Assembly: GCA_018831195.1 (NCBI GenBank)
Contig: JAHJDP010000117.1
Span: 1-64,000 of the forward strand
Source of the DNA: Candidatus Eisenbacteria bacterium
GTDB taxonomy: Bacteria; Eisenbacteria; RBG-16-71-46; CAIMUX01; JAHJDP01
DNA length: 64,000 bases
Reading direction: 5' to 3'
The position numbers were made by a program, and so were the translations under genes. Numbering within the stretch: position 1 is the stretch's first letter; every line of letters begins with the position of its first letter. Positions 1-64,000 of this stretch are shown here, in pieces. The notes under the pieces are model-generated. The model had not been told where the DNA came from. It searched no databases and was given only the letters and a program-made list of their open reading frames with translations.

Positions 1-311
1 AATCCTTCCGTCAGATCTCTTGTAATTCCTTGTGAATCATCGGGTAACCGAAGAATTTCCCAAATTCGGCTTGTGGGGCTGGGCGATATCTTACTGTCAT
101 TCCATCCTGTCTCTCCGCCATCCGATCTGATACCATAGAGCGTGTTTCAAGGCATGGCCAGTCTCGGCAAGAGACGCAGATCTTGGGGCGGATGGCAGTT
201 ATGGCAGGGACGGGTTGTTCGACGCGGCAGTCGGGCAAAATAGTCTTCCTGAAATAGTCCCTGAGATTGAACTCCGACAGTCTTCTTCTCCCACTTTAAG
301 GAGGGAACCTC
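1..311. other. Left-edge non-coding stretch
   Basis: No convincing gene is visible. The stretch holds the first copy of a 53-bp repeat (107-159) and, at its right end, a GGAGGG ribosome-binding site for the gene at 312. A short minus-strand frame through it has no recognisable protein features and no good ribosome-binding site. Confidence 0.5.
107..159 (+). repeat. 53-bp imperfect direct repeat, copy 1
   Basis: This segment matches 5431-5483 without gaps, with about 8 mismatches in 53 positions; the first 19 bases are identical (CTGTCTCTCCGCCATCCGA). Both copies lie on the same strand, about 150-200 bp upstream of genes for proteins with signal peptides. The repeat could be a mobile-element edge, a recombination site or a conserved leader. 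The sequence alone does not decide. Confidence 0.6.
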
Positions 312-1478
312 ATGATTCGCCATTCCCGTTTCTTGTTCCATGCCCTCATCGCCAGTCTCGTCTGTATCCTAATCTCAGGCGCCGCCCACTCATTCGAGGG
401 CTCCGAAGAAGACGGCGAGCCCGCTCCCAGAACGGCTTCTGCCACAAACGAAGCCGGTATGTCGGCGGCCAATGCAGAACTTGCCAGGCAGATAAGAGGC
501 ACCTGGTTCGCCGGGCAGCTGACATTCTTCCTGGATGTGGACTCACAGGGTGCTGTATCGGGGACCCTTTCTATTGAAGGAACTTCCACTTTTCAAGTGC
601 AAGGAGAGCTGATACTGGCGATCGTCGATCCCGATGCCGAAGGCCAGCCGAATTACGACACTCTGCAGGAGCTCACTCTTCAGCGCCAGGGTTCCGGAAT
701 AGATCCGGCCGGCGGCGCCGCGGGCAAATCCGCGGGCGGGCTGCTGTTGGGAACATGGATCAGCCGGGGAACCGGCGAGGGGTCCGTAGAATTGGTTTTC
801 GCCTCTGAAAGTAAATTGGTTTTCGACGGCGAAGAGGCGGCGTACAGCCTCGTCGATGGCGCAATCCGGCTCCAGGGAGAGACCGGGCCTGTGGACTTCC
901 CTTACGCTTTGAGCGGAAATACATTGGTTGTCAACTTTCCAAATGGTGAACGTTACACCTTTGATAAGATTTCCGATTCCGTAGCGCAGGGGAACGACCG
1001 CCTTATCAGCTCTTTGCTTACTTCCCACGGCTGGGAGAGTTTTAACTTCTCCTCAAGCTCATCCACAACCTATAGCGGGGGAGAGTCGATCACCTATTCC
1101 TACGGATCTTCGCAGTACCGGAAGATGTACTTCTATCCCGACGGCACCTACTCCCATTCAAAAAGCAGCGAGACTTCCTTCTCCGGAAGCGGTTCTCAAA
1201 GCGGGGTAGGCTCCATGGCCGGCGCTTCAGGAGGCAGCGGGACGGCGGGACGTTGGATGGTGCAGGACGGCGGTCTCTATCTGGCGCAGGGCAATGATTC
1301 TTTTAGGAAGGTTGATTTCTGGATTTTCTGCAACCGCAAGTCCAATGTGAATGCGCCGAGCCGTGATCACCCAAAGGGATCTGAGCCCTTCTACTATGTA
1401 GAGGGAAGCCAGCAATGCCGGTGCGGGGGCTGGCCGATTGTGGTGATATTCGGCAACGAGTACAAACGGGCTGATTAA
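312..1478 (+). CDS. Exported protein of unknown function, Ser/Gly-rich C-terminal half
   Basis: The 388-residue product begins with a clear signal peptide (residues 1-28, hydrophobic core about 8-22). GGAGGG stands 6 bp before the ATG. The middle (about 55-230) reads as beta-rich repeats with phrases such as GTWFAGQLTF, GTWISRGTGEG and RYTFDKI, reminiscent of lipocalin-like or 'TIGR03067-like' beta modules, but I cannot assign a family. From about residue 245 it becomes very rich in Ser, Tyr and Gly. The end (YVEGSQQCRCGGWPIV) has a Cys pair. Unlike other secreted proteins here it lacks the FlgD-like tail. It ends 7 bp from the convergent subtilase gene. Confidence 0.8.
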   Translation: MIRHSRFLFHALIASLVCILISGAAHSFEGSEEDGEPAPRTASATNEAGMSAANAELARQIRGTWFAGQLTFFLDVDSQGAVSGTLSIEGTSTFQVQGELILAIVDPDAEGQPNYDTLQELTLQRQGSGIDPAGGAAGKSAGGLLLGTWISRGTGEGSVELVFASESKLVFDGEEAAYSLVDGAIRLQGETGPVDFPYALSGNTLVVNFPNGERYTFDKISDSVAQGNDRLISSLLTSHGWESFNFSSSSSTTYSGGESITYSYGSSQYRKMYFYPDGTYSHSKSSETSFSGSGSQSGVGSMAGASGGSGTAGRWMVQDGGLYLAQGNDSFRKVDFWIFCNRKSNVNAPSRDHPKGSEPFYYVEGSQQCRCGGWPIVVIFGNEYKRAD

Positions 1479-1485
1479 GCCGTTG

Positions 1486-4400
1486 TCAGCGGATGAGCAG
1501 CAGGCGCAATCCCCTTCCCTCGCCGCCGACCTCCCGGACAAAGTAGAGCCCGGAGGCAGCGGGCCTCCCCGATGCGTCGCGGCCATCCCACTCGATCCTG
1601 AACATTCCCTCGGGAACCCGAAGCCTACACACGGAAGCGCCAGTGATGTCGTGGACGCTGAAGATCCTCGGTTGGTTCCCGCCGTGTTCCACGCGCGGCG
1701 CCAGGAAGATACTCACCGGCCCGGCCGACGGATTCGGAACGACCCGAAACGACCCCTCCATGGGAGACGAAACCGACGGATCGGTGGCGGGGATCGCCTC
1801 GACGCGCAACGGAAATCCGATCGGCTGCAGCTCGATCCGCTCCCCGGCGGGATCGACGGCTACACCCTCGATCCAACTGAGCGAGACCGGATCGTCCCGC
1901 CCGGCGAGCTTGACGGTGACGGCGACCGGCTCATCGAGCGGATCATCGGTGACGCGGTAAAGAACGATCCGGATGCAGCGATCGCGGAGCCGGTTTCCCC
2001 TCCCTTTCCATTCCCCGCCGCGGGGAAGCTCGAGCTCGAACGGCCCTGCACCGAGGCCATCCGAGGAAGCTGACAATGTTAAATCAAGGGCGATCGGCCG
2101 TGCATTGCCGGGATCGATGAGAAGGGCCGGATCTTCCCCGTCATGCGTCGCGGTCACCTGAATCTCACCATCCGGCTTCTCGAGTCCCGGACTCGAAGCG
2201 AGCGGCTGCTTGTCGAGGATCACGTTCACGACGGCCACCAGATCGAGGATGCTGATGACTTGATCACCAGTCATCTCCGCGTTCTCTAATCCCTGGCCGG
2301 TGAGGGTGTTGATGCCCAAGATATGGTTGACGATCACGACGATGTCGAGGATGTTGACCGTTCCGTCGACGTTTGCATCACCAGGGATCCCTTCCCCTCC
2401 GCCGGGATCCAGCAGCGAGAGGGCCGCGGCGGCCCGGAGTTTGCCGTAACCCCAGGACTCGTTCGGGACCGCGCCGGTGTAGCCATCTGCGGCAGCGCCG
2501 GAGTGGATCGCGGCGCTGATCTCGGATTGCCCCGCGGATGGGGCGGCCTGGGCGAGGAGCGCCGCGACGGCGGCGACGTGGGGACCGGCCGCGCTCGTCC
2601 CGCCGAAAGAGGTGTAGGTTGCCGGCGTGGCATTGTACGCATCCTTAGAGCGGGCCGCGTAAATGTCGTAATTGCCGGGGGCGGCGATGTCCATCACGTT
2701 GACGCCGTCGATCCTGGGGCCGCGGTTGCTGAAGCCGCTCAGACCCCCAACGTCTGCGTAGTAACCGCGCGTGCTGTAGGAGGCGACCGCCAGCGCGCTG
2801 TCGGCCGTGGCGGGAAGATCGATCGTCGTGTCGTCGTCGAGATGGCTCTGCCAGACGACCCCATAACCCCAGGAGGAGATGTCGTCGAGGCTCCACAAGC
2901 CAAGGGGCCGGGAGGACGCCGTCTGGTTGGTCACCGCAAGCGTCCAGTTACCGGTTGCCAGAGGCTCCCCGCCCTGCAGCCCTTTGTACAATGTGAGGAA
3001 GACGCCCGCCGTTCCGCGCGGCGAGACATCTCTTGCATAGTAGATGGATCCGTCGGTGCCCATCGAAAGGGTTCCATTCGGGGGAGATGTGGGGATCATG
3101 ACCGGTGAACCCGTTGGGGACTGGACTTGGACGTCTATCTCACTGGAGGTTCCAGGCCAGAGGATGCTGAAGAAGATGTAGCGCGTCGTGGCGTAGTACG
3201 GTCCTTCCTGCGCGGTCGGAACGTGGAACGGCAGATTCAGGTTCGCTCCCGGCCCGAGGTCGGCCGATGCGTGCTTCCCTCCGCCGCTGTAATTGCCGGC
3301 CGGGCAGACCTGAACAATTCCCTGGGCCGCCGAGCTGTTGACAGCCTGTTCCCATGCGGAAGAACCATCGGTGAAGTGATAGGTGATCGCTCCGATCTCC
3401 CAGAGGAAAATCTTCGCTCCCTGGTCCGAGGCCCAGTTCATCACCTTGGTGAACTGTACCTCGTCTGCGATGTCAATCCCGCTGAAGATATTCGCAACAA
3501 CCAGCTCCACATCGGGAGCGAGTCCGACGAGCTTGCGACCGCGCCCCGCGCTGTCCTGGGCCAGGACACCGCAAACGCCCGTTCCGTGGCCGTTGGCGTC
3601 GCTTTCACAATCTATCAGGTTGGTTCCGCGATTCCACTCCTGATTTGTATAAGGATTGTAAACCGCCTTGACTTTCGAGCTGCCGAGTCCGATCAGCATC
3701 TCCCCAGGATCGAGCCTGCCATTTGCGTTCGTGTCGCCAGCGATAAAGAACCGCTCGCCGAAGCAAGGGGAGGTATCGGTGAATCCGTAGGAGCGGCCGT
3801 AGTTTCGCCATCCGTCCCCATTGGCGTCGTTGTAGAGCCAGTCCCTGTCGGTGTCATAGAAGCCGTCGAGAAAGAGCGGGCCCGCCTGCGTAGGGTCGTC
3901 ATAAACCGCTCCGTCGAGAAACCGGAGCGTCTCCCCGGTTCCCGCCTGGGAGTTCCCGTCGAGGTCGACCGCGTCGGTGCCTGGATCGAACTGGCTGTTG
4001 GCGTTGACATCGATCCAGGAGTAGGTCCCCCCGTCGTCGCGGAAGAAGCCGGGGTGGAAGATGTCGATCCCCGTGTCGAGATCGGCGATGGTGACACCCT
4101 CTCCACAAATCGGCTGCTGTAGAGCGTCGACTTGCGCCCAGACCTGATCGACCTGCGTCTCGGGGACGGAGAGATCGAGCGGACGCTGGACCGCCGGTCT
4201 CCAGGTCGTGTCGAGACGCTCAACTGCGGGGAGATCGGCCAGGTCGGCCAGCTTTTCCGGGGCGATCCGGCCGGAGTAGATCGATCCGACATGTGCCATC
4301 GACCCGGAGGGCAGCCGGTCAAACTCGAAACCGGACGCGCGGCACGCCTGCAGATCGCCGGCCGTCGGTTCTGCTGTGAAGGAAACCACCACGCCCATCC

Positions 4401-4647
4401 GTCCATCGGCGGTCTTCGGATCGCCCACCCGTCGGGCAAGGAGGCCCGCACGCACTTCCGGCGCCAGGCCGCGAATCGTCGCGAGTGCCGGCGTCTCGAT
4501 TGCAGCGAGGCGCCCGGAGGCGTCCGCGCGGTCGGCACTGAAGATCGACAGAAGAAGAAAGAATGACAACCAGAATCCATTAAGAGTACGCCGGGCACAC
4601 ACCGGCTTCCGGTGTCTCACATGGAAGCACACGCAAGGAACTCGCAT
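1486..4647 (-). CDS. Secreted subtilisin-like serine peptidase (S8) with dockerin-like repeat and FlgD-like C-terminal tail
   Basis: An extracellular S8 protease. Counting from an upstream in-frame codon at 4725, the catalytic triad is Asp217 (DLDTGID), His380 (DANGHGTGV) and Ser711 (GGTSAAGPHVA), with oxyanion Asn478 (CPAGNYSG). The ATG at 4647 is preferred because GGGAGTG precedes it; a signal peptide follows. Residues about 782-838 hold two calcium-loop/helix units (GDANVDGTVNILDIV and GDQVISILDLV) typical of type I dockerins. The last 85 residues form a FlgD-like beta sandwich ending WDGRDASGRPAASGLYFVR. A long insert lies between Asp and His with several DxNxDG-type calcium-binding-like loops. 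Convergent with the gene at 312. Family assignment is secure; the substrate is unknown. Confidence 0.95.
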   Translation of the reverse strand: MRVPCVCFHVRHRKPVCARRTLNGFWLSFFLLLSIFSADRADASGRLAAIETPALATIRGLAPEVRAGLLARRVGDPKTADGRMGVVVSFTAEPTAGDLQACRASGFEFDRLPSGSMAHVGSIYSGRIAPEKLADLADLPAVERLDTTWRPAVQRPLDLSVPETQVDQVWAQVDALQQPICGEGVTIADLDTGIDIFHPGFFRDDGGTYSWIDVNANSQFDPGTDAVDLDGNSQAGTGETLRFLDGAVYDDPTQAGPLFLDGFYDTDRDWLYNDANGDGWRNYGRSYGFTDTSPCFGERFFIAGDTNANGRLDPGEMLIGLGSSKVKAVYNPYTNQEWNRGTNLIDCESDANGHGTGVCGVLAQDSAGRGRKLVGLAPDVELVVANIFSGIDIADEVQFTKVMNWASDQGAKIFLWEIGAITYHFTDGSSAWEQAVNSSAAQGIVQVCPAGNYSGGGKHASADLGPGANLNLPFHVPTAQEGPYYATTRYIFFSILWPGTSSEIDVQVQSPTGSPVMIPTSPPNGTLSMGTDGSIYYARDVSPRGTAGVFLTLYKGLQGGEPLATGNWTLAVTNQTASSRPLGLWSLDDISSWGYGVVWQSHLDDDTTIDLPATADSALAVASYSTRGYYADVGGLSGFSNRGPRIDGVNVMDIAAPGNYDIYAARSKDAYNATPATYTSFGGTSAAGPHVAAVAALLAQAAPSAGQSEISAAIHSGAAADGYTGAVPNESWGYGKLRAAAALSLLDPGGGEGIPGDANVDGTVNILDIVVIVNHILGINTLTGQGLENAEMTGDQVISILDLVAVVNVILDKQPLASSPGLEKPDGEIQVTATHDGEDPALLIDPGNARPIALDLTLSASSDGLGAGPFELELPRGGEWKGRGNRLRDRCIRIVLYRVTDDPLDEPVAVTVKLAGRDDPVSLSWIEGVAVDPAGERIELQPIGFPLRVEAIPATDPSVSSPMEGSFRVVPNPSAGPVSIFLAPRVEHGGNQPRIFSVHDITGASVCRLRVPEGMFRIEWDGRDASGRPAASGLYFVREVGGEGRGLRLLLIR

Positions 4648-5001
4648 CTTCACTCCCGTTCTGAGTGTCTTGAAGGTACACCGCTCACGATTGATGAGTT
4701 TAGGGGCGCGGCGGGGCGGCCGCAAGCAGCGCGATGTTATGAAATTCGATTGGGGTCAAAATTCCACCTCGAATATCCCTGTTTCGAAATGGGCCGCTCT
4801 TTTGGTTGATGCCGGCCCCGGTGGTGTGAGTTGCCGGGGTTCGCTATATGTGTAAATTTTAAGGGGTGTTGCGGCTGCGATATTTTGGATTGGGTTCTCT
4901 GTTTGGGAAAGGTATCGCTCGGATACCGGCCAAATTACTCGAACTGGGCAATGGATGAAAGAGTAAAAGTTTCACATTCTTCAGATCCGCAAATTAAGTG
5001 G
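4648..5001. other. Intergenic stretch entering an A+T-rich island
   Basis: No gene is supported. The left part is the promoter and leader side of the subtilase gene. From about 4840 base composition shifts clearly to A+T, with phrases such as ttttattgttttgcg, marking the edge of probably acquired DNA. Confidence 0.5.
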
Positions 5002-5361
5002 TTAATCCGTTTTTATTGTTTTGCGACTTTCTCTTCGTCTACCTAATAATGCACCAAAATGTGCCATTAAAATAGAAAAAACCACACCCAATCCAATAAT
5101 TAACCCAAAAGAGGTAGACCAGAATGAATCGTCAAGTATAGCAGGGAATGCAACAAAACTATTACAAAGCAAAGGTACAATCCATACCTGTTTTGGATGA
5201 AGAATGCAAATCAGAAAAGAGGCAGAAGCATTCATTAAAACCCAAACGACATAAGTTAAAGGTTTGTCAATAAAACCACTAAGAATACCTAGGATCACAA
5301 AAGCCAAAAGTGCAGCAATTAGAGAGATTCCTAAGACTGGGATCGAAGCGATACGTTTCAT
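5002..5361 (-). CDS. Small integral membrane protein in A+T-rich DNA
   Basis: A 119-residue protein with four predicted membrane helices (about 8-30, 36-54, 59-78 and 83-104) and a basic tail (GRRRESRKTIKTD), so probably anchored in the inner membrane with the tail in the cytoplasm. No family is recognised. Its base composition and codon choice (many AAA, ATT, TTA) are much more A+T-rich than the surrounding genes, which points to recent transfer. It stands alone, reading toward the subtilase gene. Size and isolation resemble an integron-cassette gene, but no complete attC site was found next to it. Confidence 0.7.
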   Translation of the reverse strand: MKRIASIPVLGISLIAALLAFVILGILSGFIDKPLTYVVWVLMNASASFLICILHPKQVWIVPLLCNSFVAFPAILDDSFWSTSFGLIIGLGVVFSILMAHFGALLGRRRESRKTIKTD

Positions 5362-5430
5362 TATTTATTCCTTTTCACAAGCGGGTATTTTTAACACTCT
5401 AATTTAGTTAAAATAACTAGTCAATCTACG

Positions 5431-5483
5431 CTGTCTCTCCGCCATCCGAACTGCTATCATAAAGCCGGTCTCAAGGCGTGGCC
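5431..5483 (+). repeat. 53-bp imperfect direct repeat, copy 2
   Basis: Ungapped match to 107-159 with about 8 differences. It begins exactly where the A+T-rich DNA ends, so it may mark an element boundary. Confidence 0.6.
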
Positions 5484-5569
5484 CTGTCGAGTAACAGCTC
5501 ATGATCTGGATTTGATTCAACAAAAAGAAGAGACAGGACATCGGGCCGTACATGCTGTGCCAGCTTAAC

Positions 5570-5587
5570 GCCTAACGACTGTTAGGC
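5570..5587. other. Perfect 18-bp palindrome resembling integron core sites
   Basis: GCCTAAC and GTTAGGC are perfect complements separated by GACT. The arms fit the attC core consensuses RYYYAAC and GTTRRRY, and AGCTTAAC precedes them. The two cores are only 4 bp apart, whereas a true attC spans roughly 57-141 bp, so it may be a collapsed attC, a protein-binding site or chance. Confidence 0.35.
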
Positions 5588-5678
5588 AAGACTTCCGGAA
5601 ACTTCCACTCGCCTCTGGCCCGTCCAGAAGTCAGCGAATGGCTGAGAGAGCAAGCGGACTTGAAGAAAGGTGAGCTCG

Positions 5679-5960
5679 ATGCGCAGGAGTCTTCCAATCG
5701 TGGGCCTGGTGTGCATGGCACTTCTCATGCCGAGTCTGGTCTTGAGCGAGGAGTCGGTCGAGGCAGCGATTCGAGCCCGTGTGAAGCAGTATGAGACGGC
5801 CTACAACGCGGGCGATGTGGAGGCCTTGGCGAAGATCTATACAATTGATGCGACCGGATTCGGCGACCGGGGTGGGAGCCTCACAGGTTTAACTTGGGTT
5901 TCTTGTAGCATTGCTCGAAATGAAGCGCAGAATTTCGTGTCGCGGTCCATGATGAAGTAG
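5679..5960 (+). pseudogene. Truncated exported DUF4440/SnoaL-like protein
   Basis: Starts at ATG 5679 after AAAGGTGAG, with a signal peptide (MRRSLPIVGLVCMALLMPSL). The mature start (EAAIRARVKQYETAYNAGDVEALAKIY) is the typical first helix and strand of DUF4440/SnoaL-like small-molecule or ketosteroid-isomerase folds, which normally continue for about 100 more residues. Here family-like sequence stops after IDATGFGDRGG, and the remaining frame (to 5960) is antisense to integrase DNA. The gene is therefore cut at about 5860-5880 by the neighbouring element. A stable product is unlikely. Confidence 0.6.
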
Positions 5961-6599
5961 TTCGGGCCAGGTAGGAATCCGTTATTGGGGTCAGTGAGAT
6001 TTCTTCCAACCTGTTTAGTCCAAACTTCGATAGTCGCAAAGTCAATGGCGGCGAGAACCTCCCAATGGGCCTTGAGAAAAGTCGCCCAGGTCATTTGACA
6101 TTTGCGTTCCGGCGCCTGGTCAATGCAGTGTTCCCTGAGGATTGATATTGCTAACGGTCGAGTTAGCGAGTTTATGTCCCAGGTTATACAAAGCGCCTTG
6201 AATGCGTTTTTATCCCCAAGATGGATTCTCGTGCGCCATACGGAGAATCAGATCAATGAACTCCTCCCTAATCCGCGGCCGGCTGTGGGTTTGGTGAAGA
6301 TCTTGATAATCCCACTTCTGTGCCACGAGCATGCGATGCCAGTGCAGGATCGTATCCGGCGAGAAGGCCATATCGATCTCTTTGAGGATATTGCAGCCGA
6401 GGGCCTTGCCTTTGACGGCCAGCCGCCGCCGCTGGTCGTCGATGAGTTTAATCCGGCTCTTGCCGTGCGCTTCTTTAAGCACCTGGTTTTCGGCGCGCAG
6501 GTATTCGATGATGGTCTGCTGCTCGCGATTAAGCCATCCGGCAAAGGTGGCCAGGAGAAGATGCCAAGGCTGTAAGATGAATTCCACCGATCCCTCCAT
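5858..6599 (-). pseudogene. Decayed integrase/transposase (rve-type) remnant
   Basis: The N-terminal part (6213-6599) reads LLLATFAGWLNREQQTIIEYL, then DDQRRRLAVKGKALG, SPDTILHWHR and LILRMAHENPSWG, the classic start of rve integrases common in environmental bacteria. An in-frame TAA (6210-6212) stands where the family has Tyr. Reading resumes as QGALYNLGHKLANSTV, then shifts frame near 6140. The catalytic core then continues as TWATFLKAHWEVLAAIDF. It jumps from EVWTKQ straight to GRNLTDP, so about 40 core residues are deleted. It goes on through MDRDTKFCASFRAML and breaks off at LPPRSPN. Nonsense, frameshift, deletion and C-terminal loss make it a dead copy. Confidence 0.85.
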
Positions 6600-6838
6600 C
6601 CGTCATATTTTACGGCAAAATCGGTTAGGATGAGGAAGAGGGATTGCGGTTGAGTAACCCCAAAATAGCCGATTAAAAGCGGGTTAGTCAATTCAGACTT
6701 CCACAAACTATATCTCATCTTCATCAAGTTGAATTTCGGATATTCAATCTGTACGCATTTCCAAACGTCGTCTGTTTCGTCAGTTGACATGTCAAATGAC
6801 GACAGGAAACGGCGTGAGTTTAACCTTGGTGTAGTAGC

Positions 6839-8059
6839 CTACACGAGATGTGCCAAAGCTTCGGAGGCGCCTACCACAAGGATCTCAGTGCCTTGGTAGT
6901 CATGAATATTCCAACTTGGTTGGCGCACAACTTGAATACAACGTTTGCAGGGAAGTAGACCTGCGAACTTGCGCCAACTCGGTGATAACATAGTTTCAGA
7001 TAGTTTTACTTCTACGGGAAGCCAGGGAACGCCGTCGCGTACGATGAGGAAATCGATCTCCTGTTTTTCCTTATTGCGCAGATAGAAGAGTTCAAATGTG
7101 CCCTCTCCGGTATCAGTCCAAAAATGACAAGCCTTTAAGAGATGGCAAGCAACCAAGTTCTCAAAACGAGCCGCTTCGTTTGGAATCGCGCTATAGTCCC
7201 AAAGGTAAACTTTTCCCTCGCGTCGGAGTGCGCGGGGGATTTTCTTGTGGTAGGGTTTGACCTCAAAAAGGTAATACAAAGCTTTGAGATACCCGATCCA
7301 GCGTTTCACGGTGGGAATGCTGGCCTCCAAATCCCGGCCGATGGAGGCCATGCTGAAAAGGGAGCCGATGCGCGCCGGAAGCAGAGCAATCATCATTTCA
7401 ATTCGCCCAAGTTCAGGTAAGCGGCTGAGATCGCGAAGGTCCTCCCGAACAATAAGCTGCTCATGATTTCTGTGCCAAATGCGGGCTTTGCGCTTATCCT
7501 GATTTAGTAATGGCTCGGGAAACGGACCGAAATTCATTAGGGCCGCAAGGTTGTCTTGCCTCCGTTGGTTTCTACGCAGCCCGTGAACGAAAATCCGATT
7601 AAGGGCCTCATCAGGATTTAAGACGACAGAAGATTCCATCTCTCGAAGCGAAAAGGGGTGGAGCCTAAAACTGAGGTGCCGGCCTAAAAGGCTGTCGCTT
7701 CCCTTCATATAGATGTTAAGCCGGGCACTCCCAGTTACCAATAAATCGCATGGCTTGGTCAAGGTATCGAAGACACCCTTGAGATCGCGCTTCCACCGGC
7801 GGTTTTTATGGAGTTCGTCAAGAACAATGAGCGGGACATCTTTGCCTCTAGATATTGGAATTATGGAGGAAGGATCCTGGGTCCAAAGATGTCGAAATTT
7901 CAATTCATCCCAATTGTGATAGACGCCAGTTTTCCTCTCTCTCAGCATCATTTTGGCCAATGTCGTCTTGCCGCACTGTCGTGGTCCTGAGACGAAGGCA
8001 ATTTTGTGATCGGAGAAGGCAAGTTCTCCAATAGCCGGGGCGAGCGATCTCCTTTTCAT
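6839..8059 (-). CDS. AAA ATPase with C-terminal DUF4143 nuclease-like domain
   Basis: The N-terminal AAA module has Walker A GPRQCGKTT and Walker B LIVLDELHK, with sensor-like VTGSARL. A winged-helix/DUF4143 part follows, ending in EIDFLIVRDG...PVEVK, which matches the PD-(D/E)XK-like core of this family. Size (about 406 residues) is normal. ATG 8059 is chosen because relatives begin MKRR near the P-loop; ATG 8068 and a TTG at 8095 are alternatives. It is a single-gene unit inside an accessory island. The upstream twin palindromes (8063-8141) touch its ribosome-binding region and suggest strong regulation, perhaps by its own product or a lost partner. The cellular role of this family is not established; association with mobile and defence regions is common. 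Confidence 0.9.
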   Translation of the reverse strand: MKRRSLAPAIGELAFSDHKIAFVSGPRQCGKTTLAKMMLRERKTGVYHNWDELKFRHLWTQDPSSIIPISRGKDVPLIVLDELHKNRRWKRDLKGVFDTLTKPCDLLVTGSARLNIYMKGSDSLLGRHLSFRLHPFSLREMESSVVLNPDEALNRIFVHGLRRNQRRQDNLAALMNFGPFPEPLLNQDKRKARIWHRNHEQLIVREDLRDLSRLPELGRIEMMIALLPARIGSLFSMASIGRDLEASIPTVKRWIGYLKALYYLFEVKPYHKKIPRALRREGKVYLWDYSAIPNEAARFENLVACHLLKACHFWTDTGEGTFELFYLRNKEKQEIDFLIVRDGVPWLPVEVKLSETMLSPSWRKFAGLLPCKRCIQVVRQPSWNIHDYQGTEILVVGASEALAHLV

Positions 8060-8062
8060 AAT

Positions 8063-8093
8063 GACCATTATAACGACTGCCGTTAGTTTGGTC
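8063..8093. promoter_or_regulatory. Palindromic box 1 (31 bp) at ATPase start
   Basis: Outer arms GACCA/TGGTC and inner arms TAACG/CGTTA flank a 5-bp centre. It ends 4 bp from the ATG at 8059, so a protein bound here would block transcription start or translation initiation. A second copy lies 48 bp upstream of it. Confidence 0.6.
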
Positions 8094-8110
8094 AATTTGC
8101 ATTTGGTTTA

Positions 8111-8141
8111 GACCATTCTAACGCTAGTCGTTAGTTTGGTC
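8111..8141. promoter_or_regulatory. Palindromic box 2 (31 bp)
   Basis: Same layout as box 1: GACCA, CTAACG, 5-bp centre, CGTTAG, TGGTC. It differs from box 1 at only a few positions, mostly in the centre. The 48-bp repeat period is within about half a helical turn of multiples of 10.5 bp, so both could be bound cooperatively. Confidence 0.6.
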
Positions 8142-8261
8142 GCAACACATATCCTGGTGCCCTATTGCTTTGGAGTACTTTGACTTATGCGATATCATTC
8201 CAGGTGAAATGTCGACAGGAACGGAGAAATGGTCAGGAAACGGTCCCACCCGGGGCGCCGA

Positions 8262-8733
8262 TGATCGCCACCATTGAAACGGTCGGATCGTCTACGCGGA
8301 TCGAGGGTGTCAAACTGACCGACGATCAGATTGAACGCTTGATGAACAACTCGTGACCTGGAGCTCGGAGGCAGTCCAGAGTGGTGAATACCATGTGCTC
8401 CTGGTCGTCGCAGTGTTCGTCGTACGATTCCTCGCGATTCACCCCTTCCAGGATGGCAATGGACGTTTGTCTCGAGCGCTGACCACGCTACTCCTTCTGC
8501 GGGCCGGTTACGACTATGTGCCCTATTCCTCGCTGGAGCGGATCGTCGAGGACAACAAGGAGGAGTATTACAAAGCCCTGCGGCGCGCCCAATCCACACT
8601 CGATCAGGGCGAAGCGACCGCTCTAATCGGGGCCAATCGCAATATGATTAAGGATCATCTTGCTCGACTCGTAGAGGCCGGTTACCTGGCGCGAAAGGGG
8701 CGGGGACGTGGGAGTTGGTATGAGAAGGTTTGA
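8262..8733 (+). pseudogene. Broken Fic-family protein (adenylyltransferase) gene
   Basis: Residues MIATIETVGSSTRIEGVKLT match the conserved inhibitory-helix/N-terminal element of class II Fic proteins (S/T-RIEG). The frame stops at 8354-8356. In the next frame (from about 8353) the Fic core resumes (VVRFLAIHPFQDGNGRLSR, complete HPFxDGNGR motif), followed directly by a winged helix (ANRNMIKDHLARLVEAGYL) and the family tail RGRGSWYEKV. Normal proteins have about 100 more residues between the first two parts and more before the winged helix. The gene has lost two internal segments and the reading frame. The 126-residue second part could still be made, but it lacks its own convincing start. Confidence 0.75.
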
Positions 8734-8935
8734 GCGCGGCTTCTCGGTCGACATTGCTGAGTCCGATCGGTTCTTCAAGGGTAGAAAGCCCAATCATGCA
8801 TAAGAAGCCGCATTCTCCGCAAATCCCATCCAGGAGCTTGCGTCCCAAAACGGAGAGGGGTCCGCAGAGGATTCTACCCGGGGAGCCGGGTGGGACGGAT
8901 AATCACCTAATAAGCCGGTTTAACATAACTCCAAT

Positions 8936-9565
8936 CTATAAACTGTCCGGTTGAAAGGCGATGTCCAGAGATATCGCATCGGTCGGCGTTTGTGAGAAGC
9001 GTGTCTCCGAATCCATGGGCCAGTGGACCAATGCCAGGCCGGCGTTGTTACCATCCCGCTCCGCGGTTGGAACGGCCACCGGCATGCCGCGACCCTGTTC
9101 GGATGGAGGCAAGTCCTCGGGCGAAAGCCAAACCGGTTCCCGGTACAGCTCGGCGGACCCATCAGGGACGCTGGCATGTCCGATCCAAAACCCGGTGGTC
9201 ACGGCGAGGAGGACGAGGGAAAAAACGGCGTAGATCGGCATCGGTTGGCGGAAGAGAAGCAAGAACTGCTGAGCTCCCTGCGATATCCGGCGGCGCAGGG
9301 CGGATGATCCGGCCGGTGCGCTCGCGGCCGGCGCCCAGGCCGCCGTTCTTTGCCGGAGCACGGCGGCAAGCCGGTCTTCTATCGCGGATTTCTCGGGCCA
9401 TTCTTCACGGGGGAGCACCGCATGAAGGAGGCGGCTCAGCCGCTGCTCTTCTTTTGTACAATCGGCGCAATCGGCGAGGTGTTGCTCGAGCAGAACGGCA
9501 TCCTCCTCCCCCAATTCATCCGCGAGCCTGTCAATGATCAAGTCTCTCCACTTTTCACAAGCCAT
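8936..9565 (-). CDS. Membrane-anchored zinc-finger anti-sigma factor
   Basis: The N-terminus holds the zinc-associated anti-sigma motif (H-x3-C-x2-C: QHLADCADC, about residues 28-36), which clamps ECF sigma factors in the cytoplasm. One membrane helix follows (about 104-123, YAVFSLVLLAVTTGFWIGH), then a periplasmic part of about 85 residues that probably senses the signal. ATG 9565 has a strong GGAGGA ribosome-binding site and overlaps the end of the upstream sigma gene by 11 bp, the usual sign of translational coupling. Partner: the sigma factor at 9555-10187. Confidence 0.9.
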   Translation of the reverse strand: MACEKWRDLIIDRLADELGEEDAVLLEQHLADCADCTKEEQRLSRLLHAVLPREEWPEKSAIEDRLAAVLRQRTAAWAPAASAPAGSSALRRRISQGAQQFLLLFRQPMPIYAVFSLVLLAVTTGFWIGHASVPDGSAELYREPVWLSPEDLPPSEQGRGMPVAVPTAERDGNNAGLALVHWPMDSETRFSQTPTDAISLDIAFQPDSL

Positions 9566-10187
9566 CTTGATTCCTCCAGCAAGGGATTTTGTTCTCATCC
9601 CAGGCGCTCAACTCCTCGCGCAACCGGCGGACGGCGTGGTGAAATCTCGACTTGGCCGTGCCGGTGGGGCAATGGAGCACCAATGCGATCTCTTCATAGG
9701 TCAAACCTTGATCGATCTTTAACAAAAAAGTCATGCGCTGATTCGGCGGCAGGCGCCGGATTGCTCCCTGGGCGTCGCTGGCAAAAGCGCCGGCCAGAAA
9801 CTTTTCATCGGGGCTTTCGTGGTTCGGCGCCAGGATATCGCCGATAAAATCATTGTGACCCGGTGGGAGCAGGGGGGAGGAGCGTCTCCGTCTCCAGTAG
9901 CTGTACCCGAGGTTGGCGCAGATCCTGTACATCCACGAGACCACACTGCCCCCCGGCTTGAATTGCGGCGCCGCCTTAAGGATCCGAAGAAATGTCTCTT
10001 GAAGCAGATCCTCGGCCACATCCCGCGAGCCGGTGATTTGGAAGAGGAGACGTCCCAGGCGGGGAGACCATCGGCGGAAGAGAACCCGGAAAGAGTTTTC
10101 ACAGCCACGCCCGACTCCCTGAAGCAGGGCCAGGTCATCCCATCGTTCGAATGCCGTTTCACCCTGTATTTTTTTTCTCGATGACAC
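9555..10187 (-). CDS. ECF RNA polymerase sigma factor
   Basis: A 210-residue sigma-70-family ECF factor. Region 2 includes FRVLFRRWSPRLGRLLFQ and the core-binding AEDLLQETFLRILKAAPQF; the region 2.4-like segment is VVSWMYRICANLGYSYWRRRR. Region 4 carries RLPPNQRMTFLLKIDQGLTYEEIALVLHCPTGTAKSR, with the helix-turn-helix. It probably starts with GTG at 10187, with only a weak ribosome-binding site. It is first in a two-gene operon with its anti-sigma factor. The downstream regulon is not visible, although the TPR lipoprotein gene diverges from it. Confidence 0.93.
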   Translation of the reverse strand: MSSRKKIQGETAFERWDDLALLQGVGRGCENSFRVLFRRWSPRLGRLLFQITGSRDVAEDLLQETFLRILKAAPQFKPGGSVVSWMYRICANLGYSYWRRRRSSPLLPPGHNDFIGDILAPNHESPDEKFLAGAFASDAQGAIRRLPPNQRMTFLLKIDQGLTYEEIALVLHCPTGTAKSRFHHAVRRLREELSAWDENKIPCWRNQDGL

Positions 10188-10490
10188 GGCCGGTTCTTTC
10201 TCCGCTGTCCATTACAGAGGCCGAAGGCCCCGATCTTCCCAACCCTTGCGCTTCCTTACCTTACAACGCTTGAATCGGCCGGAAGGTTCACAGGGAATCG
10301 AGGATGCTTGAAAAAGAGGGTATATCCTGCAACTGGTTTTATGGCAATCGATTGGGAGTTCTTTTCGGGATCGAGTTCTGTTTCGTTTTTCCGAAAATCC
10401 GCCGGCGAGTGAACTCTCCAGGTATTCGAGCGTTGTATTCATGGGACTGGAAGGCAGAATCTTTTCAGGTGTCACAAGAAGGAGGGATCT
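10188..10490. other. Divergent control region between sigma factor and TPR lipoprotein genes
   Basis: No gene is supported. On the minus strand TTGCCA with ATATAC about 16 bp away (around 10320-10350) could be a promoter for the sigma operon. AAGGAGGG at the right end is the ribosome-binding site for the lipoprotein gene. Confidence 0.35.
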
Positions 10491-11789
10491 ATGTCAAGGC
10501 GAATACTGTTCTTGTTGCTCCTCATACCCATTTTCGTCTCATGCCAAGAGAAGGATTCTTCGGCCGATATCGCTGGAGGTCTGGTGATCGGATCGATGGA
10601 GCCGGTGGGGCGCCCGCCGGTGATCCTGTCCTGGCGGCATCAAATCCTGGACCGGGAGCGATATAAGGCTCTCGCCGACGAGTGGTTCGCTTATGTCAAA
10701 GAGCATCCCAAAGAGCCGGAGGCTTGGATCGAGTGGGGAGATGCTTTGCGCTATTCCGATCGGCGGGATGAAGCTGAAAGGAAATATGCCAAGGCCTTCG
10801 AAGTCGATTCGACCAATGCGGCGGCGATCGTCGCTCATTGCGCGCAGATGCTGCATGAAAAGGACAACGATGTTTGGAAACTGGCGCATGAACGCCTGCT
10901 GCGGGCGACACATATAGATCCTAAATGTGCTGATATTTATTACTCGCTCTGGATTACATCATTGCGATCGAGGGATGAGGAAACAGCGCAGGAGTGTTTA
11001 AAAAGGCTTGTTCGATTGGGGGATATGTCGTCCGCCTTGTTTAATTACGGGCGGAATATGATCGCCGGCGCTCCCCAGAACGCCATCATATTTACAAACG
11101 GCGACAATGATACCTATCCGCCGCTGGCTTATCAGGCCATCTCGGGGGATCGAACCGATGTGTCGATCGTCAATCTCTCGCTGTTAAACACGACATGGTA
11201 CATTAGCTACCTCCGCGATAAAGGGCTCCCCATCGATTTGGATGATGCGGCAATCAACGAGCTGAAAAATACACCGGAGTCCCTGATCGGAGCTCAAATC
11301 CAGCGGCGCCTCTATGAGCGAGTTGTAAATGATGAAATCCCCCGTCCCCTCTATTACGCGGTGACGGTGAATAAAGGGAATCGGGCTTTGGAATACAGAA
11401 CCGTGCTGGAGGGGCTGCTGGAGCGCATCGTTCCCGGCGGGGAGAGTACGGAGCAGGCGCCGGAATTGGACTTGGCCAGGACGCGGGAGCTTTTCGATTC
11501 CGTCTATCGAATCGACGGAATGACGGATCTGTCGGTCGACTGGGAGCGGGAAAGTTCGCTGGCCGGTCTCGCCTTCAATTATGCGGGACTTCTCGACCAG
11601 CTCGGGTCGGGGCTGATCAATCAAGGCTCACTCGCGGTGGGAGGACCCTATCTTGTCGATGCGATTGAAATCTGGGCCTTTCATGGGAAGCCGGAGCGGG
11701 CGGCGTCTCTTATTGAGATGATGGAAGAAAAGGATCCGAATTCGAAGTTTGTAAAAGAGGCGCGGGAGATCGTTGAAAATATGAAGTGA
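10491..11789 (+). CDS. TPR-containing lipoprotein
   Basis: The 432-residue product starts 5 bp after AAGGAGGG and carries a lipoprotein signal with lipobox FVSC18. TPR-like helical pairs occupy about residues 60-190 (PEAWIEWGDALRYSDRRDEAERKYAKAF). The centre reads APQNAIIFTNGDNDTYPPLAYQ and TDVSIVNLSLLNTTWYI, the signature tail found after the membrane part of DUF2723-type (putative glycosyltransferase-like) proteins, here without the membrane part. A further helical-repeat region closes the protein (KPERAASLIEMMEEKDPNS). It is probably membrane-bound and faces the periplasm. The reaction, if any, is unknown. Confidence 0.85.
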   Translation: MSRRILFLLLLIPIFVSCQEKDSSADIAGGLVIGSMEPVGRPPVILSWRHQILDRERYKALADEWFAYVKEHPKEPEAWIEWGDALRYSDRRDEAERKYAKAFEVDSTNAAAIVAHCAQMLHEKDNDVWKLAHERLLRATHIDPKCADIYYSLWITSLRSRDEETAQECLKRLVRLGDMSSALFNYGRNMIAGAPQNAIIFTNGDNDTYPPLAYQAISGDRTDVSIVNLSLLNTTWYISYLRDKGLPIDLDDAAINELKNTPESLIGAQIQRRLYERVVNDEIPRPLYYAVTVNKGNRALEYRTVLEGLLERIVPGGESTEQAPELDLARTRELFDSVYRIDGMTDLSVDWERESSLAGLAFNYAGLLDQLGSGLINQGSLAVGGPYLVDAIEIWAFHGKPERAASLIEMMEEKDPNSKFVKEAREIVENMK

Positions 11790-11839
11790 CCCAAACGCCG
11801 ACTGTCCCCTTGGTCAGGCGAAAGGGCCACTTCTTTTTT
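11784..11839 (+). terminator. Intrinsic terminator of the TPR lipoprotein gene
   Basis: AAGTGACCC (containing the stop codon) pairs with GGGCCACTT 40 bp on, with an inner CGCC/GGCG helix, followed by TTTTTT. It sits between convergent genes. Confidence 0.8.
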
Positions 11840-11844
11840 CTCAT

Positions 11845-12288
11845 CTAGACCATCGGAAAAACAATGGCTATAGCCGGCCTGAGAAATACACGATACAGGA
11901 TTGTAAAAGGCCGGTGTAAAAATCCCGTCAGCGGGGATTCTCTGTTTTCCGGTGCTCTATGTGACAACAGCAGAGCGACAAGGGAACAGAACGGACACTT
12001 GTGTTCTGAATGCCGGGAGAGTGACGCTTCATCCGTGCCGGGGAAATGGATGACCAAACACTCTTCCTCGCCGCTCTGGTTTTTCCAGGAGATTTCGATC
12101 TCGAGTTCGCCATCGGCGAATCCATTCTGACAGAATGCCGGGGGGATCATGGAGTACTCGTTGTCTTCGGACCATGGAATGGCCGTACATTCCCCGGTCG
12201 TCAGAGGCGAAATTCCCAACGCTGCCAGTGGAGCGATAAATGATACCATTGTGAGGATCAGCAGTATCGAGCGTCTATTTTTAGACAT
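11845..12288 (-). CDS. Small exported or membrane protein with CPFC motif
   Basis: A 147-residue product with an N-terminal signal or anchor helix (SILLILTMVSFIAPLAALG), an acidic middle, then HSEHKCPFCSLVALLLSH and a hydrophobic basic end. The His-rich CPxC motif next to a hydrophobic run resembles DUF2946-type small proteins, but similarity is weak and I do not assign a function. GAGGG precedes the ATG. It is last in the operon with the second ECF sigma system, 34 bp downstream of the gene at 12323. Confidence 0.6.
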   Translation of the reverse strand: MSKNRRSILLILTMVSFIAPLAALGISPLTTGECTAIPWSEDNEYSMIPPAFCQNGFADGELEIEISWKNQSGEEECLVIHFPGTDEASLSRHSEHKCPFCSLVALLLSHRAPENRESPLTGFLHRPFTILYRVFLRPAIAIVFPMV

Positions 12289-12322
12289 TTTCAGGACCCT
12301 CTAGCCTTTAGTATTCTGGCTT

Positions 12323-13006
12323 TTAATACTCCTCAACCACGACTTTCGCTATCATCTCTTCGTCGGTGAGCTTGTCTTCACCGTAGGCTTTCAGATCACG
12401 AACCTTTGCTTTAAGGATCAGTTGCGAAATGCGGTTCGTGACAAAGTAATCACTGTTTTTCAGAAATGCGGCGATGGCGACCCAGCTGTCATCGGGAAGC
12501 CTGTCCATGGTATCGCCGTAGTAGATTAAAACATCGATCAGTTCTTCTTTTCCTCTGGTATAGAGCCTCTCGTCCCGCTGCGAGTCCTTGTCGCGCCATT
12601 TCTCAACTTCTTCGGCTTCTTCCTCGTCCAGCTCTTCCGCATCTTCGTCTTCGCTATCTTTAGAGATAATGATCTTGCCGTCGTCCGTTTGCACTTTGAA
12701 GTTCTTGAGGAAGCTAAGATCCTTCCAGTTAGATCCTTTGTCCACCAAAGAGGCTTCAAATGTGAAAACGACACCGAATTCCTCAAGATAGAGATCGTGG
12801 GTCGGATTGCTCGAGTAGACGAGGAGGTTGGGACTGTCAACCAAGGCCTCGTCGATGACTTTTGTCATGACGTTTGTCTGGCGCTTTAACTTTTTGATAT
12901 CCGTCTTGTCCGATGCATCGGCCGGGTTTGCAACGGTCCAGGCTATCGCTAAGAAGAAAGCGAGAATTACCCCTGTGACAACAATTCCCTTCTCGCTTTT
13001 AATCAT
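12323..13006 (-). CDS. Exported acidic protein of sigma-factor operon, unknown function
   Basis: About 227 residues from ATG 13006, which lies 9 bp after GGAGG and overlaps the preceding gene by 8 bp; ATG 13015 is too close to that site. A signal peptide (GIVVTGVILAFFLAIAWTVA) is followed by a soluble domain with a very acidic stretch (DSEDEDAEELDEEEAEEVEK) and a helical C-terminal half (DVLIYYGDTMDRLPDDSWVAI). No family is recognised. The position directly behind a sigma factor and a membrane anti-sigma factor suggests a periplasmic modulator or target of that system, by context only. Confidence 0.8.
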   Translation of the reverse strand: MIKSEKGIVVTGVILAFFLAIAWTVANPADASDKTDIKKLKRQTNVMTKVIDEALVDSPNLLVYSSNPTHDLYLEEFGVVFTFEASLVDKGSNWKDLSFLKNFKVQTDDGKIIISKDSEDEDAEELDEEEAEEVEKWRDKDSQRDERLYTRGKEELIDVLIYYGDTMDRLPDDSWVAIAAFLKNSDYFVTNRISQLILKAKVRDLKAYGEDKLTDEEMIAKVVVEEY

Positions 13007-13871
13007 TTTGACCATCCTCCTCTCGCTGCGAGGGTGCATCGCCGACCGGCTGAATGCCGGAGCGATCATCCTGATTGATAGGTACTTCCGACTGGCCGGC
13101 GGCTTCTCTCTCGATGCCGACAAGACCCAGCCACATCCTGTCCATCTCTGAATTCAGATCTTCGTGGCTCCGCTGCTGGCGCTGCAGAAGATCGTCGTAA
13201 AAACCGCGGAGCGCATAGGCGATCTGCCCATCCCGCCGTTGTTCATATTCACTCATCATATTGGAGACAAGGGTCATGAGATCGTTCGAGTAATCGGCGA
13301 AATCGGTCCTTGTCAGGTAATTTCCACCTGCGGAAGCCGGGATCATCTGTACATTATCATAGGAGCCGCCCGGATAAGCGCCGCCGGGCTCCATGTAGCC
13401 GGGTTCGACGGGCAATTGACCCGGCATCACTTCAACATTACCTGGTGTAGGCTCGGGCGAACGTCCGAAACGGAAGACGAGACCGCCATCCACCCGGTCC
13501 ACCCGGAATCCGGCCAGCATCAGAATCACAAGCGCGGCCGTGACAATGGCAAAACCGGTGGCTGGGGAGAGCAGGGTTCCGAAGAGGCGGGTCCACAATC
13601 CGGACAGCTTGGCAAAGATCCCGCTTCGGGAACGTTCAAGAGTTTTGGAAGCCGGTTGGGCGGGGTTCAGGAAAACAAAACTCGGCGCCGTCTCTTCCTC
13701 TTCCGCCTTCTTCAAAAATGCCCGCGTCAGTTGAAGCTCTTCCCATTCCGCTTGTAGTTTCTCATCCTGAGCGAGGAGATCGTGAAACTCCTTCTCCTCC
13801 TCGGGTGAGAGTTCGCCGTAAAGCGCCATGATCATTTGCTCGCGACGGGGATCGAGGGGTTCGTCACTCAT
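12999..13871 (-). CDS. Putative membrane anti-sigma factor without zinc motif
   Basis: The N-terminal helix bundle (REQMIMALYGELSPEEEKEFHDLL) is typical of anti-sigma-domain proteins, but the H-x3-C-x2-C zinc motif is absent; the position is taken by DLLAQDEKLQAEWEEL. One membrane helix lies at about residues 105-124 (ATGFAIVTAALVILMLAGF). It is followed by a Pro/Gly-rich linker and a helical periplasmic part with Glu/Arg-rich coiled-coil character (about 190-265). AGGAGGA stands 8 bp before ATG 13871. It is 12 bp downstream of the sigma gene, and the next gene overlaps its end. Anti-sigma role inferred from architecture and position. Confidence 0.8.
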   Translation of the reverse strand: MSDEPLDPRREQMIMALYGELSPEEEKEFHDLLAQDEKLQAEWEELQLTRAFLKKAEEEETAPSFVFLNPAQPASKTLERSRSGIFAKLSGLWTRLFGTLLSPATGFAIVTAALVILMLAGFRVDRVDGGLVFRFGRSPEPTPGNVEVMPGQLPVEPGYMEPGGAYPGGSYDNVQMIPASAGGNYLTRTDFADYSNDLMTLVSNMMSEYEQRRDGQIAYALRGFYDDLLQRQQRSHEDLNSEMDRMWLGLVGIEREAAGQSEVPINQDDRSGIQPVGDAPSQREEDGQND

Positions 13872-13883
13872 TGTCTCTTCCTC

Positions 13884-14486
13884 CTAGAGGTAGGCCTCTG
13901 TGATACCCCGCTCAAGAAGCATTTTCCGTGCTGACTTGAGCCCATAAAAAATCCTTGTTCGGACGGTGGCCGGCGGGACACCGGTGATCTGCGCAATTTC
14001 CTGCGAGCTGAATCCTTGATACTCGCGCAGCAGAATGGCCGTCCGCTGTTCCATGGGGAGCTGAACGAAGACCGACTGTAAGACATCCGACAGACTGGTC
14101 CGCTCGGCCTCATGATCTGTGGAGATTTGATCTCCCCTGGCTTCAACGATCTGAAGATCGTGGTGGTCTCCCTCCTCATAGTAGGGTTGAGGATCCATCT
14201 TTCGCCTGGATGATCGATGCCAATCCCGGCAGAGATTAAGGGCGATATGGTGGACCCAAGAGGAAAATTTGGCCGGATCGCGGAGGCGATCGATATTCTG
14301 ATAGGCTTTGACCAGGGCTTCCTGGCAGATGTCCTGCGCCTCTTCGTCATTGCCCAACATCCTCCTTATGAAGCGGTAGAGACCCTCATTCCACCTTGCG
14401 GCTAAGCTGTTGAAAGCCTCTATGTTGCCTCTCTGGGACTGAGCCACCAGTTCGGCATCGCTTAAGGGACTCAACTTACCTCCCAT
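13884..14486 (-). CDS. ECF RNA polymerase sigma factor
   Basis: A 200-residue RpoE-like factor. Region 2: AELVAQSQRGNIEAFNSLAARW, DICQEALVKAYQNI and FSSWVHHIALNLCRDWHR. Region 4: LPMEQRTAILLREYQGFSSQEIAQI, then GVPPATVRTRIFYGLKSAR. The linker is long and acidic/His-rich (EEGDHHDLQIVEARGD). It starts at ATG 14486 after GAGG and heads a four-gene operon (sigma, membrane anti-sigma-like, exported acidic protein, CPFC protein). About 280 bp upstream separate it from the divergent M28 peptidase gene. Confidence 0.93.
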   Translation of the reverse strand: MGGKLSPLSDAELVAQSQRGNIEAFNSLAARWNEGLYRFIRRMLGNDEEAQDICQEALVKAYQNIDRLRDPAKFSSWVHHIALNLCRDWHRSSRRKMDPQPYYEEGDHHDLQIVEARGDQISTDHEAERTSLSDVLQSVFVQLPMEQRTAILLREYQGFSSQEIAQITGVPPATVRTRIFYGLKSARKMLLERGITEAYL

Positions 14487-14767
14487 TTCCGGTACCTCAT
14501 CCTCTCATGTGTTAAGACGGCTGTTGCGGATCGATCGTTCAAAGAAAATTGGCATATTGAGCTGCGGCAGCGCCTTAATCCCCACCCCGTGGTATATCCA
14601 GGCCTACTCTATCCCCATGATCGGGTGTATTCCAGCACCTTGAGAAACCCCCTTGCGGATAATCGACGAAAATCAGTTTCCCAAAGGGCTCGAGGGAATT
14701 ACAGTTAAAGAGTAGCCTGCCGGGTTGGAAGGATCAGAATCCCCCAAAAATCTCCTGCGGGGAGAGG

Positions 14768-17308
14768 ATGACCATCATGTCACATTTTCTGAGAGTGTTG
14801 AGATTTTCCACACCTGTCCTCACGGTCGCGATCACCTTGGCCGCCGTCGCTTCCATGGCCGGCGGTCTTTCTGCGATGGAGGGGCCGGCGCCGCGGATTT
14901 CGGCCCCCGATCCATCGGGACGGCCGTCACCCTGGCCGGCCCTCATTGCCGTGCGGGAAGATCGGTACACCCCCATCAACGGATCGGTCCCGATCCGCCC
15001 TCTTGCCGGATGGATCATTGCCGGTCTGGAGCGGCGGATGGACGGCTCTGAGATCTCCGGAGCGATTGAGCTTCCCGTACCGAAGGCCGGGGAGATCCTC
15101 ACGGCCGTTTTTGCAATGGCACCGGCCGATGAAGAGCGATTGGCCGGTATCGGTCGTACGGTGCGCTTGGAAGAGAATCTATATATTACATTAATCCCTG
15201 CCGGGCGGATGGAAGAGATCACGTCAATCGGAGCGCCGGTGCAGATCTTCATGCCGCGGACGGCGGACAAGACCGGGGGCTCGCCGGTTGCCCGCAGCGC
15301 TTTGCCCGGTGTCTATTACCAGCCATGGATCCAATCGCGTGTTGACGCTGTGTCAACCGATTCCCTCATGGCCCTATGCCAGACACTTCAAGATTTCGGC
15401 AACCGCCGGTCAAATACCGCCCAAGGCGCTGAGGCCGGGGCCCTGCTCTTCGATCGGTTTATTGAATATGGATACACGGATGTCTCCTATTTTGATTACA
15501 ACATGTGGTGCGATGATGTCATCGCTGTCAAACCCGGACTCTATCGTCCCGATGAGATCGTGTTGATCGGCGGACATTATGATTCCATTTCACGGAACGG
15601 GACGGCTCCGGGTGCGGATGACAATGCGACGGGCACCACGACGGTACTGGAGGTGGCGAGACTGCTGGCCGGCAGCAATTTTGAACGAACCCTTGTTTTC
15701 GCCGCCTTCAGCGGAGAGGAGCAGGGGTTGGTGGGAAGCGCGGCTTTCGCCGAGTGGGCGGCTCACAGCAACTGGAATATCATCGCCATGATCAATGTCG
15801 ATATGATCGGGTATGTCGCGCCCGGTGACGACCAGGATCTGGATCTGATTACCAGATCCGAGGCGCAGGAACTGGTCGATTATATTAAAGAGGTCGCGCC
15901 GCTTTATGTGCCCGAGCTCCCGATCATCGAAAGCCAGCTGAGCGGCGGAGATTCGGATCACACCTCCTTTTTGCAGAATGGCTATCAAGCTGTCTTTTTC
16001 TTTGAAGACGCCGAGCAATTGAGCCCTTACATCCACAGCGAATTGGATCTCATCGGGATGAGTCTCAATAGCTTCGATTTCATGACAAAATGCGTCAAGG
16101 TTTCGGTCGCGACGATCGCATCGCTGGCGGCGCCCTTTACCATTCAGATCACGCATGAACCGCTGGCCGAAGATTTGGATCCTCTGACCCCATTCGAGAT
16201 TACCGCGACGATTCGATCGGCCGGCCAACTGGTTCCTTCCGGTTTGAATCTTTTCTACCGGGCCGGGGAAGAGGACTTCAGCATTGTTCCGTTGGAGGAA
16301 GCTGGTTCTGACAGCGTCTTTAAGGCGTGGATTCCCGCGCAGCCGCTCGGCGTGGTGATCGAGTATTACATTGAGGCCACAGATGAAGAAGGCCGGACCG
16401 CGCATCATCCGATGGGCGTTATCGGCGGTGTCCATCGGGTCCGGGTGGGCTTTGCGGATATCTTTGTGGATGATTTTGAAGAGGACCTGGGCTGGGTCTC
16501 CGGCGCCGATGATGATACCGCCCTGAGCGGTCAGTGGACGCTTGCCGAGCCGGTGGAGACACCCTATCAGCCGGGTGGGGATCATACCGGAGGCGGCCTA
16601 TGCTGGGTGACCGGCAACGGCCGGATGGGGGATAGTCCGGGGGATTGGGATGTTGATGCCGGAAAGACAACCCTCTTGTCGCCGGTCTTCGATCTAACCG
16701 ATGTAAAAAATCCGGAGATTTCATATTGGCTCTGGTATCATAATGGGCCGGCGATATCGCAAGATGATACAATGCGTGTGGATATTTCAAATGACAACGG
16801 TACAACTTGGAACAACATACTAAAATTGAAGCAACACACTCCGGGATGGACTTATTTCAAACACGTAGGATTCGAAGACAGTCTCGTTTGTACGAAGGAA
16901 ATGAAGCTTCGTTTTGTCGCAGAGGATGAAGGCGTCCCTTCAATTGTTGAAGCTCTTGTTGATGATGTCGCCGTCAGGGCTTCTCGCATAACCTACCGGG
17001 GGATGCCGGATTCGGTTGTGGATCTTCTACTCGAGGGCGGCACATTTCTCGTCTGGCCCAGTCCCTTTAGGGATCAGGCCACTTTCGCCCTTCGCGTGAT
17101 CCATTCCGGGGATGCTTCGCTGAACCTCTATGATGTGCGCGGGCGTCTGGTGAAGAATTTTTCCCTCGACAGCGCTCTACCGGGGTATGTGACCGTTCCA
17201 TGGGATGGACGCGCTTCAAACGGGGAACGCGTCGAGTCGGGAATCTATTGGCTGCGGTTCCGCGATGGCGCGGCAAGGCACATCCGGCGGATTGTCCGGG
17301 TGCGCTGA
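14768..17308 (+). CDS. Secreted M28-family zinc aminopeptidase with FlgD-like tail
   Basis: After a signal peptide, the M28 domain (about residues 190-460) shows all metal and catalytic positions: His270 (GGHYDS), Asp285 (GADDNATG), Glu317-Glu318 (SGEEQG), Asp345 (NVDMIGY) and a final His in YIHSELD. This is the di-zinc centre that removes N-terminal residues. Next come an Ig-like spacer, then a jelly-roll domain (about 565-740, WVSGADDDT to LVDDVAVRAS), and the FlgD-like tail ending WDGRASNGERVESGIYWLR. ATG 14777 is an alternative start with better spacing to GGGGAGAGG. At 846 residues it is long because of the added domains. It is convergent, 9 bp from the sulfatase gene. Confidence 0.93.
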   Translation: MTIMSHFLRVLRFSTPVLTVAITLAAVASMAGGLSAMEGPAPRISAPDPSGRPSPWPALIAVREDRYTPINGSVPIRPLAGWIIAGLERRMDGSEISGAIELPVPKAGEILTAVFAMAPADEERLAGIGRTVRLEENLYITLIPAGRMEEITSIGAPVQIFMPRTADKTGGSPVARSALPGVYYQPWIQSRVDAVSTDSLMALCQTLQDFGNRRSNTAQGAEAGALLFDRFIEYGYTDVSYFDYNMWCDDVIAVKPGLYRPDEIVLIGGHYDSISRNGTAPGADDNATGTTTVLEVARLLAGSNFERTLVFAAFSGEEQGLVGSAAFAEWAAHSNWNIIAMINVDMIGYVAPGDDQDLDLITRSEAQELVDYIKEVAPLYVPELPIIESQLSGGDSDHTSFLQNGYQAVFFFEDAEQLSPYIHSELDLIGMSLNSFDFMTKCVKVSVATIASLAAPFTIQITHEPLAEDLDPLTPFEITATIRSAGQLVPSGLNLFYRAGEEDFSIVPLEEAGSDSVFKAWIPAQPLGVVIEYYIEATDEEGRTAHHPMGVIGGVHRVRVGFADIFVDDFEEDLGWVSGADDDTALSGQWTLAEPVETPYQPGGDHTGGGLCWVTGNGRMGDSPGDWDVDAGKTTLLSPVFDLTDVKNPEISYWLWYHNGPAISQDDTMRVDISNDNGTTWNNILKLKQHTPGWTYFKHVGFEDSLVCTKEMKLRFVAEDEGVPSIVEALVDDVAVRASRITYRGMPDSVVDLLLEGGTFLVWPSPFRDQATFALRVIHSGDASLNLYDVRGRLVKNFSLDSALPGYVTVPWDGRASNGERVESGIYWLRFRDGAARHIRRIVRVR

Positions 17309-17317
17309 GCTGGGCCG

Positions 17318-19738
17318 TCAAGGTCCAAAACGGATCCGCAACGGTTGCCGCTGCTGATACAGGGCGAGACGCGCCTCACTGGATTGGACGAGGGCTGTGA
17401 TACCGGCCGATTGGGCGGCTCGTTGCGCCTGTTCTTCCATCTTCACCGCTGCATCAAACCGGCCGGTTTCGGCGTAAGCGGCGGCCAGTGTGCCCATAAA
17501 GAGAGCGTCTGAGAATCCCGTCCTCTCGCAGAGACTCGTCGCGATCCGCACCGCCTCCTCGCCGTCACGGTAGCGGGGATCCTGATGCGAGGCCAGGATC
17601 AAGGCCAGCTCATTGGCGAGGGGAGGGAAATTCGGGAAACGGCTGACCCCTTCCCGATACTTCATGAGCGCCTCGTCGGTCCTTCCCATCTTTAACAATC
17701 CATTGGCGTATTTGATTAAAACATCAGGCCGGCCCGGCTCCGATCGAAGCGCTTCGGAATAATTGAAAACGGCGTCGGGAATCCGGCCCCGTGAGATCTG
17801 GATATTTCCCAGTTCGATATAGGCATCGGCGTAATCGGGTTGCAGCCGCAGCGCCTCGGAAAATTGATCGGCGGCTTCCTCAAATTTTTGCTGAAGCAGA
17901 TAGGCGTATCCCAGATTGTAATGGGCCTCGGCATAATCCGGCTTGATGGTGAGAAGTCTTTTCAACGTCACGATAACCTCATCAAGCCGCCCGGCTTCGC
18001 CGAGCGATGCGGCGAGATTGAACAGGGCGTCGACATGATGCGGGATATATCGAAGCGCCTCCCTGTATTCAGCGATCGCCTCCTCCAGCTCCCCCGCATC
18101 GGCAAGATGGTTGGCCAGGCCGAGATGAGCCTGGGCCTGTTCAGGATCGATCGTATCGGGCCTCGCGGGATCGGGTCCCGGTGAAAGCTCGATGAAACGA
18201 CGGTAGTGCTCCATCGCCGCCGCCGCGTCGCCCTTTTGGGTGGCGATGTCGCCGAGAATGATATGAAGATTCAGGATGTCCGGATGATCTTTCATTAAGG
18301 CCCGGCAGAGGGAATCGGCTTCAGTGAAAGCGCCCGCTCCCATCAGATGCATCACATTTTGCAAGCCTTGATAAACGACCAGTAGATCCTTCGGATCCGG
18401 CCGGCTGTTATCAAACGTGAAGGACTCATCGATTTCACCGCCCGAAATATATCCCAGAGACTGAAGCCTTTCCCGGGTTTCCGCATCGGGCATCGCGCGG
18501 CTGTCGGCGCTGCCGCCGGTGGGCTGTTCCGCCAGCAAATTTTTGAGCCTGGCGCTCAAACGCCTCGCATGGCGCGGCTCCGCGCTCAGGCGGTTGTCGA
18601 GTTCGGCGCTATCGGTTTTTAAGTTATACAATTCAGCTCTTGGGGCCTGGATATATTTCCAATCCTCCGTGATGACGCCCAGCAGCGGGCTGCAGCCGAA
18701 CTTGGTCGGAATCAGCGATTCGCAGAGAAGATAGCGTGTCGTCTCTCCTTTGGAAACAGCGCCTCCTTCCGCCAGCAGATCGATCCCTTGCATTATTTCG
18801 GGAATCTCGAGTCCGAGTTGTCCCAGAATTGTCGGGGGGATATCGATGAGCGAGGCCGGGCCGTCCAATTCCCGGGGATTTGATGCGTGGGGCGGTTTGA
18901 TCATCAGCGGCACCCTGAGGGTGCTCTGGTAAATGTAATAGCCATGCACCAGCTCCTCGTGCTCGCGCAGGCCTTCACCATGATCAGCTGTGATAATGAT
19001 TAGACTGGAGTCATAAATCTCCAGTTCTTTCAGCTTGTCGAGAACCTCGCCGATGCAATGATCGGTGTAGGCGATTTCTCCATCATAAGGCCGTCCGGGG
19101 TGGGCGGAGGCGTAGGGCTCGGGGGGGAGATAGGAATCATGAGGATCGTAATAGTGCAGAAAGAGAAAGAAGGGCCGGTTATGGGATTTCTGAAGGTAGG
19201 CTTCGGCGAGGCGGGTAACCTCCTGGGCCTTTCGTTCGCTGCCGCTGCTTTTATCCGCCGCCAACGAGGAATTCAACCTGTCGTTGTACAGTGTGAACCC
19301 CTGCTGAATTCCGAATCGTGAATCGAGCACAAAAGAACCGATGATACCAGCGGTGTCGTATCCGTGCTCACGAAGGATTTCAGCCAGAGTCGTCGCTGAG
19401 TCGTGAAGGCGGTAGGAAAGATTGTCGTGAACGCCGTGGACCAAGGGGTAGATCCCCGTCATCATCGAACAGTGGGAGGGCAGCGTCATGGGAACCGCCG
19501 AGACGGTGTTTTTGAAACGGATGCCGTCGCGGGCGAAGGCATCGATGCGAGGCGTTGTGTTGTGCGGATACCCATAGCAACTGAGATGATCCGGCCTGCA
19601 GGTGTCTATGCTGATAAGAATGACCGATGGAGCCGGCTTTTGCGGCGCTTTGGAGCAGGAGGGCAGGGCCATCGACAGAATGATCGCGGCGGCGATGATT
19701 AGAAGGGATGAGAAACGGCTCTGACGGGTTATCAGCAT
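17318..19738 (-). CDS. Sulfatase-fold lipoprotein with C-terminal TPR repeats
   Basis: Lipobox LPSC28 follows the signal helix. The alkaline-phosphatase/sulfatase domain spans about 38-400: SVILISIDTCRPDHLSCYG gives the metal-binding Asp, IITADHGEG gives the C-terminal metal ligands, and YDPHDSYLPP is also present. The nucleophile region reads PMTLPSHCSMMTG. The position that is Cys or Ser in true sulfatases (C/S-x-P-x-R) is Thr and the Arg is His, so formylglycine formation is not expected. Thr may act directly, as in phosphoglycerol transferases. Residues about 450-800 contain at least six TPR units (for example YAEAHYNLGYAYLLQQKFEEA). GGAGG precedes ATG 19738. Substrate unknown; a membrane or polymer headgroup is plausible. 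Confidence 0.9.
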   Translation of the reverse strand: MLITRQSRFSSLLIIAAAIILSMALPSCSKAPQKPAPSVILISIDTCRPDHLSCYGYPHNTTPRIDAFARDGIRFKNTVSAVPMTLPSHCSMMTGIYPLVHGVHDNLSYRLHDSATTLAEILREHGYDTAGIIGSFVLDSRFGIQQGFTLYNDRLNSSLAADKSSGSERKAQEVTRLAEAYLQKSHNRPFFLFLHYYDPHDSYLPPEPYASAHPGRPYDGEIAYTDHCIGEVLDKLKELEIYDSSLIIITADHGEGLREHEELVHGYYIYQSTLRVPLMIKPPHASNPRELDGPASLIDIPPTILGQLGLEIPEIMQGIDLLAEGGAVSKGETTRYLLCESLIPTKFGCSPLLGVITEDWKYIQAPRAELYNLKTDSAELDNRLSAEPRHARRLSARLKNLLAEQPTGGSADSRAMPDAETRERLQSLGYISGGEIDESFTFDNSRPDPKDLLVVYQGLQNVMHLMGAGAFTEADSLCRALMKDHPDILNLHIILGDIATQKGDAAAAMEHYRRFIELSPGPDPARPDTIDPEQAQAHLGLANHLADAGELEEAIAEYREALRYIPHHVDALFNLAASLGEAGRLDEVIVTLKRLLTIKPDYAEAHYNLGYAYLLQQKFEEAADQFSEALRLQPDYADAYIELGNIQISRGRIPDAVFNYSEALRSEPGRPDVLIKYANGLLKMGRTDEALMKYREGVSRFPNFPPLANELALILASHQDPRYRDGEEAVRIATSLCERTGFSDALFMGTLAAAYAETGRFDAAVKMEEQAQRAAQSAGITALVQSSEARLALYQQRQPLRIRFGP

Positions 19739-19864
19739 CTTTGGACCTCCGGATTATCTTACGGCCTCCCATCCGGTATATCAAGGGGCTCCGGAGCCCC
19801 CGGTTGCGGCATGACGCCTCGCTTCATTCTTGCCTGCCGATCCCGGGGTCGATACGATGCTCCC

Positions 19865-20620
19865 ATGAGTGAGTATGGCGGTTATACCTACGGGAGCTCT
19901 TTTCCCTTGAAACGCTGGCTTCACCGGCGGCGGTTTGAAGAAGCGATTCATATTCTTTCCCTCTCATCCGATGACACCCTTCTTGATTATGGCTGCGGCG
20001 ATGGTTTCCTGCTGAAGCAGATCATGGATCGGGATCTGCTCCCCGGCCGGCAACTTGTCGGATATGAACCCGCCGAGGTGATGTATCAGCAGTGCAAAGC
20101 GCAGTTGGCCGGAACTGATGCAAAAATCGTCTCAACCCTGAGCTCCATATCAAACCAGATCTTTTCGCGCGTCTGCTGTTTGGAAACCTGTGAACATTTG
20201 TCCGATACGGTGTTGGCGGATGTGTTGAATGATGTGGCGGGCTCCGTCAAAACCGATGGCATGGCCGTCATCTCCGTACCGGTTGAAATCGGCATCCCCG
20301 CCTTGCTGAAAAACACCTTTCGGTATTTTAAGAATCCAAAGGGGAGGGGGTTGACTCTCAAGAAATTCATCCAGGCTTTTCTCGGTCTGAAGATCGACAG
20401 AGGGGAGGCGGGGGAATTATCGGATCTCCCTTACTATTATTCACATATTGGATTCGACTACCGGGTCTTCAAGCAAAAGCTGGAGCAATACCTTGTCATT
20501 GATGCCGTCACCTATTCACCCTTGCACATTTTGGGACCGTTTCTCGGGATGACCGTTTATTATACATGCACCCGGCGGCCAACCGGATCTCATGACCGGT
20601 TACAGGAACAGAGGAGTTGA
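19865..20620 (+). CDS. Class I SAM-dependent methyltransferase
   Basis: About 251 residues from ATG 19865. Motif I is DTLLDYGCGDGFLLKQI, the acidic ribose contact follows in LVGYEPAEVMYQ, and motif IV-like ICCLETCEHLSD (sequence VCCLETCEHLSD) and post-motif GMAVISVPVEIG are present. This places it with the Methyltransf_11/23 group acting on small molecules, lipids or sugars. The C-terminal part (YYSHIGFDYRVFKQKL) is typical of lipid or glycan-linked methyltransferases. It is followed with essentially no gap by the acetyltransferase gene (TGAAATG junction), forming an operon with the two further genes downstream. The substrate cannot be told. Confidence 0.85.
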   Translation: MSEYGGYTYGSSFPLKRWLHRRRFEEAIHILSLSSDDTLLDYGCGDGFLLKQIMDRDLLPGRQLVGYEPAEVMYQQCKAQLAGTDAKIVSTLSSISNQIFSRVCCLETCEHLSDTVLADVLNDVAGSVKTDGMAVISVPVEIGIPALLKNTFRYFKNPKGRGLTLKKFIQAFLGLKIDRGEAGELSDLPYYYSHIGFDYRVFKQKLEQYLVIDAVTYSPLHILGPFLGMTVYYTCTRRPTGSHDRLQEQRS

Positions 20621-20621
20621 A

Positions 20622-21800
20622 ATGAACGAGCGGCTCGAATACATGCGGCTTGAAGATGAAAAAGACGTGCGGGCGCTTCAAGATATCACCAGTAAAGCCT
20701 TTCATTTCACGCCGCCCCATTGGGAGATCTACTTCAACCGGATTGGCACGGCGAATTTCCGGATTGTCCGCCGCCAGGGGCGCGTTATCGGGGGTTTGGC
20801 TGTTTATCCGATCGGCCAGTACTTCGGCGGCCGCCGGCTTCCAATGGCCGGTGTCGCGGCGGTTCAAATTTCCCCCGAGCAGCGGGGGTATGGAGCGGCC
20901 GGATTCCTGATGAAGTCCCTGTTGGAGGAGTTGCATGACGAGGGTGTGCCGCTCAGCACGCTCTATGCTTCCACCCAGGCCTTTTACCGAAAGGCCGGGT
21001 ATGAACAGGCCGGCAACCGGATTCAGTACGAATGTCCTCTTGTCTATCCCAAGAACGGGAGGAGTGATCTTCCCATCCACCCGGTCGACCCATCTCATCA
21101 CGCACCTTTTCAATCCATCGCGACGAAACGCGCCGGGCTTTCCAATGGCCAGCTCGACCGAAACGAGACAATGTGGGAGAAAATCGCCACCCAGAAGGAT
21201 CAGATCGTTTATGCCTATCTGATCGGCGAGGAATCCCATCCAGAAGGATATATTTTCTTCCATCAAGAGAAATCCACGGGCTTGGGATACTCTCTTCATA
21301 TTCATGATATGGCCGCCCTCACTCCGGCCGCCGGCCGTGCGCTCTTGGATTTCCTGATGGGGCATGGGCCGATCGGCCGAAGCGCCGTATGGGCCGGGCC
21401 GGCGATTGAACCCCTTCTTTGTATAACCGCCGAACAGAATTTCCAGGTCAAGCGATCGATGCGTTGGCTGACTCGTCTTGTCGACCTGAGACGGGCGTTG
21501 ACGCTCCGGGGATATCCGGACGGCGTCGAGGGGGAGATCCATTTCATGATTGATGACGACCTCTTGCCGGCGAACTGCGGACGCTTTGTTCTCAGCGTGG
21601 GGGGTGGAAAGGGGGCGATCCGCGAGGGGGGGCGTGGAGATCTCCGTGCGAGGTGTGGAGGCATCGTTCCGCTCTATACCTCTCTTTTTACGCCCGATCA
21701 GCTCCAGGCGCTGGGTTTCCTCCAGGCCGGCGGAGGCGTCCTCGAACTCGCCACAAAAATCTTCTCCGGTCCCGAGCCCTGGATGCCGGATATGTACTAG
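20622..21800 (+). CDS. Eis-like GNAT acetyltransferase
   Basis: About 392 residues from ATG 20622, with GAGGAG just upstream. The N-terminal GNAT domain contains the acetyl-CoA loop region AAVQISPEQRGYGAAGFLMKS (Q/R-x-x-G-x-G/A as RGYGAA) and TLYASTQAFYRKAGYE. A second GNAT-like domain and a C-terminal SCP-like region follow, an order and size matching the Eis (enhanced intracellular survival) family. Members acetylate amines, including aminoglycosides and polyamines. Here the genomic partner, a spermidine-synthase-like fusion downstream, makes a polyamine or related amine substrate worth testing. Drug resistance cannot be inferred from sequence alone. Confidence 0.85.
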   Translation: MNERLEYMRLEDEKDVRALQDITSKAFHFTPPHWEIYFNRIGTANFRIVRRQGRVIGGLAVYPIGQYFGGRRLPMAGVAAVQISPEQRGYGAAGFLMKSLLEELHDEGVPLSTLYASTQAFYRKAGYEQAGNRIQYECPLVYPKNGRSDLPIHPVDPSHHAPFQSIATKRAGLSNGQLDRNETMWEKIATQKDQIVYAYLIGEESHPEGYIFFHQEKSTGLGYSLHIHDMAALTPAAGRALLDFLMGHGPIGRSAVWAGPAIEPLLCITAEQNFQVKRSMRWLTRLVDLRRALTLRGYPDGVEGEIHFMIDDDLLPANCGRFVLSVGGGKGAIREGGRGDLRARCGGIVPLYTSLFTPDQLQALGFLQAGGGVLELATKIFSGPEPWMPDMY

Positions 21801-21805
21801 GTGGA

Positions 21806-24397
21806 ATGATGGGCCGACCTCCTTTCCATCGGCGGGACCCTTCCGCTGGCATCACCGTCCTCCTGGCCGGTCTCTTTTTTCTCTCCGGTTTTGCCGGATT
21901 GGGATATGAAATTATCTGGACGCGGATTTTCGCCATCGGCTTGGGTGCGGAGATTCTTGCGATGCTTGCCGTGCTCGCCGCGTTTTTTGCGGGCTTCGGT
22001 CTCGGCGCCTGGGCTCTCGACGGAAAGATCAGTCGCAGCCGGGTCCCGGGCCGCTGGTACGCCGCGGCCGAGGCGGTGATCGGCGCCTGGGCACTTGTTC
22101 TTCTCATTGTGATACCCGCAGTGAATCGGATGATGCCGGCCCTTCTCGGTTTGAATCCCAGGCCGGTTGAACATTTAGCTCTCGCCTTCTGCGCCACCTT
22201 TATCTGTCTGCTCCCGGCCACCTTTGCGATGGGGGCGACGCTGCCCGCCATGGATCGCCTTTTCTCGCGGATCCGCGCCCATGGCCGGTCGATCGGCGGT
22301 CTCTACGCGATCAATACGCTCGGCGCCGTCGCCGGTGTCCTGGGCGCAACCTTTATCCTGCTCCCCCGCATCGGATTCCGCCTGAGCTTTATCTTTCTCG
22401 CCTCCATCAATTTACTCTGCGCGGCCGCCATCTTTCGGATCTCCGGCGCGGACGAACAATCCCGGCCCGAGATCGATGAACCCATGGCGGAGAGGCCAAA
22501 CCCGTTCCGCCTGAAACTCATGCTCTTCGGCACCGGTCTCCTCGGCATCGGTTACGAGGTCTTGGGTGTCCGTGTTCTTTCCCAAGTTCTCGAGAACACG
22601 ATCTATAGTTTTGCTTCAACTCTGGCGGTCTATCTCATCGGCACCGCCGCCGGAGGGGCCCTTTATCAAAAATGGGCCGCCAAAGCCGGGGGAAAGTCCT
22701 TTCTCTCCATTCTCTTCCCAGCCCTATCCTCCAGCTGTCTTCTCGGTCTGATCGCACTTTCAGAGTCCGGCGCGCTTTATCAATCGATTCATGCGGCGCT
22801 GGGCGGCGGCATGGCGGCGGCCATCGGAGCGGAGATGGCGACGGCTGGTCTGGTCTTTCTGCTACCGACGCTTCTCATGGGCGCCGTCTTCAGCCATCTG
22901 GCGCAATCGGCCCGAACCCGTGTGGGGGGTGTGGGGCGCGCGCTGGCGATCAATACACTGGGAGCGGCGCTGGCGCCCTTCCTTTTTGGATGGATCCTGC
23001 TGCCGAGGACCGGCGCCGGCGCCGCCCTTATGATCGTGGGAACGGCCTATCTGCTGCTGCTGCCCGTGTACCGTTCGCGGGCGGCGCTTCTCGGCCTCAT
23101 CCCGCTCCTGCTGCTGCCGCTTCTTCCCCATTCCTTTCATTTGATCCAACCCCCGCCGGGCGGCCGCCTGGTGGCGCTTAAAGAAGGGGTGATGGCTGCT
23201 GTTTCCGTCGTGCAGGATGCGGACGGCGGGCTTTTGTTAAAGGTGAACAACCGCTTCCGCATGGGGGGAACACCGAGCGCCTTCGGTGAACGGCGGATGG
23301 GGCGGATTCCCTTGCTGCTGCATCCGCATTCGAAGCGGGCCCTCTTTCTGGGCTTGGGCACGGCGATCACTTTCGGCGCGGCGGGCGATCATCCGGGAGT
23401 CATGGCGGATGGTGTGGAGCTGATTCCGGAGATTATCGATCTCCTGCCGTATTTCCGCGACGTCAATGGCGACCCTCAATCGCGGCCCCAGCTGCATCTC
23501 GCCGTGGCCGACGCCCGCCGCTACATCCAAGCCGTCAAGGAACCCTATGATGTCATTGTGGCGGATCTCTTTCATCCGGCGCGGGATGGAGCCGGGTCGC
23601 TTTATACATTGGAGCATTTCCAGATGATCCGGGATGATCTGAAACCTGAGGGGTTATTCTGTCAATGGCTCCCGCTTTATCAGATGGATTTGGATCTCCT
23701 GCGGACGATTATACAGACATTTCAACAGGTTTTTCCCGAACCTTGGGCTTTTCTGGCGCATTACAACGCCTTGACGCCCGCCCTGGGCCTGGTCGGCCGT
23801 GTCGAATCCCACCGTTACCCGCCCGACATCCTCCATGCGGCCTACTCCAGCCCGGGGTTCGCTGAAGTATGCCGGCGGGAAGGGATCTCCGGCGCATTGG
23901 ATCTCTTTGGATGTCTCATTGCCGATCCGGATGATCTCATTGATCTCGCCGCCGGCGCTCCGCTTAACACCGATAATCTGCCGTTGGTCACTTTCACCGC
24001 GCCCCGCTTTGTGTATCGGAGCGGGAATATTTCTTATACATTGCTCGAAACTCTGCTTGAACGGTGCCAGGTCGATCCCGGACCTTTGTTCCAACCGGCC
24101 GCGGCGGAGGGGGATCCTTCTTTTCTGGACCGGCTCGGCCTCTTTCTGGAAGCCCGCGATATCTATCTTCGCGGCGACATGCGCCGCATTGACGGCGATG
24201 AGGATGGAGCGATCGAGTTATATGTCAGAAGCGCCGGCGTGACGCCTGACTTTAGAACCGGGTATGACATTGCCCTCTTGATGGCCCGAAGAAGGGCCGG
24301 CGCGAATCCGGGGGAAGCGCGGGCGATCCTGGAAGATCTTATAAGAAGCCGTCCCTCCAGACCCGAGGCGCGCCGGTTGCTGCAGGAATCGCCTTAA
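21806..24397 (+). CDS. Membrane-fused spermidine-synthase-like protein
   Basis: About 863 residues. Two blocks of membrane helices (about residues 15-210 and 230-440) carry repeated signatures GLGYEIIWTRIFA and GIGYEVLGVRVLSQV, typical of the MFS-like transmembrane half of 'fused MFS/spermidine synthase' proteins. The cytosolic half follows: LKVNNRFRMGG, ALFLGLGTAITFGAA (SAM-pocket region), VADARRYIQAVKEPYDVIVADLF (motif with the catalytic-type Asp), then YTLEHFQMIRDDLKPEGLF. A helical tail ends the protein. It starts at ATG 21806 or 21809, 5-8 bp after the previous stop. The membrane half is of unknown function; aminopropyl transfer is not proven for this subfamily. Confidence 0.88.
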   Translation: MMGRPPFHRRDPSAGITVLLAGLFFLSGFAGLGYEIIWTRIFAIGLGAEILAMLAVLAAFFAGFGLGAWALDGKISRSRVPGRWYAAAEAVIGAWALVLLIVIPAVNRMMPALLGLNPRPVEHLALAFCATFICLLPATFAMGATLPAMDRLFSRIRAHGRSIGGLYAINTLGAVAGVLGATFILLPRIGFRLSFIFLASINLLCAAAIFRISGADEQSRPEIDEPMAERPNPFRLKLMLFGTGLLGIGYEVLGVRVLSQVLENTIYSFASTLAVYLIGTAAGGALYQKWAAKAGGKSFLSILFPALSSSCLLGLIALSESGALYQSIHAALGGGMAAAIGAEMATAGLVFLLPTLLMGAVFSHLAQSARTRVGGVGRALAINTLGAALAPFLFGWILLPRTGAGAALMIVGTAYLLLLPVYRSRAALLGLIPLLLLPLLPHSFHLIQPPPGGRLVALKEGVMAAVSVVQDADGGLLLKVNNRFRMGGTPSAFGERRMGRIPLLLHPHSKRALFLGLGTAITFGAAGDHPGVMADGVELIPEIIDLLPYFRDVNGDPQSRPQLHLAVADARRYIQAVKEPYDVIVADLFHPARDGAGSLYTLEHFQMIRDDLKPEGLFCQWLPLYQMDLDLLRTIIQTFQQVFPEPWAFLAHYNALTPALGLVGRVESHRYPPDILHAAYSSPGFAEVCRREGISGALDLFGCLIADPDDLIDLAAGAPLNTDNLPLVTFTAPRFVYRSGNISYTLLETLLERCQVDPGPLFQPAAAEGDPSFLDRLGLFLEARDIYLRGDMRRIDGDEDGAIELYVRSAGVTPDFRTGYDIALLMARRRAGANPGEARAILEDLIRSRPSRPEARRLLQESP

Positions 24398-24415
24398 AAC
24401 GAAAGGAGGTCCGCC

Positions 24416-25399
24416 ATGCGAGCCATGGTTCTGGAATCACCGTGCAAGCCTTTGATTATGAAAGAGATTTCGGATCCTGTTCCGGAAACCGGACAGGTCC
24501 TTGTGAAGGTTCATGCCTGCGGCATTTGCCGGACCGATCTGCATATCGTCGACGGCGAGCTTCCCGACCTCGGCCGGCCGGTCATTCCCGGTCATCAGGT
24601 TGTGGGCCGTGTCGTCGGCGTCGGCTCCGGCGTTAACGATCTTTCCGAGGGAGACCGGGTCGGATTGCCTTGGTTGGGATGGACCTGCGGCCGCTGCGAT
24701 GATTGTTCAAACGGCCGGGAGAATCTCTGCGACCAGGCCAAGTTTCATGGTTATCAATTAAACGGCGGTTTCGCGGAAAAGGTGTGCGCCGATGCCCGTT
24801 ACGCCTTTCCGATTCCCGATGGATATCCGGATCTACAGGCGGCCCCACTGCTCTGCGGCGGACTCATCGGCTACCGGGCCTACCGCATGGCCGGCGAAGG
24901 CAAGCGGCTCGGCTTTTACGGTTTCGGATCGGCCGCCCATATCCTGATTCAGCTGGCCCGCTACGAGGGGCGGGAGGTTTATGCTTTCACCCGTTCGGGT
25001 GATGAAGAAAGGCAAAACTTTGCCCGGCGGCTCGGGGCCGTCTGGGCCGGTTCGTCGGATGACATTCCGCCCGAGCGCCTCGATGCGGCCATCCTTTTTG
25101 CGCCGGTGGGCGCTCTCGTCCCGCGTTCGTTGGAACATGTCCGGAAGGGGGGACGGGTTGTCTCCGCCGGCATCTATATGAGTGATATACCCTCGTTCCC
25201 GTATAAGATCCTGTGGGGAGAACGATCGGTCCATTCGGTCGCCAATCTCACCCGCCAAGACGGCGTCGAATTTTTGAAGCTGGCGCCGCGTGTGCCGGTA
25301 CAAACCGAGGTTTCAACGTATCCCTTGGAGGAGGCGAACCGGGCTTTGGATGATCTGCGGCACGGGCGTTTCAACGGTTCCGCCGTGCTGGTGCTTTAG
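24416..25399 (+). CDS. Zinc-dependent alcohol dehydrogenase family protein
   Basis: A 327-residue medium-chain dehydrogenase that oxidises alcohols with NAD(P). Catalytic zinc ligands are Cys38 (CGICRTDLH) and His60 (PGHQ, with Gln replacing the usual Glu). The structural zinc is held by Cys91, 94, 97 and 105 (CGRCDDCSNGRENLC). The nucleotide-binding turn is GFYGFGSAAH, the variant seen in the AdhA/'zinc-dependent ADH YugJ-unrelated' clade, in place of GxGxxG. AAAGGAGGT stands 8 bp before ATG 24416. It is last in the four-gene run, 18 bp after the membrane-spermidine-synthase gene. Confidence 0.93.
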   Translation: MRAMVLESPCKPLIMKEISDPVPETGQVLVKVHACGICRTDLHIVDGELPDLGRPVIPGHQVVGRVVGVGSGVNDLSEGDRVGLPWLGWTCGRCDDCSNGRENLCDQAKFHGYQLNGGFAEKVCADARYAFPIPDGYPDLQAAPLLCGGLIGYRAYRMAGEGKRLGFYGFGSAAHILIQLARYEGREVYAFTRSGDEERQNFARRLGAVWAGSSDDIPPERLDAAILFAPVGALVPRSLEHVRKGGRVVSAGIYMSDIPSFPYKILWGERSVHSVANLTRQDGVEFLKLAPRVPVQTEVSTYPLEEANRALDDLRHGRFNGSAVLVL

Positions 25400-25400
25400 C

Positions 25401-25426
25401 CGGCGGGATTCCGAACCTGCCCGCCG
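25401..25426. terminator. G+C-rich hairpin between convergent genes
   Basis: CGGCGGG and CCCGCCG form a perfect 7-bp stem with a 12-base loop directly after the dehydrogenase stop codon. There is no T-run, so intrinsic termination is uncertain. Confidence 0.4.
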
Positions 25427-25439
25427 CCGCGTAATCAGG

Positions 25440-26258
25440 CTAGGGCGTTCCGGCTCCCTCCGGAAGATTTGTATAATCCAGCTCGGAACCCAGCATGCTG
25501 TGGGGGATCATAAAGATCGCAAAGACCACCAATCCGGCGAAGATAATCCAGGCTCTGTTTCTTTGGCCGCCGCGATTGCGGAACCAGGCCCAGATCCAGA
25601 CGATAACGGCGATCAGCATCTTGTTGTCGGTGAGATCATGCCCCCGCGGAAATCCCGTCCAGAAAGCGCCGAACGCGTACTTTTGCATGATGGGGCCCAT
25701 GATCATTCCGCCGATCAGGAGAAGACCCAATGTAAGGCCGAGCGTACTGGAGGGATTTCCCTTCGGCCGGATCGCCTCTATCGTCGTCCGGTTGGCGAAG
25801 AGCATGGCGAGGAAAATCAGAAAAACATGCGGCCAGAGGACGACTCCAGGCACAGCCCCCTTGTAGCGTATCGTGACGGGAGTTTCGCCGCTCAAGGAGA
25901 TGGGTTCATCCCCTTTCTCGAGATAGACGAAGTAGATCATTTTTCCGGCGGACGGCTGGCGGGGGAGAGTGGTGGTCAATCGCCCTTCCCGCCGGATCAT
26001 CTGAAGTGTTATCCAATCGTCATGAGAGCGGAGTCTTTTGTATTTAACGAGTCCGGTAATCGACGGATCGGAGACATCGATTGCGACCAGCGCATCCTTT
26101 CCGACGACTTCGGTGCGCAATAACTTGAATTTTATATCTGTGTTCCCGACCGTTGTTTCCCCCCGGAGGGGGGTGGTGGGACCGGTCACGCGCTGGTAAA
26201 CAGCCGACGCCGCGGTGATGAAAAATGCGAGGACCCAAATCAAAATTCTAGCTAACAT
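25440..26258 (-). CDS. Membrane protein of the SPFH/permease operon, unknown function
   Basis: 272 residues: an N-terminal helix (about 3-22), a soluble beta-rich domain outside the cytoplasm (about 28-135, PTTPLRGETTVGNTDIKFKLL onward), then four to five helices (about 140-160, 172-192, 208-226 and 238-258). No family is recognised. It is the last gene of the permease-SPFH/hflC/hflK operon, 37 bp after hflK. That position and its membrane topology suggest a fourth component of the same complex. The ribosome-binding site is weak. Confidence 0.8.
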   Translation of the reverse strand: MLARILIWVLAFFITAASAVYQRVTGPTTPLRGETTVGNTDIKFKLLRTEVVGKDALVAIDVSDPSITGLVKYKRLRSHDDWITLQMIRREGRLTTTLPRQPSAGKMIYFVYLEKGDEPISLSGETPVTIRYKGAVPGVVLWPHVFLIFLAMLFANRTTIEAIRPKGNPSSTLGLTLGLLLIGGMIMGPIMQKYAFGAFWTGFPRGHDLTDNKMLIAVIVWIWAWFRNRGGQRNRAWIIFAGLVVFAIFMIPHSMLGSELDYTNLPEGAGTP

Positions 26259-26295
26259 TCAAGCATACCAATTTTTCTTTTATACTCCTCAGTAA

Positions 26296-27264
26296 TCATT
26301 CTTTCTCGCCGCGCCGGAGATGAACATCAATGCGGGGTGATTCACCCGGCGCAAGGATAATCATTTCAGCTTTACTCAAGACATCCTCCATCACTTTGCG
26401 ATACAACTCCACTCGCGTTTGAAGAGGCGCGTCACGGTTTTGTTGCAGGAGAGGTCCAAACCATTGTGCGGCTCCCACCGCCGCTGAAAATCTGTTTTCG
26501 GCCTCCACTTCAGCCGCGGCAATCATCTGGGCTGATTCGGCCCGGGCCAGGCTGAGCTTGCGCTCGCGCTGGCTTTCCGCATTATTGATCGACTGGGCTG
26601 ATTCGGCCCGCGCGTCGCTTACCCGGCGGAAGGCCGCGGCCGCCTCAACCGGGGGATCGACCGATTGTAATGTTACGGCCACAACGGTGATGCCGGTCCC
26701 ATACTTCTTGAGCCAATCTTGGGTCTTGATGCGGACCTCATTCTGAATCAATGTCTTCCCGGATGTCAGGATATCGTCAACCTTCATTTTGCTGGCCGTC
26801 TCCAGGAGAGCGGTGCGTACCGCTTGCTGCAGCACATCGTCGGGCGACTTCGTTCCGAAGAGATATTCTCTCAGCCCGCTGATGCGGTATTGTACAACAA
26901 TGTCGGTGTCAATGAGGTTTTCATCGCCGGTTATAAATTCAAGCTTTGAACCCGTATCACCGGCAATCCGAATTCGATGCACCTCGCCGGTCTTCGCGAT
27001 TTGGGTTTCATCGACGGGTCTGGGGATACAGAAATGCAGGCCGGGCCCGATGCCCTCGCGTTGGAGGCCGCCGAATCTCTTCAGGACGGCGGCTTCACCG
27101 TTCTGAACCGTATAGATCCCGCCGGCGATCCAGATCAGAGCGATGAGAAAGACGCCCAGCAGGGCTAATAGGCCCTTATGGCCGGTCATCCAAAGAGCGC
27201 TCCGCCGGATGATGACAGTGCTCGCCGGTTTTGTCCCCGGTCTTTTCGATGTTGGGTCATTCAC
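26296..27264 (-). CDS. hflK: SPFH-domain protein HflK
   Basis: 322 residues with one N-terminal membrane helix (about 31-53) and then the SPFH/band-7 domain (VQNGEAAVLKRFGGLQREGIGPGLHF). The HflK-type core is ENLIDTDIVVQYRISGLREYLF, KSPDDVLQQAVRTALLETA, and VVAVTLQSVDPPVEAAAAF, followed by a coiled coil (RRVSDARAESAQSINNAE). With HflC it forms the periplasm-facing cage that restrains the FtsH protease. GTG 27264 is the likely start, overlapping the hflC stop by 8 bp. The context is a metal permease, not the usual hfq-hflX genes. Confidence 0.92.
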   Translation of the reverse strand: MNDPTSKRPGTKPASTVIIRRSALWMTGHKGLLALLGVFLIALIWIAGGIYTVQNGEAAVLKRFGGLQREGIGPGLHFCIPRPVDETQIAKTGEVHRIRIAGDTGSKLEFITGDENLIDTDIVVQYRISGLREYLFGTKSPDDVLQQAVRTALLETASKMKVDDILTSGKTLIQNEVRIKTQDWLKKYGTGITVVAVTLQSVDPPVEAAAAFRRVSDARAESAQSINNAESQRERKLSLARAESAQMIAAAEVEAENRFSAAVGAAQWFGPLLQQNRDAPLQTRVELYRKVMEDVLSKAEMIILAPGESPRIDVHLRRGEKE

Positions 27265-28135
27265 CGGTAAGGACCTTCATGAGTTTTGAGTCGGATTCGA
27301 TGAAGATCGTCGTTTCCTCGTCAATGATCTTTTTATAGCTCTCTAGTGTTCTTAAGAAGCGGTAGAACTCCGGATCCTCGGCATAGGCCTCGCCCAGAAT
27401 GCGCAGGGCTTCGGCCTCGCCGGCGCCTCGAATCGAATCGGCCATCGATCGGGCCCGCGCGAGAATGCGTTCGCGCTCCGTCGTCGCCTCCGCCTTAATC
27501 ACAAGCGCCGACTCCTCTCCCTCGCTGCGGTACCGCGTGGCGATCCGCGACCGCTCCGCACGCATCCGGCTGATAACACTGGATCGGTTCTGATCGGGGA
27601 AATTGAATCCATTGATCTGGAAGTCGAGTACTTCGATTCCGAAACCCGCGGAGGTGATCTGGTTCATAGCCTCGGTGACGCGCCGGCTGATATCCGCGAA
27701 CTTGACGGATTTGCCCGTCACGTCGAGGAAAGAGTCCATCGGTTCACTTCCAATGGCGGCGCCCAATTCAGAAACCGAGATGTCCAGCAGCCGGGCCTCC
27801 GCCTCGTCCCGGGTCCGCACTGTTTGTGTATAGCGCAGCGGATCGGCAATGTGCCAGCAAATAAAACTATCGATGAGAAGGTTCTTTTTGTCTGCGGTCA
27901 ACATCTCAATCGGTTCGTTATCAAAAAGAAGGAGCCGGGAGTCGAGCCGTTCAACATCGTCGATCGGCCATGGCATTTTAACATTCAGTCCCGGCTGGGC
28001 CACTTTTGGAAGGGGCCGTCCAAAGCGAGTCACCACGGCGATTTCCGTCTCGTCGATCGCGAACAGCACGGTCGAAATCCAGCCGAGAAGAAGAACGGCC
28101 AAGAGACCCCAGAAGAAAGAACGTCGGGTTTTCAT
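27257..28135 (-). CDS. hflC: SPFH-domain protein HflC
   Basis: 292 residues. The N-terminal membrane helix is about 8-26. The SPFH domain opens with IDETEIAVVTRFGRPLPKVAQPGLNVKMP, then DKKNLLIDSFICWHIADPLRY, and contains FGIEVLDFQINGFNFPDQN. The HflC-type helical end is MRAERSRIATRYRSEGEE, and the chain closes with YKKIIDEETTIFIESDSKL. Partner of the downstream hflK (8-bp overlap). It starts at ATG 28135, 12 bp after the permease-SPFH fusion gene. Confidence 0.92.
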   Translation of the reverse strand: MKTRRSFFWGLLAVLLLGWISTVLFAIDETEIAVVTRFGRPLPKVAQPGLNVKMPWPIDDVERLDSRLLLFDNEPIEMLTADKKNLLIDSFICWHIADPLRYTQTVRTRDEAEARLLDISVSELGAAIGSEPMDSFLDVTGKSVKFADISRRVTEAMNQITSAGFGIEVLDFQINGFNFPDQNRSSVISRMRAERSRIATRYRSEGEESALVIKAEATTERERILARARSMADSIRGAGEAEALRILGEAYAEDPEFYRFLRTLESYKKIIDEETTIFIESDSKLMKVLTGE

Positions 28136-28147
28136 CTCATTTTCCTC

Positions 28148-30415
28148 TCAGTTCCCGCTGGGAGCCGGCAGGGTTGCGGGGAGCTTCCACAAAATCACGC
28201 CATGCCCTTGTGTGCCCGGGGGGACAATGAATTTCTGGCGCCCCGCCAATACGGACTCGCTCGTTTCAAGCCAGAGCAGATCTCTCAAAATAGCAGGATG
28301 CCGTTGATAAGCCTCAACCTGCGCGATATATCCTATGGCTTTGCCTTTCGCTTCGGCCGTCGCGGCCAGGGAGACCGCCTCTACTTCAGCGATTTCCACT
28401 TTTGATTGCCCTCGCGCGATGGGGATTTCACGCTCCGTGACGACATAGGCTTCATGAATGAAGGTCTGACGGTCTTCCCGGGCGCTTGAAACGTCGCGGA
28501 AGGCGTGGACCGCTTCCTGAGGCGGATGGATATCGATCAGATGGATGGAGACAATACGGATTCCGGTTTTGAGATGGGTTAAATGGGTTTGCAGGTTGTC
28601 GCGGATATACAATTCGACGTGGGACCGGTCGCTCGTGAGCAGTGAATCCAGCAAACTGGAACCGATGATCTCGCGGGCTACGGCCTGAGCGTAAAGATTA
28701 ACCAGATCCAAGCTTTTATCCAATTCATAAAAATAGTTATAGGGGTCGGAGAGGAAATAATGAACTGAAAAGCTCATCTCAAACAGGTTTTCGTCGCCGC
28801 TCAGATAACTCGCGACGGTTGGATCGGAATTCATCGCGGCCACGGGGCTATGCCAGACATCCGGCGGAGACTGGCTGCGGAGTTCGCGGCGGTTGGCGAT
28901 CATCTCAAGATCAGTGCGGTATCCGACGTCGGTCTTTCTGGGATAGTTGACCCGCCAAACATCAATTCCCCCGAACGGAGCCGGAAGCGCCCAATGGAGT
29001 CCGGGGGCGAGATTCTTCCTCGTTACTTTGTTAAAGACCCGGCCGAACCCCATCGAATCCGGCGGAACACTTTTGAAACCCGTGAGTCCATAGATCAGGA
29101 TGCCGAGAATGAGGGATCCGCCGATCATGGCGCGGCGGATCGGGATTTTATGGGCGCGGATGGACGCGATCGCCGATTGTGTTCCCGGATGCTCGCGGAT
29201 CGAGATGAAGTTCCCCCGCATTTGTGATAGCGGTTCGCGGGCGGCGCCGGCCCAGAGCCGCCAGACAAGAAGCGCAGCGAGAAGAACAACACACAGAAAA
29301 TGTAAGAGCGCTGTTAACCCGCCGGCGGGGGGCGCGAGGCTGGCTGAAATTGTTAAACCCGTGACGCGGAGGAGAGCATCGAGAGCCAAGCCCCAGGCAA
29401 GGGTCCCCAGGATGACACTGATGAGATAGATCTTCAGAAAGCGGCGCCCGAAGTGATTCGCCACAACCAGAATACTGACGATACTCACCGCGGGACCGGC
29501 CAGAAGCAGCACCAGGGCCGTCCCGGGACTGAATCCGGCCGCGACGAGAGCGGCCGCCACCGGCGTGCTCCCGGATGAACAGGTATACATGGGGACGGCG
29601 ATCAGGAGGACGACAATCATTGTGAGGAGCTGTGAACCGGCGCCGCGCTCCGCCAAATCCGCCGGGAATAAAGCGCCGAGCACACCGGCGAGGAGAAGAC
29701 CGATGATGAGATAAAAAGCGATATCGTCGAGAGCCCGGGTGAAGGCATACCGCCCGATCGAGTGCAAAATAGCGGGGAAAGGGACAACCGATTCTTCCGG
29801 CTTGGATTTGATGGGCGCTCCGGATGATTTTTGTGGAAATTCCAGGAAGAGCGAGCGGAGCCACCTTTTGAAAGAGAGCCGGAATTGCCGGAAACCGACA
29901 AAATCTTCTGGGTTTTGATCGAGATGAGAAGCCTCATCGATCCGGCATCCGCACTCCGGGGGCTGGGCGGCTGCGCCGGTATGGGGTGCGCCACCCTCTT
30001 CGTCGCTCGTCGAGGCGATCGAGAGGATCCCGGCGAGTGTTCCCGTTAGGAATGAGGCGAGAGGACGGAAGATCGCCATGAGGGGGCCCAGCAAACCCCA
30101 GGTGAGGATCAGCGCGGCGATATTTGTTTCGGGAGTCGTGATAAGAAAAGAGGCGGTCGCCGGCTCACTGGCTCCCCGGCGGTGCAGGGCAATGGCGGTC
30201 GGGAGAACGCTGCAGCTGCAGAGGGGGAGCGGGATGCCGAGGAGAGCCGCCCTGACGACGGCGGAAAGGCCCGATTGACCCATCCATCTCAAAATGCGGC
30301 TCGGAGAGAGCAGAATCTGAAGAACTCCTGCCATCAGCAGCCCAAAGAGGATAAAGGGCGCGGCCAGGTAGAAGAGGTTCCAGGCCTCGGTCAATACAGT
30401 GGGAATCCAACTCAC
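28148..30415 (-). CDS. Cu/Zn-type permease fused to an HflK-like SPFH domain
   Basis: About 755 residues. The first 400 are a polytopic permease of the DUF318/ArsP-related 'SO_0444 Cu/Zn efflux' type, with eight or more helices. It carries the two repeat signatures, PLPLCSCSVLP (about 64-72) and MYTCSSGSTPVAAAL (about 276-290), whose Cys and polar residues line the presumed substrate path. A Cys/His-bearing loop (PPECGCRIDEASH) lies between the halves. After two more helices, residues about 450-755 form a complete SPFH domain: SVPPDSMGFGRVFNKV, GDENLFEMSFSVHYFLSDP, IVSIHLIDIHPPQEAVHAF, then an Ala/Glu-rich coiled coil. I prefer GTG 30415, with GAGGA 7 bp upstream and the family's usual N-terminus; TTG 30523 or ATG 30466 are possible. 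Export substrate inferred from family and the divergent Znu genes. Confidence 0.85.
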   Translation of the reverse strand: MSWIPTVLTEAWNLFYLAAPFILFGLLMAGVLQILLSPSRILRWMGQSGLSAVVRAALLGIPLPLCSCSVLPTAIALHRRGASEPATASFLITTPETNIAALILTWGLLGPLMAIFRPLASFLTGTLAGILSIASTSDEEGGAPHTGAAAQPPECGCRIDEASHLDQNPEDFVGFRQFRLSFKRWLRSLFLEFPQKSSGAPIKSKPEESVVPFPAILHSIGRYAFTRALDDIAFYLIIGLLLAGVLGALFPADLAERGAGSQLLTMIVVLLIAVPMYTCSSGSTPVAAALVAAGFSPGTALVLLLAGPAVSIVSILVVANHFGRRFLKIYLISVILGTLAWGLALDALLRVTGLTISASLAPPAGGLTALLHFLCVVLLAALLVWRLWAGAAREPLSQMRGNFISIREHPGTQSAIASIRAHKIPIRRAMIGGSLILGILIYGLTGFKSVPPDSMGFGRVFNKVTRKNLAPGLHWALPAPFGGIDVWRVNYPRKTDVGYRTDLEMIANRRELRSQSPPDVWHSPVAAMNSDPTVASYLSGDENLFEMSFSVHYFLSDPYNYFYELDKSLDLVNLYAQAVAREIIGSSLLDSLLTSDRSHVELYIRDNLQTHLTHLKTGIRIVSIHLIDIHPPQEAVHAFRDVSSAREDRQTFIHEAYVVTEREIPIARGQSKVEIAEVEAVSLAATAEAKGKAIGYIAQVEAYQRHPAILRDLLWLETSESVLAGRQKFIVPPGTQGHGVILWKLPATLPAPSGN

Positions 30416-30644
30416 ATTGCAGTCCTCGACGGCGGTGATACCCCACCCGGTTGGGTGGATTTCCATCAAAGGGATCAGGGGAAGTCTAACGCAAATACAT
30501 ATTTTAGAAAGTCCCCTCTTCAACCTTTCATCCTAGCCGAGTCTGCAATCCGTCGCTATAGGTACAAATTTTTATGACACGGTTTGATTCGGTCCACTAA
30601 TCTTATGTCGAGTCGCCTTGGTTTGAATGGGGCAGGAGAATATT

Positions 30645-31553
30645 ATGATGTCACAATGGGTCAGGGGCCTCCTTGGAGGCGCCGTCATCCTTTTTCTTGG
30701 GGCTTCGGCCTCGTCAGTGGAAGCATCGGCTGATCCGCTTTCGGTTTTTGTCAGTGTCCTGCCGCTGAAGTCCTTTGTTGAGAGTGTCGGGGGAGATCGC
30801 GTGCAGGTATCCGTCATGGTCGGCCCCGGTCAGAGTCCCGCCACCTATGAACCGACACCGAAGCAGATGTCGCAGCTGGCGGAATCAAGGCTCTACTTTA
30901 GGGTCGGGGTCCCCTTTGAGAATGTTTGGATCGACCGGCTGCAATCGGTCAATCCGCAGATGATGATCATTGATCTGAGAAAAGATCTTCCCCTGAGGAC
31001 CTTTGAGGCGGGCGGCGCCGGCGCTTCGCATGCGGGTCATGATCATGTAGAAGAGCATGACCATGGCTCGTTTGACCCGCATGTCTGGACAAGCCCGCCG
31101 CTGGCAAAGATGATGGCGGAGAGGATTCGGGACACTCTGAGAGAGCTCGACGCCGGGAACAGCGCTCTCTACGACGAGGGGTATCGGCGATTTTCCGCGG
31201 AGCTGGACAGCCTGGATGCCGATATCCGCCGGGAATTGGCGGATCTCCCCTCCCGTAGATTCATGGTTTTCCATCCCTCATGGGGGTATTTCGCCGAAAC
31301 GTATAACCTTGAGCAGATTCCTATCGAGTATGAGGGGAAGGAGCCTGGCGCAAAGATGTTGGCGCGGGTGATACAAATTGGGAAGGAAGAGGGCATCAGA
31401 GTCGTTTTTGTACAAGAACAATTCAACGCCTCCATTGCGGAAACGGTGGCCCGGGCGATCGGCGCGCAAGTCGTCAAGGTGGATCCCCTGGCGCCGGATT
31501 ACGCGGCGAACCTGAAAAGGACGGCGGCGGCCTTTGCCACAGCCATGAGATAG
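30645..31553 (+). CDS. znuA: ZnuA-like metal ABC transporter substrate-binding protein
   Basis: An exported solute-binding protein of the cluster A-I family that binds zinc (or manganese) in the periplasm. A signal peptide (WVRGLLGGAVILFLGASAS) is followed by FVSVLPLKSFVESVGGDRV and ATYEPTPKQM. The mobile His-rich loop (HAGHDHVEEHDHG) and DPHVWTSP come next, then FMVFHPSWGYFAE and VVFVQEQFN. The His-rich loop favours zinc over manganese. Start ATG 30645 has AGGAG 6 bp upstream. First of three genes (A, C, B) with overlapping ends, divergent from the permease-SPFH operon. No clear Zur-like box could be read in the gap. Confidence 0.92.
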   Translation: MMSQWVRGLLGGAVILFLGASASSVEASADPLSVFVSVLPLKSFVESVGGDRVQVSVMVGPGQSPATYEPTPKQMSQLAESRLYFRVGVPFENVWIDRLQSVNPQMMIIDLRKDLPLRTFEAGGAGASHAGHDHVEEHDHGSFDPHVWTSPPLAKMMAERIRDTLRELDAGNSALYDEGYRRFSAELDSLDADIRRELADLPSRRFMVFHPSWGYFAETYNLEQIPIEYEGKEPGAKMLARVIQIGKEEGIRVVFVQEQFNASIAETVARAIGAQVVKVDPLAPDYAANLKRTAAAFATAMR

Positions 31554-31555
31554 TG

Positions 31556-32305
31556 ATGGAACCGGTCATCGTTTTTAAGAATCTCTCCTTCTCCTACGGA
31601 TCGTTCCCGGTGCTCCAGAATATTGATCTCACCATTGAAAGGGGTGAATTTCTCGGTGTCGTCGGGCCCAACGCCGGCGGTAAGAGCACCCTTCTTAAAA
31701 TCGCACTGGGGCTTCTTGAGCCCTCGTCCGGCTCCGTAACGGTACTGGGCCGGAGGGCGAGCCAGGGGCGGGAAGCGATAGGGTACGTTCCGCAGCGCGC
31801 CACGGCGGTGCGGGATTTCCCTATTTCAGTCGAAGAAACGGTTCTACTGGGAAGGCTGAGCGCCACGCACCTTATCGGCGGATATCGACAGGAGGATCGG
31901 GCGGCCGCGGAACTGGCCATGAATGAGGCCCAGATACTCGATATTAGAAGCCGCCCGCTCGGCAACCTTTCCGGAGGGCAATTTCAAAGGGTTCTGATCG
32001 CCCGCGCGCTGGCGGGAGAGCCCAAAATCCTCATGTTTGATGAGCCGACAGCCAATATTGATCCGCATGTTGAAAAATCGATCTTCGATCTTCTCCGGCA
32101 ATTGAATGAGCGTATGACGATCATCGTCGTCTCGCATGACATCGGATTCATATCCCAGTATGTGACCCGAGTCGCCTGTCTGAATAAAACGCTGGTCTGT
32201 CATAGAACCTCCGCGCTTACCGGTGAAACGATTGAAAGGATTTACGGATCCGATATACACTTGATAGACCATAAACACCATCTCGGTCCGGAGCCCCCGT
32301 CATGA
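31556..32305 (+). CDS. znuC: ZnuC-like metal ABC transporter ATP-binding protein
   Basis: About 249 residues. Walker A is GPNAGGKSTL, the signature is NLSGGQFQRVLIARAL, Walker B is KILMFDEPTAN and the switch His lies in VVSHDIGFIS. It powers the importer and binds the permease on the cytoplasmic face. The start is ATG 31556 (or GTG 31553), touching the znuA stop. The permease gene overlaps its last codon (ATGA-type junction). Confidence 0.93.
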   Translation: MEPVIVFKNLSFSYGSFPVLQNIDLTIERGEFLGVVGPNAGGKSTLLKIALGLLEPSSGSVTVLGRRASQGREAIGYVPQRATAVRDFPISVEETVLLGRLSATHLIGGYRQEDRAAAELAMNEAQILDIRSRPLGNLSGGQFQRVLIARALAGEPKILMFDEPTANIDPHVEKSIFDLLRQLNERMTIIVVSHDIGFISQYVTRVACLNKTLVCHRTSALTGETIERIYGSDIHLIDHKHHLGPEPPS

Positions 32306-33141
32306 GTGGTTTCTTTCAAGCCTTAATGAACCAGAGCTTTCTCCAGAATGCCCTTCTGGCCGGGATTCTGGCGAGTATTGGTTGTGGTGTTGTGGGCACC
32401 TACGTTGTCGTTAAGAAGATCGGCTATTTGGCGGGGGGGATCGCCCACGCCGTGCTGGGCGGGATGGGGCTCGCCATTTTTCTCGGACAACCGCCGATGG
32501 CCGGCGCGACGATTGCGGCCCTGGTTGCGGCTCTGATCATCGGCTGGGTCAGCCTTCGATGGAGGCAGCATGAGGATACCCTGATCGGCGCCCTGTGGGC
32601 GGTTGGGATGGCCATCGGTATCATTTTTATCTCCAAAACCCCGGGATATAACGTTGATTTGATGAGTTATCTCTTCGGCAATATTCTGATGGTCTCGCGA
32701 CTTGATATCATCATGATGACGATTTTGGATCTCGTAATCATTCTCATCGTCTTTCTCTTTTATAGACTTTTTCTCGCCGTTTGTTTTGACGACGAGTTTG
32801 CCCGCCTCCAAGGTGTTCCGGTGAATCTTTTCTATTTACTTTTACTTTGCCTGACGGCGCTGACGGTTGTCCTTCTCATCCAAGTTGTCGGGCTTATTCT
32901 TGTCATCGCCCTTCTGACCCTCCCCGCCGCCATTGCGGGCCACCATGTCGGATCCCTGGGACGGATGATGGTTGTCGCTGTCATTCTCGGCGCTCTATTT
33001 ACAAGCGGCGGCCTGATTCTTTCGTATGAACCGGATCTTCCCGCGGGCGCCTCCATCATTCTCTTGGCGGCGGGCGGCTATATTCTTTCTTTTTTCGGAA
33101 AATACCTGATGACCCGCCGGCGCCGGAAACGGACGAGTTGA
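32302..33141 (+). CDS. znuB: ZnuB-like metal ABC transporter permease
   Basis: 279 residues with about eight membrane helices, the ABC-3 permease fold. Typical phrases: GILASIGCGVVGTYVVVKKIGYLAGGIAHAVLGGMG near the start, DTLIGALWAVGMAIGIIF, and the coupling-helix region VCFDDEFARLQGVPVN. It ends with a basic tail (MTRRRRKRTS). The start overlaps znuC by 4 bp. Completes the importer. Confidence 0.93.
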   Translation: MSGFFQALMNQSFLQNALLAGILASIGCGVVGTYVVVKKIGYLAGGIAHAVLGGMGLAIFLGQPPMAGATIAALVAALIIGWVSLRWRQHEDTLIGALWAVGMAIGIIFISKTPGYNVDLMSYLFGNILMVSRLDIIMMTILDLVIILIVFLFYRLFLAVCFDDEFARLQGVPVNLFYLLLLCLTALTVVLLIQVVGLILVIALLTLPAAIAGHHVGSLGRMMVVAVILGALFTSGGLILSYEPDLPAGASIILLAAGGYILSFFGKYLMTRRRRKRTS

Positions 33142-33319
33142 AGGTCGAGGCCGGCTCACCGGCCGCATCAAACATCCGCGCCCCAACGGGCTTGCGAAAG
33201 GGATGTCTTTATGGCAAGCTCCGGCGTTGATCAGACTTTTGAAAGATAAGGTCCCCGAAGTTGTGGGATAGGGGCTCAGGCGCTCTCAATATTCAGTTGC
33301 CGCTGTAGAACGGGGATGA

Positions 33320-33619
33320 ATGATGCTCAAGAAAACACCGACACGAAGCGGAAGGGCCTGCAGGGTCACCTTCACACTTCCCACCGAGGTTGAAGCGAAA
33401 AAGGCCCATTTATGCGGTGATTTCAATGGCTGGGAAAGACCGGGGCGGCCGATGATCCGCCGCAAGGATGGCCGCTTCTCCACAACATTGACCCTGAAAA
33501 CCGGCCGCGAGTATAGGTTTCGTTATCTTCTCGATGGAGAAAGGTGGGAAAACGATTGGGTTGCCGACAACTATCTCCCGAATCCCTTTGGCGGGGAAGA
33601 TTCGGTCCTCAAGCTATAA
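33320..33619 (+). CDS. Stand-alone isoamylase early-set (CBM48/AMPK-beta-like) protein
   Basis: A 99-residue single-domain protein. CRVTFTLPTEVEAKKAHLCGDFNGW, then MIRRKDGRFSTTLTLKTGREYRFRYLLDGERWENDW, is the glycogen-binding early-set beta sandwich, ending in the conserved NPFGGEDSVLKL. Such free-standing modules are widespread, and their binding partner is usually unknown. No enzyme domain is attached. It lies alone between the Znu operon and the PLD gene. Confidence 0.88.
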   Translation: MMLKKTPTRSGRACRVTFTLPTEVEAKKAHLCGDFNGWERPGRPMIRRKDGRFSTTLTLKTGREYRFRYLLDGERWENDWVADNYLPNPFGGEDSVLKL

Positions 33620-33811
33620 TTTCCAGCCCTTTCTCTATTTCATGCGGGTGTACACATCAAAGCGGTCCATCCATCGTCTCTTCGGCCACAATCTGATATA
33701 ATCAAAAAGGGTCGTTCCCGGCACCGTCATTCTCCATCTGTGGTGGGAGAGGTTTCCGACCAGGGCCACATCTTTGGGCCATGTCAAGGGTCTACTAAGG
33801 AGTCAAACACA

Positions 33812-36211
33812 ATGAGTCACCTATTCCGCAGGGCCGACCGGTTCCATACCGGACATCGGTGTTTTCTTCTCACTGTTGCGCTCGCCGTGATCTTCCTGTT
33901 GGGAATGGGCGGCCGGGCCCAGGGGGTCGATATTATCGACTTGCACCATAACACTTCTAGCGGAGTGCCGGCAGCTCCCTATGGAATCGGGACCGCGGTG
34001 ACGGTTCATGGCGTTGTGACGGTCGGCTCTGGTGTTTTTACAGCCGACTATACAGATGTATGGGTGCAGGATGGCACTGCAGGGATCAATATTTATCACT
34101 ATGCGGTTCCGCATCAATTCGCTCTTGGGGATAGCGTGACGATTAACGGGACCATTGATCAATATCGCGGTTTGACGGAAGTCGCAATGACAACTTATAC
34201 GGTTCATTCAAGCGGGGCGACGCCGCCGGAACCCCTCGTTGTAACCTGCGATGACGTTGAGCACGCCTTTCTACCCGACTACAGCGAACCGAATGAAGCC
34301 CGTCTTATCCGGATCAATGATGTCTCTTGGACCGGAGCATGGCCGAGTTTCAGCGGACCCATTACGCTGCATGACGAGTCAGGGACTTGTGTCCTCTATA
34401 TTGATGGAACGACCGCCATACAGAATATGACGCCGCCGGCCGGATCATTTGATGTGGTCGGTATTGTAAAGCAGTATGCCGGATTTACCCCTCCGTACAC
34501 CTCCGGTTATGAGCTGATGCCCCGCAGTTCCGGTGATTTTTTCATCCATGCCGGTCCCCAAATCGTCAACGGCCCCCGCGAAACCGAGCTTCAACATAAT
34601 GACGTCACGATCCATATTGAAACATCAACCGCGTGCACGGCCGTTATCTCCTATGGTCTGACCGACGCCTATGAGATCGGAACGGCGACGGACGGTGTGT
34701 CGACAACAGTTCATGATATCCTCACCGGCGGACTGGATCCCGCGACGGTCTATCACTATTCGATCGATCTTGAAGACGGAACCGGGCTCACGACGACGCC
34801 GGACCGCCTCTTTAGTTCCGCTTCAGCGGCGGGTGGCATAGGAACGATTCAGGCGATCTTTAACAAATCGGTTGATCATAATGTTGCGACCTATGAACAG
34901 GCATTGGGCGGCCAGGATTTGGAGGGGTGGATAATCGACCGGATTGACGCCACGAATCTCACCCTTGATGTTGCGATCTATAGTTTTGATCTTCCCGCCG
35001 TTGCCGATGCATTGATCGCTGCGAAAAATCGCGGTGTCCAAATCAGGTTCATCTATGATAATCGCGATACCTATCAGGCTGAGGTGACACGCTTGATAAG
35101 TAATGGAATCACGGTGATTGATGATGCTTATGGCGCCAATACCGGAAATGAAATCATGCATCATAAGCTCTGGGTGTTTGACGCCTATAGCCCCGATCCT
35201 GCTGATCCGTGGGTATATGCCGGGTCCTGGAACCTCAGCGTTCAGGGTACGAATACCGACGCGCAGAATGTCATCATGATTCAGGATCAGGCCCTGGCCC
35301 GAACTTGTACAATAGAAATGGATGAGATGTGGGGTTCCTCGAGCGCAACGCCGAACGCCTCAAACTCCCATTTCGGCACGAACAAGATCGACAATACCCC
35401 CAAAATCTTCAATGTCGGCGGGAAGGAAATCGAGATCTATTTTGCGCCTTCGGATCCGTGGCTGGGGGCATTGATCGATCAGGTCGAAACAGCGGATCTT
35501 TCCATCAATTTCTGCATCTTGAGCTTTACTCGATTTGATCTGACCAATGAAATGGAAGATCGCTGGCTGAACTCGCCGGGGATGAAAATCCGCGGTGTGT
35601 TTGATTCCGGAGAAAGCGGAAATACCGGGAGCCAGTATTTTCCCATGAATGGCGAGGGAGATTATCCCTGGGATCCTCCCGCCGATGTGATGTTCGACGC
35701 GGAAACAGGCGCATTGCACCACAAGTATATGATCATTGATGTCGACCATCCCAGCTCCAATCCAGTCATTGCCACCGGGAGCGCCAACTGGAGCAATGCC
35801 GCCGTCGGCGACAATGATGAGAATCACATCATCATTCATGATCCCATCACGGCGAATAAGTACTTCCAGGAATTTTCAGCACGCTACCAGGCGGCGGGTG
35901 GGGGCGAGGATCTCACCACTGGAATCAACGATTCGGCTCCACCGGCCATGCGGTTCCGGGTCGGACCCAATCCGGCATCGTTCCGGTTGCAAACCGAGTT
36001 TTCACTCACCAATAGCGGACGGGTCATTTGTGATCTCTACTCGGTCGACGGCCGGCGGGTTGAGAGATTGATCGATCACATCATGACGGGCGGGAGGCAC
36101 ACCCTTAGCTTGGATCTCAGGCGGAATCAGGATTTGGCCTCCGGTATGTACTACATCCGGCTGTCGACCCCGGATGGTGAACAGATGCGCCCCATAACGC
36201 TGGTGCGTTAA
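33812..36211 (+). CDS. Secreted phospholipase-D-like protein with OB-fold and FlgD-like tail
   Basis: About 799 residues from ATG 33812 (TAAGGAG 9 bp upstream). A signal peptide is followed by an OB-fold-like domain of the YhcR type (VTVHGVVTVGSGVFTADYTDVWVQDGTAGINIY). A fibronectin-like spacer (VNGPRETELQHNDVTIHIE) leads to two PLD half-sites, HHKLWVFD with AGSWN, and HHKYMIID with TGSANWSNA. Both HxKx4D motifs are intact, so phosphodiesterase activity on lipid or nucleic acid is expected. The FlgD-like tail ends NQDLASGMYYIRLSTPDGE. The OB module suggests an extracellular nuclease more than a lipase. Confidence 0.9.
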   Translation: MSHLFRRADRFHTGHRCFLLTVALAVIFLLGMGGRAQGVDIIDLHHNTSSGVPAAPYGIGTAVTVHGVVTVGSGVFTADYTDVWVQDGTAGINIYHYAVPHQFALGDSVTINGTIDQYRGLTEVAMTTYTVHSSGATPPEPLVVTCDDVEHAFLPDYSEPNEARLIRINDVSWTGAWPSFSGPITLHDESGTCVLYIDGTTAIQNMTPPAGSFDVVGIVKQYAGFTPPYTSGYELMPRSSGDFFIHAGPQIVNGPRETELQHNDVTIHIETSTACTAVISYGLTDAYEIGTATDGVSTTVHDILTGGLDPATVYHYSIDLEDGTGLTTTPDRLFSSASAAGGIGTIQAIFNKSVDHNVATYEQALGGQDLEGWIIDRIDATNLTLDVAIYSFDLPAVADALIAAKNRGVQIRFIYDNRDTYQAEVTRLISNGITVIDDAYGANTGNEIMHHKLWVFDAYSPDPADPWVYAGSWNLSVQGTNTDAQNVIMIQDQALARTCTIEMDEMWGSSSATPNASNSHFGTNKIDNTPKIFNVGGKEIEIYFAPSDPWLGALIDQVETADLSINFCILSFTRFDLTNEMEDRWLNSPGMKIRGVFDSGESGNTGSQYFPMNGEGDYPWDPPADVMFDAETGALHHKYMIIDVDHPSSNPVIATGSANWSNAAVGDNDENHIIIHDPITANKYFQEFSARYQAAGGGEDLTTGINDSAPPAMRFRVGPNPASFRLQTEFSLTNSGRVICDLYSVDGRRVERLIDHIMTGGRHTLSLDLRRNQDLASGMYYIRLSTPDGEQMRPITLVR

Positions 36212-36234
36212 TCTCGCGCAAAATGGCTTTCCAT

Positions 36235-36264
36235 GACGGGATCCGAGTGAATTCGGGTCCCGTC
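36235..36264 (+). terminator. Hairpin after the PLD gene
   Basis: GACGGGATCCGA pairs with TTCGGGTCCCGTC (one G-U), loop GTGAA, followed by CTTGT. The stem is strong but the T-run is poor. Confidence 0.6.
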
Positions 36265-36405
36265 TTGTCAGGAGAATCCCCGCAAGCCGACTTGTCACAA
36301 ACGATTAGAAAATTTTCCAATTGAATGTTTTTTGTCTACACCGCAAACTAACCGGTTAACGAACCTTATGGGTCGCCCCGCTGCGCATCGGCATTTCATA
36401 AGCGC

Positions 36406-36435
36406 TTGCAAGAAAGCGCACAGGTGGGCTAGTAT
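36406..36435 (+). promoter_or_regulatory. Probable promoter of citrate synthase gene
   Basis: TTGCAA and TAGTAT are separated by 18 bp. The predicted start lies about 140 bp upstream of the ATG. Confidence 0.5.
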
Positions 36436-36583
36436 GCTTTGCGCATAGGTGTTGGGCGGATGTGCAAGGGTTAATCTATGTCATCACCATCCCGGGGGCT
36501 TCGGCGGTTGAGATGAGACATATCTCTCAGGGATTTGGAACTGCCGGAGGTCATTTAATCATAGGATTCGAGGAGGCGATCAT

Positions 36584-37888
36584 ATGAGCAAGCTACTGGA
36601 AAGACTGAAGGAACTCATTCCTCAATGGCGCCAAGAACGTGCCGAGATTCTCAAGAACCACGGAGATGTCAAAATCTCCGACGTGAACATTACACAGGCA
36701 TACGGCGGGATGCGCGGAGTCAAAGGGATGATCTGTGATACATCCCTCGTTGAACCGGACAAGGGATTGATTATCCGCGGCTACCCTCTTTTGAAGATCA
36801 AGGATTTATGGCCTGAAGAGACTTTTTATCTCCTCCTCACCGGCGATCTTCCGGATGAAAAGATCAAAAAAGATATGATGTTGGAGTATGACAAGAGATC
36901 TCAGGTTCCGGGCTATGTCTATGATGTTCTTCAGGCTATGCCGGAAGATTCTCATCCCATGTGTATGTTTAACACGGCCATTTTAGCGATGGAAAAGGAG
37001 AGTGTCTTCCGCGCCTGGTACGACAAGGGGATGCAGAAGGATGATTACTGGATTCCGGCTCTGGAGGACAGTCTCCAGATACTGGCCAAACTCCCTGGAA
37101 TCGCCGCCGCCGTTTATCGTATCCGGTATAACAAAGGAGATCTTATCTCCTGGATACCGGGTCTTGATTGGGGCGCCAACTTCGCAAATATGCTGGGGCT
37201 TCCCGATCCCGAGGGCACCTTTGCCAAGCTCATGCGACTCTATCTCCACTTCCACAGCGATCATGAGGCGGGAAATGTCTCGGCCAATACCTGCCATACC
37301 GTCGGTTCGGCCCTTTCCGATCCCTACTATGCCGTCTCGGCGGGGCTTAACGGTCTTGCCGGCCCCCTGCATGGCCTGGCCAACCAGGAATGTTTGGCTT
37401 GGATTCTGGAAACAATGCAGAAATTCGGCGGGGCGCCTTCTGAAGAAGAGATCCGCGATTATGCCTTTGAGACGCTGCGAAGCGGCAAGGTCGTTCCAGG
37501 ATACGGTCATGCTGTTCTCCGGGTCACCGATCCCCGGTTTACCGGATTCAATGAGTTCGGACGCGAGTACCTGCCGAACGACCCCGTTTTCAAGACGGTC
37601 GACGCCGTCTTCAGGGTCGTGCCGAAGGTTCTCGGGGAGTTCAGTGAGGAACGGGTGAAGGCGGGCAAGGCGCCGATCGCGAATGTCTGGCCCAATGTGG
37701 ATGCGGGATCAGGATGCCTTCTCTATCATTATGGGCTGACCGAGTTCAATTATTATACGGTTCTCTTCAGTGTCAGCCGTGCGATGGGAATGTGCGCGCA
37801 GCTCGTCTGGAACCGCGCTGTCGGTTCGGCCCTCACCCGGCCGAAATCGGTGGGCACAAAGTTCCTCAAGGCGTTTGTATCCAAGTAG
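36584..37888 (+). CDS. gltA: Citrate synthase, eukaryote-like type
   Basis: 434 residues; condenses acetyl-CoA and oxaloacetate at the entry to the citric acid cycle. Catalytic His residues lie in GPLHGLANQ and PGYGHAVLR, and the catalytic Asp in NVDAGSG. The opening MSKLLERLKELIPQWRQER, the phrase ITQAYGGMRGVKGMICDTS and the loop SHPMCMFNTAIL match the mitochondrial-type enzymes also found in FCB bacteria, not the hexameric E. coli type. GAGGAGG stands 7 bp before the ATG. It is a single-gene unit with its own promoter and terminator. Confidence 0.96.
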   Translation: MSKLLERLKELIPQWRQERAEILKNHGDVKISDVNITQAYGGMRGVKGMICDTSLVEPDKGLIIRGYPLLKIKDLWPEETFYLLLTGDLPDEKIKKDMMLEYDKRSQVPGYVYDVLQAMPEDSHPMCMFNTAILAMEKESVFRAWYDKGMQKDDYWIPALEDSLQILAKLPGIAAAVYRIRYNKGDLISWIPGLDWGANFANMLGLPDPEGTFAKLMRLYLHFHSDHEAGNVSANTCHTVGSALSDPYYAVSAGLNGLAGPLHGLANQECLAWILETMQKFGGAPSEEEIRDYAFETLRSGKVVPGYGHAVLRVTDPRFTGFNEFGREYLPNDPVFKTVDAVFRVVPKVLGEFSEERVKAGKAPIANVWPNVDAGSGCLLYHYGLTEFNYYTVLFSVSRAMGMCAQLVWNRAVGSALTRPKSVGTKFLKAFVSK

Positions 37889-37909
37889 GTATTAAGAAGT
37901 CCAATGACG

Positions 37910-37943
37910 AATGGGGCGGCTCCTTGGAGGCGCCCCATTTTTC
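37910..37943 (+). terminator. Intrinsic terminator of citrate synthase gene
   Basis: AATGGGGC and GCCCCATT with inner GGCTCC/GGAG pairing, tight TT loop, followed by TTTTT. Confidence 0.85.
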
Positions 37944-38165
37944 TAGGCTTTTTCATCGATTTTGTAGGATTTGCCTGTTGCAGGGACCGGCCCGCAATCC
38001 TCCCTTTCTTGAGTTCGGCTTCGGCTTGGGTTTTCCCTCATCTTTGGCTAGAATAACTGAGGGAGGGAAGCCTCCTGGATTCTGACCTGATGACCACGCC
38101 CGGCGGGTGTCGTCCCGGCCCGGCGGACGGAGTGGATGGCTGGGGGACGAGAGGGAGTGGAAAAG

Positions 38166-39200
38166 ATGGGTATCGCCGAGAGAGTGCATCTCGATTGGGC
38201 CAGTTTGCCATTTGGATATTCGAAGACGGATGTCAGTATCCGCTATACATGGAGGGAAGGCGAGTGGGATAACGGGGTCGAATCGCGTGAAGAGTACTTC
38301 CCGATCCATATCGCCGCCACGGCACTTCATTACGGACAGGCCGCCTTTGAGGGATTGAAGGTGTTTTGTACAAAAGATAACCGAGCGCTTGGTTTCCGTA
38401 TTGAAGAAAACGCCAAGAGGATGCAGCACTCCGGTGAGATGCTGATGATGGAGGCGCCCTCAGTTGAGCTCTTCCGCAAGGCGGTTCACCGCATGGTTAA
38501 AGCCAATCAACGCTTCATTCCGCCCTATGGGAGCGGCGCTTCGCTTTATGTGCGCCCTCTTCTTTTTGGGACAGGCCCGAGAATCGGTGTGAAGCCGGCG
38601 GATGAATATACCTTCATGGTGCTGGTGACCCCCGTCGGTCCCTATTTCAAATCGGGATTTACACCAACCCGATTGATCATCGAGGAGAGCTTTGACCGGG
38701 CCGCCCCCAAGGGCGTCGGGACGGCAAAAGCGGCCGGTAATTACGGCGCTGGGATGCGGGCCACCGTCCGCGCGCGCCGCAATGGGTATGGTGAGGCCTT
38801 GTATCTTGATGCCAAGAACCACAGAACAATTGATGAGCTTGGGGCCGCCAACTTTTTCGGAATCACATCCGACAAGAGATATGTGACCCCGAATTCCCCG
38901 ACGGTATTACGCTCCATCACCAATATGTCCCTCCGGACCATTGCCAAAGAACTTGGATATCGGGTGGAGGAAAGAGAAGTCCCTGTAGAAGAGTTGGATA
39001 GCTTTATTGAAACCGGAGCCTGCGGTACGGCGGCCGTCATCACGCCTATTGAGAGCATTACGTTCCGGGACCGGGAGATCGTTTACCTCAAAGACGGCAA
39101 ACCCGGCCAGCACTGTACGGCTCTCTACAGAGCATTAACTGATATTCAGCATGGGGATGCTCCTGATCCTCATGGGTGGACCGAAGAAATCGAGATGTAG
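38166..39200 (+). CDS. ilvE: Branched-chain amino acid aminotransferase
   Basis: About 344 residues; a PLP fold-type IV enzyme that converts branched-chain 2-oxo acids to Leu, Ile and Val. The PLP lysine lies in GVGTAKAAGNYGAG. ALHYGQAAFEGLKVF, LYVRPLLFGTGPRIGV and TGACGTAAVITPI are hallmarks of the longer eukaryote-like BCAT group. The ATG at 38166 follows GGGAGTGG. A long leader separates it from the citrate synthase terminator. A hairpin follows at 39211. Confidence 0.95.
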   Translation: MGIAERVHLDWASLPFGYSKTDVSIRYTWREGEWDNGVESREEYFPIHIAATALHYGQAAFEGLKVFCTKDNRALGFRIEENAKRMQHSGEMLMMEAPSVELFRKAVHRMVKANQRFIPPYGSGASLYVRPLLFGTGPRIGVKPADEYTFMVLVTPVGPYFKSGFTPTRLIIEESFDRAAPKGVGTAKAAGNYGAGMRATVRARRNGYGEALYLDAKNHRTIDELGAANFFGITSDKRYVTPNSPTVLRSITNMSLRTIAKELGYRVEEREVPVEELDSFIETGACGTAAVITPIESITFRDREIVYLKDGKPGQHCTALYRALTDIQHGDAPDPHGWTEEIEM

Positions 39201-39210
39201 ATTCCCAATT

Positions 39211-39250
39211 ACGGCCCGGGATTTATCGGATTTGTTCGATCCTGGGCCGT
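39211..39250 (+). terminator. Hairpin after ilvE
   Basis: ACGGCCC and GGGCCGT with inner GGAT/ATCC pairing enclose a loop of about 16 bases. It is followed by only TTCTT. Confidence 0.5.
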
Positions 39251-39290
39251 TCTTGGATCCGAGCTTTTGATTTTTCTGAGGAGATTTCTG

Positions 39291-40178
39291 ATGGAGATGA
39301 GCTTGATGCCATCCCGGTCCCGAGTGAAGCGGCTGACCATCAATTCCACCATCCTTTTGGTCATGATCTTGGTGATATCCGCCGGCGCTCAGACCGGGCG
39401 CTCAAAGCCGTTTGATCATTATCATGTTGTTTTGGATGCGCTTCTTTACCGCCATGTTCATAATGGCCGGGTCGACTTTGAGAAATTAAGGATCCAGGGG
39501 GCGGAGTTGGATGGATATCTCCGGCAGGCCGGCGGTTTGGATCGAAGCGACTATGACAGTTTTACGAGGGATCAAAAACTAGCTCTGCTTCTTAATACGT
39601 ATAACGCGATGGTTTTAAAGATCATCCTCAGAGACCAGCAGGAGAATTCCATCCTGGACGTTGCGGGGAAATGGGATGAGAAACGTTTTCTTTTCCTCAG
39701 AAAAGAGTGCACGCTGACGCAGCTGAGAGAGGAGTTTCTTCGAAAGGATTTCGATGAACCCAGAATCCATTGTGCGCTGACATATGCCTCTATTGGCGGC
39801 CCCGCGCTGATCCCTGAAGCCTATATGTACGAACTTCTCGATAAACAATTGTCCGCTGCCGCGGAGAACTTTGTTCGGGATTCGCTAACGAATCATTTGG
39901 ATCGTGAAAACTCCATTCTCTATGTCTCAAAAATCTTCGAGTGGTACGGCGAGGATTTTATCCCTAAGTACGGAAAGACCATCGGGCCATCCGAGATACC
40001 ATCCGGTGCGATTTCCAACGTCCCGTCTGTGGGAGAGGCAACACCTCTGCACAGGGCGATTGTCGGGTTCTTCAGCGAGTATCTCGATGAATCTGATGCG
40101 GCCTACCTTCAGTCCCATCCGGTTGAAGTGCGTTTCTTGGAATTCGATTGGCGTCTTGATTCGATATCCACGAACTAG
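39291..40178 (+). CDS. Exported DUF547 protein
   Basis: About 295 residues from ATG 39291 (GGAG upstream); the alternative 39297 is close. A signal or anchor helix (STILLVMILVISAGAQ) precedes the DUF547 domain. The domain reads DALLYRHVHNGRVDFEKLR, LALLLNTYNAMVLKIIL, then IHCALTYASIGGPALIPEAY and FEWYGEDFIPKYG. The family has a conserved Asn/His/Cys set (NTYNA, HCALTYAS) compatible with a papain-like or transglutaminase-like site, but no reaction is established. It lies between ilvE and phoB, without visible coupling to either. Confidence 0.88.
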   Translation: MEMSLMPSRSRVKRLTINSTILLVMILVISAGAQTGRSKPFDHYHVVLDALLYRHVHNGRVDFEKLRIQGAELDGYLRQAGGLDRSDYDSFTRDQKLALLLNTYNAMVLKIILRDQQENSILDVAGKWDEKRFLFLRKECTLTQLREEFLRKDFDEPRIHCALTYASIGGPALIPEAYMYELLDKQLSAAAENFVRDSLTNHLDRENSILYVSKIFEWYGEDFIPKYGKTIGPSEIPSGAISNVPSVGEATPLHRAIVGFFSEYLDESDAAYLQSHPVEVRFLEFDWRLDSISTN

Positions 40179-40421
40179 ATCATCGAAAACAAGTTGCACG
40201 GCAGCGGATCCCCGTCATTCGGCGGATGGCCCCGGCCCGGTTTTGGGCGGCGGACCCACCGCACCAGATCCTCAAGAAGAAAATATGATATTCTCATAAA
40301 CAAGTGGTAACCTGTTTCTTACATAATCATAATATCCGGTGAGCAATATGATCCTATCGATCGGTGTGGACACTCCCATCATGCTTGATGTTTCATTAAG
40401 GTTAAGGCAGAGAGGTGAGAG

Positions 40422-41108
40422 ATGACGGGGTATCATATTGTGCTGGTTGAAGATGATGAGGATATTCAACAACTTGTTGAGTATAACCTTCTTAAGGAGG
40501 GCTTCACGGTTGATTGTGCGGGAGACGGTAAAGAGGGGCTGAGTCTGGTCCTTTCCGAGAACCCGGATCTGCTGGTGTTGGATCTCATGCTGCCGGGGCT
40601 GCATGGCTTGGAGGTTTGCCGTTCTCTGAAAAAGGACCCGGCGACGGCGGCGATTCCCATTATTATTCTCACAGCCAAGGGTGAAGAATCCGACATCCTG
40701 GCCGGTTTCACCGCCGGCGCCGACGATTATGTAACCAAGCCGTTCAGTCCGAAGGTCTTGTTGGCGCGGATCAAGGCGGTGCTTGGCCGAAAGTCCCAGG
40801 TCGCCTCGTCAATTGATGGCCGCATTCGACTTCATGATCTTATCATCGACGCCGGGCGCCATGAAGTCAGCGTGGGGGATCAAGCCGTAAAATTGACCTT
40901 CTCAGAATTCAAATTGTTGCAGCTCCTCGCCAGCCGGCCGGGATGGGTTTTCTCCCGCTTTCAGATAGTACAAGCTATTCACGGCATGGACTATGTCGTC
41001 ACCGATCGCGCCATCGATGTGCAGGTCGCCGGTCTCCGGAAACGTCTCGGAGAGGCCGGGAAGATTATCGAAACAGTGCGGGGTGTCGGCTACAAATTGA
41101 GGGACTAG
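40422..41108 (+). CDS. phoB: Phosphate regulon response regulator PhoB
   Basis: 228 residues, OmpR/PhoB family. The receiver domain has acidic pocket EDDED, phospho-acceptor Asp54 (VLDLMLPG), Thr in ILTAKGEE and Lys106 (VTKPFSP). The C-terminal winged helix (about 130-226) contains LTFSEFKLLQLLASRPGWVFSR and ends with TVRGVGYKL. GAGGTGAGAG precedes the ATG, and phoR begins 2 bp after the stop. Phosphorylated by PhoR, it should bind the PHO-box-like array at 42912. Confidence 0.94.
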   Translation: MTGYHIVLVEDDEDIQQLVEYNLLKEGFTVDCAGDGKEGLSLVLSENPDLLVLDLMLPGLHGLEVCRSLKKDPATAAIPIIILTAKGEESDILAGFTAGADDYVTKPFSPKVLLARIKAVLGRKSQVASSIDGRIRLHDLIIDAGRHEVSVGDQAVKLTFSEFKLLQLLASRPGWVFSRFQIVQAIHGMDYVVTDRAIDVQVAGLRKRLGEAGKIIETVRGVGYKLRD

Positions 41109-41109
41109 G

Positions 41110-42906
41110 ATGTTCCGAGGTAAGCGCCTCCTGTGGCAGCTCTATCCGACCTACCTGTTGGTCATTCTGGCTGCTGTACTTATCGTCGCCTGGTTTGCAT
41201 CAGAAGCCATCCGGCGATTTCATGTAGACTATACAGCCACTGATTTGGAATCCCGGGCCCTTCTGGTGAGGGACCAGGTCCGGGAAAGCCTCAATTCGGA
41301 TGATCCTGCCGCGGTCGATCGTCTTTGCAAACGCCTGGGCCCACCCTCAAAAACCCGCATCACCGTCATCCTCGAATCGGGGCGTGTCGTCGGTGATTCA
41401 GAGGAGGATCCACTGGCCATGGAGCCCCATACCGGGCAAGCCCGCCTCGAGATTCGAGAAGCGCTGTCGGGAACGTCGGGGCAATCGATCCGTTACAGCC
41501 ATACTCTTCAGCGAACGATGAGTTATGTCGCCATTCCGATCTGGAATGAGGCTGGATCTTCGGTTCTGGCGGTTGTCCGTGTCTCGATGCCGATCACCGC
41601 ACTGAGGAAACCCCTCCGGTCAATCTATACGCAGATCGCCTTGGGGGCTCTCGTGGTCGCCCTCCTGGCCGCCATTGCGGGGCTCATTGTCTCGAGGCGG
41701 ATCACGCGTCCCCTTGAAGAGCTGAGACGGGGAGCCGAAGCCTTCGCGGAGGGGAGGCTTGATCAAAAACTCCGCGTCACAGAGGTCGGCGAGATGGGGA
41801 ATCTGGCGGAGACGATGAATAATATGGCTGCAGAACTCGATCGCCGCATCCGGGCGATTACAAGGCAACGAAACGAACAGGAGTCGATTCTCAGCAGTAT
41901 GGTTGAGGGGGTTCTGGCCGTGGACGGGCAGACCCGGGTGAGGATCATGAACAAGGCGTGCGGTGAAATCCTGAATGTCGATCCCTCAGAATCAAAAGGG
42001 AAAGCGATTCACGAGATTGTGCGTCTTTTGGAGCTTCAACATCTTGTGAACCAGACTCTTGAAGATTCGGAACCAATCGAAAGCGATCTTGTTATCGGAA
42101 ACGGCGAGGACCGGTATCTCCAGGCTCATGGAGGGCCCTTGCGGGATGCCCAAGGGAAGCTCATCGGCGCGGTCTTGGTGCTGAATGACGTCACCCGTCT
42201 TCATAGATTAGAGCGAATCCGCCGGGATTTTGTGGCGAATGTTTCACACGAACTCAAGACGCCGATCACTTCGATCAAGGTCGCTATTGAAACACTGCAG
42301 GATGGAGCGGTGCAGGACGGCCCCACCGCCGATCGTTTCATGGAGATCATCTCCCGCCAGGCGAATCGCCTGAATACGATCATTGAGGATCTGCTCGATC
42401 TTTCACGGCTTGAACAGGGTCAGCCGGCTACAGAGATTGAGTTGGCGCCTCACAAGCTCACGGCATTGCTGTCGGCCGCCATCCAATCCTGCGATGCCAA
42501 AGCCAAGGAACTGAAGGTGGAGGTCCGGATGAGCTGCGAGGAGAATCTCACCGCGCTCGTTCAGCCGGTTCTCCTGGAGAACGCCCTCATCAACCTCTTG
42601 GATAACGCGATCAAGTACAGTGATCCCGGGAACGCCGTTTATGTCACGGCGGAGACCCGGCAAGACGGGGTTGTCATTGAAGTCAGAGATCAAGGTTGCG
42701 GTATCGAGGAGAAGCACCTCTCCCGGATTTTTGAGCGATTCTACCGTATTGATAAAGCTAGGAGCCGCAAACTCGGTGGGACAGGGCTGGGCCTCGCGAT
42801 TGTGCGACATGTGGCTCTGGCCCACCGGGGAACGGTCAGTGTCACCAGCATTCCGGGGAAGGGCTCCTCATTCTTTATAAACCTGCCGAAGCAAGCTTTC
42901 GATTAG
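41110..42906 (+). CDS. phoR: Phosphate regulon sensor histidine kinase PhoR
   Basis: 598 residues. Helices at about 13-30 and 174-195 enclose a periplasmic domain of some 140 residues. HAMP follows (RRITRPLEELRRGAE), then a PAS domain (about 255-365). HisKA carries phosphorylated His380 (VSHELKTPITS). The ATPase domain has N-box NLLDNAIKYSD, DQGCGIEEKHL and GTGLGLAIV. PhoR of E. coli lacks such a large periplasmic domain; this layout resembles Gram-positive PhoR/WalK. It is co-transcribed with phoB and followed by the Pst genes, so control through PstB-PhoU is expected. Confidence 0.93.
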   Translation: MFRGKRLLWQLYPTYLLVILAAVLIVAWFASEAIRRFHVDYTATDLESRALLVRDQVRESLNSDDPAAVDRLCKRLGPPSKTRITVILESGRVVGDSEEDPLAMEPHTGQARLEIREALSGTSGQSIRYSHTLQRTMSYVAIPIWNEAGSSVLAVVRVSMPITALRKPLRSIYTQIALGALVVALLAAIAGLIVSRRITRPLEELRRGAEAFAEGRLDQKLRVTEVGEMGNLAETMNNMAAELDRRIRAITRQRNEQESILSSMVEGVLAVDGQTRVRIMNKACGEILNVDPSESKGKAIHEIVRLLELQHLVNQTLEDSEPIESDLVIGNGEDRYLQAHGGPLRDAQGKLIGAVLVLNDVTRLHRLERIRRDFVANVSHELKTPITSIKVAIETLQDGAVQDGPTADRFMEIISRQANRLNTIIEDLLDLSRLEQGQPATEIELAPHKLTALLSAAIQSCDAKAKELKVEVRMSCEENLTALVQPVLLENALINLLDNAIKYSDPGNAVYVTAETRQDGVVIEVRDQGCGIEEKHLSRIFERFYRIDKARSRKLGGTGLGLAIVRHVALAHRGTVSVTSIPGKGSSFFINLPKQAFD

Positions 42907-42911
42907 GCCCT

Positions 42912-42951
42912 TCTAACACAACTCTAACATTTCAGTAAAAGAAGACTAACG
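42912..42951 (+). promoter_or_regulatory. PHO-box-like array with 11-bp period
   Basis: Two identical 7-bp units, TCTAACA at 42912 and 42923, are separated by 4 bp. Weaker units AGTAAAA at 42934 and ACTAACG at 42945 continue the 11-bp period. This matches the PhoB-binding design (7-bp unit plus 4-bp spacer). The array lies 66 bp before the porin gene, with TAAAAA near 42961 as a possible -10 element. Confidence 0.7.
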
Positions 42952-43016
42952 TCTCCGAGGTAAAAATCCAGGTGAGGGGATGCGATGGATAAAAACTCTA
43001 ATGGGGGACGGAAACA

Positions 43017-44135
43017 ATGCGATGGGATAAGTCGTGCTTGTGGTTCATTCTTTTTGCGGCTTTCATCTTCGGCGGTTCTACTCTGTGGTGCCCGGTGGAC
43101 GCTTCGGATGGAGAGGATGGTCTGAAGGTTGATGGGGATTTTCGCTATCGCTATGAGAGAATAGATCAAGAAGACAAGGATGTCTATGACCGGCATCGGC
43201 TGCGGGCGCGGGTCGGCCTTGCCGCCATGGTCAACGATCAGACCCATTTCTTCCTAAGACTGGCCAGCGGTTCGACCGATCCGATTTCGACCAATCAGAC
43301 CCTGGATGATGCTTCCTCGAGCAAGGGGATCTGGCTCGATCGCGCCTATCTCGATATTCGGCCGGTTCAGACCCCGGGCCTGAACCTCATGGCGGGGAAG
43401 ATATCCAATCCCTTTTATACGCCGCAGAAGAGCCAACTCATTTGGGACGGAGACCTGAATCCGGAAGGATTGGCGGCGAAGTTCTCTCACGGCAAGGGCG
43501 CTCTCAAGCTCTTTGCGTCCGGCAGCGGTTGGATTATCGACAACCGGAAAGCCGAGAGCGATGTCTTTATGTACGGCCTCCAGGGCGGGATCAACCGGGA
43601 ATTTGATGAACAAGACCTCAACCTCACGGCCGGCGCCTCTTTCTTCTCTTATACAGAGCTGAAAGACAAGCCTCTCTTGATGAGTGATTCTTTTGGAAAC
43701 TCCACGCCGGATGACGCCGCGGACATCTACGCCAATGAGTACACCCTTATTGAAGGCTTTTTTAAAGCCGCCTTTTCAGTGGCCCGCCGGCCGGTCGCCT
43801 TATTCGCCGACTTCGTGACCAATACCGATCCATCCGAAGAAAATGTCGGCTGGATGGCGGGTGTTGAGGTCGGCAAAGCCATGAGACCGGGCACGGCAAA
43901 GGTCTCTTACAACTATCGTGAATTGCAGAGAGATGCGGTTTTGGGAATCTTCAGCGATTCCGATTTCGCCGGCGGCGGGACCAACGCCAAGGGACACCAA
44001 ATCAGTGTGGTTTTGAAGCTCATGACGAATCTCGATGCCGGAGCCATCTTCTTCGCTAACACGCGGGGTATTGCTGATGGTGAAGACGGCCTCGACTACC
44101 AGAGGCTGCAGGTTGATCTGATGTCGAAATTCTAA
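43017..44135 (+). CDS. Outer-membrane porin of the phosphate regulon
   Basis: 372 residues with a signal peptide, then alternating beta-strand segments: DGDFRYRYERIDQEDKDVYDRHRLRARVGL, IWLDRAYLDIRPV, GLNLMAGKISNPFY. The C-terminal residue is Phe (LMSKF), as in barrels inserted by BAM. It matches the 'putative porin' type with an arginine-rich inner strand, suiting anions. It is located between the PHO-box-like array and pstS, so phosphate uptake across the outer membrane is the likely job (context inference). GGGGGACGG precedes the ATG. Confidence 0.82.
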   Translation: MRWDKSCLWFILFAAFIFGGSTLWCPVDASDGEDGLKVDGDFRYRYERIDQEDKDVYDRHRLRARVGLAAMVNDQTHFFLRLASGSTDPISTNQTLDDASSSKGIWLDRAYLDIRPVQTPGLNLMAGKISNPFYTPQKSQLIWDGDLNPEGLAAKFSHGKGALKLFASGSGWIIDNRKAESDVFMYGLQGGINREFDEQDLNLTAGASFFSYTELKDKPLLMSDSFGNSTPDDAADIYANEYTLIEGFFKAAFSVARRPVALFADFVTNTDPSEENVGWMAGVEVGKAMRPGTAKVSYNYRELQRDAVLGIFSDSDFAGGGTNAKGHQISVVLKLMTNLDAGAIFFANTRGIADGEDGLDYQRLQVDLMSKF

Positions 44136-44181
44136 GGGTTTTCTTAGGGTTTAAAATTGAAATGATAGGAGGGACTCGATA

Positions 44182-45027
44182 ATGTTGTTGGCACAATCCC
44201 GTCTTACACTAACCGGTCTCCTGATCTTGGGCTTGGCTCTGGCCGGGCTGACCGGCGTCCATGCCGAAGAGACTCGGATCATCGTTGACGGATCCACAAC
44301 CGTTGGACCCATCGCGAAGGCCTTTGCAGAGTATTACATGGGCCTTCATCCCGATGTCCAAATCACCGTCAGCGAGTCGGGGAGCGGCAATGGAGCGAAG
44401 AGCCTTATCAACGGGACGTGCGAAATCGCCGATATGTCCCGATTCATGAAAGAGAACGAATTCGCGGCCGCTGTTGAAAAGGGTATCATGCCGGTGGCGC
44501 ATGTCGTGGCGATGGACGGCTTGCCGATTATTGTCCATCCCAGCAATCCTGTCAGCGGGTTGACCGTGGAGCAGGTGCGGGACATCTATGTCGGCAAGAT
44601 CACGAATTGGAATCAGGTAGGCGGCCCCGACAAGAAGATCGTCGTCGTGAGTCGTGATACGAACAGCGGAACCTATGAGACCTTCGAAAATCTGGTCATG
44701 AATAAGGAAAAGATGGCGGAGAGTGTCGAGTATGTGGGCAGCAATGGCGCGGCGCGCCAGCGGGTCCAGTCGACGCCGAGCGCCATTGGCTATGCTGGGT
44801 TGGGCTTTGTGGATCAGACTGTGAAGGCTCTGGACATTAACGGCATTACCCCAAACCAAAGTACCGTTTCCTCCGGTGTCTATCCGATTGCCCGGCCGCT
44901 CTACATGTTTACAAACGGCTATCCGAAATTGGGAAGCCATATTCACGCCTTTGTGACACTTCATCTCACAAAAGACGGGCAGGAAATTATTGAGGCTATC
45001 GGTTTTATTCCTGTGACCGCCTATTAG
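44182..45027 (+). CDS. pstS: Phosphate ABC transporter substrate-binding protein PstS
   Basis: 281 residues with a signal peptide ending near HAEE. The phosphate-binding loops are visible: VDGSTTVGPIAKAFAEYY, SESGSGNGAKSLINGTCEIADMSR, and SRDTNSGTYETFENLV. LGFVDQTVKALDING and the C-terminal LTKDGQEIIEAIGFIPV are typical of the family. AGGAGGG stands 7 bp before the ATG. It is the first pst gene, 46 bp after the porin. A hairpin separates it from pstC. Confidence 0.95.
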   Translation: MLLAQSRLTLTGLLILGLALAGLTGVHAEETRIIVDGSTTVGPIAKAFAEYYMGLHPDVQITVSESGSGNGAKSLINGTCEIADMSRFMKENEFAAAVEKGIMPVAHVVAMDGLPIIVHPSNPVSGLTVEQVRDIYVGKITNWNQVGGPDKKIVVVSRDTNSGTYETFENLVMNKEKMAESVEYVGSNGAARQRVQSTPSAIGYAGLGFVDQTVKALDINGITPNQSTVSSGVYPIARPLYMFTNGYPKLGSHIHAFVTLHLTKDGQEIIEAIGFIPVTAY

Positions 45028-45040
45028 TCTTGGCTGTGCG

Positions 45041-45065
45041 GGGACCGCCTTTTACGGCGGTCTCC
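45041..45065 (+). terminator. Hairpin between pstS and pstC (attenuator-like)
   Basis: GACCGCC and GGCGGTC form a 7-bp stem with loop TTTTAC and no T-run after it. Such hairpins behind pstS commonly protect the pstS message or reduce readthrough, giving more binding protein than permease. Confidence 0.55.
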
Positions 45066-45075
45066 AGAGGTGCCT

Positions 45076-46269
45076 GTGAGCGAAGTTGAGAAAGCGAGTC
45101 CTGCCGTCCCGGGGATTGCCTCCGGGGCGGGACTCCAAAAACTGCGCGGCGACCTGCTGATCAGTAAAAAGGCGGGCCGCCTCCGTCATATCGGCGCTAT
45201 GCTGGGGCAGAGCGCGCTTTTTCTTGTGACATCAAGCTCCGCTATTGTTGTTCTCTTTATTTTCTACTTTATCATTAGGGATGCCATTCCTTTCTTTCAG
45301 CTCGAAGGCATCAAAGAGTTCTTTACCAGCGCACGGTGGTATCCCTCGGCCTCGCCCGGTGAATACGGCACTCTGGCCATATTTATAGGGAGCGGGCTTG
45401 TGACTTTGGGAGCTATCGCGCTGGCCATGCCTATGGGGATCGCCGCCGCTGTCTGCCTCAGTGATATCCTGCCATTCAGTATCCGGCAAACCATCAAACC
45501 GATCATTGAGGTGTTGGCCGCGATCCCATCCGTGGCCTTTGGTTTTTTCGCCCTCGTCGTTTTCGCCCCTTTGCTTCAAGAGAGCGGGGGGCGAATCCTG
45601 GCTGTCATAACCTGGCTTCTGGGACTTCCTGCCGGCGGCCTGCTTGTTATTGTTCTTGCCGATTTGATCACCGGCCGGATCCGGGAAGATCGTCGAAATG
45701 GGGCTCGCGCCGTCCTCTTTGTCTGTTTCGGCGGCGCCGTCATCGGTTTGTTGACCCTGATTTCGAGCCGATTGAACGATGTCGAAATCAGCAGTGGGAC
45801 CAATGCGCTGAATGTTTCAATTATTCTAGGCATCATGGCCATGCCGACGATTGTCAGCGTATCCGAAGACGCCCTTCAGGCCGTTGGGCGCGAATTGCGC
45901 GAGGGATCGTATGCTCTTGGGGCCACCCGGGCAGAGACGATTCTCAAGGTTGTCATCCCCGCCGCCGGCAGCGGTATTATCGCGGCGGTCATTCTTGGGA
46001 TTATGCGGGTTATCGGAGAGACGATGGTTGTCTGGATGGCGTCGGGAAACGCCGCGCAGATTCCCGAGCCCTGGTATAACATTTTGGAGCCGGTTCGAAC
46101 CCTGACCGCCACGATTGCCGGCGATATGGGTGAAGCAGATCAAGTGATGGGCTCCGCCCGCTATCATGTCCTTTTTGCGATGGCCTTTATCCTCCTCGCC
46201 TTCTCATTTCTCAGCAATCTGGCCAGTGAGTGGATTGTTTTGCGTTCGCGAAGAAAAGTAGGTGGTTGA
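45076..46269 (+). CDS. pstC: Phosphate ABC transporter permease PstC
   Basis: About 397 residues; GTG 45076 follows AGAGG by 5 bp (GTG 45070 is possible). Family phrases: SARWYPSASPGEYGTLAIFIGS, LSDILPFSIRQTIKPIIEVLAAIPSVAFGFFAL and the EAA-like loop ALQAVGRELREGSYALGATRAETILKVVIPAAGSG. It is about 80 residues longer than usual. The extra segment (about 180-260, ILAVITWLLGLPAGGLLVIVL to SRLNDVEISSG) carries two additional helices and a basic loop between the core helices. Pairs with PstA in the membrane. Confidence 0.94.
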   Translation: MSEVEKASPAVPGIASGAGLQKLRGDLLISKKAGRLRHIGAMLGQSALFLVTSSSAIVVLFIFYFIIRDAIPFFQLEGIKEFFTSARWYPSASPGEYGTLAIFIGSGLVTLGAIALAMPMGIAAAVCLSDILPFSIRQTIKPIIEVLAAIPSVAFGFFALVVFAPLLQESGGRILAVITWLLGLPAGGLLVIVLADLITGRIREDRRNGARAVLFVCFGGAVIGLLTLISSRLNDVEISSGTNALNVSIILGIMAMPTIVSVSEDALQAVGRELREGSYALGATRAETILKVVIPAAGSGIIAAVILGIMRVIGETMVVWMASGNAAQIPEPWYNILEPVRTLTATIAGDMGEADQVMGSARYHVLFAMAFILLAFSFLSNLASEWIVLRSRRKVGG

Positions 46270-46271
46270 TT

Positions 46272-47633
46272 GTGCGAATAGGCACGAGAAAATTGATCGA
46301 CCGTTCCTTTTCAGGTCTGGGTTTCTTCTCTGTCGCCCTGATGGGATTGGCGGTACTGGTGATTCTGGCGCCTATTATCACCCGGGGTCTGGGCGCCTTT
46401 GTTTTCAAGGGAACGGTCGAGTTCCGCCGGATGCAGTTAGAGAATTTTGAACGGGGCCATCGGGAGGCGATTGAGAAAGAGATCCTGCAGGCGGCCGCCG
46501 CGCGCAAGCCTGTTTATGCCATGATTGAGACTTTTAAATCTGAAATAGATTCAATGAAGATCAATGAGAAATTGAGATACCGCAAACAGCTGAAGGAAGT
46601 CGAGGGTGATATCGCGGTCTTGCTCGGTCCCAAACCGGGTGACCCCCGGCGTGTTCTTCCACGGCAGCAGTACGGCCAGACCCGCTGGGACAGGGCTCAG
46701 GTCAAGCTCCGTCAGGTTATCTTTCGCACGGAATACGATTACTCCGACACGGCCAGTATGGGGACTGAAGTCTTCGTGCCGCGCGCGAATGACTTTGCGG
46801 GGACGGCTTTGGCCGGCCTCTTTCCATATCTCGAAGAACACATTGAGGAAATGCTGGCGCCCCGGATCACATTCTATCCGCGGTTTCTATCCGATATATC
46901 GATCGATTCACATTTATTTGGCGGGATCCGCGCCGAGGTTTTGGGAACTCTCTTTTTGGCCATCGGCGCCATGTTCTTTGCCCTGCCGATGGGCGTTCTG
47001 TCCGCCGTTTATCTTGTCGAGTATTCCCGGGAAGGTCGAATTATCAGCCTATTGCGGACCTGCGTCAGCACCTTGGCCGGCGTTCCCAGCATTGTCTTCG
47101 CCCTGTTCGGTCTCGCCTTCTTTATCAATACAATGAAGGTCACCGAGAGCAAATCGGTTCTCGCCGGATCGTTGACCTTGGCCTGTTTGATACTACCAAC
47201 GGTCATCAGGGCTTCCGAGGAGGCCCTTCGCGCTGTTCCGAACACATACCGCGAGGCTTCTATGAGTCTTGGAGCGGGGAAATGGCGCACAATCGTCACC
47301 GTGGTTCTGCCGGCCGCCATACCTGGAATCCTCACTGGAACCGTCATCAGTTTGGGACGCGCCGCTGGTGAGACGGCGCCGATCATCTTTACCGCGGCGG
47401 TCAGTGTAGGGGAACCGCTGAACCTATTCAAAGCAAAGTTCTGGGAGGTTTTGTCTCAGCCGACGCCGGCGCTCCCCTGGAATATTTATAATCTTTGCAC
47501 AGAGCATGAAGCCGTTGACGAAATCCGGCATGTACAATATGGAATGGTTCTTACATTGGTTCTCCTGGTGCTGGTTTTGAACACGACCGCGATTATTATG
47601 CGGGCACGGATATCAAGAAAACTGAAAGGGTAA
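46272..47633 (+). CDS. pstA: Phosphate ABC transporter permease PstA with large N-terminal insert
   Basis: About 453 residues from GTG 46272, 6 bp after AGGTGG and 2 bp after the pstC stop; typical PstA has about 280-300. Helix 1 (about 15-40) is followed by a non-membrane insert of about 170 residues, rich in charged helices ([42 protein letters not shown]), placed outside the cytoplasm. The normal permease core then runs from [16 protein letters not shown], with [45 protein letters not shown] (EAA loop) and [16 protein letters not shown]. The insert could contact PstS or sense a periplasmic signal; its function is unknown. Confidence 0.93.
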
Positions 47634-47638
47634 GCTGG

Positions 47639-48463
47639 ATGGAAGCGACAAAATTCAAACTCGCCGTGCCTGAACAAAAGAAGGACTTTTTCAAAGATGC
47701 TCCGGAGAAATTCCCCCAAATCCGGGCTGAGAATTTTTCAGTTTTTTACGGCTCCAATGAGGCTGTCAAAAAAGTAACCCTCAATATCGCCCAGGGTCTT
47801 GTCACGGCGATTATCGGACCGAGTGGATGCGGCAAGAGCACTTTTTTGAGAGCCATCAACCGTATGAATGATCTCATCCCACATTGCCGGCCCGCCGGGG
47901 ACTTGCATTTTATGGATGATAATATCTACGGGTCACAAATTGATGTCACCTCATTAAGGCAACATGTTGGGATGGTTTTTCAGAAGCCGAATCCATTTCC
48001 CAAATCGATTTATGACAATGTCGCCTATGGGCCGAGAATTCTCGGGATCAGGAAGAAAGGCAAGCTCCTCGACATTGTGGAGCAGAGTCTTTCACGAGCG
48101 GCTTTGTGGGATGAAATCAAGGATCGTTTGGCGGAAAACGCCCTCGGCTTATCGGGGGGGCAGCAACAACGGTTATGTATTGCACGGGCGCTTGCCATGA
48201 ATCCGGATGTTCTTCTCATGGATGAACCAACCTCGGCTTTGGATCCGAAATCTACAGGGCGCATTGAGGATTTGATTGGAGAGCTTCGCGGAGAGTATAC
48301 TATTGTCATTGTGACACATAATATGCAACAAGCCGCCCGGGTCTCTGATTTTACGGCCTTCCTATATGAAGGATGGCTGATTGAATATGGATTGACCCGG
48401 CAGCTTTTCACTAAACCCGAAAAGAAACAGACGGAAGATTACATCACCGGCCGGTTTGGATAA
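47639..48463 (+). CDS. pstB: Phosphate ABC transporter ATP-binding protein PstB
   Basis: 274 residues. Walker [13 protein letters not shown]-loop [19 protein letters not shown] (the PstB hallmark), signature [17 protein letters not shown], Walker [14 protein letters not shown] and switch [13 protein letters not shown]. The N-terminus has about 30 extra residues before the nucleotide-binding domain. It energises PstCA and, with PhoU, passes the phosphate signal to PhoR. Confidence 0.96.
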
Positions 48464-48488
48464 GTTGTTTGGATAAGGGGATCATGCG

Positions 48489-49184
48489 ATGCCGATGCAT
48501 TTGCAGAATGAAATTGAACGTCTGAAAAAAATGATTTTGGCTTTGAGCGCTGTTGTTGAGAGCAATGTCCGCAAGGCCGTGAATTCAATGGAAAAGGCCG
48601 ACCGGGAGGCCGCCCAAGAAGTTATCGCGGCGGATTCAGAAATCGACCGGATGGAGGTTGATGTCGAAGAGGAATGCCTCAAAGCTCTGGCCCTCTACCA
48701 GCCCGTGGCTGTTGATCTTAGATTCGTTATTGCTGTTTTGAAAATTAATAATGATTTGGAGCGTATCGGCGATCTCGGTGTCAATATTGCGAAACGGGCG
48801 ACCTATATCTGCAATTATCCGACAATCCGCGCTCCTTTTGAATTCGGGGAGCTCTGTCGTAAGACAATAGATATGTTGCGATACAGCTTGGACGGACTCA
48901 TGCGGATGGATCTTGAGCGGGCCCGGACGGTTCTTGCCATTGATGATGAAGTCGATGCGATTAACCGGCAGGCCTATGCAAAAGTATTCGCGGCCATGCA
49001 TGAAAATCCTGACAATGCGGAGGTTCTCTTCAGCTATCTCTCCGCCAGCCGGCATCTTGAAAGAATCGCCGATTATGCCACGAATATTGCAGAGGATGTC
49101 ATTTATCTCATCAATGGGAAAATCGTCCGCCATACCGAGATATCCGCCGCCTGGGCTGCCGAAGGGCCGGAAGATAGGCGCTGA
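48489..49184 (+). CDS. phoU: Phosphate signalling protein PhoU
   Basis: 231 residues made of two three-helix bundles. The repeated metal-binding signature appears as VIAADSEIDRMEVDVEEECLKAL and VLAIDDEVDAINRQAYAKVF (E/DxxxD motifs). LRFVIAVLKINNDLERIGDLGVNIAKRA and SASRHLERIADYATNIAEDVIYL are family hallmarks. It is the last pst gene and keeps PhoR inactive when phosphate is plentiful. Confidence 0.95.
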   Translation: MPMHLQNEIERLKKMILALSAVVESNVRKAVNSMEKADREAAQEVIAADSEIDRMEVDVEEECLKALALYQPVAVDLRFVIAVLKINNDLERIGDLGVNIAKRATYICNYPTIRAPFEFGELCRKTIDMLRYSLDGLMRMDLERARTVLAIDDEVDAINRQAYAKVFAAMHENPDNAEVLFSYLSASRHLERIADYATNIAEDVIYLINGKIVRHTEISAAWAAEGPEDRR

Positions 49185-49353
49185 ATTCGCTGGAACGCGC
49201 GCAGGTTAATTCTGATATACGTTGTCTCCGCACCGAAACGCAGTATCCTTACCTGGAATCTCCGTGAACGGCGGCCCCTTCGTTTCGAAAACCGGTGTTT
49301 CCGCCATTATGGGGTGTGACAAGGGGTCCAGATCTTATATGGGGAACAGGCGC

Positions 49354-49749
49354 ATGCGAATCCGAACCAGCATTTGGATTGAGGATGAAGACGGCCAAGT
49401 TGTCTACGGTTTGGGACGTCAACGAATTCTCGTCGCCATCCGCGAGACGGGATCGATTAAAGCGGCGGCCGCGGAATTGAATATGTCGTATCGCGGACTT
49501 TGGGCCCGCCTACGCCATTCAGAGCGGCGGTTGGGATTTTCTCTTGTCGATTCGAAGCCGGGCCGGGGCAAATCTGGTGGAACGACGCTAACTCCAGAGG
49601 CCAACGAACTCCTGGATCGCTATCAAAGGGTCCTCAATGAGGTTTATTCCGCTTCCGAAGCGGTCTTTACAAAATCCCTGAGTGGGCTCTTCCGAAAACA
49701 TGAATCTGATAAACCTGGATCACAACGCCACGACGCCTCTGCTTCCTGA
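49354..49749 (+). CDS. ModE-like single-domain regulator (LysR-type winged helix)
   Basis: 131 residues from ATG 49354, 8 bp after GGGGA; ATG 49339 is an alternative. The N-terminal winged helix of ModE is clear: SIWIEDEDGQVVYGLGRQRILVAIRETGSIKAAAAELNMSYRGLWARL, then FSLVDSKPGRGKSGGTTLTPEANELLDRYQ. The Mop domains that bind molybdate or tungstate in E. coli ModE are missing. It opens the tungstate/molybdate cluster, and its end overlaps the desulfurase gene by 50 bp. A target may be the inverted repeat at the tupA promoter. Confidence 0.88.
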   Translation: MRIRTSIWIEDEDGQVVYGLGRQRILVAIRETGSIKAAAAELNMSYRGLWARLRHSERRLGFSLVDSKPGRGKSGGTTLTPEANELLDRYQRVLNEVYSASEAVFTKSLSGLFRKHESDKPGSQRHDASAS

Positions 49750-50860
49750 AGTTCGGAAGTTGATGACGGAGGCAATGGAGCAGCTGCCTGGGAACCCATC
49801 CAGCCTTCACAGGGAGGGCCGGCGTGCCCTGGAAGCCATTGAAAAAGCCCGGGGGTCGGTCGCCCGGCTCATCGGCGCTTCGGCCGAGGAGATCGTCTTT
49901 ACCTCCGGTGGAACAGAAGCCAATGCGCTCGCATTGATGGGGACCCTCTTCCGAACCGGCAAAGCGCTGATGATCTCGGCCATAGAACATCCCTCGGTGA
50001 TGGAGACCGCGGCCCATCTCGCGAGATTGGGACATGTTGTTCAGCACGTTTCGCCGGATAACGAGGGGCGTGTCTCCATCGAGGCCGTCAAGGAAGGTTT
50101 GAGTGAGGACGTCGGCCTTGTCAGCCTGCAACTGGCGAATAATGAGACGGGAGTCCTGCAGCCGGTCGGTGATTTGCGGTACCGGATTGGTGGAAATGAC
50201 CTCATCATTCACACGGACGCCGTTCAGGCCGCCGGGAAAATACCCGTCAGCGTCAGGGATCTCAATGTGCAACTCATGACCCTTTCGGCGCACAAAATGG
50301 GCGGTCCCAAGGGCATCGGCGCCCTGTGGATCGATTCGGAATCGACGCCCTTGCCGATACTGCACGGAGGTCTACAGGAGCGGGGCTTGCGGGCCGGGAC
50401 CCAAAATGTGATCGGCATCGCCGGATTCGGCGCCGCCGCCGAGCTGGCCATGAAAAGGCTCTCCCAGCCCGACGCGAATCCATCGAGATTGAGAGACCGG
50501 TTGGAGACGGAGGTCCAAAGCCGTCTTTTGGGAACCGTAGTTATGGGGGGAGGAGCTGAAAGGGTTCCCAACACATCTTGTATCGCCTTTAGGAACCTCG
50601 AAGGCGCGGCCCTTGTACAACTTCTGGATCTCAAGGGGGTCGCCGCATCAACCGGCGCGGCCTGTGAAGCCCGATCGAACGACTATTCACATGTGCTCCG
50701 GGCCATGGCGGTTCCGGAATCACTGGCCAGAGGCGCGGTTCGCTTTTCACTGGGCCTTGATATAACCGAGAAGGAAATTACCGAGGCAATCGGGATCATC
50801 GTTGAAGCTGTTGAAGAACTGGAAGGGTACTCGTCTGCAGTTCGACGAATCATTCGATAA
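49700..50860 (+). CDS. Cysteine desulfurase (NifS/IscS family)
   Basis: 386 residues from ATG 49700; a PLP enzyme that takes sulfur from cysteine as a persulfide. LDHNATTPLLPEVR, TSGGTEANALAL, EHPSVMETA, QLANNETGVLQPVG and HTDAVQAAGKIPV are present, with PLP-Lys199 (LSAHKMGGPKG). The sulfur-carrying Cys lies in STGAACEARSNDYSHVL. It overlaps the ModE-like gene and converges with fdhD (11-bp overlap). In E. coli IscS passes sulfur to FdhD for formate dehydrogenase, so here a dedicated desulfurase-FdhD pair is likely (inference). Confidence 0.94.
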   Translation: MNLINLDHNATTPLLPEVRKLMTEAMEQLPGNPSSLHREGRRALEAIEKARGSVARLIGASAEEIVFTSGGTEANALALMGTLFRTGKALMISAIEHPSVMETAAHLARLGHVVQHVSPDNEGRVSIEAVKEGLSEDVGLVSLQLANNETGVLQPVGDLRYRIGGNDLIIHTDAVQAAGKIPVSVRDLNVQLMTLSAHKMGGPKGIGALWIDSESTPLPILHGGLQERGLRAGTQNVIGIAGFGAAAELAMKRLSQPDANPSRLRDRLETEVQSRLLGTVVMGGGAERVPNTSCIAFRNLEGAALVQLLDLKGVAASTGAACEARSNDYSHVLRAMAVPESLARGAVRFSLGLDITEKEITEAIGIIVEAVEELEGYSSAVRRIIR

Positions 50861-51686
50861 TGCGCTCAGCTGCTGAGTAAATATTCATCCGCCGGCCTCT
50901 GGCGAATCCCACCAATGTTAAAAGAAAACGGCGGGCCAGTCTTACGGCCAGGTCGGTCGGAGCTCCTCGGGAGACGAGAACCGGCGTCCGTGCATGAATC
51001 GCTTTGGCGGTGATTTCAGAGGATAGTCTTCCGGAGGAAAAGAGAACGCACCGGCTGGGATCGATTCCCGATAGAAGAGCCATGCCGATGACTTTGTCGA
51101 CAGCCGTATGCCGCCCGATATCCTCGGTCTTCATAAGAAGTCGGCCCTGCGCATCCGCAAGCGCCGCAATATGAGCGCCGCCGGTCTGCTGGAAAAGAGA
51201 GGCCTCTTCCTTCATGACATGCATAAAATTCGAGATAACCTCCCGCTGAATCCGAAAATCGGTATCGACCTTAAGGCAGGGGATCGGTTCCTCGAGATCC
51301 TGGCCGGTGACCCCGGAACCGCATCCTGAGGTCAGTGTTTTCTTCGCAAAGAAGTCCTGGATGGCGGTGTCATGAAAATCACCATGCGCGTCGATTCGGG
51401 CCGCCGCCTCATCGATGTCAAGGTCAACCGTATAGGGGGCGGAAAGGATGCCCTCATTGACCAGAAATCCAACAATGAAAGCCTTCAGATCACTGGGCAG
51501 GCAGACCAACGCAATGAGGTGTTTTCCATTAAGGTAAAGATCAAATCGCTCTTCACGTATCAGAAGATCTTCTACTCGCTCCTTTCGCTTCTCGGTCAGG
51601 CGCGTAATCCGGACAGAGCGCATAAGATGATGCACGGAAGAATGGTCTGTGTTCGCCGCCGATGGGTCGGGAGGGGTAGAGGACAT
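50850..51686 (-). CDS. fdhD: Formate dehydrogenase accessory sulfurtransferase FdhD
   Basis: 278 residues. FdhD hallmarks: LLIREERFDLYLNGKHLIALVCLPSDLKAFIVGFL, TSGCGSGVTG with Cys122 (only the first Cys of the CxxC seen in E. coli), GGAHIAALAD, TEDIGRHTAVDKVIG and VLFSSGRLSSEI. It carries sulfur to the molybdenum or tungsten bis-pterin cofactor. GGAGGA stands about 11 bp before the ATG. It diverges from tupA and overlaps the end of the cysteine desulfurase gene. No formate dehydrogenase gene is in the window. Confidence 0.95.
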   Translation of the reverse strand: MSSTPPDPSAANTDHSSVHHLMRSVRITRLTEKRKERVEDLLIREERFDLYLNGKHLIALVCLPSDLKAFIVGFLVNEGILSAPYTVDLDIDEAAARIDAHGDFHDTAIQDFFAKKTLTSGCGSGVTGQDLEEPIPCLKVDTDFRIQREVISNFMHVMKEEASLFQQTGGAHIAALADAQGRLLMKTEDIGRHTAVDKVIGMALLSGIDPSRCVLFSSGRLSSEITAKAIHARTPVLVSRGAPTDLAVRLARRFLLTLVGFARGRRMNIYSAAERIIE

Positions 51687-51799
51687 CGGGATTCTTTTCC
51701 TCCAGTCTGTTGATCTTCAGGAGCCGGGGTTCCCGATCCAGAGTATGCCACGCGGGAGCTTGACCTGAAGAGTGAGTCAGGATTAGATTTGTGTCAACA

Positions 51800-51829
51800 T
51801 TGGCATAGTTACATGATTCTGGTACTATG
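51800..51829 (+). promoter_or_regulatory. tupA promoter with overlapping inverted repeat
   Basis: TTGGCA and TACTAT are separated by exactly 17 bp, 21 bp before the tupA ATG. CATAGT (51804-51809) and ACTATG (51824-51829) form an inverted repeat overlapping both promoter elements, as expected for a repressor site. It does not match the E. coli ModE box closely. Confidence 0.6.
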
Positions 51830-51848
51830 AATTCACGACGAGGTTAAG

Positions 51849-52685
51849 ATGCTATTCCGCAAGCTGTTATTACTTACAACGCTTCTCATATACTGCGGCG
51901 TCTTGGTTGGGTGTGGGAAAGATTCGGCGTCTGAACGGCGTGTCCTATTGGCCACGACGACCTCCACGGCGCACAGCGGGCTCCTTGATCATTTGATCAA
52001 TGCTTTCACCGAATCGACAGGAATCCGCGTCGACTTTGTCGCGGTGGGAACAGGCGCCGCACTGAAACTGGGAGAGAAAGGCGACGTCGATGTTGTTCTG
52101 GTCCACGCCGCTCCGGCTGAAAAGGAGTTCATCTCGGCCGGGTACGGGGAAAAGCGTATTCCTGTAATGTACAATGACTATGTTCTCCTCGGCCCGCCGG
52201 AGGATCCGGCCGGCATTTCAAAATGCAGTTCTTTTCAGGATGCGATGAGAAGCATCGCCGAGAAGAGGGCTCCATTTATCTCCCGGGGTGACAACTCGGG
52301 CACACACATGAAAGAGCGTGCCTGCTGGGATTTATTGGGCATCACGCCGTCCGGATCCTGGTATACCGAAGCGGGTCAGGGGATGGGGGGCTGCCTGTTG
52401 CTGGCCAGCGAAACAAAGGCCTATGTCCTTTCGGACCGGGGGACTTACCTTTCCCGCTTCGACGATTTGGCGATTCAAATCCTCTATGAGGGCGATCCTC
52501 TCCTTTATAACCCCTATACAATTATGATTGTTAAACGTAATTTGCGGCCGGATGGAAATTATGCTGAGGCAAAAACCTTTGCCGACTGGCTGGTCTCGGC
52601 GGCCGGGCAGGAGAGAATCGCGGCATTTCGAGCCAATGGGAAGCAATTATTCTACCCGGATGCAGAGGGAAAGTACGCTCAATGA
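51849..52685 (+). CDS. tupA: Tungstate ABC transporter substrate-binding lipoprotein TupA
   Basis: 278 residues with lipobox LVGC22. The family opening LLATTTSTAHSGLLDHLINAF (TTTS oxyanion motif) is followed by FVAVGTGAALKLGEKGDVDVVLVHA, VMYNDYVLLGP, FISRGDNSGTHMKE and AYVLSDRGTYL. TupA binds tungstate with very high affinity; some relatives also take molybdate. GAGGTTAAG precedes the ATG. It overlaps tupB by 4 bp. Confidence 0.94.
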   Translation: MLFRKLLLLTTLLIYCGVLVGCGKDSASERRVLLATTTSTAHSGLLDHLINAFTESTGIRVDFVAVGTGAALKLGEKGDVDVVLVHAAPAEKEFISAGYGEKRIPVMYNDYVLLGPPEDPAGISKCSSFQDAMRSIAEKRAPFISRGDNSGTHMKERACWDLLGITPSGSWYTEAGQGMGGCLLLASETKAYVLSDRGTYLSRFDDLAIQILYEGDPLLYNPYTIMIVKRNLRPDGNYAEAKTFADWLVSAAGQERIAAFRANGKQLFYPDAEGKYAQ

Positions 52686-53380
52686 ATTTTCTTTTCAGCG
52701 GTGTCGGAGAGGCTTTGCAGAGGATCATTCAACTGGATGCCGACCTGTTGTCCGCCCTCGTCACAACCGTCAAGGTTTCCTTTGCATCAACAGCCATTGC
52801 TTCGATATTGTCGCTACCGCTTGGATTTTTATTGGCGCGGCACGAATTCCACGGCAAGCACCTTGTTCTGGCCACTTTAAAGACCGCACTCGCCTTTCCA
52901 ACAGTCGTGGTGGCTCTATTTGTCTACGCCTTTCTCGCAAACCAAGGACCCTTGGGACGGCTGCATCTCCTCTTTACACCCGCCGCCATCATTATCGGGC
53001 AGGTTCTTTTGGTGGTCCCTCTTATCATCGCCCTGGTTCACAGTGTGCTCCAGAGCTGTATCGGGACGATCCACGAAGAAGCGCGACTCCTCGGGGCCTC
53101 CCCGGTGGACGCCTTTCTTAAGACGCTGGTGGAGGCCCGATTGGGAATACTCACCGCACTCATGACCGGTTTCGGCCGGGTCGCCTCGGAGATCGGCGTA
53201 TCACTTATCCTGGGGGGCAACATCCGGGGTTATACACGGACGATGACCACCGCCATATCACTCGAGACGAATCAAGGGAATTTCCCACAGGCGGTGGCGC
53301 TCGGGATCCTGCTGCTCTTCATTGTTCTCCTCATTAATCTTGGAATTCAAATCGGGGGGAGGCAGCGTGGAACTGTATAA
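52682..53380 (+). CDS. tupB: Tungstate ABC transporter permease TupB
   Basis: 232 residues with about five membrane helices. TTVKVSFASTAIASILSLPLGFLLARHEF, LAFPTVVVALFVYAFLANQGPLG and the EAA loop EEARLLGASPVDAFLKTLVEARLGI place it in the tungstate/sulfate permease group. GGNIRGYTRTMTTAISLETNQG is the typical C-terminal motif. Its start overlaps tupA and its end overlaps tupC. Confidence 0.94.
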   Translation: MNFLFSGVGEALQRIIQLDADLLSALVTTVKVSFASTAIASILSLPLGFLLARHEFHGKHLVLATLKTALAFPTVVVALFVYAFLANQGPLGRLHLLFTPAAIIIGQVLLVVPLIIALVHSVLQSCIGTIHEEARLLGASPVDAFLKTLVEARLGILTALMTGFGRVASEIGVSLILGGNIRGYTRTMTTAISLETNQGNFPQAVALGILLLFIVLLINLGIQIGGRQRGTV

Positions 53381-54344
53381 CATACAAGGGCTTCGATTTC
53401 AGTACCCGGGACGGTTTCAATTGGATATTGATGAATTCTCTCTCGCGGCCGGAGAGAAACTCTCCTTTGTGGGCCGCAACGGATCCGGAAAAACGACCTT
53501 GTTGAGAATCCTCGCCTTTCTCGAAAGACCCGAATCCTGCACCCGGTTCAGTTATCAAGGCCGGGAATTGAATGGGAAGTCTCCTGATCGAAGCAGAATG
53601 GGGTTTCTCAAACAACAGCCTTGGATCTTTAACAATAGTGTGTCCGATAATCTATCCTACAGTCTCAAAGTCCGCCGGCTGAACCGTAAGGAGATCCATT
53701 CCAAGGTTGAAAAAATGGCGGAATGGATCGGTTTGTCTTCACATCTGAAGGAACCGGCACGGAGTTTATCCGGAGGAGAACAGAAGCGGCTGGCCCTTGG
53801 GCGGGTTCTGATTGCGAATCCCGAGATCATCCTGCTTGATGAGCCCATGGCGCATTTGGATGGGGGCTCGCAGGAGATTGTAGAAGAGCTTCTGCGGCGC
53901 TGCGAGGCCACGCTCCTTTTTACAACACATGATCTCAGATTGGCCATGAGCCTATCTGATCGAATCCTAACCCTCAAAGGCGGCCGCATATCGAAGGAGC
54001 TGCCGGCGAATATCCTCGTGGGGAGATGTGAGGGGAGCACTTTCATCAGCCGCGGTGGGCTGGAAATACCGATGCTGCGACCCGCTCCAGGACCCCATGT
54101 CGTGGCGGCAATCGATCCCCATGCGATTGTTATATCCCGGGAGCCGTTGCGATCCAGTATGCAGAACGGGTTTCCCGGCCGCATAGAATCAATCCATGCG
54201 GACGAGAATGTGGTTTGGCTAGAGATCGAGACGGGGGAGAAAATCACGGCCATCATCAGCCGCGCATCGTACGAGAAGATGGAGCTGAATCTTCACAGCA
54301 AGGTTTTTGTCTCATTCAAATCCACCGCCGTAAACTTTATGTGA
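53367..54344 (+). CDS. tupC: Tungstate ABC transporter ATP-binding protein TupC with Mop/TOBE-like tail
   Basis: About 325 residues from GTG 53367 (GGGGGAGG upstream, 14-bp overlap with tupB). Walker A GRNGSGKTTLL, Q-loop GFLKQQPWIFNNSV, signature SLSGGEQKRLALGRVL, Walker B IILLDEPMAHLD and switch TTHDLRLA. The last 80 residues (about AAIDPHAIVISREP to STAVNFM) form a Mop/TOBE-like beta domain, as in ModC, that may bind oxyanion and give feedback on uptake. A tail of this kind is uncommon in short TupC proteins. Confidence 0.93.
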   Translation: MELYNIQGLRFQYPGRFQLDIDEFSLAAGEKLSFVGRNGSGKTTLLRILAFLERPESCTRFSYQGRELNGKSPDRSRMGFLKQQPWIFNNSVSDNLSYSLKVRRLNRKEIHSKVEKMAEWIGLSSHLKEPARSLSGGEQKRLALGRVLIANPEIILLDEPMAHLDGGSQEIVEELLRRCEATLLFTTHDLRLAMSLSDRILTLKGGRISKELPANILVGRCEGSTFISRGGLEIPMLRPAPGPHVVAAIDPHAIVISREPLRSSMQNGFPGRIESIHADENVVWLEIETGEKITAIISRASYEKMELNLHSKVFVSFKSTAVNFM

Positions 54345-54350
54345 GGTAAA

Positions 54351-55571
54351 ATGACCACCTTTCGTGACGCCCTGCGCATTATTTTTGAGAACTCTGTTCA
54401 GGGTTTGAACCGGATTGAAAAGGATATAACGCAGACCGCGGGCTTTATCCTCGCGGAAGAGATTGAATCGGATATCGACATGCCGGACTTCAACCGCGCC
54501 ATGATGGATGGCTATGCCTTCCGGAGAGCGGATGTCGTGGAAGGCGGGCGGCTCGTCATTGCCGGGACCATTGCCGCTGGAGATAGGGCGGGGTATCGAT
54601 TGGCGCCGGGGGAGTGCGTTCGGATTATGACAGGAGCGCCCGTGCCGGATTCCGCCGATACCGTGATACCCTTCGAGCAAGCGTTCGAGGAGGGAGAGGA
54701 TCGGGAGGCGGACGGCGCCTCGGTTCTCTTCCAGTCGATTCCATTCCTGGGGCAGCACATCTCACCCAAAGGCGAAGATCTCAGACGAGGGCAACAGGTT
54801 CTCCCGGAGGGGCATCTTCTGGGGGCGCAGGAGATCGCCATCCTGGCCGCCGTCGGCCGGCGGAGTGTCAAAATCTGGGCTCCGCCCGTGGTGGCATATA
54901 TGGGCACCGGCAATGAGCTTGTGGAGCCGGGAGAACCTCTGCCTGCGGGGAAAATTCGGAACTCCAATGCCTATGCGATCGGCGCGCAGATCGCCGGGAC
55001 CGGGGCCGTTCCCCAATATCTCGGTATTGCGTTGGATGATGAAGATGATCTTCAAAATAAGATCGGGCAGGGATTGGAGTCCGACTTCTTGCTGTTATCG
55101 GGGGGTGTTTCTCGCGGCCGCTATGATCTCGTGCCCGGCATCCTCTCTCATATGGGAGTCGAGATCTACTTTCGCCGCCTTCAGGTGCAGCCGGGTCACC
55201 CGACGCTCTTCGGGATGAAAGATCACACCGCGGTTTTTGGGCTTCCGGGGAATCCCATTGCAACCTTTTTTGCCTTCGAGCTCTATGTCGCACCCGTGCT
55301 CCGTCACTTTCAGCATCATCCCAAACCGGATTCCATCTGCTATCATGGAGTATTGACTGGTGCGGTTTCAAAGAAATCCGGCAAAACCCATCTCATCCCC
55401 TGTGTGAGCGAATGGAGATCGGGGGAGTTTTATATCACACCGATGCGGACCAATGGATCGGCGGATATCTTTTCCATTGCCGGAGCGGATGCCATCGGCA
55501 TCATTCCACCGGATGCAGGTTCGCTGGAGGTCGGTGACAGGATTCCATTCTGCAGATTGGGACATCAATGA
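54351..55571 (+). CDS. moeA: Molybdopterin molybdotransferase MoeA
   Basis: 406 residues; inserts molybdenum (or tungsten) into adenylylated molybdopterin. MPDFNRAMMDGYAFR carries the catalytic region, followed by PGECVRIMTGAPVPDSADTVIPFE and GEDLRRGQQVLPEGHLLG. MGTGNELVEPGEPLPAGKIRNSN, LLSGGVSRGRYD and VFGLPGNPIATFFAFEL complete the family set. It starts 6 bp after tupC and overlaps moaA by 4 bp (ATGA). Confidence 0.95.
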   Translation: MTTFRDALRIIFENSVQGLNRIEKDITQTAGFILAEEIESDIDMPDFNRAMMDGYAFRRADVVEGGRLVIAGTIAAGDRAGYRLAPGECVRIMTGAPVPDSADTVIPFEQAFEEGEDREADGASVLFQSIPFLGQHISPKGEDLRRGQQVLPEGHLLGAQEIAILAAVGRRSVKIWAPPVVAYMGTGNELVEPGEPLPAGKIRNSNAYAIGAQIAGTGAVPQYLGIALDDEDDLQNKIGQGLESDFLLLSGGVSRGRYDLVPGILSHMGVEIYFRRLQVQPGHPTLFGMKDHTAVFGLPGNPIATFFAFELYVAPVLRHFQHHPKPDSICYHGVLTGAVSKKSGKTHLIPCVSEWRSGEFYITPMRTNGSADIFSIAGADAIGIIPPDAGSLEVGDRIPFCRLGHQ

Positions 55572-56527
55572 AAGACGCGCAGGGCCGACACATCGATTAC
55601 CTTCGGATCTCCTTGACGGATCTTTGCAATTTCCGTTGCGTCTACTGCATGCCGGAGGGCGGGGTAGAGAAGCTTTCGCACGATCAGATCCTGCGCCGGG
55701 AAGAACTGATCGCGGTAACTCAGCTCATGGTTGAGCGGTTCGGAATTCGAAAGGTCCGGATCACCGGGGGCGAGCCCCTTATCCGCCGGGGGGTGATCGA
55801 TTTCCTGCGCGAGATCCGCTGTATCCCTGATCTGGAAGATGTTGCGCTCACGACCAACGGTTATCTGCTCGAGGATCTGGCGGGTGATATCCATGATGTG
55901 GGTGTGACACGGCTCAATATCAGCCTTGATACACTGCGCCGTGACCGATTTCAACAAATCACGCGAACGGACGGCCTGCCCAAAGTCCTTCGCGGGATTG
56001 AGGCGGCGATCAAAGCTGGATTCCAGCCGATTAAGCTCAATGTTGTTGCTCTAAAGGAAACCCTGGATGAGGCGGCCGATTTTATCGCCTTCGGAATCGA
56101 GAAGAATATAGAGGTCCGCTTCATTGAACTCATGCCGTTTCGTTCGGAAATGAATGCCAGCTATATCTCTAATGATGAGGTTAAGAGGGCCATTGAAAAG
56201 AAGGTCTCATTGACGAAACTTGAGGACAATGAGGCCTCCCATGGTCCCGCTGTTCGCTACAGAGTCGGCGAGGGACAGGTTCCTTGCGGTTTTATTTCAC
56301 CCGTGAGCCGCCCTTTTTGTACAAAGTGTAACCGGATTCGCCTGCGCGGCGATGGGAAACTCGTTCCGTGCCTCAAGGGATATACCAAATACGATCTCAT
56401 GCCCTATATTCGCCCTATTTTCCGCGGGGATGACTTGGCGGTCGCCATCCGGGACCTTATGTCTAACGATTTAAAAGAGAAGTGCCCCGAGCATCAACTT
56501 CATCCCATGTCGCAGATAGGCGGTTAG
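55568..56527 (+). CDS. moaA: GTP 3',8-cyclase MoaA
   Basis: 319 residues; a radical-SAM enzyme making the first pterin intermediate from GTP. The N-terminal cluster is Cys20, Cys24 and Cys27 (CNFRCVYCMPEGG), and KVRITGGEPLIRRGV binds SAM. The C-terminal cluster is CTKCNRIRLRGDGKLVPCL. The essential Gly-Gly end (SQIGG) is present. It is the last gene of the Tup-Moe-Moa operon, with a terminator at 56560. Confidence 0.96.
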   Translation: MKDAQGRHIDYLRISLTDLCNFRCVYCMPEGGVEKLSHDQILRREELIAVTQLMVERFGIRKVRITGGEPLIRRGVIDFLREIRCIPDLEDVALTTNGYLLEDLAGDIHDVGVTRLNISLDTLRRDRFQQITRTDGLPKVLRGIEAAIKAGFQPIKLNVVALKETLDEAADFIAFGIEKNIEVRFIELMPFRSEMNASYISNDEVKRAIEKKVSLTKLEDNEASHGPAVRYRVGEGQVPCGFISPVSRPFCTKCNRIRLRGDGKLVPCLKGYTKYDLMPYIRPIFRGDDLAVAIRDLMSNDLKEKCPEHQLHPMSQIGG

Positions 56528-56559
56528 ACCCAGGATAATGGGGCAGCATGTCCTATAAA

Positions 56560-56596
56560 AATCCCCGCACCGGAACTTCCGATGCGGGGATTCTTT
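56560..56596. terminator. Intrinsic terminator after moaA
   Basis: AATCCCCGCA and TGCGGGGATT form a perfect 10-bp stem with a 13-base loop, followed by TCTTTG. A-run AAAAA on the other side lets it also serve the convergent porin gene. Confidence 0.85.
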
Positions 56597-56613
56597 GATC
56601 CTGCGGTCAGATC

Positions 56614-57669
56614 TTAAAAGAGGATCTGAGCCTGCAACTGCACCCGATCGTTATCAACATCAGTGGTTTCTTCACCAATGTGAATGTAGTTGAGATAGAA
56701 CATCGAGTTGATGCCTTCGAGATAATAGTTCACGCCACCGGTGATGGCGGTTACCTTATCATCATCCATATCGGTATTCGGGTCATAGGTTTCGAAACGG
56801 GCCAGGAACTCCCACTTCGGCATCGGCATGACCGAACCCTGGACGAACATCGCTTGGGATGTCGTCTCGTCGATGTTGTCAAAGGTGCCGTCGGTGGAGT
56901 ACTCGCAGGTGCCGGTCACAAACTCGCCGCGGAACTTGAGGACCATGTCGTTGTCCATCTTGTAGTCCGCCACGGCGAAGCCGCCGAAAGAGTTCATTGA
57001 GTAGGTTTCTTCATCCGGGTTGGCTGCTACGTCGGTCGGCAAGGCGTTTCCGAGCCAGCCGAAACCGCCGATCCGAACCGTGGCCGCCTCGACAGGAACC
57101 TTGAAATCAGCCCGGAGAAGGAAGTCCTTCGCGTCGTTGTTGTCTGTAACGTTGTTGGGGATGTCTCCACCATTGAAGATACCGAGATTAAAATCGACAT
57201 ATTCGGTGGTGGTGGTGGACATGATACCTGTCTGCCGCCATTGCGCATACATCGTGGTCGTCCACGGATAGTTTATGAACTCCAACTTTCCGGTTGATTG
57301 AGGCTGGTACCAGGTGAAGTTAGGGACAAAGCGACCGATACAGATTTCGGTTTGTGGAATATAGAAAAAACGGGCTTTGTAATCGAGGACACCCGTGCCA
57401 CCTTTCCCCTCGGTTTGGACGAAATACTTAACCTTCTCAGGTACAATGTCTCCCCAGAAGAGAAACCGTACCCGGTTCAACGTGAAAGAGTTGGATATCT
57501 TCATTACATCCTCATCTTCCATGTTGTAGGTAAAACCGGCCTGGAGAACACCCCCTACCTTCAGGGAGCCTTTCCCAACCTTGATTGCTTCCATCTCGGC
57601 AAAGGCGGGGCCCACGGCCAACAAGGAAAGCAGTATCCCACCCATAACCAAGCAGATGAGTTTTCTCAT
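56614..57669 (-). CDS. Outer-membrane porin, OprO/OprP-like
   Basis: 351 residues. After the signal peptide (to AFAE) come GSLKVGGVLQAGFTYN, FTLNRVRFLFWGDIVPEKVKYFVQTE, YIPQTEICIGRFVPNFTWYQP and a C-terminal Phe (QAQILF). The order and the arginine-bearing inner strand phrase resemble phosphate- or polyphosphate-selective porins, but specificity is not certain. GGAGGAGGA precedes the ATG. It stands alone, with an inverted repeat 63-83 bp upstream. Confidence 0.85.
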   Translation of the reverse strand: MRKLICLVMGGILLSLLAVGPAFAEMEAIKVGKGSLKVGGVLQAGFTYNMEDEDVMKISNSFTLNRVRFLFWGDIVPEKVKYFVQTEGKGGTGVLDYKARFFYIPQTEICIGRFVPNFTWYQPQSTGKLEFINYPWTTTMYAQWRQTGIMSTTTTEYVDFNLGIFNGGDIPNNVTDNNDAKDFLLRADFKVPVEAATVRIGGFGWLGNALPTDVAANPDEETYSMNSFGGFAVADYKMDNDMVLKFRGEFVTGTCEYSTDGTFDNIDETTSQAMFVQGSVMPMPKWEFLARFETYDPNTDMDDDKVTAITGGVNYYLEGINSMFYLNYIHIGEETTDVDNDRVQLQAQILF

Positions 57670-58288
57670 GTCCTATGTTCCTCCTCCGTTTTTGAAACTA
57701 AACGTCCCATCCCTCCCTCACGCCAACCCCACCAACCGATACCGACGGTTGGCAAAAGCGCATGGAGGAATTAGGGCTCAGCTTCAAAGCACGGTAGTAA
57801 GCTTGGCAGCCGACAAGGCGATGAAGCGGTTCAAACCCCTGTCCTGTCAGCGCACTCCATGCTCAGAAACCATCTGTCAACACCAGCCCAAGGATTCTAC
57901 TTCTGACCGAGATCGACTCATTCAATCTCAACAGCCCTCTCACAGAGGAAATCCAACGTTTCCTCGGGCGCCCAGCCGCAACCAAAACCCACGGCTCAAC
58001 TAACAGAGACGATAGGCAACCCCGGAGCCAAGTCAAGAATGAGGACTCCATTTTGCCCGGATCTGCCCGGCATCTCCAGGGAACTTGATTCCCCCGTGCT
58101 GTTTAGAGGAGTCGAATCCTCCGGACACGACTCGGGGCGGAGTATACAGAGGCGATTCAAGAAATCAAAATAAATCGACGGTGATTTAAGATTAGAATTA
58201 CTAATAATTCTCATGGGTTCAGTGCCGGTATCCTATTATGGGGATTGTTGCTAGGCAGGATAGATCCCTGATCCCCAAGCATCGACGT
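57670..58288. other. Long non-coding stretch between porin and deiminase genes
   Basis: No gene is supported. Short frames here have no ribosome-binding sites or protein-like composition. It contains the inverted repeat at 57732-57752, a GGTTCAAACCCC segment near 57828 that mimics a tRNA T-loop but has no tRNA around it, and a moderately A+T-rich end leading into the deiminase promoter. Confidence 0.5.
57732..57752. promoter_or_regulatory. Inverted repeat upstream of the porin gene
   Basis: CCAACCG and CGGTTGG are perfect 7-bp arms separated by 7 bp. Position and symmetry fit an operator for a dimeric regulator. Confidence 0.4.
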
Positions 58289-58317
58289 TTGAAAAAAACG
58301 CCGATTCGTGGTAGAAT
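58289..58317 (+). promoter_or_regulatory. Promoter of the secreted deiminase gene
   Basis: TTGAAA and TAGAAT are separated by exactly 17 bp, about 50 bp upstream of the ATG. It is close to the sigma-70 consensus. Confidence 0.65.
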
Positions 58318-58369
58318 AAGAGGGATGCCCTAAGCAAGTCAATTTCGTAACCATAAGGGGGATTTGCAG

Positions 58370-60136
58370 ATGCAGCAGAGCGGAAAACAACAGAGGCAGG
58401 GGCCGCTATTCAGTCTTATAATCCTGTTCCTTGGAATAATATCCCTACTCGCGTCCCCTGCCATGGCCGGCGATGGCAGATATCAGCCAACAGATGAGGC
58501 CCATTCCCTGCCGATTTATATGACGGATGAGGAGCTGGGGCGAATCGATGAGATTGGCATTGGGCACCGTTCCACCGACCCGCCGCCTCAAACACCGCGC
58601 AACTGCGCTGAGTGGGAACCCCTGGAGGGAGTCCTCATCCGCTATCCCCTTGGACTGCCGTATGATCTGATCAGTGACTTCGCCGACCACTTTACCGTCT
58701 ACTGCCTGGTTTCCTCGGGCTCCTACAGCTCCGCGGTCAGCAGTTTTACCGCCAACGGCGTCAATATGGCCAATGTCGAGTTTCTGATCATAAACACAGA
58801 CTCCATTTGGACAAGGGATTATGGCCCATGGTTTGTTTTCGATGGAAATGGCGACCGGGCCGTCGTCGATCATATCTACAACCGGCCGCGCCCCAACGAT
58901 GACGCGGTGAATTGGCAACTGGGTCCGATCTGGGGCATTGAAGTCTATGGTCACGATCTTCATCATACCGGCGGTAATTACATGACCGACGGCCATGGGA
59001 TTTCATTCTCTACAGATCTGGTCTGGAATGAGAATACGGGTCTGTCACATAGCCAGATCGACGGCATTATGGAAGAGTATCTGGGGATTCACACCTACAA
59101 CGTTGTGCCGGACGTCGCATCGACGGGCATCCATCATATAGATTGTTGGGCGAAATTACTGAACGAAGAGACGATCATGGTGAAGGAAGTTCCACCGACT
59201 CATGGCGATTATCCTGAGTGTGAAGCCAACGCGGCTTATCTCGCCACGTTGACGAACTGCTATGGCAGGCCCTACAACGTTGTTCGTATTTACTGCCCTA
59301 CGTATAGCGGAAGTTCCGTCTGCGCCTATACCAACTCTCTCATCCTGGAAGACAGGGTCTATGTCCCGATGTTCGGCTCCCAGTATGACGACGATGCGAT
59401 CGCGACCTATGAAGCGGCGATGCCGGGGTATACCGTCTTGGGGTACGACGGGAGTTGGTATTCAGATGACGCCATCCATTGCCGTGGGAAAGGGATCATG
59501 GATGACGGGATGCTCTATGTGGACCACAATCCGCTGCAGGAGCAAACCTATGGCGCGGGGGGGTACAATGTCGTCGCCCTCATCGATGACCGCAGCGAAA
59601 CGGGGCTTGTCACCGGTGAACAGGTTGTCTACTGGCGTCTCCAAGGCGAGGGCGCCTGGACGACGGCGTCCCTGACGGCGATGGCGGCGCCCGATTCCTT
59701 CGAGACGACGATTCCGGAACAGCCGATCTATTCCGTCGTGGAATATTATATCTCCGCCGAAGACTACTCGGGACGGATCTCGACACGACCTTGGGTCGCC
59801 CCCGGCGGTTATTATACCTTTACGATTGAACCTTCCTCTGGAATTCCCGATGGGGCGCCGGTAATGGCCGTGACCCGGCTTGCGCCGAATCCCTTTCATC
59901 CGGAAACAAGCCTGCGATTCGATCTGAATCGAGCCGGATCGGTTACCCTGGGTGTCTACACCGCCGATGGGAGATTGGTGCGGAACCTTATCCATCGCGA
60001 CATGCCGCTGGGTGAACACGTCATCAGCTGGGATGGAGCGACAGCCAATGGGCAGATGGCGCCCGCGGGGGTCTATTTCTTCCGGCTTCAGACAGAGGAT
60101 CGGATGGAGACGGCTCGTGGTGTTTTGATCAAGTAA
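58370..60136 (+). CDS. Secreted peptidylarginine/agmatine-deiminase-like protein with FlgD-like tail
   Basis: About 588 residues from ATG 58370 (AGGGGG upstream). A signal peptide is followed by the PAD_porph domain: NCAEWEPLEGVLIRYPLG, TDSIWTRDYGPW (catalytic Asp), GIHHIDCWAKLL (catalytic His), CAYTNSLIL (Asn) and SDDAIHCRGKGI (catalytic Cys). These enzymes convert a guanidino group to citrulline or a carbamoyl product plus ammonia. An Ig-like domain (VVYWRLQGEGAWTTASL) and a FlgD-like tail (WDGATANGQMAPAGVYFFR) follow. The order catalytic-Ig-sorting domain matches the extracellular PPAD of Porphyromonas rather than cytosolic agmatine deiminase. Substrate is inferred. Confidence 0.92.
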   Translation: MQQSGKQQRQGPLFSLIILFLGIISLLASPAMAGDGRYQPTDEAHSLPIYMTDEELGRIDEIGIGHRSTDPPPQTPRNCAEWEPLEGVLIRYPLGLPYDLISDFADHFTVYCLVSSGSYSSAVSSFTANGVNMANVEFLIINTDSIWTRDYGPWFVFDGNGDRAVVDHIYNRPRPNDDAVNWQLGPIWGIEVYGHDLHHTGGNYMTDGHGISFSTDLVWNENTGLSHSQIDGIMEEYLGIHTYNVVPDVASTGIHHIDCWAKLLNEETIMVKEVPPTHGDYPECEANAAYLATLTNCYGRPYNVVRIYCPTYSGSSVCAYTNSLILEDRVYVPMFGSQYDDDAIATYEAAMPGYTVLGYDGSWYSDDAIHCRGKGIMDDGMLYVDHNPLQEQTYGAGGYNVVALIDDRSETGLVTGEQVVYWRLQGEGAWTTASLTAMAAPDSFETTIPEQPIYSVVEYYISAEDYSGRISTRPWVAPGGYYTFTIEPSSGIPDGAPVMAVTRLAPNPFHPETSLRFDLNRAGSVTLGVYTADGRLVRNLIHRDMPLGEHVISWDGATANGQMAPAGVYFFRLQTEDRMETARGVLIK

Positions 60137-60158
60137 AAATCCAGTGTCATATTGTTAG

Positions 60159-60193
60159 GGTGCGTGGATCACAAAATCCACGCACCTTTTTTT
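60159..60193 (+). terminator. Strong intrinsic terminator of the deiminase gene
   Basis: GGTGCGTGGAT and ATCCACGCACC form a perfect 11-bp stem with a 6-base loop, followed by TTTTTTT. Confidence 0.95.
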
Positions 60194-60220
60194 GGTGCGT
60201 GCGCCCGGCAGGGAGCCTGC

Positions 60221-62536
60221 CTATCGAAGATAGCGATCCAGCCATCCAAAGATTTCATCCCACATGAGCAACCACGATTTCGGATGGAGGATATGATGCC
60301 CTTCATCCGGGAATGTTAAAAATCTGGCATCAATGCCCTGCCTCTTGAGGGTCGAATAGGTTTGAAGGCCGTCACTCAAATCAACCCGGTAATCGCGCTG
60401 GCCGTGGATGATCAAAGTCGGTGTCCGCATCCGGTGAGCGAAGCTGGAAGACGAGTTGGCCCTGTACGTTTCCGGCTGAACCCATGGCGGCCCGGAAAAT
60501 TCCCACTCGGGAAACCATAACTCGTCGGTCGTCCCCCAACCCGCCGTCTCGTCGAAAGAGCCGGAGTGGGAAACAAAACAAGAGAACCTATCGGTTTGGC
60601 CATTGAGCCAGTTGACGATATACCCGCCGTAGGACCGGCCGATCGCGGCGATCCGGTAGGGATCAATATTGCCATAATGTTCAAGAATATAATCCAGCCC
60701 CAGCCGGATGTCCTGCCCGGGAATATCACCCCAATGGCCGCGGATGGCATCCTGGAAATCGATGCCGAATCCGGCGCTTCCATGGAAATTTATTGTCGCC
60801 ACGGCATAACCCTGCGCGGCGATCATTTGGAAGTTATAACTCCCCAGCCAGAAATCGTGATAAGCCCATTGAGGTCCTCCATGAAAGACGAGCACCAATG
60901 GGATGGCCCCGGGCTGCCGCAGTGACGCGTCCGGAGGCATCACGATAAATCCGTGGATCGTATCCGATAAAGCGCCTTTAAAATGGAAATGTTCCGGCGG
61001 AGTCATCTCCAGATATTGCAGTTTATCGTAATTGTGAAAGGTGATTTGTTGAAGCAGTGACGTTGTCTTTATCGGCGCCATCTCGGGGAAGGGGGATCCA
61101 TAACGCCCATCGACGCAAACAGCGAGATCATCCTCCCAACGTTCCGGGTTCTCCTTCAGCTTTTCTGGATCGCAGAGAAAAACCTCACTGGGCATTCGTG
61201 ATGAGGAGAGGGTCAACAGGAGCCTTCCGTCGGGTAGTGGGGCGAGATCGCTGATGGAACCGGCGCGAAGCAACCTCTCCAGCCGGCCGTCTTTGACCCT
61301 GATACGATAAAGCGCCGCCGCCTCTTTGTCATACGCAGTGAAGTAGAGGTACCGACCGTCAAGACTCCAAGTTAGGCCGCCGGCGGAGCGGTCAAGATCG
61401 CAGGAAAGACATTGATCCTCACCCGATTCAAGATCGTGCAAGACGATCCGCCGCAGATCCGATTCATACCCCGGGCGCGCCATCGATGTGTAGGCGACCC
61501 ATCGGCCCCCCGGCGAGAAGGTCGGGTGATCATCATTGCCGCCGCCCTCGCTCAGACCGCGGGTGAGAAGATCCGCGGCATCCCAGGTTGATTGTCGCCG
61601 CCGGGCAAGTCTTTCGGCTTTCCGCAGATTCAGCAGGAAAAGATCATTGTTGGTGCTGAGGGCTTCATGTCCGTCCATATTCCGGATGACGACCATCCAT
61701 TCCCCATCCGGCGACACGCTATAGGAGAGGCCTTCCGCAAGAGCTATCGGCGGGCAATCGGGGAATCCCGGGGTTAGATCGGTCCAATGATCCGTCGTCG
61801 GGTCCCCGATAAAGACATGGCTTCGAAGCGAGTCCCGCCAACTTGACCAATGGCGCAGTGGAAATTGCTCACTCACGAGCCCGGGACGCGCCTCCCATTT
61901 TGTTACGGACTCATGGCTGCAACCCCAATCACAAGGGGGACACAGGGGATCGACGCGCCGGCTGAAAGCGATGCTCCATCGTTGCGGGTGATCCGTGCTT
62001 GGATTTAACAAGAAACCGTCGATCCCGCCGGGAATACTTGTGACCGGCTCGGCTTCCCCTCCTTGGAGCGAAAGCCTCCAAACCTGGCTGTCGCGAAGGA
62101 AATAGAATGTATCGCCTTCAGAAGACCAACATGGGGATGTGGCGGAAGATCCGAATGTCATCTGGCGTGTGGTGCCGGTCTCGAGATCGAGCAACCATAT
62201 TTGTGTTTTACGTGCCGACTCTTCCGGGTGGTACCGGGTGACGGGATAGAGAACGCGGGTTCCACCAAGATCGACGGATGGGGAACCCACGCGATCCATG
62301 CAGATGAGATGATAAGGGGTGAGGAGTGATGGGTTTGTTAAACCCTCTGGATCTGGGATGCCGGGGGGGGGCAGGGCCCCGCCCTTCATGGGCACCACAA
62401 GGACCAAAAGGAGGAAAATGGGCGCGAAGAAAAGGGCGATGAGATCATGGGGCCTGTGGAAATGAGGAATACAAAGCTCTCCGGGCCGTCTCGCCTGCCA
62501 GAAAGTCCGCCGTTCCTCGTGGGTGCCTTGAATCAT
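60221..62536 (-). CDS. S9-family prolyl oligopeptidase-like peptidase
   Basis: About 771 residues from ATG 62536 (AGGAGGAGG 6 bp upstream). An N-terminal membrane or signal helix (LIALFFAPIFLLLVLVV) suggests export. A WD40-like/TolB-type beta-propeller fills about 75-470 (repeated LxxSPDGxW and FSPGGRWVAYTS). The alpha/beta-hydrolase domain has nucleophile Ser in IGRSYGGYIV, Asp in IIHGQRDYRVDLS and His in FPDEGHHIL. The order matches dipeptidyl or acylaminoacyl peptidases. Peptide breakdown together with the M28 and S8 enzymes is likely. A Cys cluster (CPPCDWGCSHE) in the propeller is unusual. Confidence 0.93.
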   Translation of the reverse strand: MIQGTHEERRTFWQARRPGELCIPHFHRPHDLIALFFAPIFLLLVLVVPMKGGALPPPGIPDPEGLTNPSLLTPYHLICMDRVGSPSVDLGGTRVLYPVTRYHPEESARKTQIWLLDLETGTTRQMTFGSSATSPCWSSEGDTFYFLRDSQVWRLSLQGGEAEPVTSIPGGIDGFLLNPSTDHPQRWSIAFSRRVDPLCPPCDWGCSHESVTKWEARPGLVSEQFPLRHWSSWRDSLRSHVFIGDPTTDHWTDLTPGFPDCPPIALAEGLSYSVSPDGEWMVVIRNMDGHEALSTNNDLFLLNLRKAERLARRRQSTWDAADLLTRGLSEGGGNDDHPTFSPGGRWVAYTSMARPGYESDLRRIVLHDLESGEDQCLSCDLDRSAGGLTWSLDGRYLYFTAYDKEAAALYRIRVKDGRLERLLRAGSISDLAPLPDGRLLLTLSSSRMPSEVFLCDPEKLKENPERWEDDLAVCVDGRYGSPFPEMAPIKTTSLLQQITFHNYDKLQYLEMTPPEHFHFKGALSDTIHGFIVMPPDASLRQPGAIPLVLVFHGGPQWAYHDFWLGSYNFQMIAAQGYAVATINFHGSAGFGIDFQDAIRGHWGDIPGQDIRLGLDYILEHYGNIDPYRIAAIGRSYGGYIVNWLNGQTDRFSCFVSHSGSFDETAGWGTTDELWFPEWEFSGPPWVQPETYRANSSSSFAHRMRTPTLIIHGQRDYRVDLSDGLQTYSTLKRQGIDARFLTFPDEGHHILHPKSWLLMWDEIFGWLDRYLR

Positions 62537-62867
62537 AATGACCTCCTCCTGTCCGGGTCCCACACAGCCTAAGGTTGGAAAGCGGTTCCGGCAAGGATGT
62601 CTCATTGGAAAGTCTTCGCGAATCGTCCTCTTTCGCTGGCCCCTTGGGTGCTTGGTCCCATGACGAAATCCCTTACCTCCTTTCGTATAATAAGTTAGAT
62701 GGCCAGGTCATCCGGTGGGGATGGAACCTTCCTCTTCCTGAAATCCAAGGGCTATAGAGGATAGAGGAGCCGGTGCCTCCTGCCGATCCTTGAAGAAGGG
62801 GTTTTGCCCCCTCAAATCATTGAGTCGGCGAATGACCGGCCCTTCTCAAATGGAGGAGATTGCAAAA
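62537..62867. other. Divergent intergenic region
   Basis: No gene is supported. It separates the S9 peptidase and zinc-ribbon genes. A small hairpin (AAGGGG/CCCCTC, about 62794-62814) lies in the leader of the downstream gene. Confidence 0.4.
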
Positions 62868-63395
62868 ATGAAATGTCCTGCTTGTGGCTTGGATCTCAGA
62901 CCGATAGCGACCGGAGAGATAACCGTGGATGTCTGTGATGGCGGATGTGGAGGGATTTGGTTTGATCGGTTTGAATTGGACAAAGTTGATGAAGAACACG
63001 AGTCGGCCGGGGAAGCCCTATTGGATATTCCGCGAAGAGAAGGGGTACGGATTGAGTTAGAACGCAAACGGCACTGCCCGATTTGCGACGATGTCATCAT
63101 GATACAGCATTTTATGAGTGTGAAGCGCCGAGTCACTATTGATGAATGTGGCGGCTGCGCTGGAATTTGGTTGGATGCTGGAGAGCTGGGGATGATTCGG
63201 GAGCTCTATCGGACGGAAACCGAGAGGAGACAGGCCGCCGATCAATACTTTGAAGAGCTCTTTGGCGGGGATCTTGAGAACATCAAGGCGGAAAGCCATG
63301 AGAAAAAAGCGAAAGCGCGCCGGTTTGCCAAGGCCCTGCGCTTCCTCTGCCCCAGCCAATATATCCCGGGAAAGCAATCTTGGGGGGCCTTCTAA
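62868..63395 (+). CDS. Double zinc-ribbon (zf-TFIIB-like) protein
   Basis: About 175 residues from ATG 62868, 10 bp after GGAGGAG. Two zinc-ribbon units: KMKCPACGLDLRPI with VDVCDGGCGGIWFDRFEL, and RHCPICDDVIMIQHF with IDECGGCAGIWLDAGEL. Each has C-x2-C followed by C-x2-3-C-G-x-W-x-D. The tail is helical and basic. The family is widespread and its function is not known. It is probably cytosolic. Confidence 0.9.
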   Translation: MKCPACGLDLRPIATGEITVDVCDGGCGGIWFDRFELDKVDEEHESAGEALLDIPRREGVRIELERKRHCPICDDVIMIQHFMSVKRRVTIDECGGCAGIWLDAGELGMIRELYRTETERRQAADQYFEELFGGDLENIKAESHEKKAKARRFAKALRFLCPSQYIPGKQSWGAF

Positions 63396-63518
63396 GGAGT
63401 ATGAAAGGCAACATGTTGCGGGGTTTGGGCCTGACGATGCCGCGCCAGAACCGGCTAAACATCCGCAGGGGACCGGTCGATGGATTCGATGGGAATGCCT
63501 TAGCTCGCATGAGGGCGG

Positions 63519-64000
63519 ATGATGATACACATTGATACATTGATCGAAACGGCCAATCGGCTGGAGCCCCTTCCGTCGAGTTTGACGCGTCTTGCCACAC
63601 TGGTGGCGGATGACGATTCGGATATTCGTGAAATCGTAGATGTCGTGTCGTTTGACCAAGCCTTGACGCTTCGGTTGCTGAAAGTCGCGAACTCGGCTTT
63701 CAGCGCATCGATCATGGAAATCACAAATGTGAGAGCCGCCGTCCTGCGATTGGGCAAGGGGATGGTTCTTTCGATTGCCATGGGAACGGCTGTCAAGGGA
63801 TCTCTCAGCAGGGCATTGCCTCAGTACGGTCTTTCGCAGGGGGATTTGTGGCTTCACTCGGTGACGGCGGCGCTGGCGGCAGAAACGATGGGGAAATTTT
63901 GTAAAGCGACGATCTCACCCGCGGCCTTCACCGCCGCCCTATTGCATGATATCGGAAAATTGGTTGTCGCCGGATTTCTTACACCCGACATTCAATCCTA
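63519..64000 (+). CDS. HDOD-domain signalling protein (partial, runs off the window)
   Basis: An open frame from ATG 63519/63522 (GAGGGCGG just before) continues without stop to the window end, at least 160 residues. LEPLPSSLTRLATLVADDDSDIREIVDVVSFDQALTLRLLKVANSAFS and VRAAVLRLGKGMVLSIAMG are the HDOD fold. AALLHDIGKLVVAGFL is the degenerate HD motif. Such proteins act in signal transduction, often with c-di-GMP modules; what follows here is not visible. Confidence 0.88.
   Translation, partial: MMIHIDTLIETANRLEPLPSSLTRLATLVADDDSDIREIVDVVSFDQALTLRLLKVANSAFSASIMEITNVRAAVLRLGKGMVLSIAMGTAVKGSLSRALPQYGLSQGDLWLHSVTAALAAETMGKFCKATISPAAFTAALLHDIGKLVVAGFLTPDIQS

Follow-up and report, generated by a model that had tools for sequence, protein, structure and literature searches.

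We analysed a 64,000-nucleotide stretch of DNA from a Candidatus Eisenbacteria bacterium, hereafter the window, in which one gene, termed F, joins an SO_0444-type permease to an HflK-like SPFH subunit. The F gene is followed by cassette-specific hflC and hflK genes, and the genes of a zinc-type ABC importer read in the opposite direction. All genes of the locus lie where the initial annotation had placed them, and the features are as follows.

25440..26258, minus strand: membrane protein without a family match, judged to be a neighbour outside the cassette
26296..27264, minus strand: hflK2, cassette-specific HflK, with an 8-base overlap with hflC2
27257..28135, minus strand: hflC2, cassette-specific HflC, HflC equivalog match
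28148..30415, minus strand: F gene, SO_0444-type permease plus HflK-like SPFH subunit, 755 aa, GTG start
28151..29077, minus strand: SPFH1/2, a 73-residue helix (aa 633-705) that is the HflK/C coiled-coil arm, and the C-terminal end of F
29078..29134, minus strand: extra membrane helix of F, aa 428-446, counterpart of the HflK N-terminal membrane helix
29135..29242, minus strand: basic linker of F, aa 392-427, predicted cytoplasmic
29243..30415, minus strand: permease domain of F, aa 1-391, with the C66, C68 and C279 motifs and an acidic central loop (aa 139-212)
30416..30626, no strand: divergent intergenic region of 211 bp between znuA and the F gene
30627..31553, plus strand: znuA, zinc-type substrate-binding protein with a His-rich loop (PF01297)
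31553..32305, plus strand: znuC, ABC ATPase (PF00005)
32302..33141, plus strand: znuB, ABC permease (PF00950)

Neither Pfam nor NCBIfam has a family that matches the membrane protein encoded at 25440-26258. The initial annotation listed it after hflC and hflK, but its homologues within the order lie elsewhere, away from the cassette, and we reject it as a component. An Rfam search found no RNA elements in the window.

In the F protein, PF03773 matches aa 18-344 with 148 bits and PF01145 matches aa 468-656 with 37 bits. The permease half passes NF033936, the model for SO_0444 Cu/Zn efflux (316.4 bits vs a cut-off of 300), and both motifs named in the initial annotation are present, PLCSCSVLP holding C66 and C68 and CSSGSTP holding C279; CSC is retained in 23/23 readable sequences. 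The proposed DUF318/ArsP-like permease is confirmed as a member of a metal exporter family, but the best family is SO_0444 (Cu/Zn) and not the organo-arsenic ArsP. The hflK model TIGR01933 matches aa 524-732 with 131.6 bits, under its cut-off of 159.4, and by this profile the SPFH part of F is HflK-like, not HflK proper. The central loop between the permease halves is acidic and contains Cys or His in most relatives, with long His runs at two loci (L036 and L082), and this composition suggests metal binding.

The AF2 model of F as a single chain has a mean pLDDT of 84 and includes the 73-residue helix at aa 633-705, while its pTM of 0.56 makes the relative placement of the domains uncertain. 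In a Foldseek search with this model, the top PDB matches are 9cz2, 7vhq and 7wi3 (HflK of HflK/C-FtsH), followed by stomatin, prohibitin and erlin, and the permease half gives no better PDB match among the matches listed. As modelled, F has the HflK fold with a long coiled-coil arm. Of the 24 fusion loci in our first set, 21 have a linker with net positive charge, which, by the positive-inside rule, predicts a cytoplasmic linker and a periplasmic SPFH domain, as in HflK/HflC.

We read 36 permease-SPFH fusions, namely the 24 loci of the first set, two of which end at a contig end, and 12 later ones. The junction is open in all 24 first-set loci, and these share a plan of permease, basic linker, one membrane helix and SPFH. 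The fusion is found in 8/11 genomes of the window's own order, and the phylum's 36 remaining genomes lack it. At least 16 further fusions emerged from a scan of 84,980 named species genomes, with MAG labels of Deltaproteobacteria, Gammaproteobacteria, Spirochaetales, Latescibacterota, Gemmatimonadetes, Acidobacteria, Rokubacteria, Binatia, Phycisphaerae, Planctomycetota and Myxococcales. A plasmid search with the window fusion as the query returned no full-length permease fusion. Since most fusions come from draft MAGs, a frame error, an assembly join or chance neighbours could be suspected; however, independent assemblies share the fusion, including two single-contig genomes (G141 and G279), a fusion lies on a finished plasmid of the cultured Aquibium oceanicum, and the junction is conserved across fusions, so that we give an artefact practically no chance. 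The fusion reported in the initial annotation is thus in-frame and recurrent, with assembly error checked and excluded, and no close relative carries the permease and SPFH parts as separate neighbouring genes.

Curated models bear out that hflC and hflK follow the fusion gene and that three SPFH subunits form one unit. The HflC equivalog matches 27257-28135 with 191 bits (cut-off 134), and TIGR01933 narrowly accepts 26296-27264 as HflK (163.8 vs 159.4 bits). Among the matches listed, hflC and hflK lie downstream on the same strand in 15 of the 16 scanned fusions, the exception (L091) having hflC upstream and a contig end within the fusion, whereas the scan's 64 unfused permease loci all lack hflC/hflK in the flanking sequence covered. 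The order F-HflC2-HflK2, with a transporter at the N-terminus of F, is found in the window, in 23 first-set loci and in 33 more, and is held across about a dozen phyla. A script read this order cleanly in 47/57 cassettes; the other 10 show contig ends, a frameshift, over-long frames or an extra HflC2. In quick trees with SH-aLRT support only, the SPFH sequences of the fusions form one group (99), and HflK2 forms one side of the tree (90) with ordinary HflK apart (99). In sequence, HflC2 and HflK2 are lineages distinct from ordinary HflC and HflK, and the genome of the window also encodes an ordinary hflK-hflC pair (L043) and, at another site, its only ftsH.

HflC2 was the best bait, and its profile was therefore used for a wider search of 385 genomes, from which 60 neighbourhoods were read. 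They split into two classes, ordinary K-C pairs and F-C2-K2 cassettes. The N-terminal extension of F measures 211-683 aa in 29/29 complete cassettes, including one on the Aquibium plasmid, vs 1-46 aa in ordinary HflK (n=27). Twelve of these extensions are SO_0444 permeases, 13 are CDF transporters, one is a P1B-ATPase, one is a DMT transporter and two have no assigned family; over all loci, the totals are 36, 13, 1 and 1 for the four families. The CDF extensions match PF01545 and show the pair of HxxxD motifs that zinc CDFs typically have, the extension at L216 is a heavy-metal P1B-ATPase (TIGR01525, 616 bits), and that at L231 is a DMT/EamA transporter. At L255 and L260, the extension is a multi-helix domain and an HmtA-like P-type ATPase gene follows the cassette; the profile match of this N-terminus to CDF is weak (probability 47%), and we assign it to no family. 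In the usual view, the C-terminus of CDF, P1B-ATPase and DMT proteins is cytoplasmic, a topology compatible with fusion to an HflK-type subunit, whose N-terminus also lies in the cytoplasm. The CDF fusion on the finished Aquibium oceanicum plasmid is annotated only as 'HflK' and adjoins a heavy-metal P-type ATPase, PCu(A)C and SCO, and the HmtA-type layout of an SPFH trio plus a P-type ATPase occurs on Paraburkholderia, Burkholderia and Rhizobium plasmids. No well-supported single clade unites the F subunits that carry different transporters (support 45 at the split), and both transporter swapping on one F lineage and independent fusions are possible. A single origin of the fused permease is possible, with a p-AU of 0.089 that does not reject it; an unfused permease (U_L103) adjoins a fused one (FUS_L082) in the tree.

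The znuA, znuC and znuB genes form one operon in the window (PF01297, ABC ATPase and PF00950), reading on the plus strand from 30627, opposite to the fusion gene, as first described. All three products score under the NCBIfam equivalog cut-offs, so zinc is a likely, not certain, substrate; the genome has two PF01297 genes, znuA among them. A ZIP or ZnuA/ZnuB gene lies within 5 kb of 16/57 cassettes vs 0/39 ordinary hflKC pairs (Fisher p=1e-4), and with P-type ATPases counted too the figures are 20/57 vs 2/39 (p=5e-4), in tests that treat related loci as independent and with flanks of varying length. In the remaining 37/57 cassettes, no importer or P-type ATPase was recognised within 5 kb, and the window cassette has no HmtA-like P-type ATPase within that distance. 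The recurrence of importers near cassettes upholds the suggested link to zinc import.

These results lead us to propose that F is probably a subunit of a dedicated three-subunit SPFH assembly, with HflC2 and HflK2, for Zn/Cu homeostasis. F, HflC2 and HflK2 would co-assemble into an HflK/C-like periplasmic dome, in which F would take HflK-type positions, so that several exporters would ring the membrane patch beneath the dome and move Zn/Cu out of the cytoplasm there. By clustering exporters, and possibly partner importers, the dome may control where and when exported metal goes; stomatin with AQP1 and UT-B provides a precedent for an SPFH dome that corrals transporters. A bolder extension, which we put forward only tentatively and consider unlikely as it stands, is that the fused exporters fill a dome-enclosed periplasmic space on which partner importers (ZnuABC, ZIP, HmtA) draw, in a widespread bacterial class. 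If true, this would amount to a protein-walled metal buffer outside the cytoplasm, with interchangeable fused exporters.

Other explanations of the cassette place its essence elsewhere. An alternative centred on import and export held in balance by a single divergent promoter region would agree with the window, where znuA and the fusion gene diverge from the 211-bp gap, and the initial annotation had stressed this opposed arrangement. However, it is not conserved: ZnuABC is co-directional upstream at L036 and L041, co-directional downstream at L090 and L092, and missing from the surroundings of most cassettes, and the gap holds short imperfect palindromes and no strong one. The expectation that fusions always sit beside hflK/hflC and znuABC holds for hflC/hflK and fails for znuABC. 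The varying position and direction of ZnuABC indicate that the partnership probably arose several times with its exact layout free, and we consider a shared promoter very unlikely to be the core of the system. As to possible Zur control of the kind reported in P. aeruginosa, the genome encodes three Fur-family genes. A role in proteostasis, in which the F-HflC2-HflK2 cage encloses FtsH and governs how fast metal transporters turn over, or signals metal status to FtsH, draws on the closeness of the SPFH arms to HflK in sequence and fold and on the finding that ordinary HflK/C encircle FtsH and alter membrane-protein degradation (PMC12048511). Against this coupling, which had also been suggested at the outset, no ftsH was found in any cassette neighbourhood, the genome's lone ftsH is not linked to the cassette, the ordinary hflKC pair is retained, and HflC2 and HflK2 have diverged from it, making such a role improbable.

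The SPFH part could also be only an oligomerisation tag that gathers transporters into a microdomain, with neither an enclosed space nor gating. The acceptance of several transporter families on F would fit this, as would the mycobacterial PacL proteins, which form metal-efflux platforms without SPFH domes (PMC9374683, PMC13043812). Yet both the complete HflK arm of F and its constant company of two further distinct SPFH subunits exceed what a tag would require, and we rate plain clustering as unlikely, if somewhat less so than the proteostasis role.

Most bacterial SPFH proteins have no clear role. The covalent joining of SPFH cage subunits to at least four transporter families in many phyla is strong evidence, at the level of genome structure, that one SPFH branch acts on transport, and the cassette gives this branch a concrete substrate (Zn/Cu) and a topology, both predicted. 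In plasmid records such genes are labelled only 'HflK' or 'SPFH', and the class is thereby hidden in databases. In the literature searched, with most subscription journals outside its scope, we found no description of transporter-SPFH fusions and, in agreement with the initial annotation, no described system with this layout. Taken together, the results suggest a widespread and apparently undescribed metal-handling machine.

E. coli HflK/HflC-FtsH shares with F the HflK-type fold, the single membrane helix and the same predicted topology, and provides its best PDB match, but it has two subunits, of lineages separate from those of the cassette, and no transporter domain. Ordinary hflKC loci usually consist of two genes, with a short HflK N-terminus and without metal importers, a layout that the cassette does not show. 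The human stomatin dome differs from the cassette in consisting of a single SPFH protein, in holding its cargo, for water and urea, non-covalently and in lying on the cytoplasmic side. It resembles the proposed cassette dome in that an SPFH dome corrals transporters, here AQP1 and UT-B, in a membrane patch (PMC12407830). PacL platforms are likewise scaffolded clusters of metal exporters; unlike in F, the genes are separate, and PacL is not described as an SPFH protein in those reports (PMC9374683, PMC13043812). The SO_0444 family shares with the F permease the NF033936 match and the CSC and C..STP motifs, and differs in that all 64 further permease loci, among the matches listed, lack hflC/hflK in the flanking sequence covered. 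Mutants of SO_0444 in S. oneidensis are Zn/Cu sensitive, and the gene shares its operon with a ZntR-like regulator (PMC3219624); the efflux phenotype of the family is known for this one protein, and F is assigned to the family by sequence.

The closest studied locus is hmtA-PA2437/38/39 of P. aeruginosa, which, like the cassette, combines three SPFH genes and a Zn/Cu transporter in one operon, but with a separate P-type ATPase gene where the window fuses an SO_0444 permease to F. Expression of PA2434-PA2439 (hmtA plus three HflK/HflC-type genes) rises 6- to 14-fold when znuA is mutated (PMC4542158), the proteins of this locus are more abundant under zinc depletion (PMC11761036), and Zur binds the PA2439 promoter (PMC8531726). 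Deletion of the three-SPFH operon PaFlo5-6-7 of PA14, which we infer from its layout to be the same locus as PA2437-2439, causes only mild phenotypes (PMC13086221), and on the same basis the Pseudomonas trio appears to be related to F, HflC2 and HflK2. These data concern zinc starvation, an odd time for an exporter, and the transporter of the hmtA locus has been reported as an importer; both speak against the exporter reading. They suggest a role in zinc limitation for at least one relative, and such a role would fit controlled metal placement or recycling better than pure detoxification. In turn, the cassette offers an explanation for the unexplained Zur-bound SPFH operon in Pseudomonas.

A CDF metal transporter is fused to an HflK-type SPFH subunit at L170:7406-8953 (NZ_CP018172.1), a gene that is carried by a conjugative plasmid of Aquibium oceanicum and annotated in the record as HflK only. 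The 1040-aa product of L216:6491-9613 is an HflK-type SPFH subunit with a fused P1B heavy-metal ATPase, and at L231:8924-11311 an SPFH subunit with a fused EamA/DMT transporter is followed by the cassette-specific HflC2 and HflK2. The first subunit, F, of the F-HflC2-HflK2 trios that lie beside a separate HmtA-like ATPase gene carries a multi-helix N-terminal domain, closed by a conserved stretch around 'GIDLRQ.W', in three genes:

L255:6281-8107, F with this domain
L260:6263-8125, F with this domain
L269:5425-7245, F with this domain

The SO_0444 permease at L103:7929-9188 is unfused, ends in the linker region and clusters with the fusion L082; it possibly represents a loss or a forerunner of the SPFH part. 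In the L209 and L219 cassettes the fusion is preceded by an extra HflC2 gene, giving the order C2-F-C2-K2, and hflK2 at L081:11076-12009 appears to be in two pieces, by frameshift or sequencing error.

No Pfam match was found for the family of the membrane protein at 25440-26258 of the window, and in related genomes its homologues sit elsewhere, at G009:C679, G008:C218 and G005:C21.
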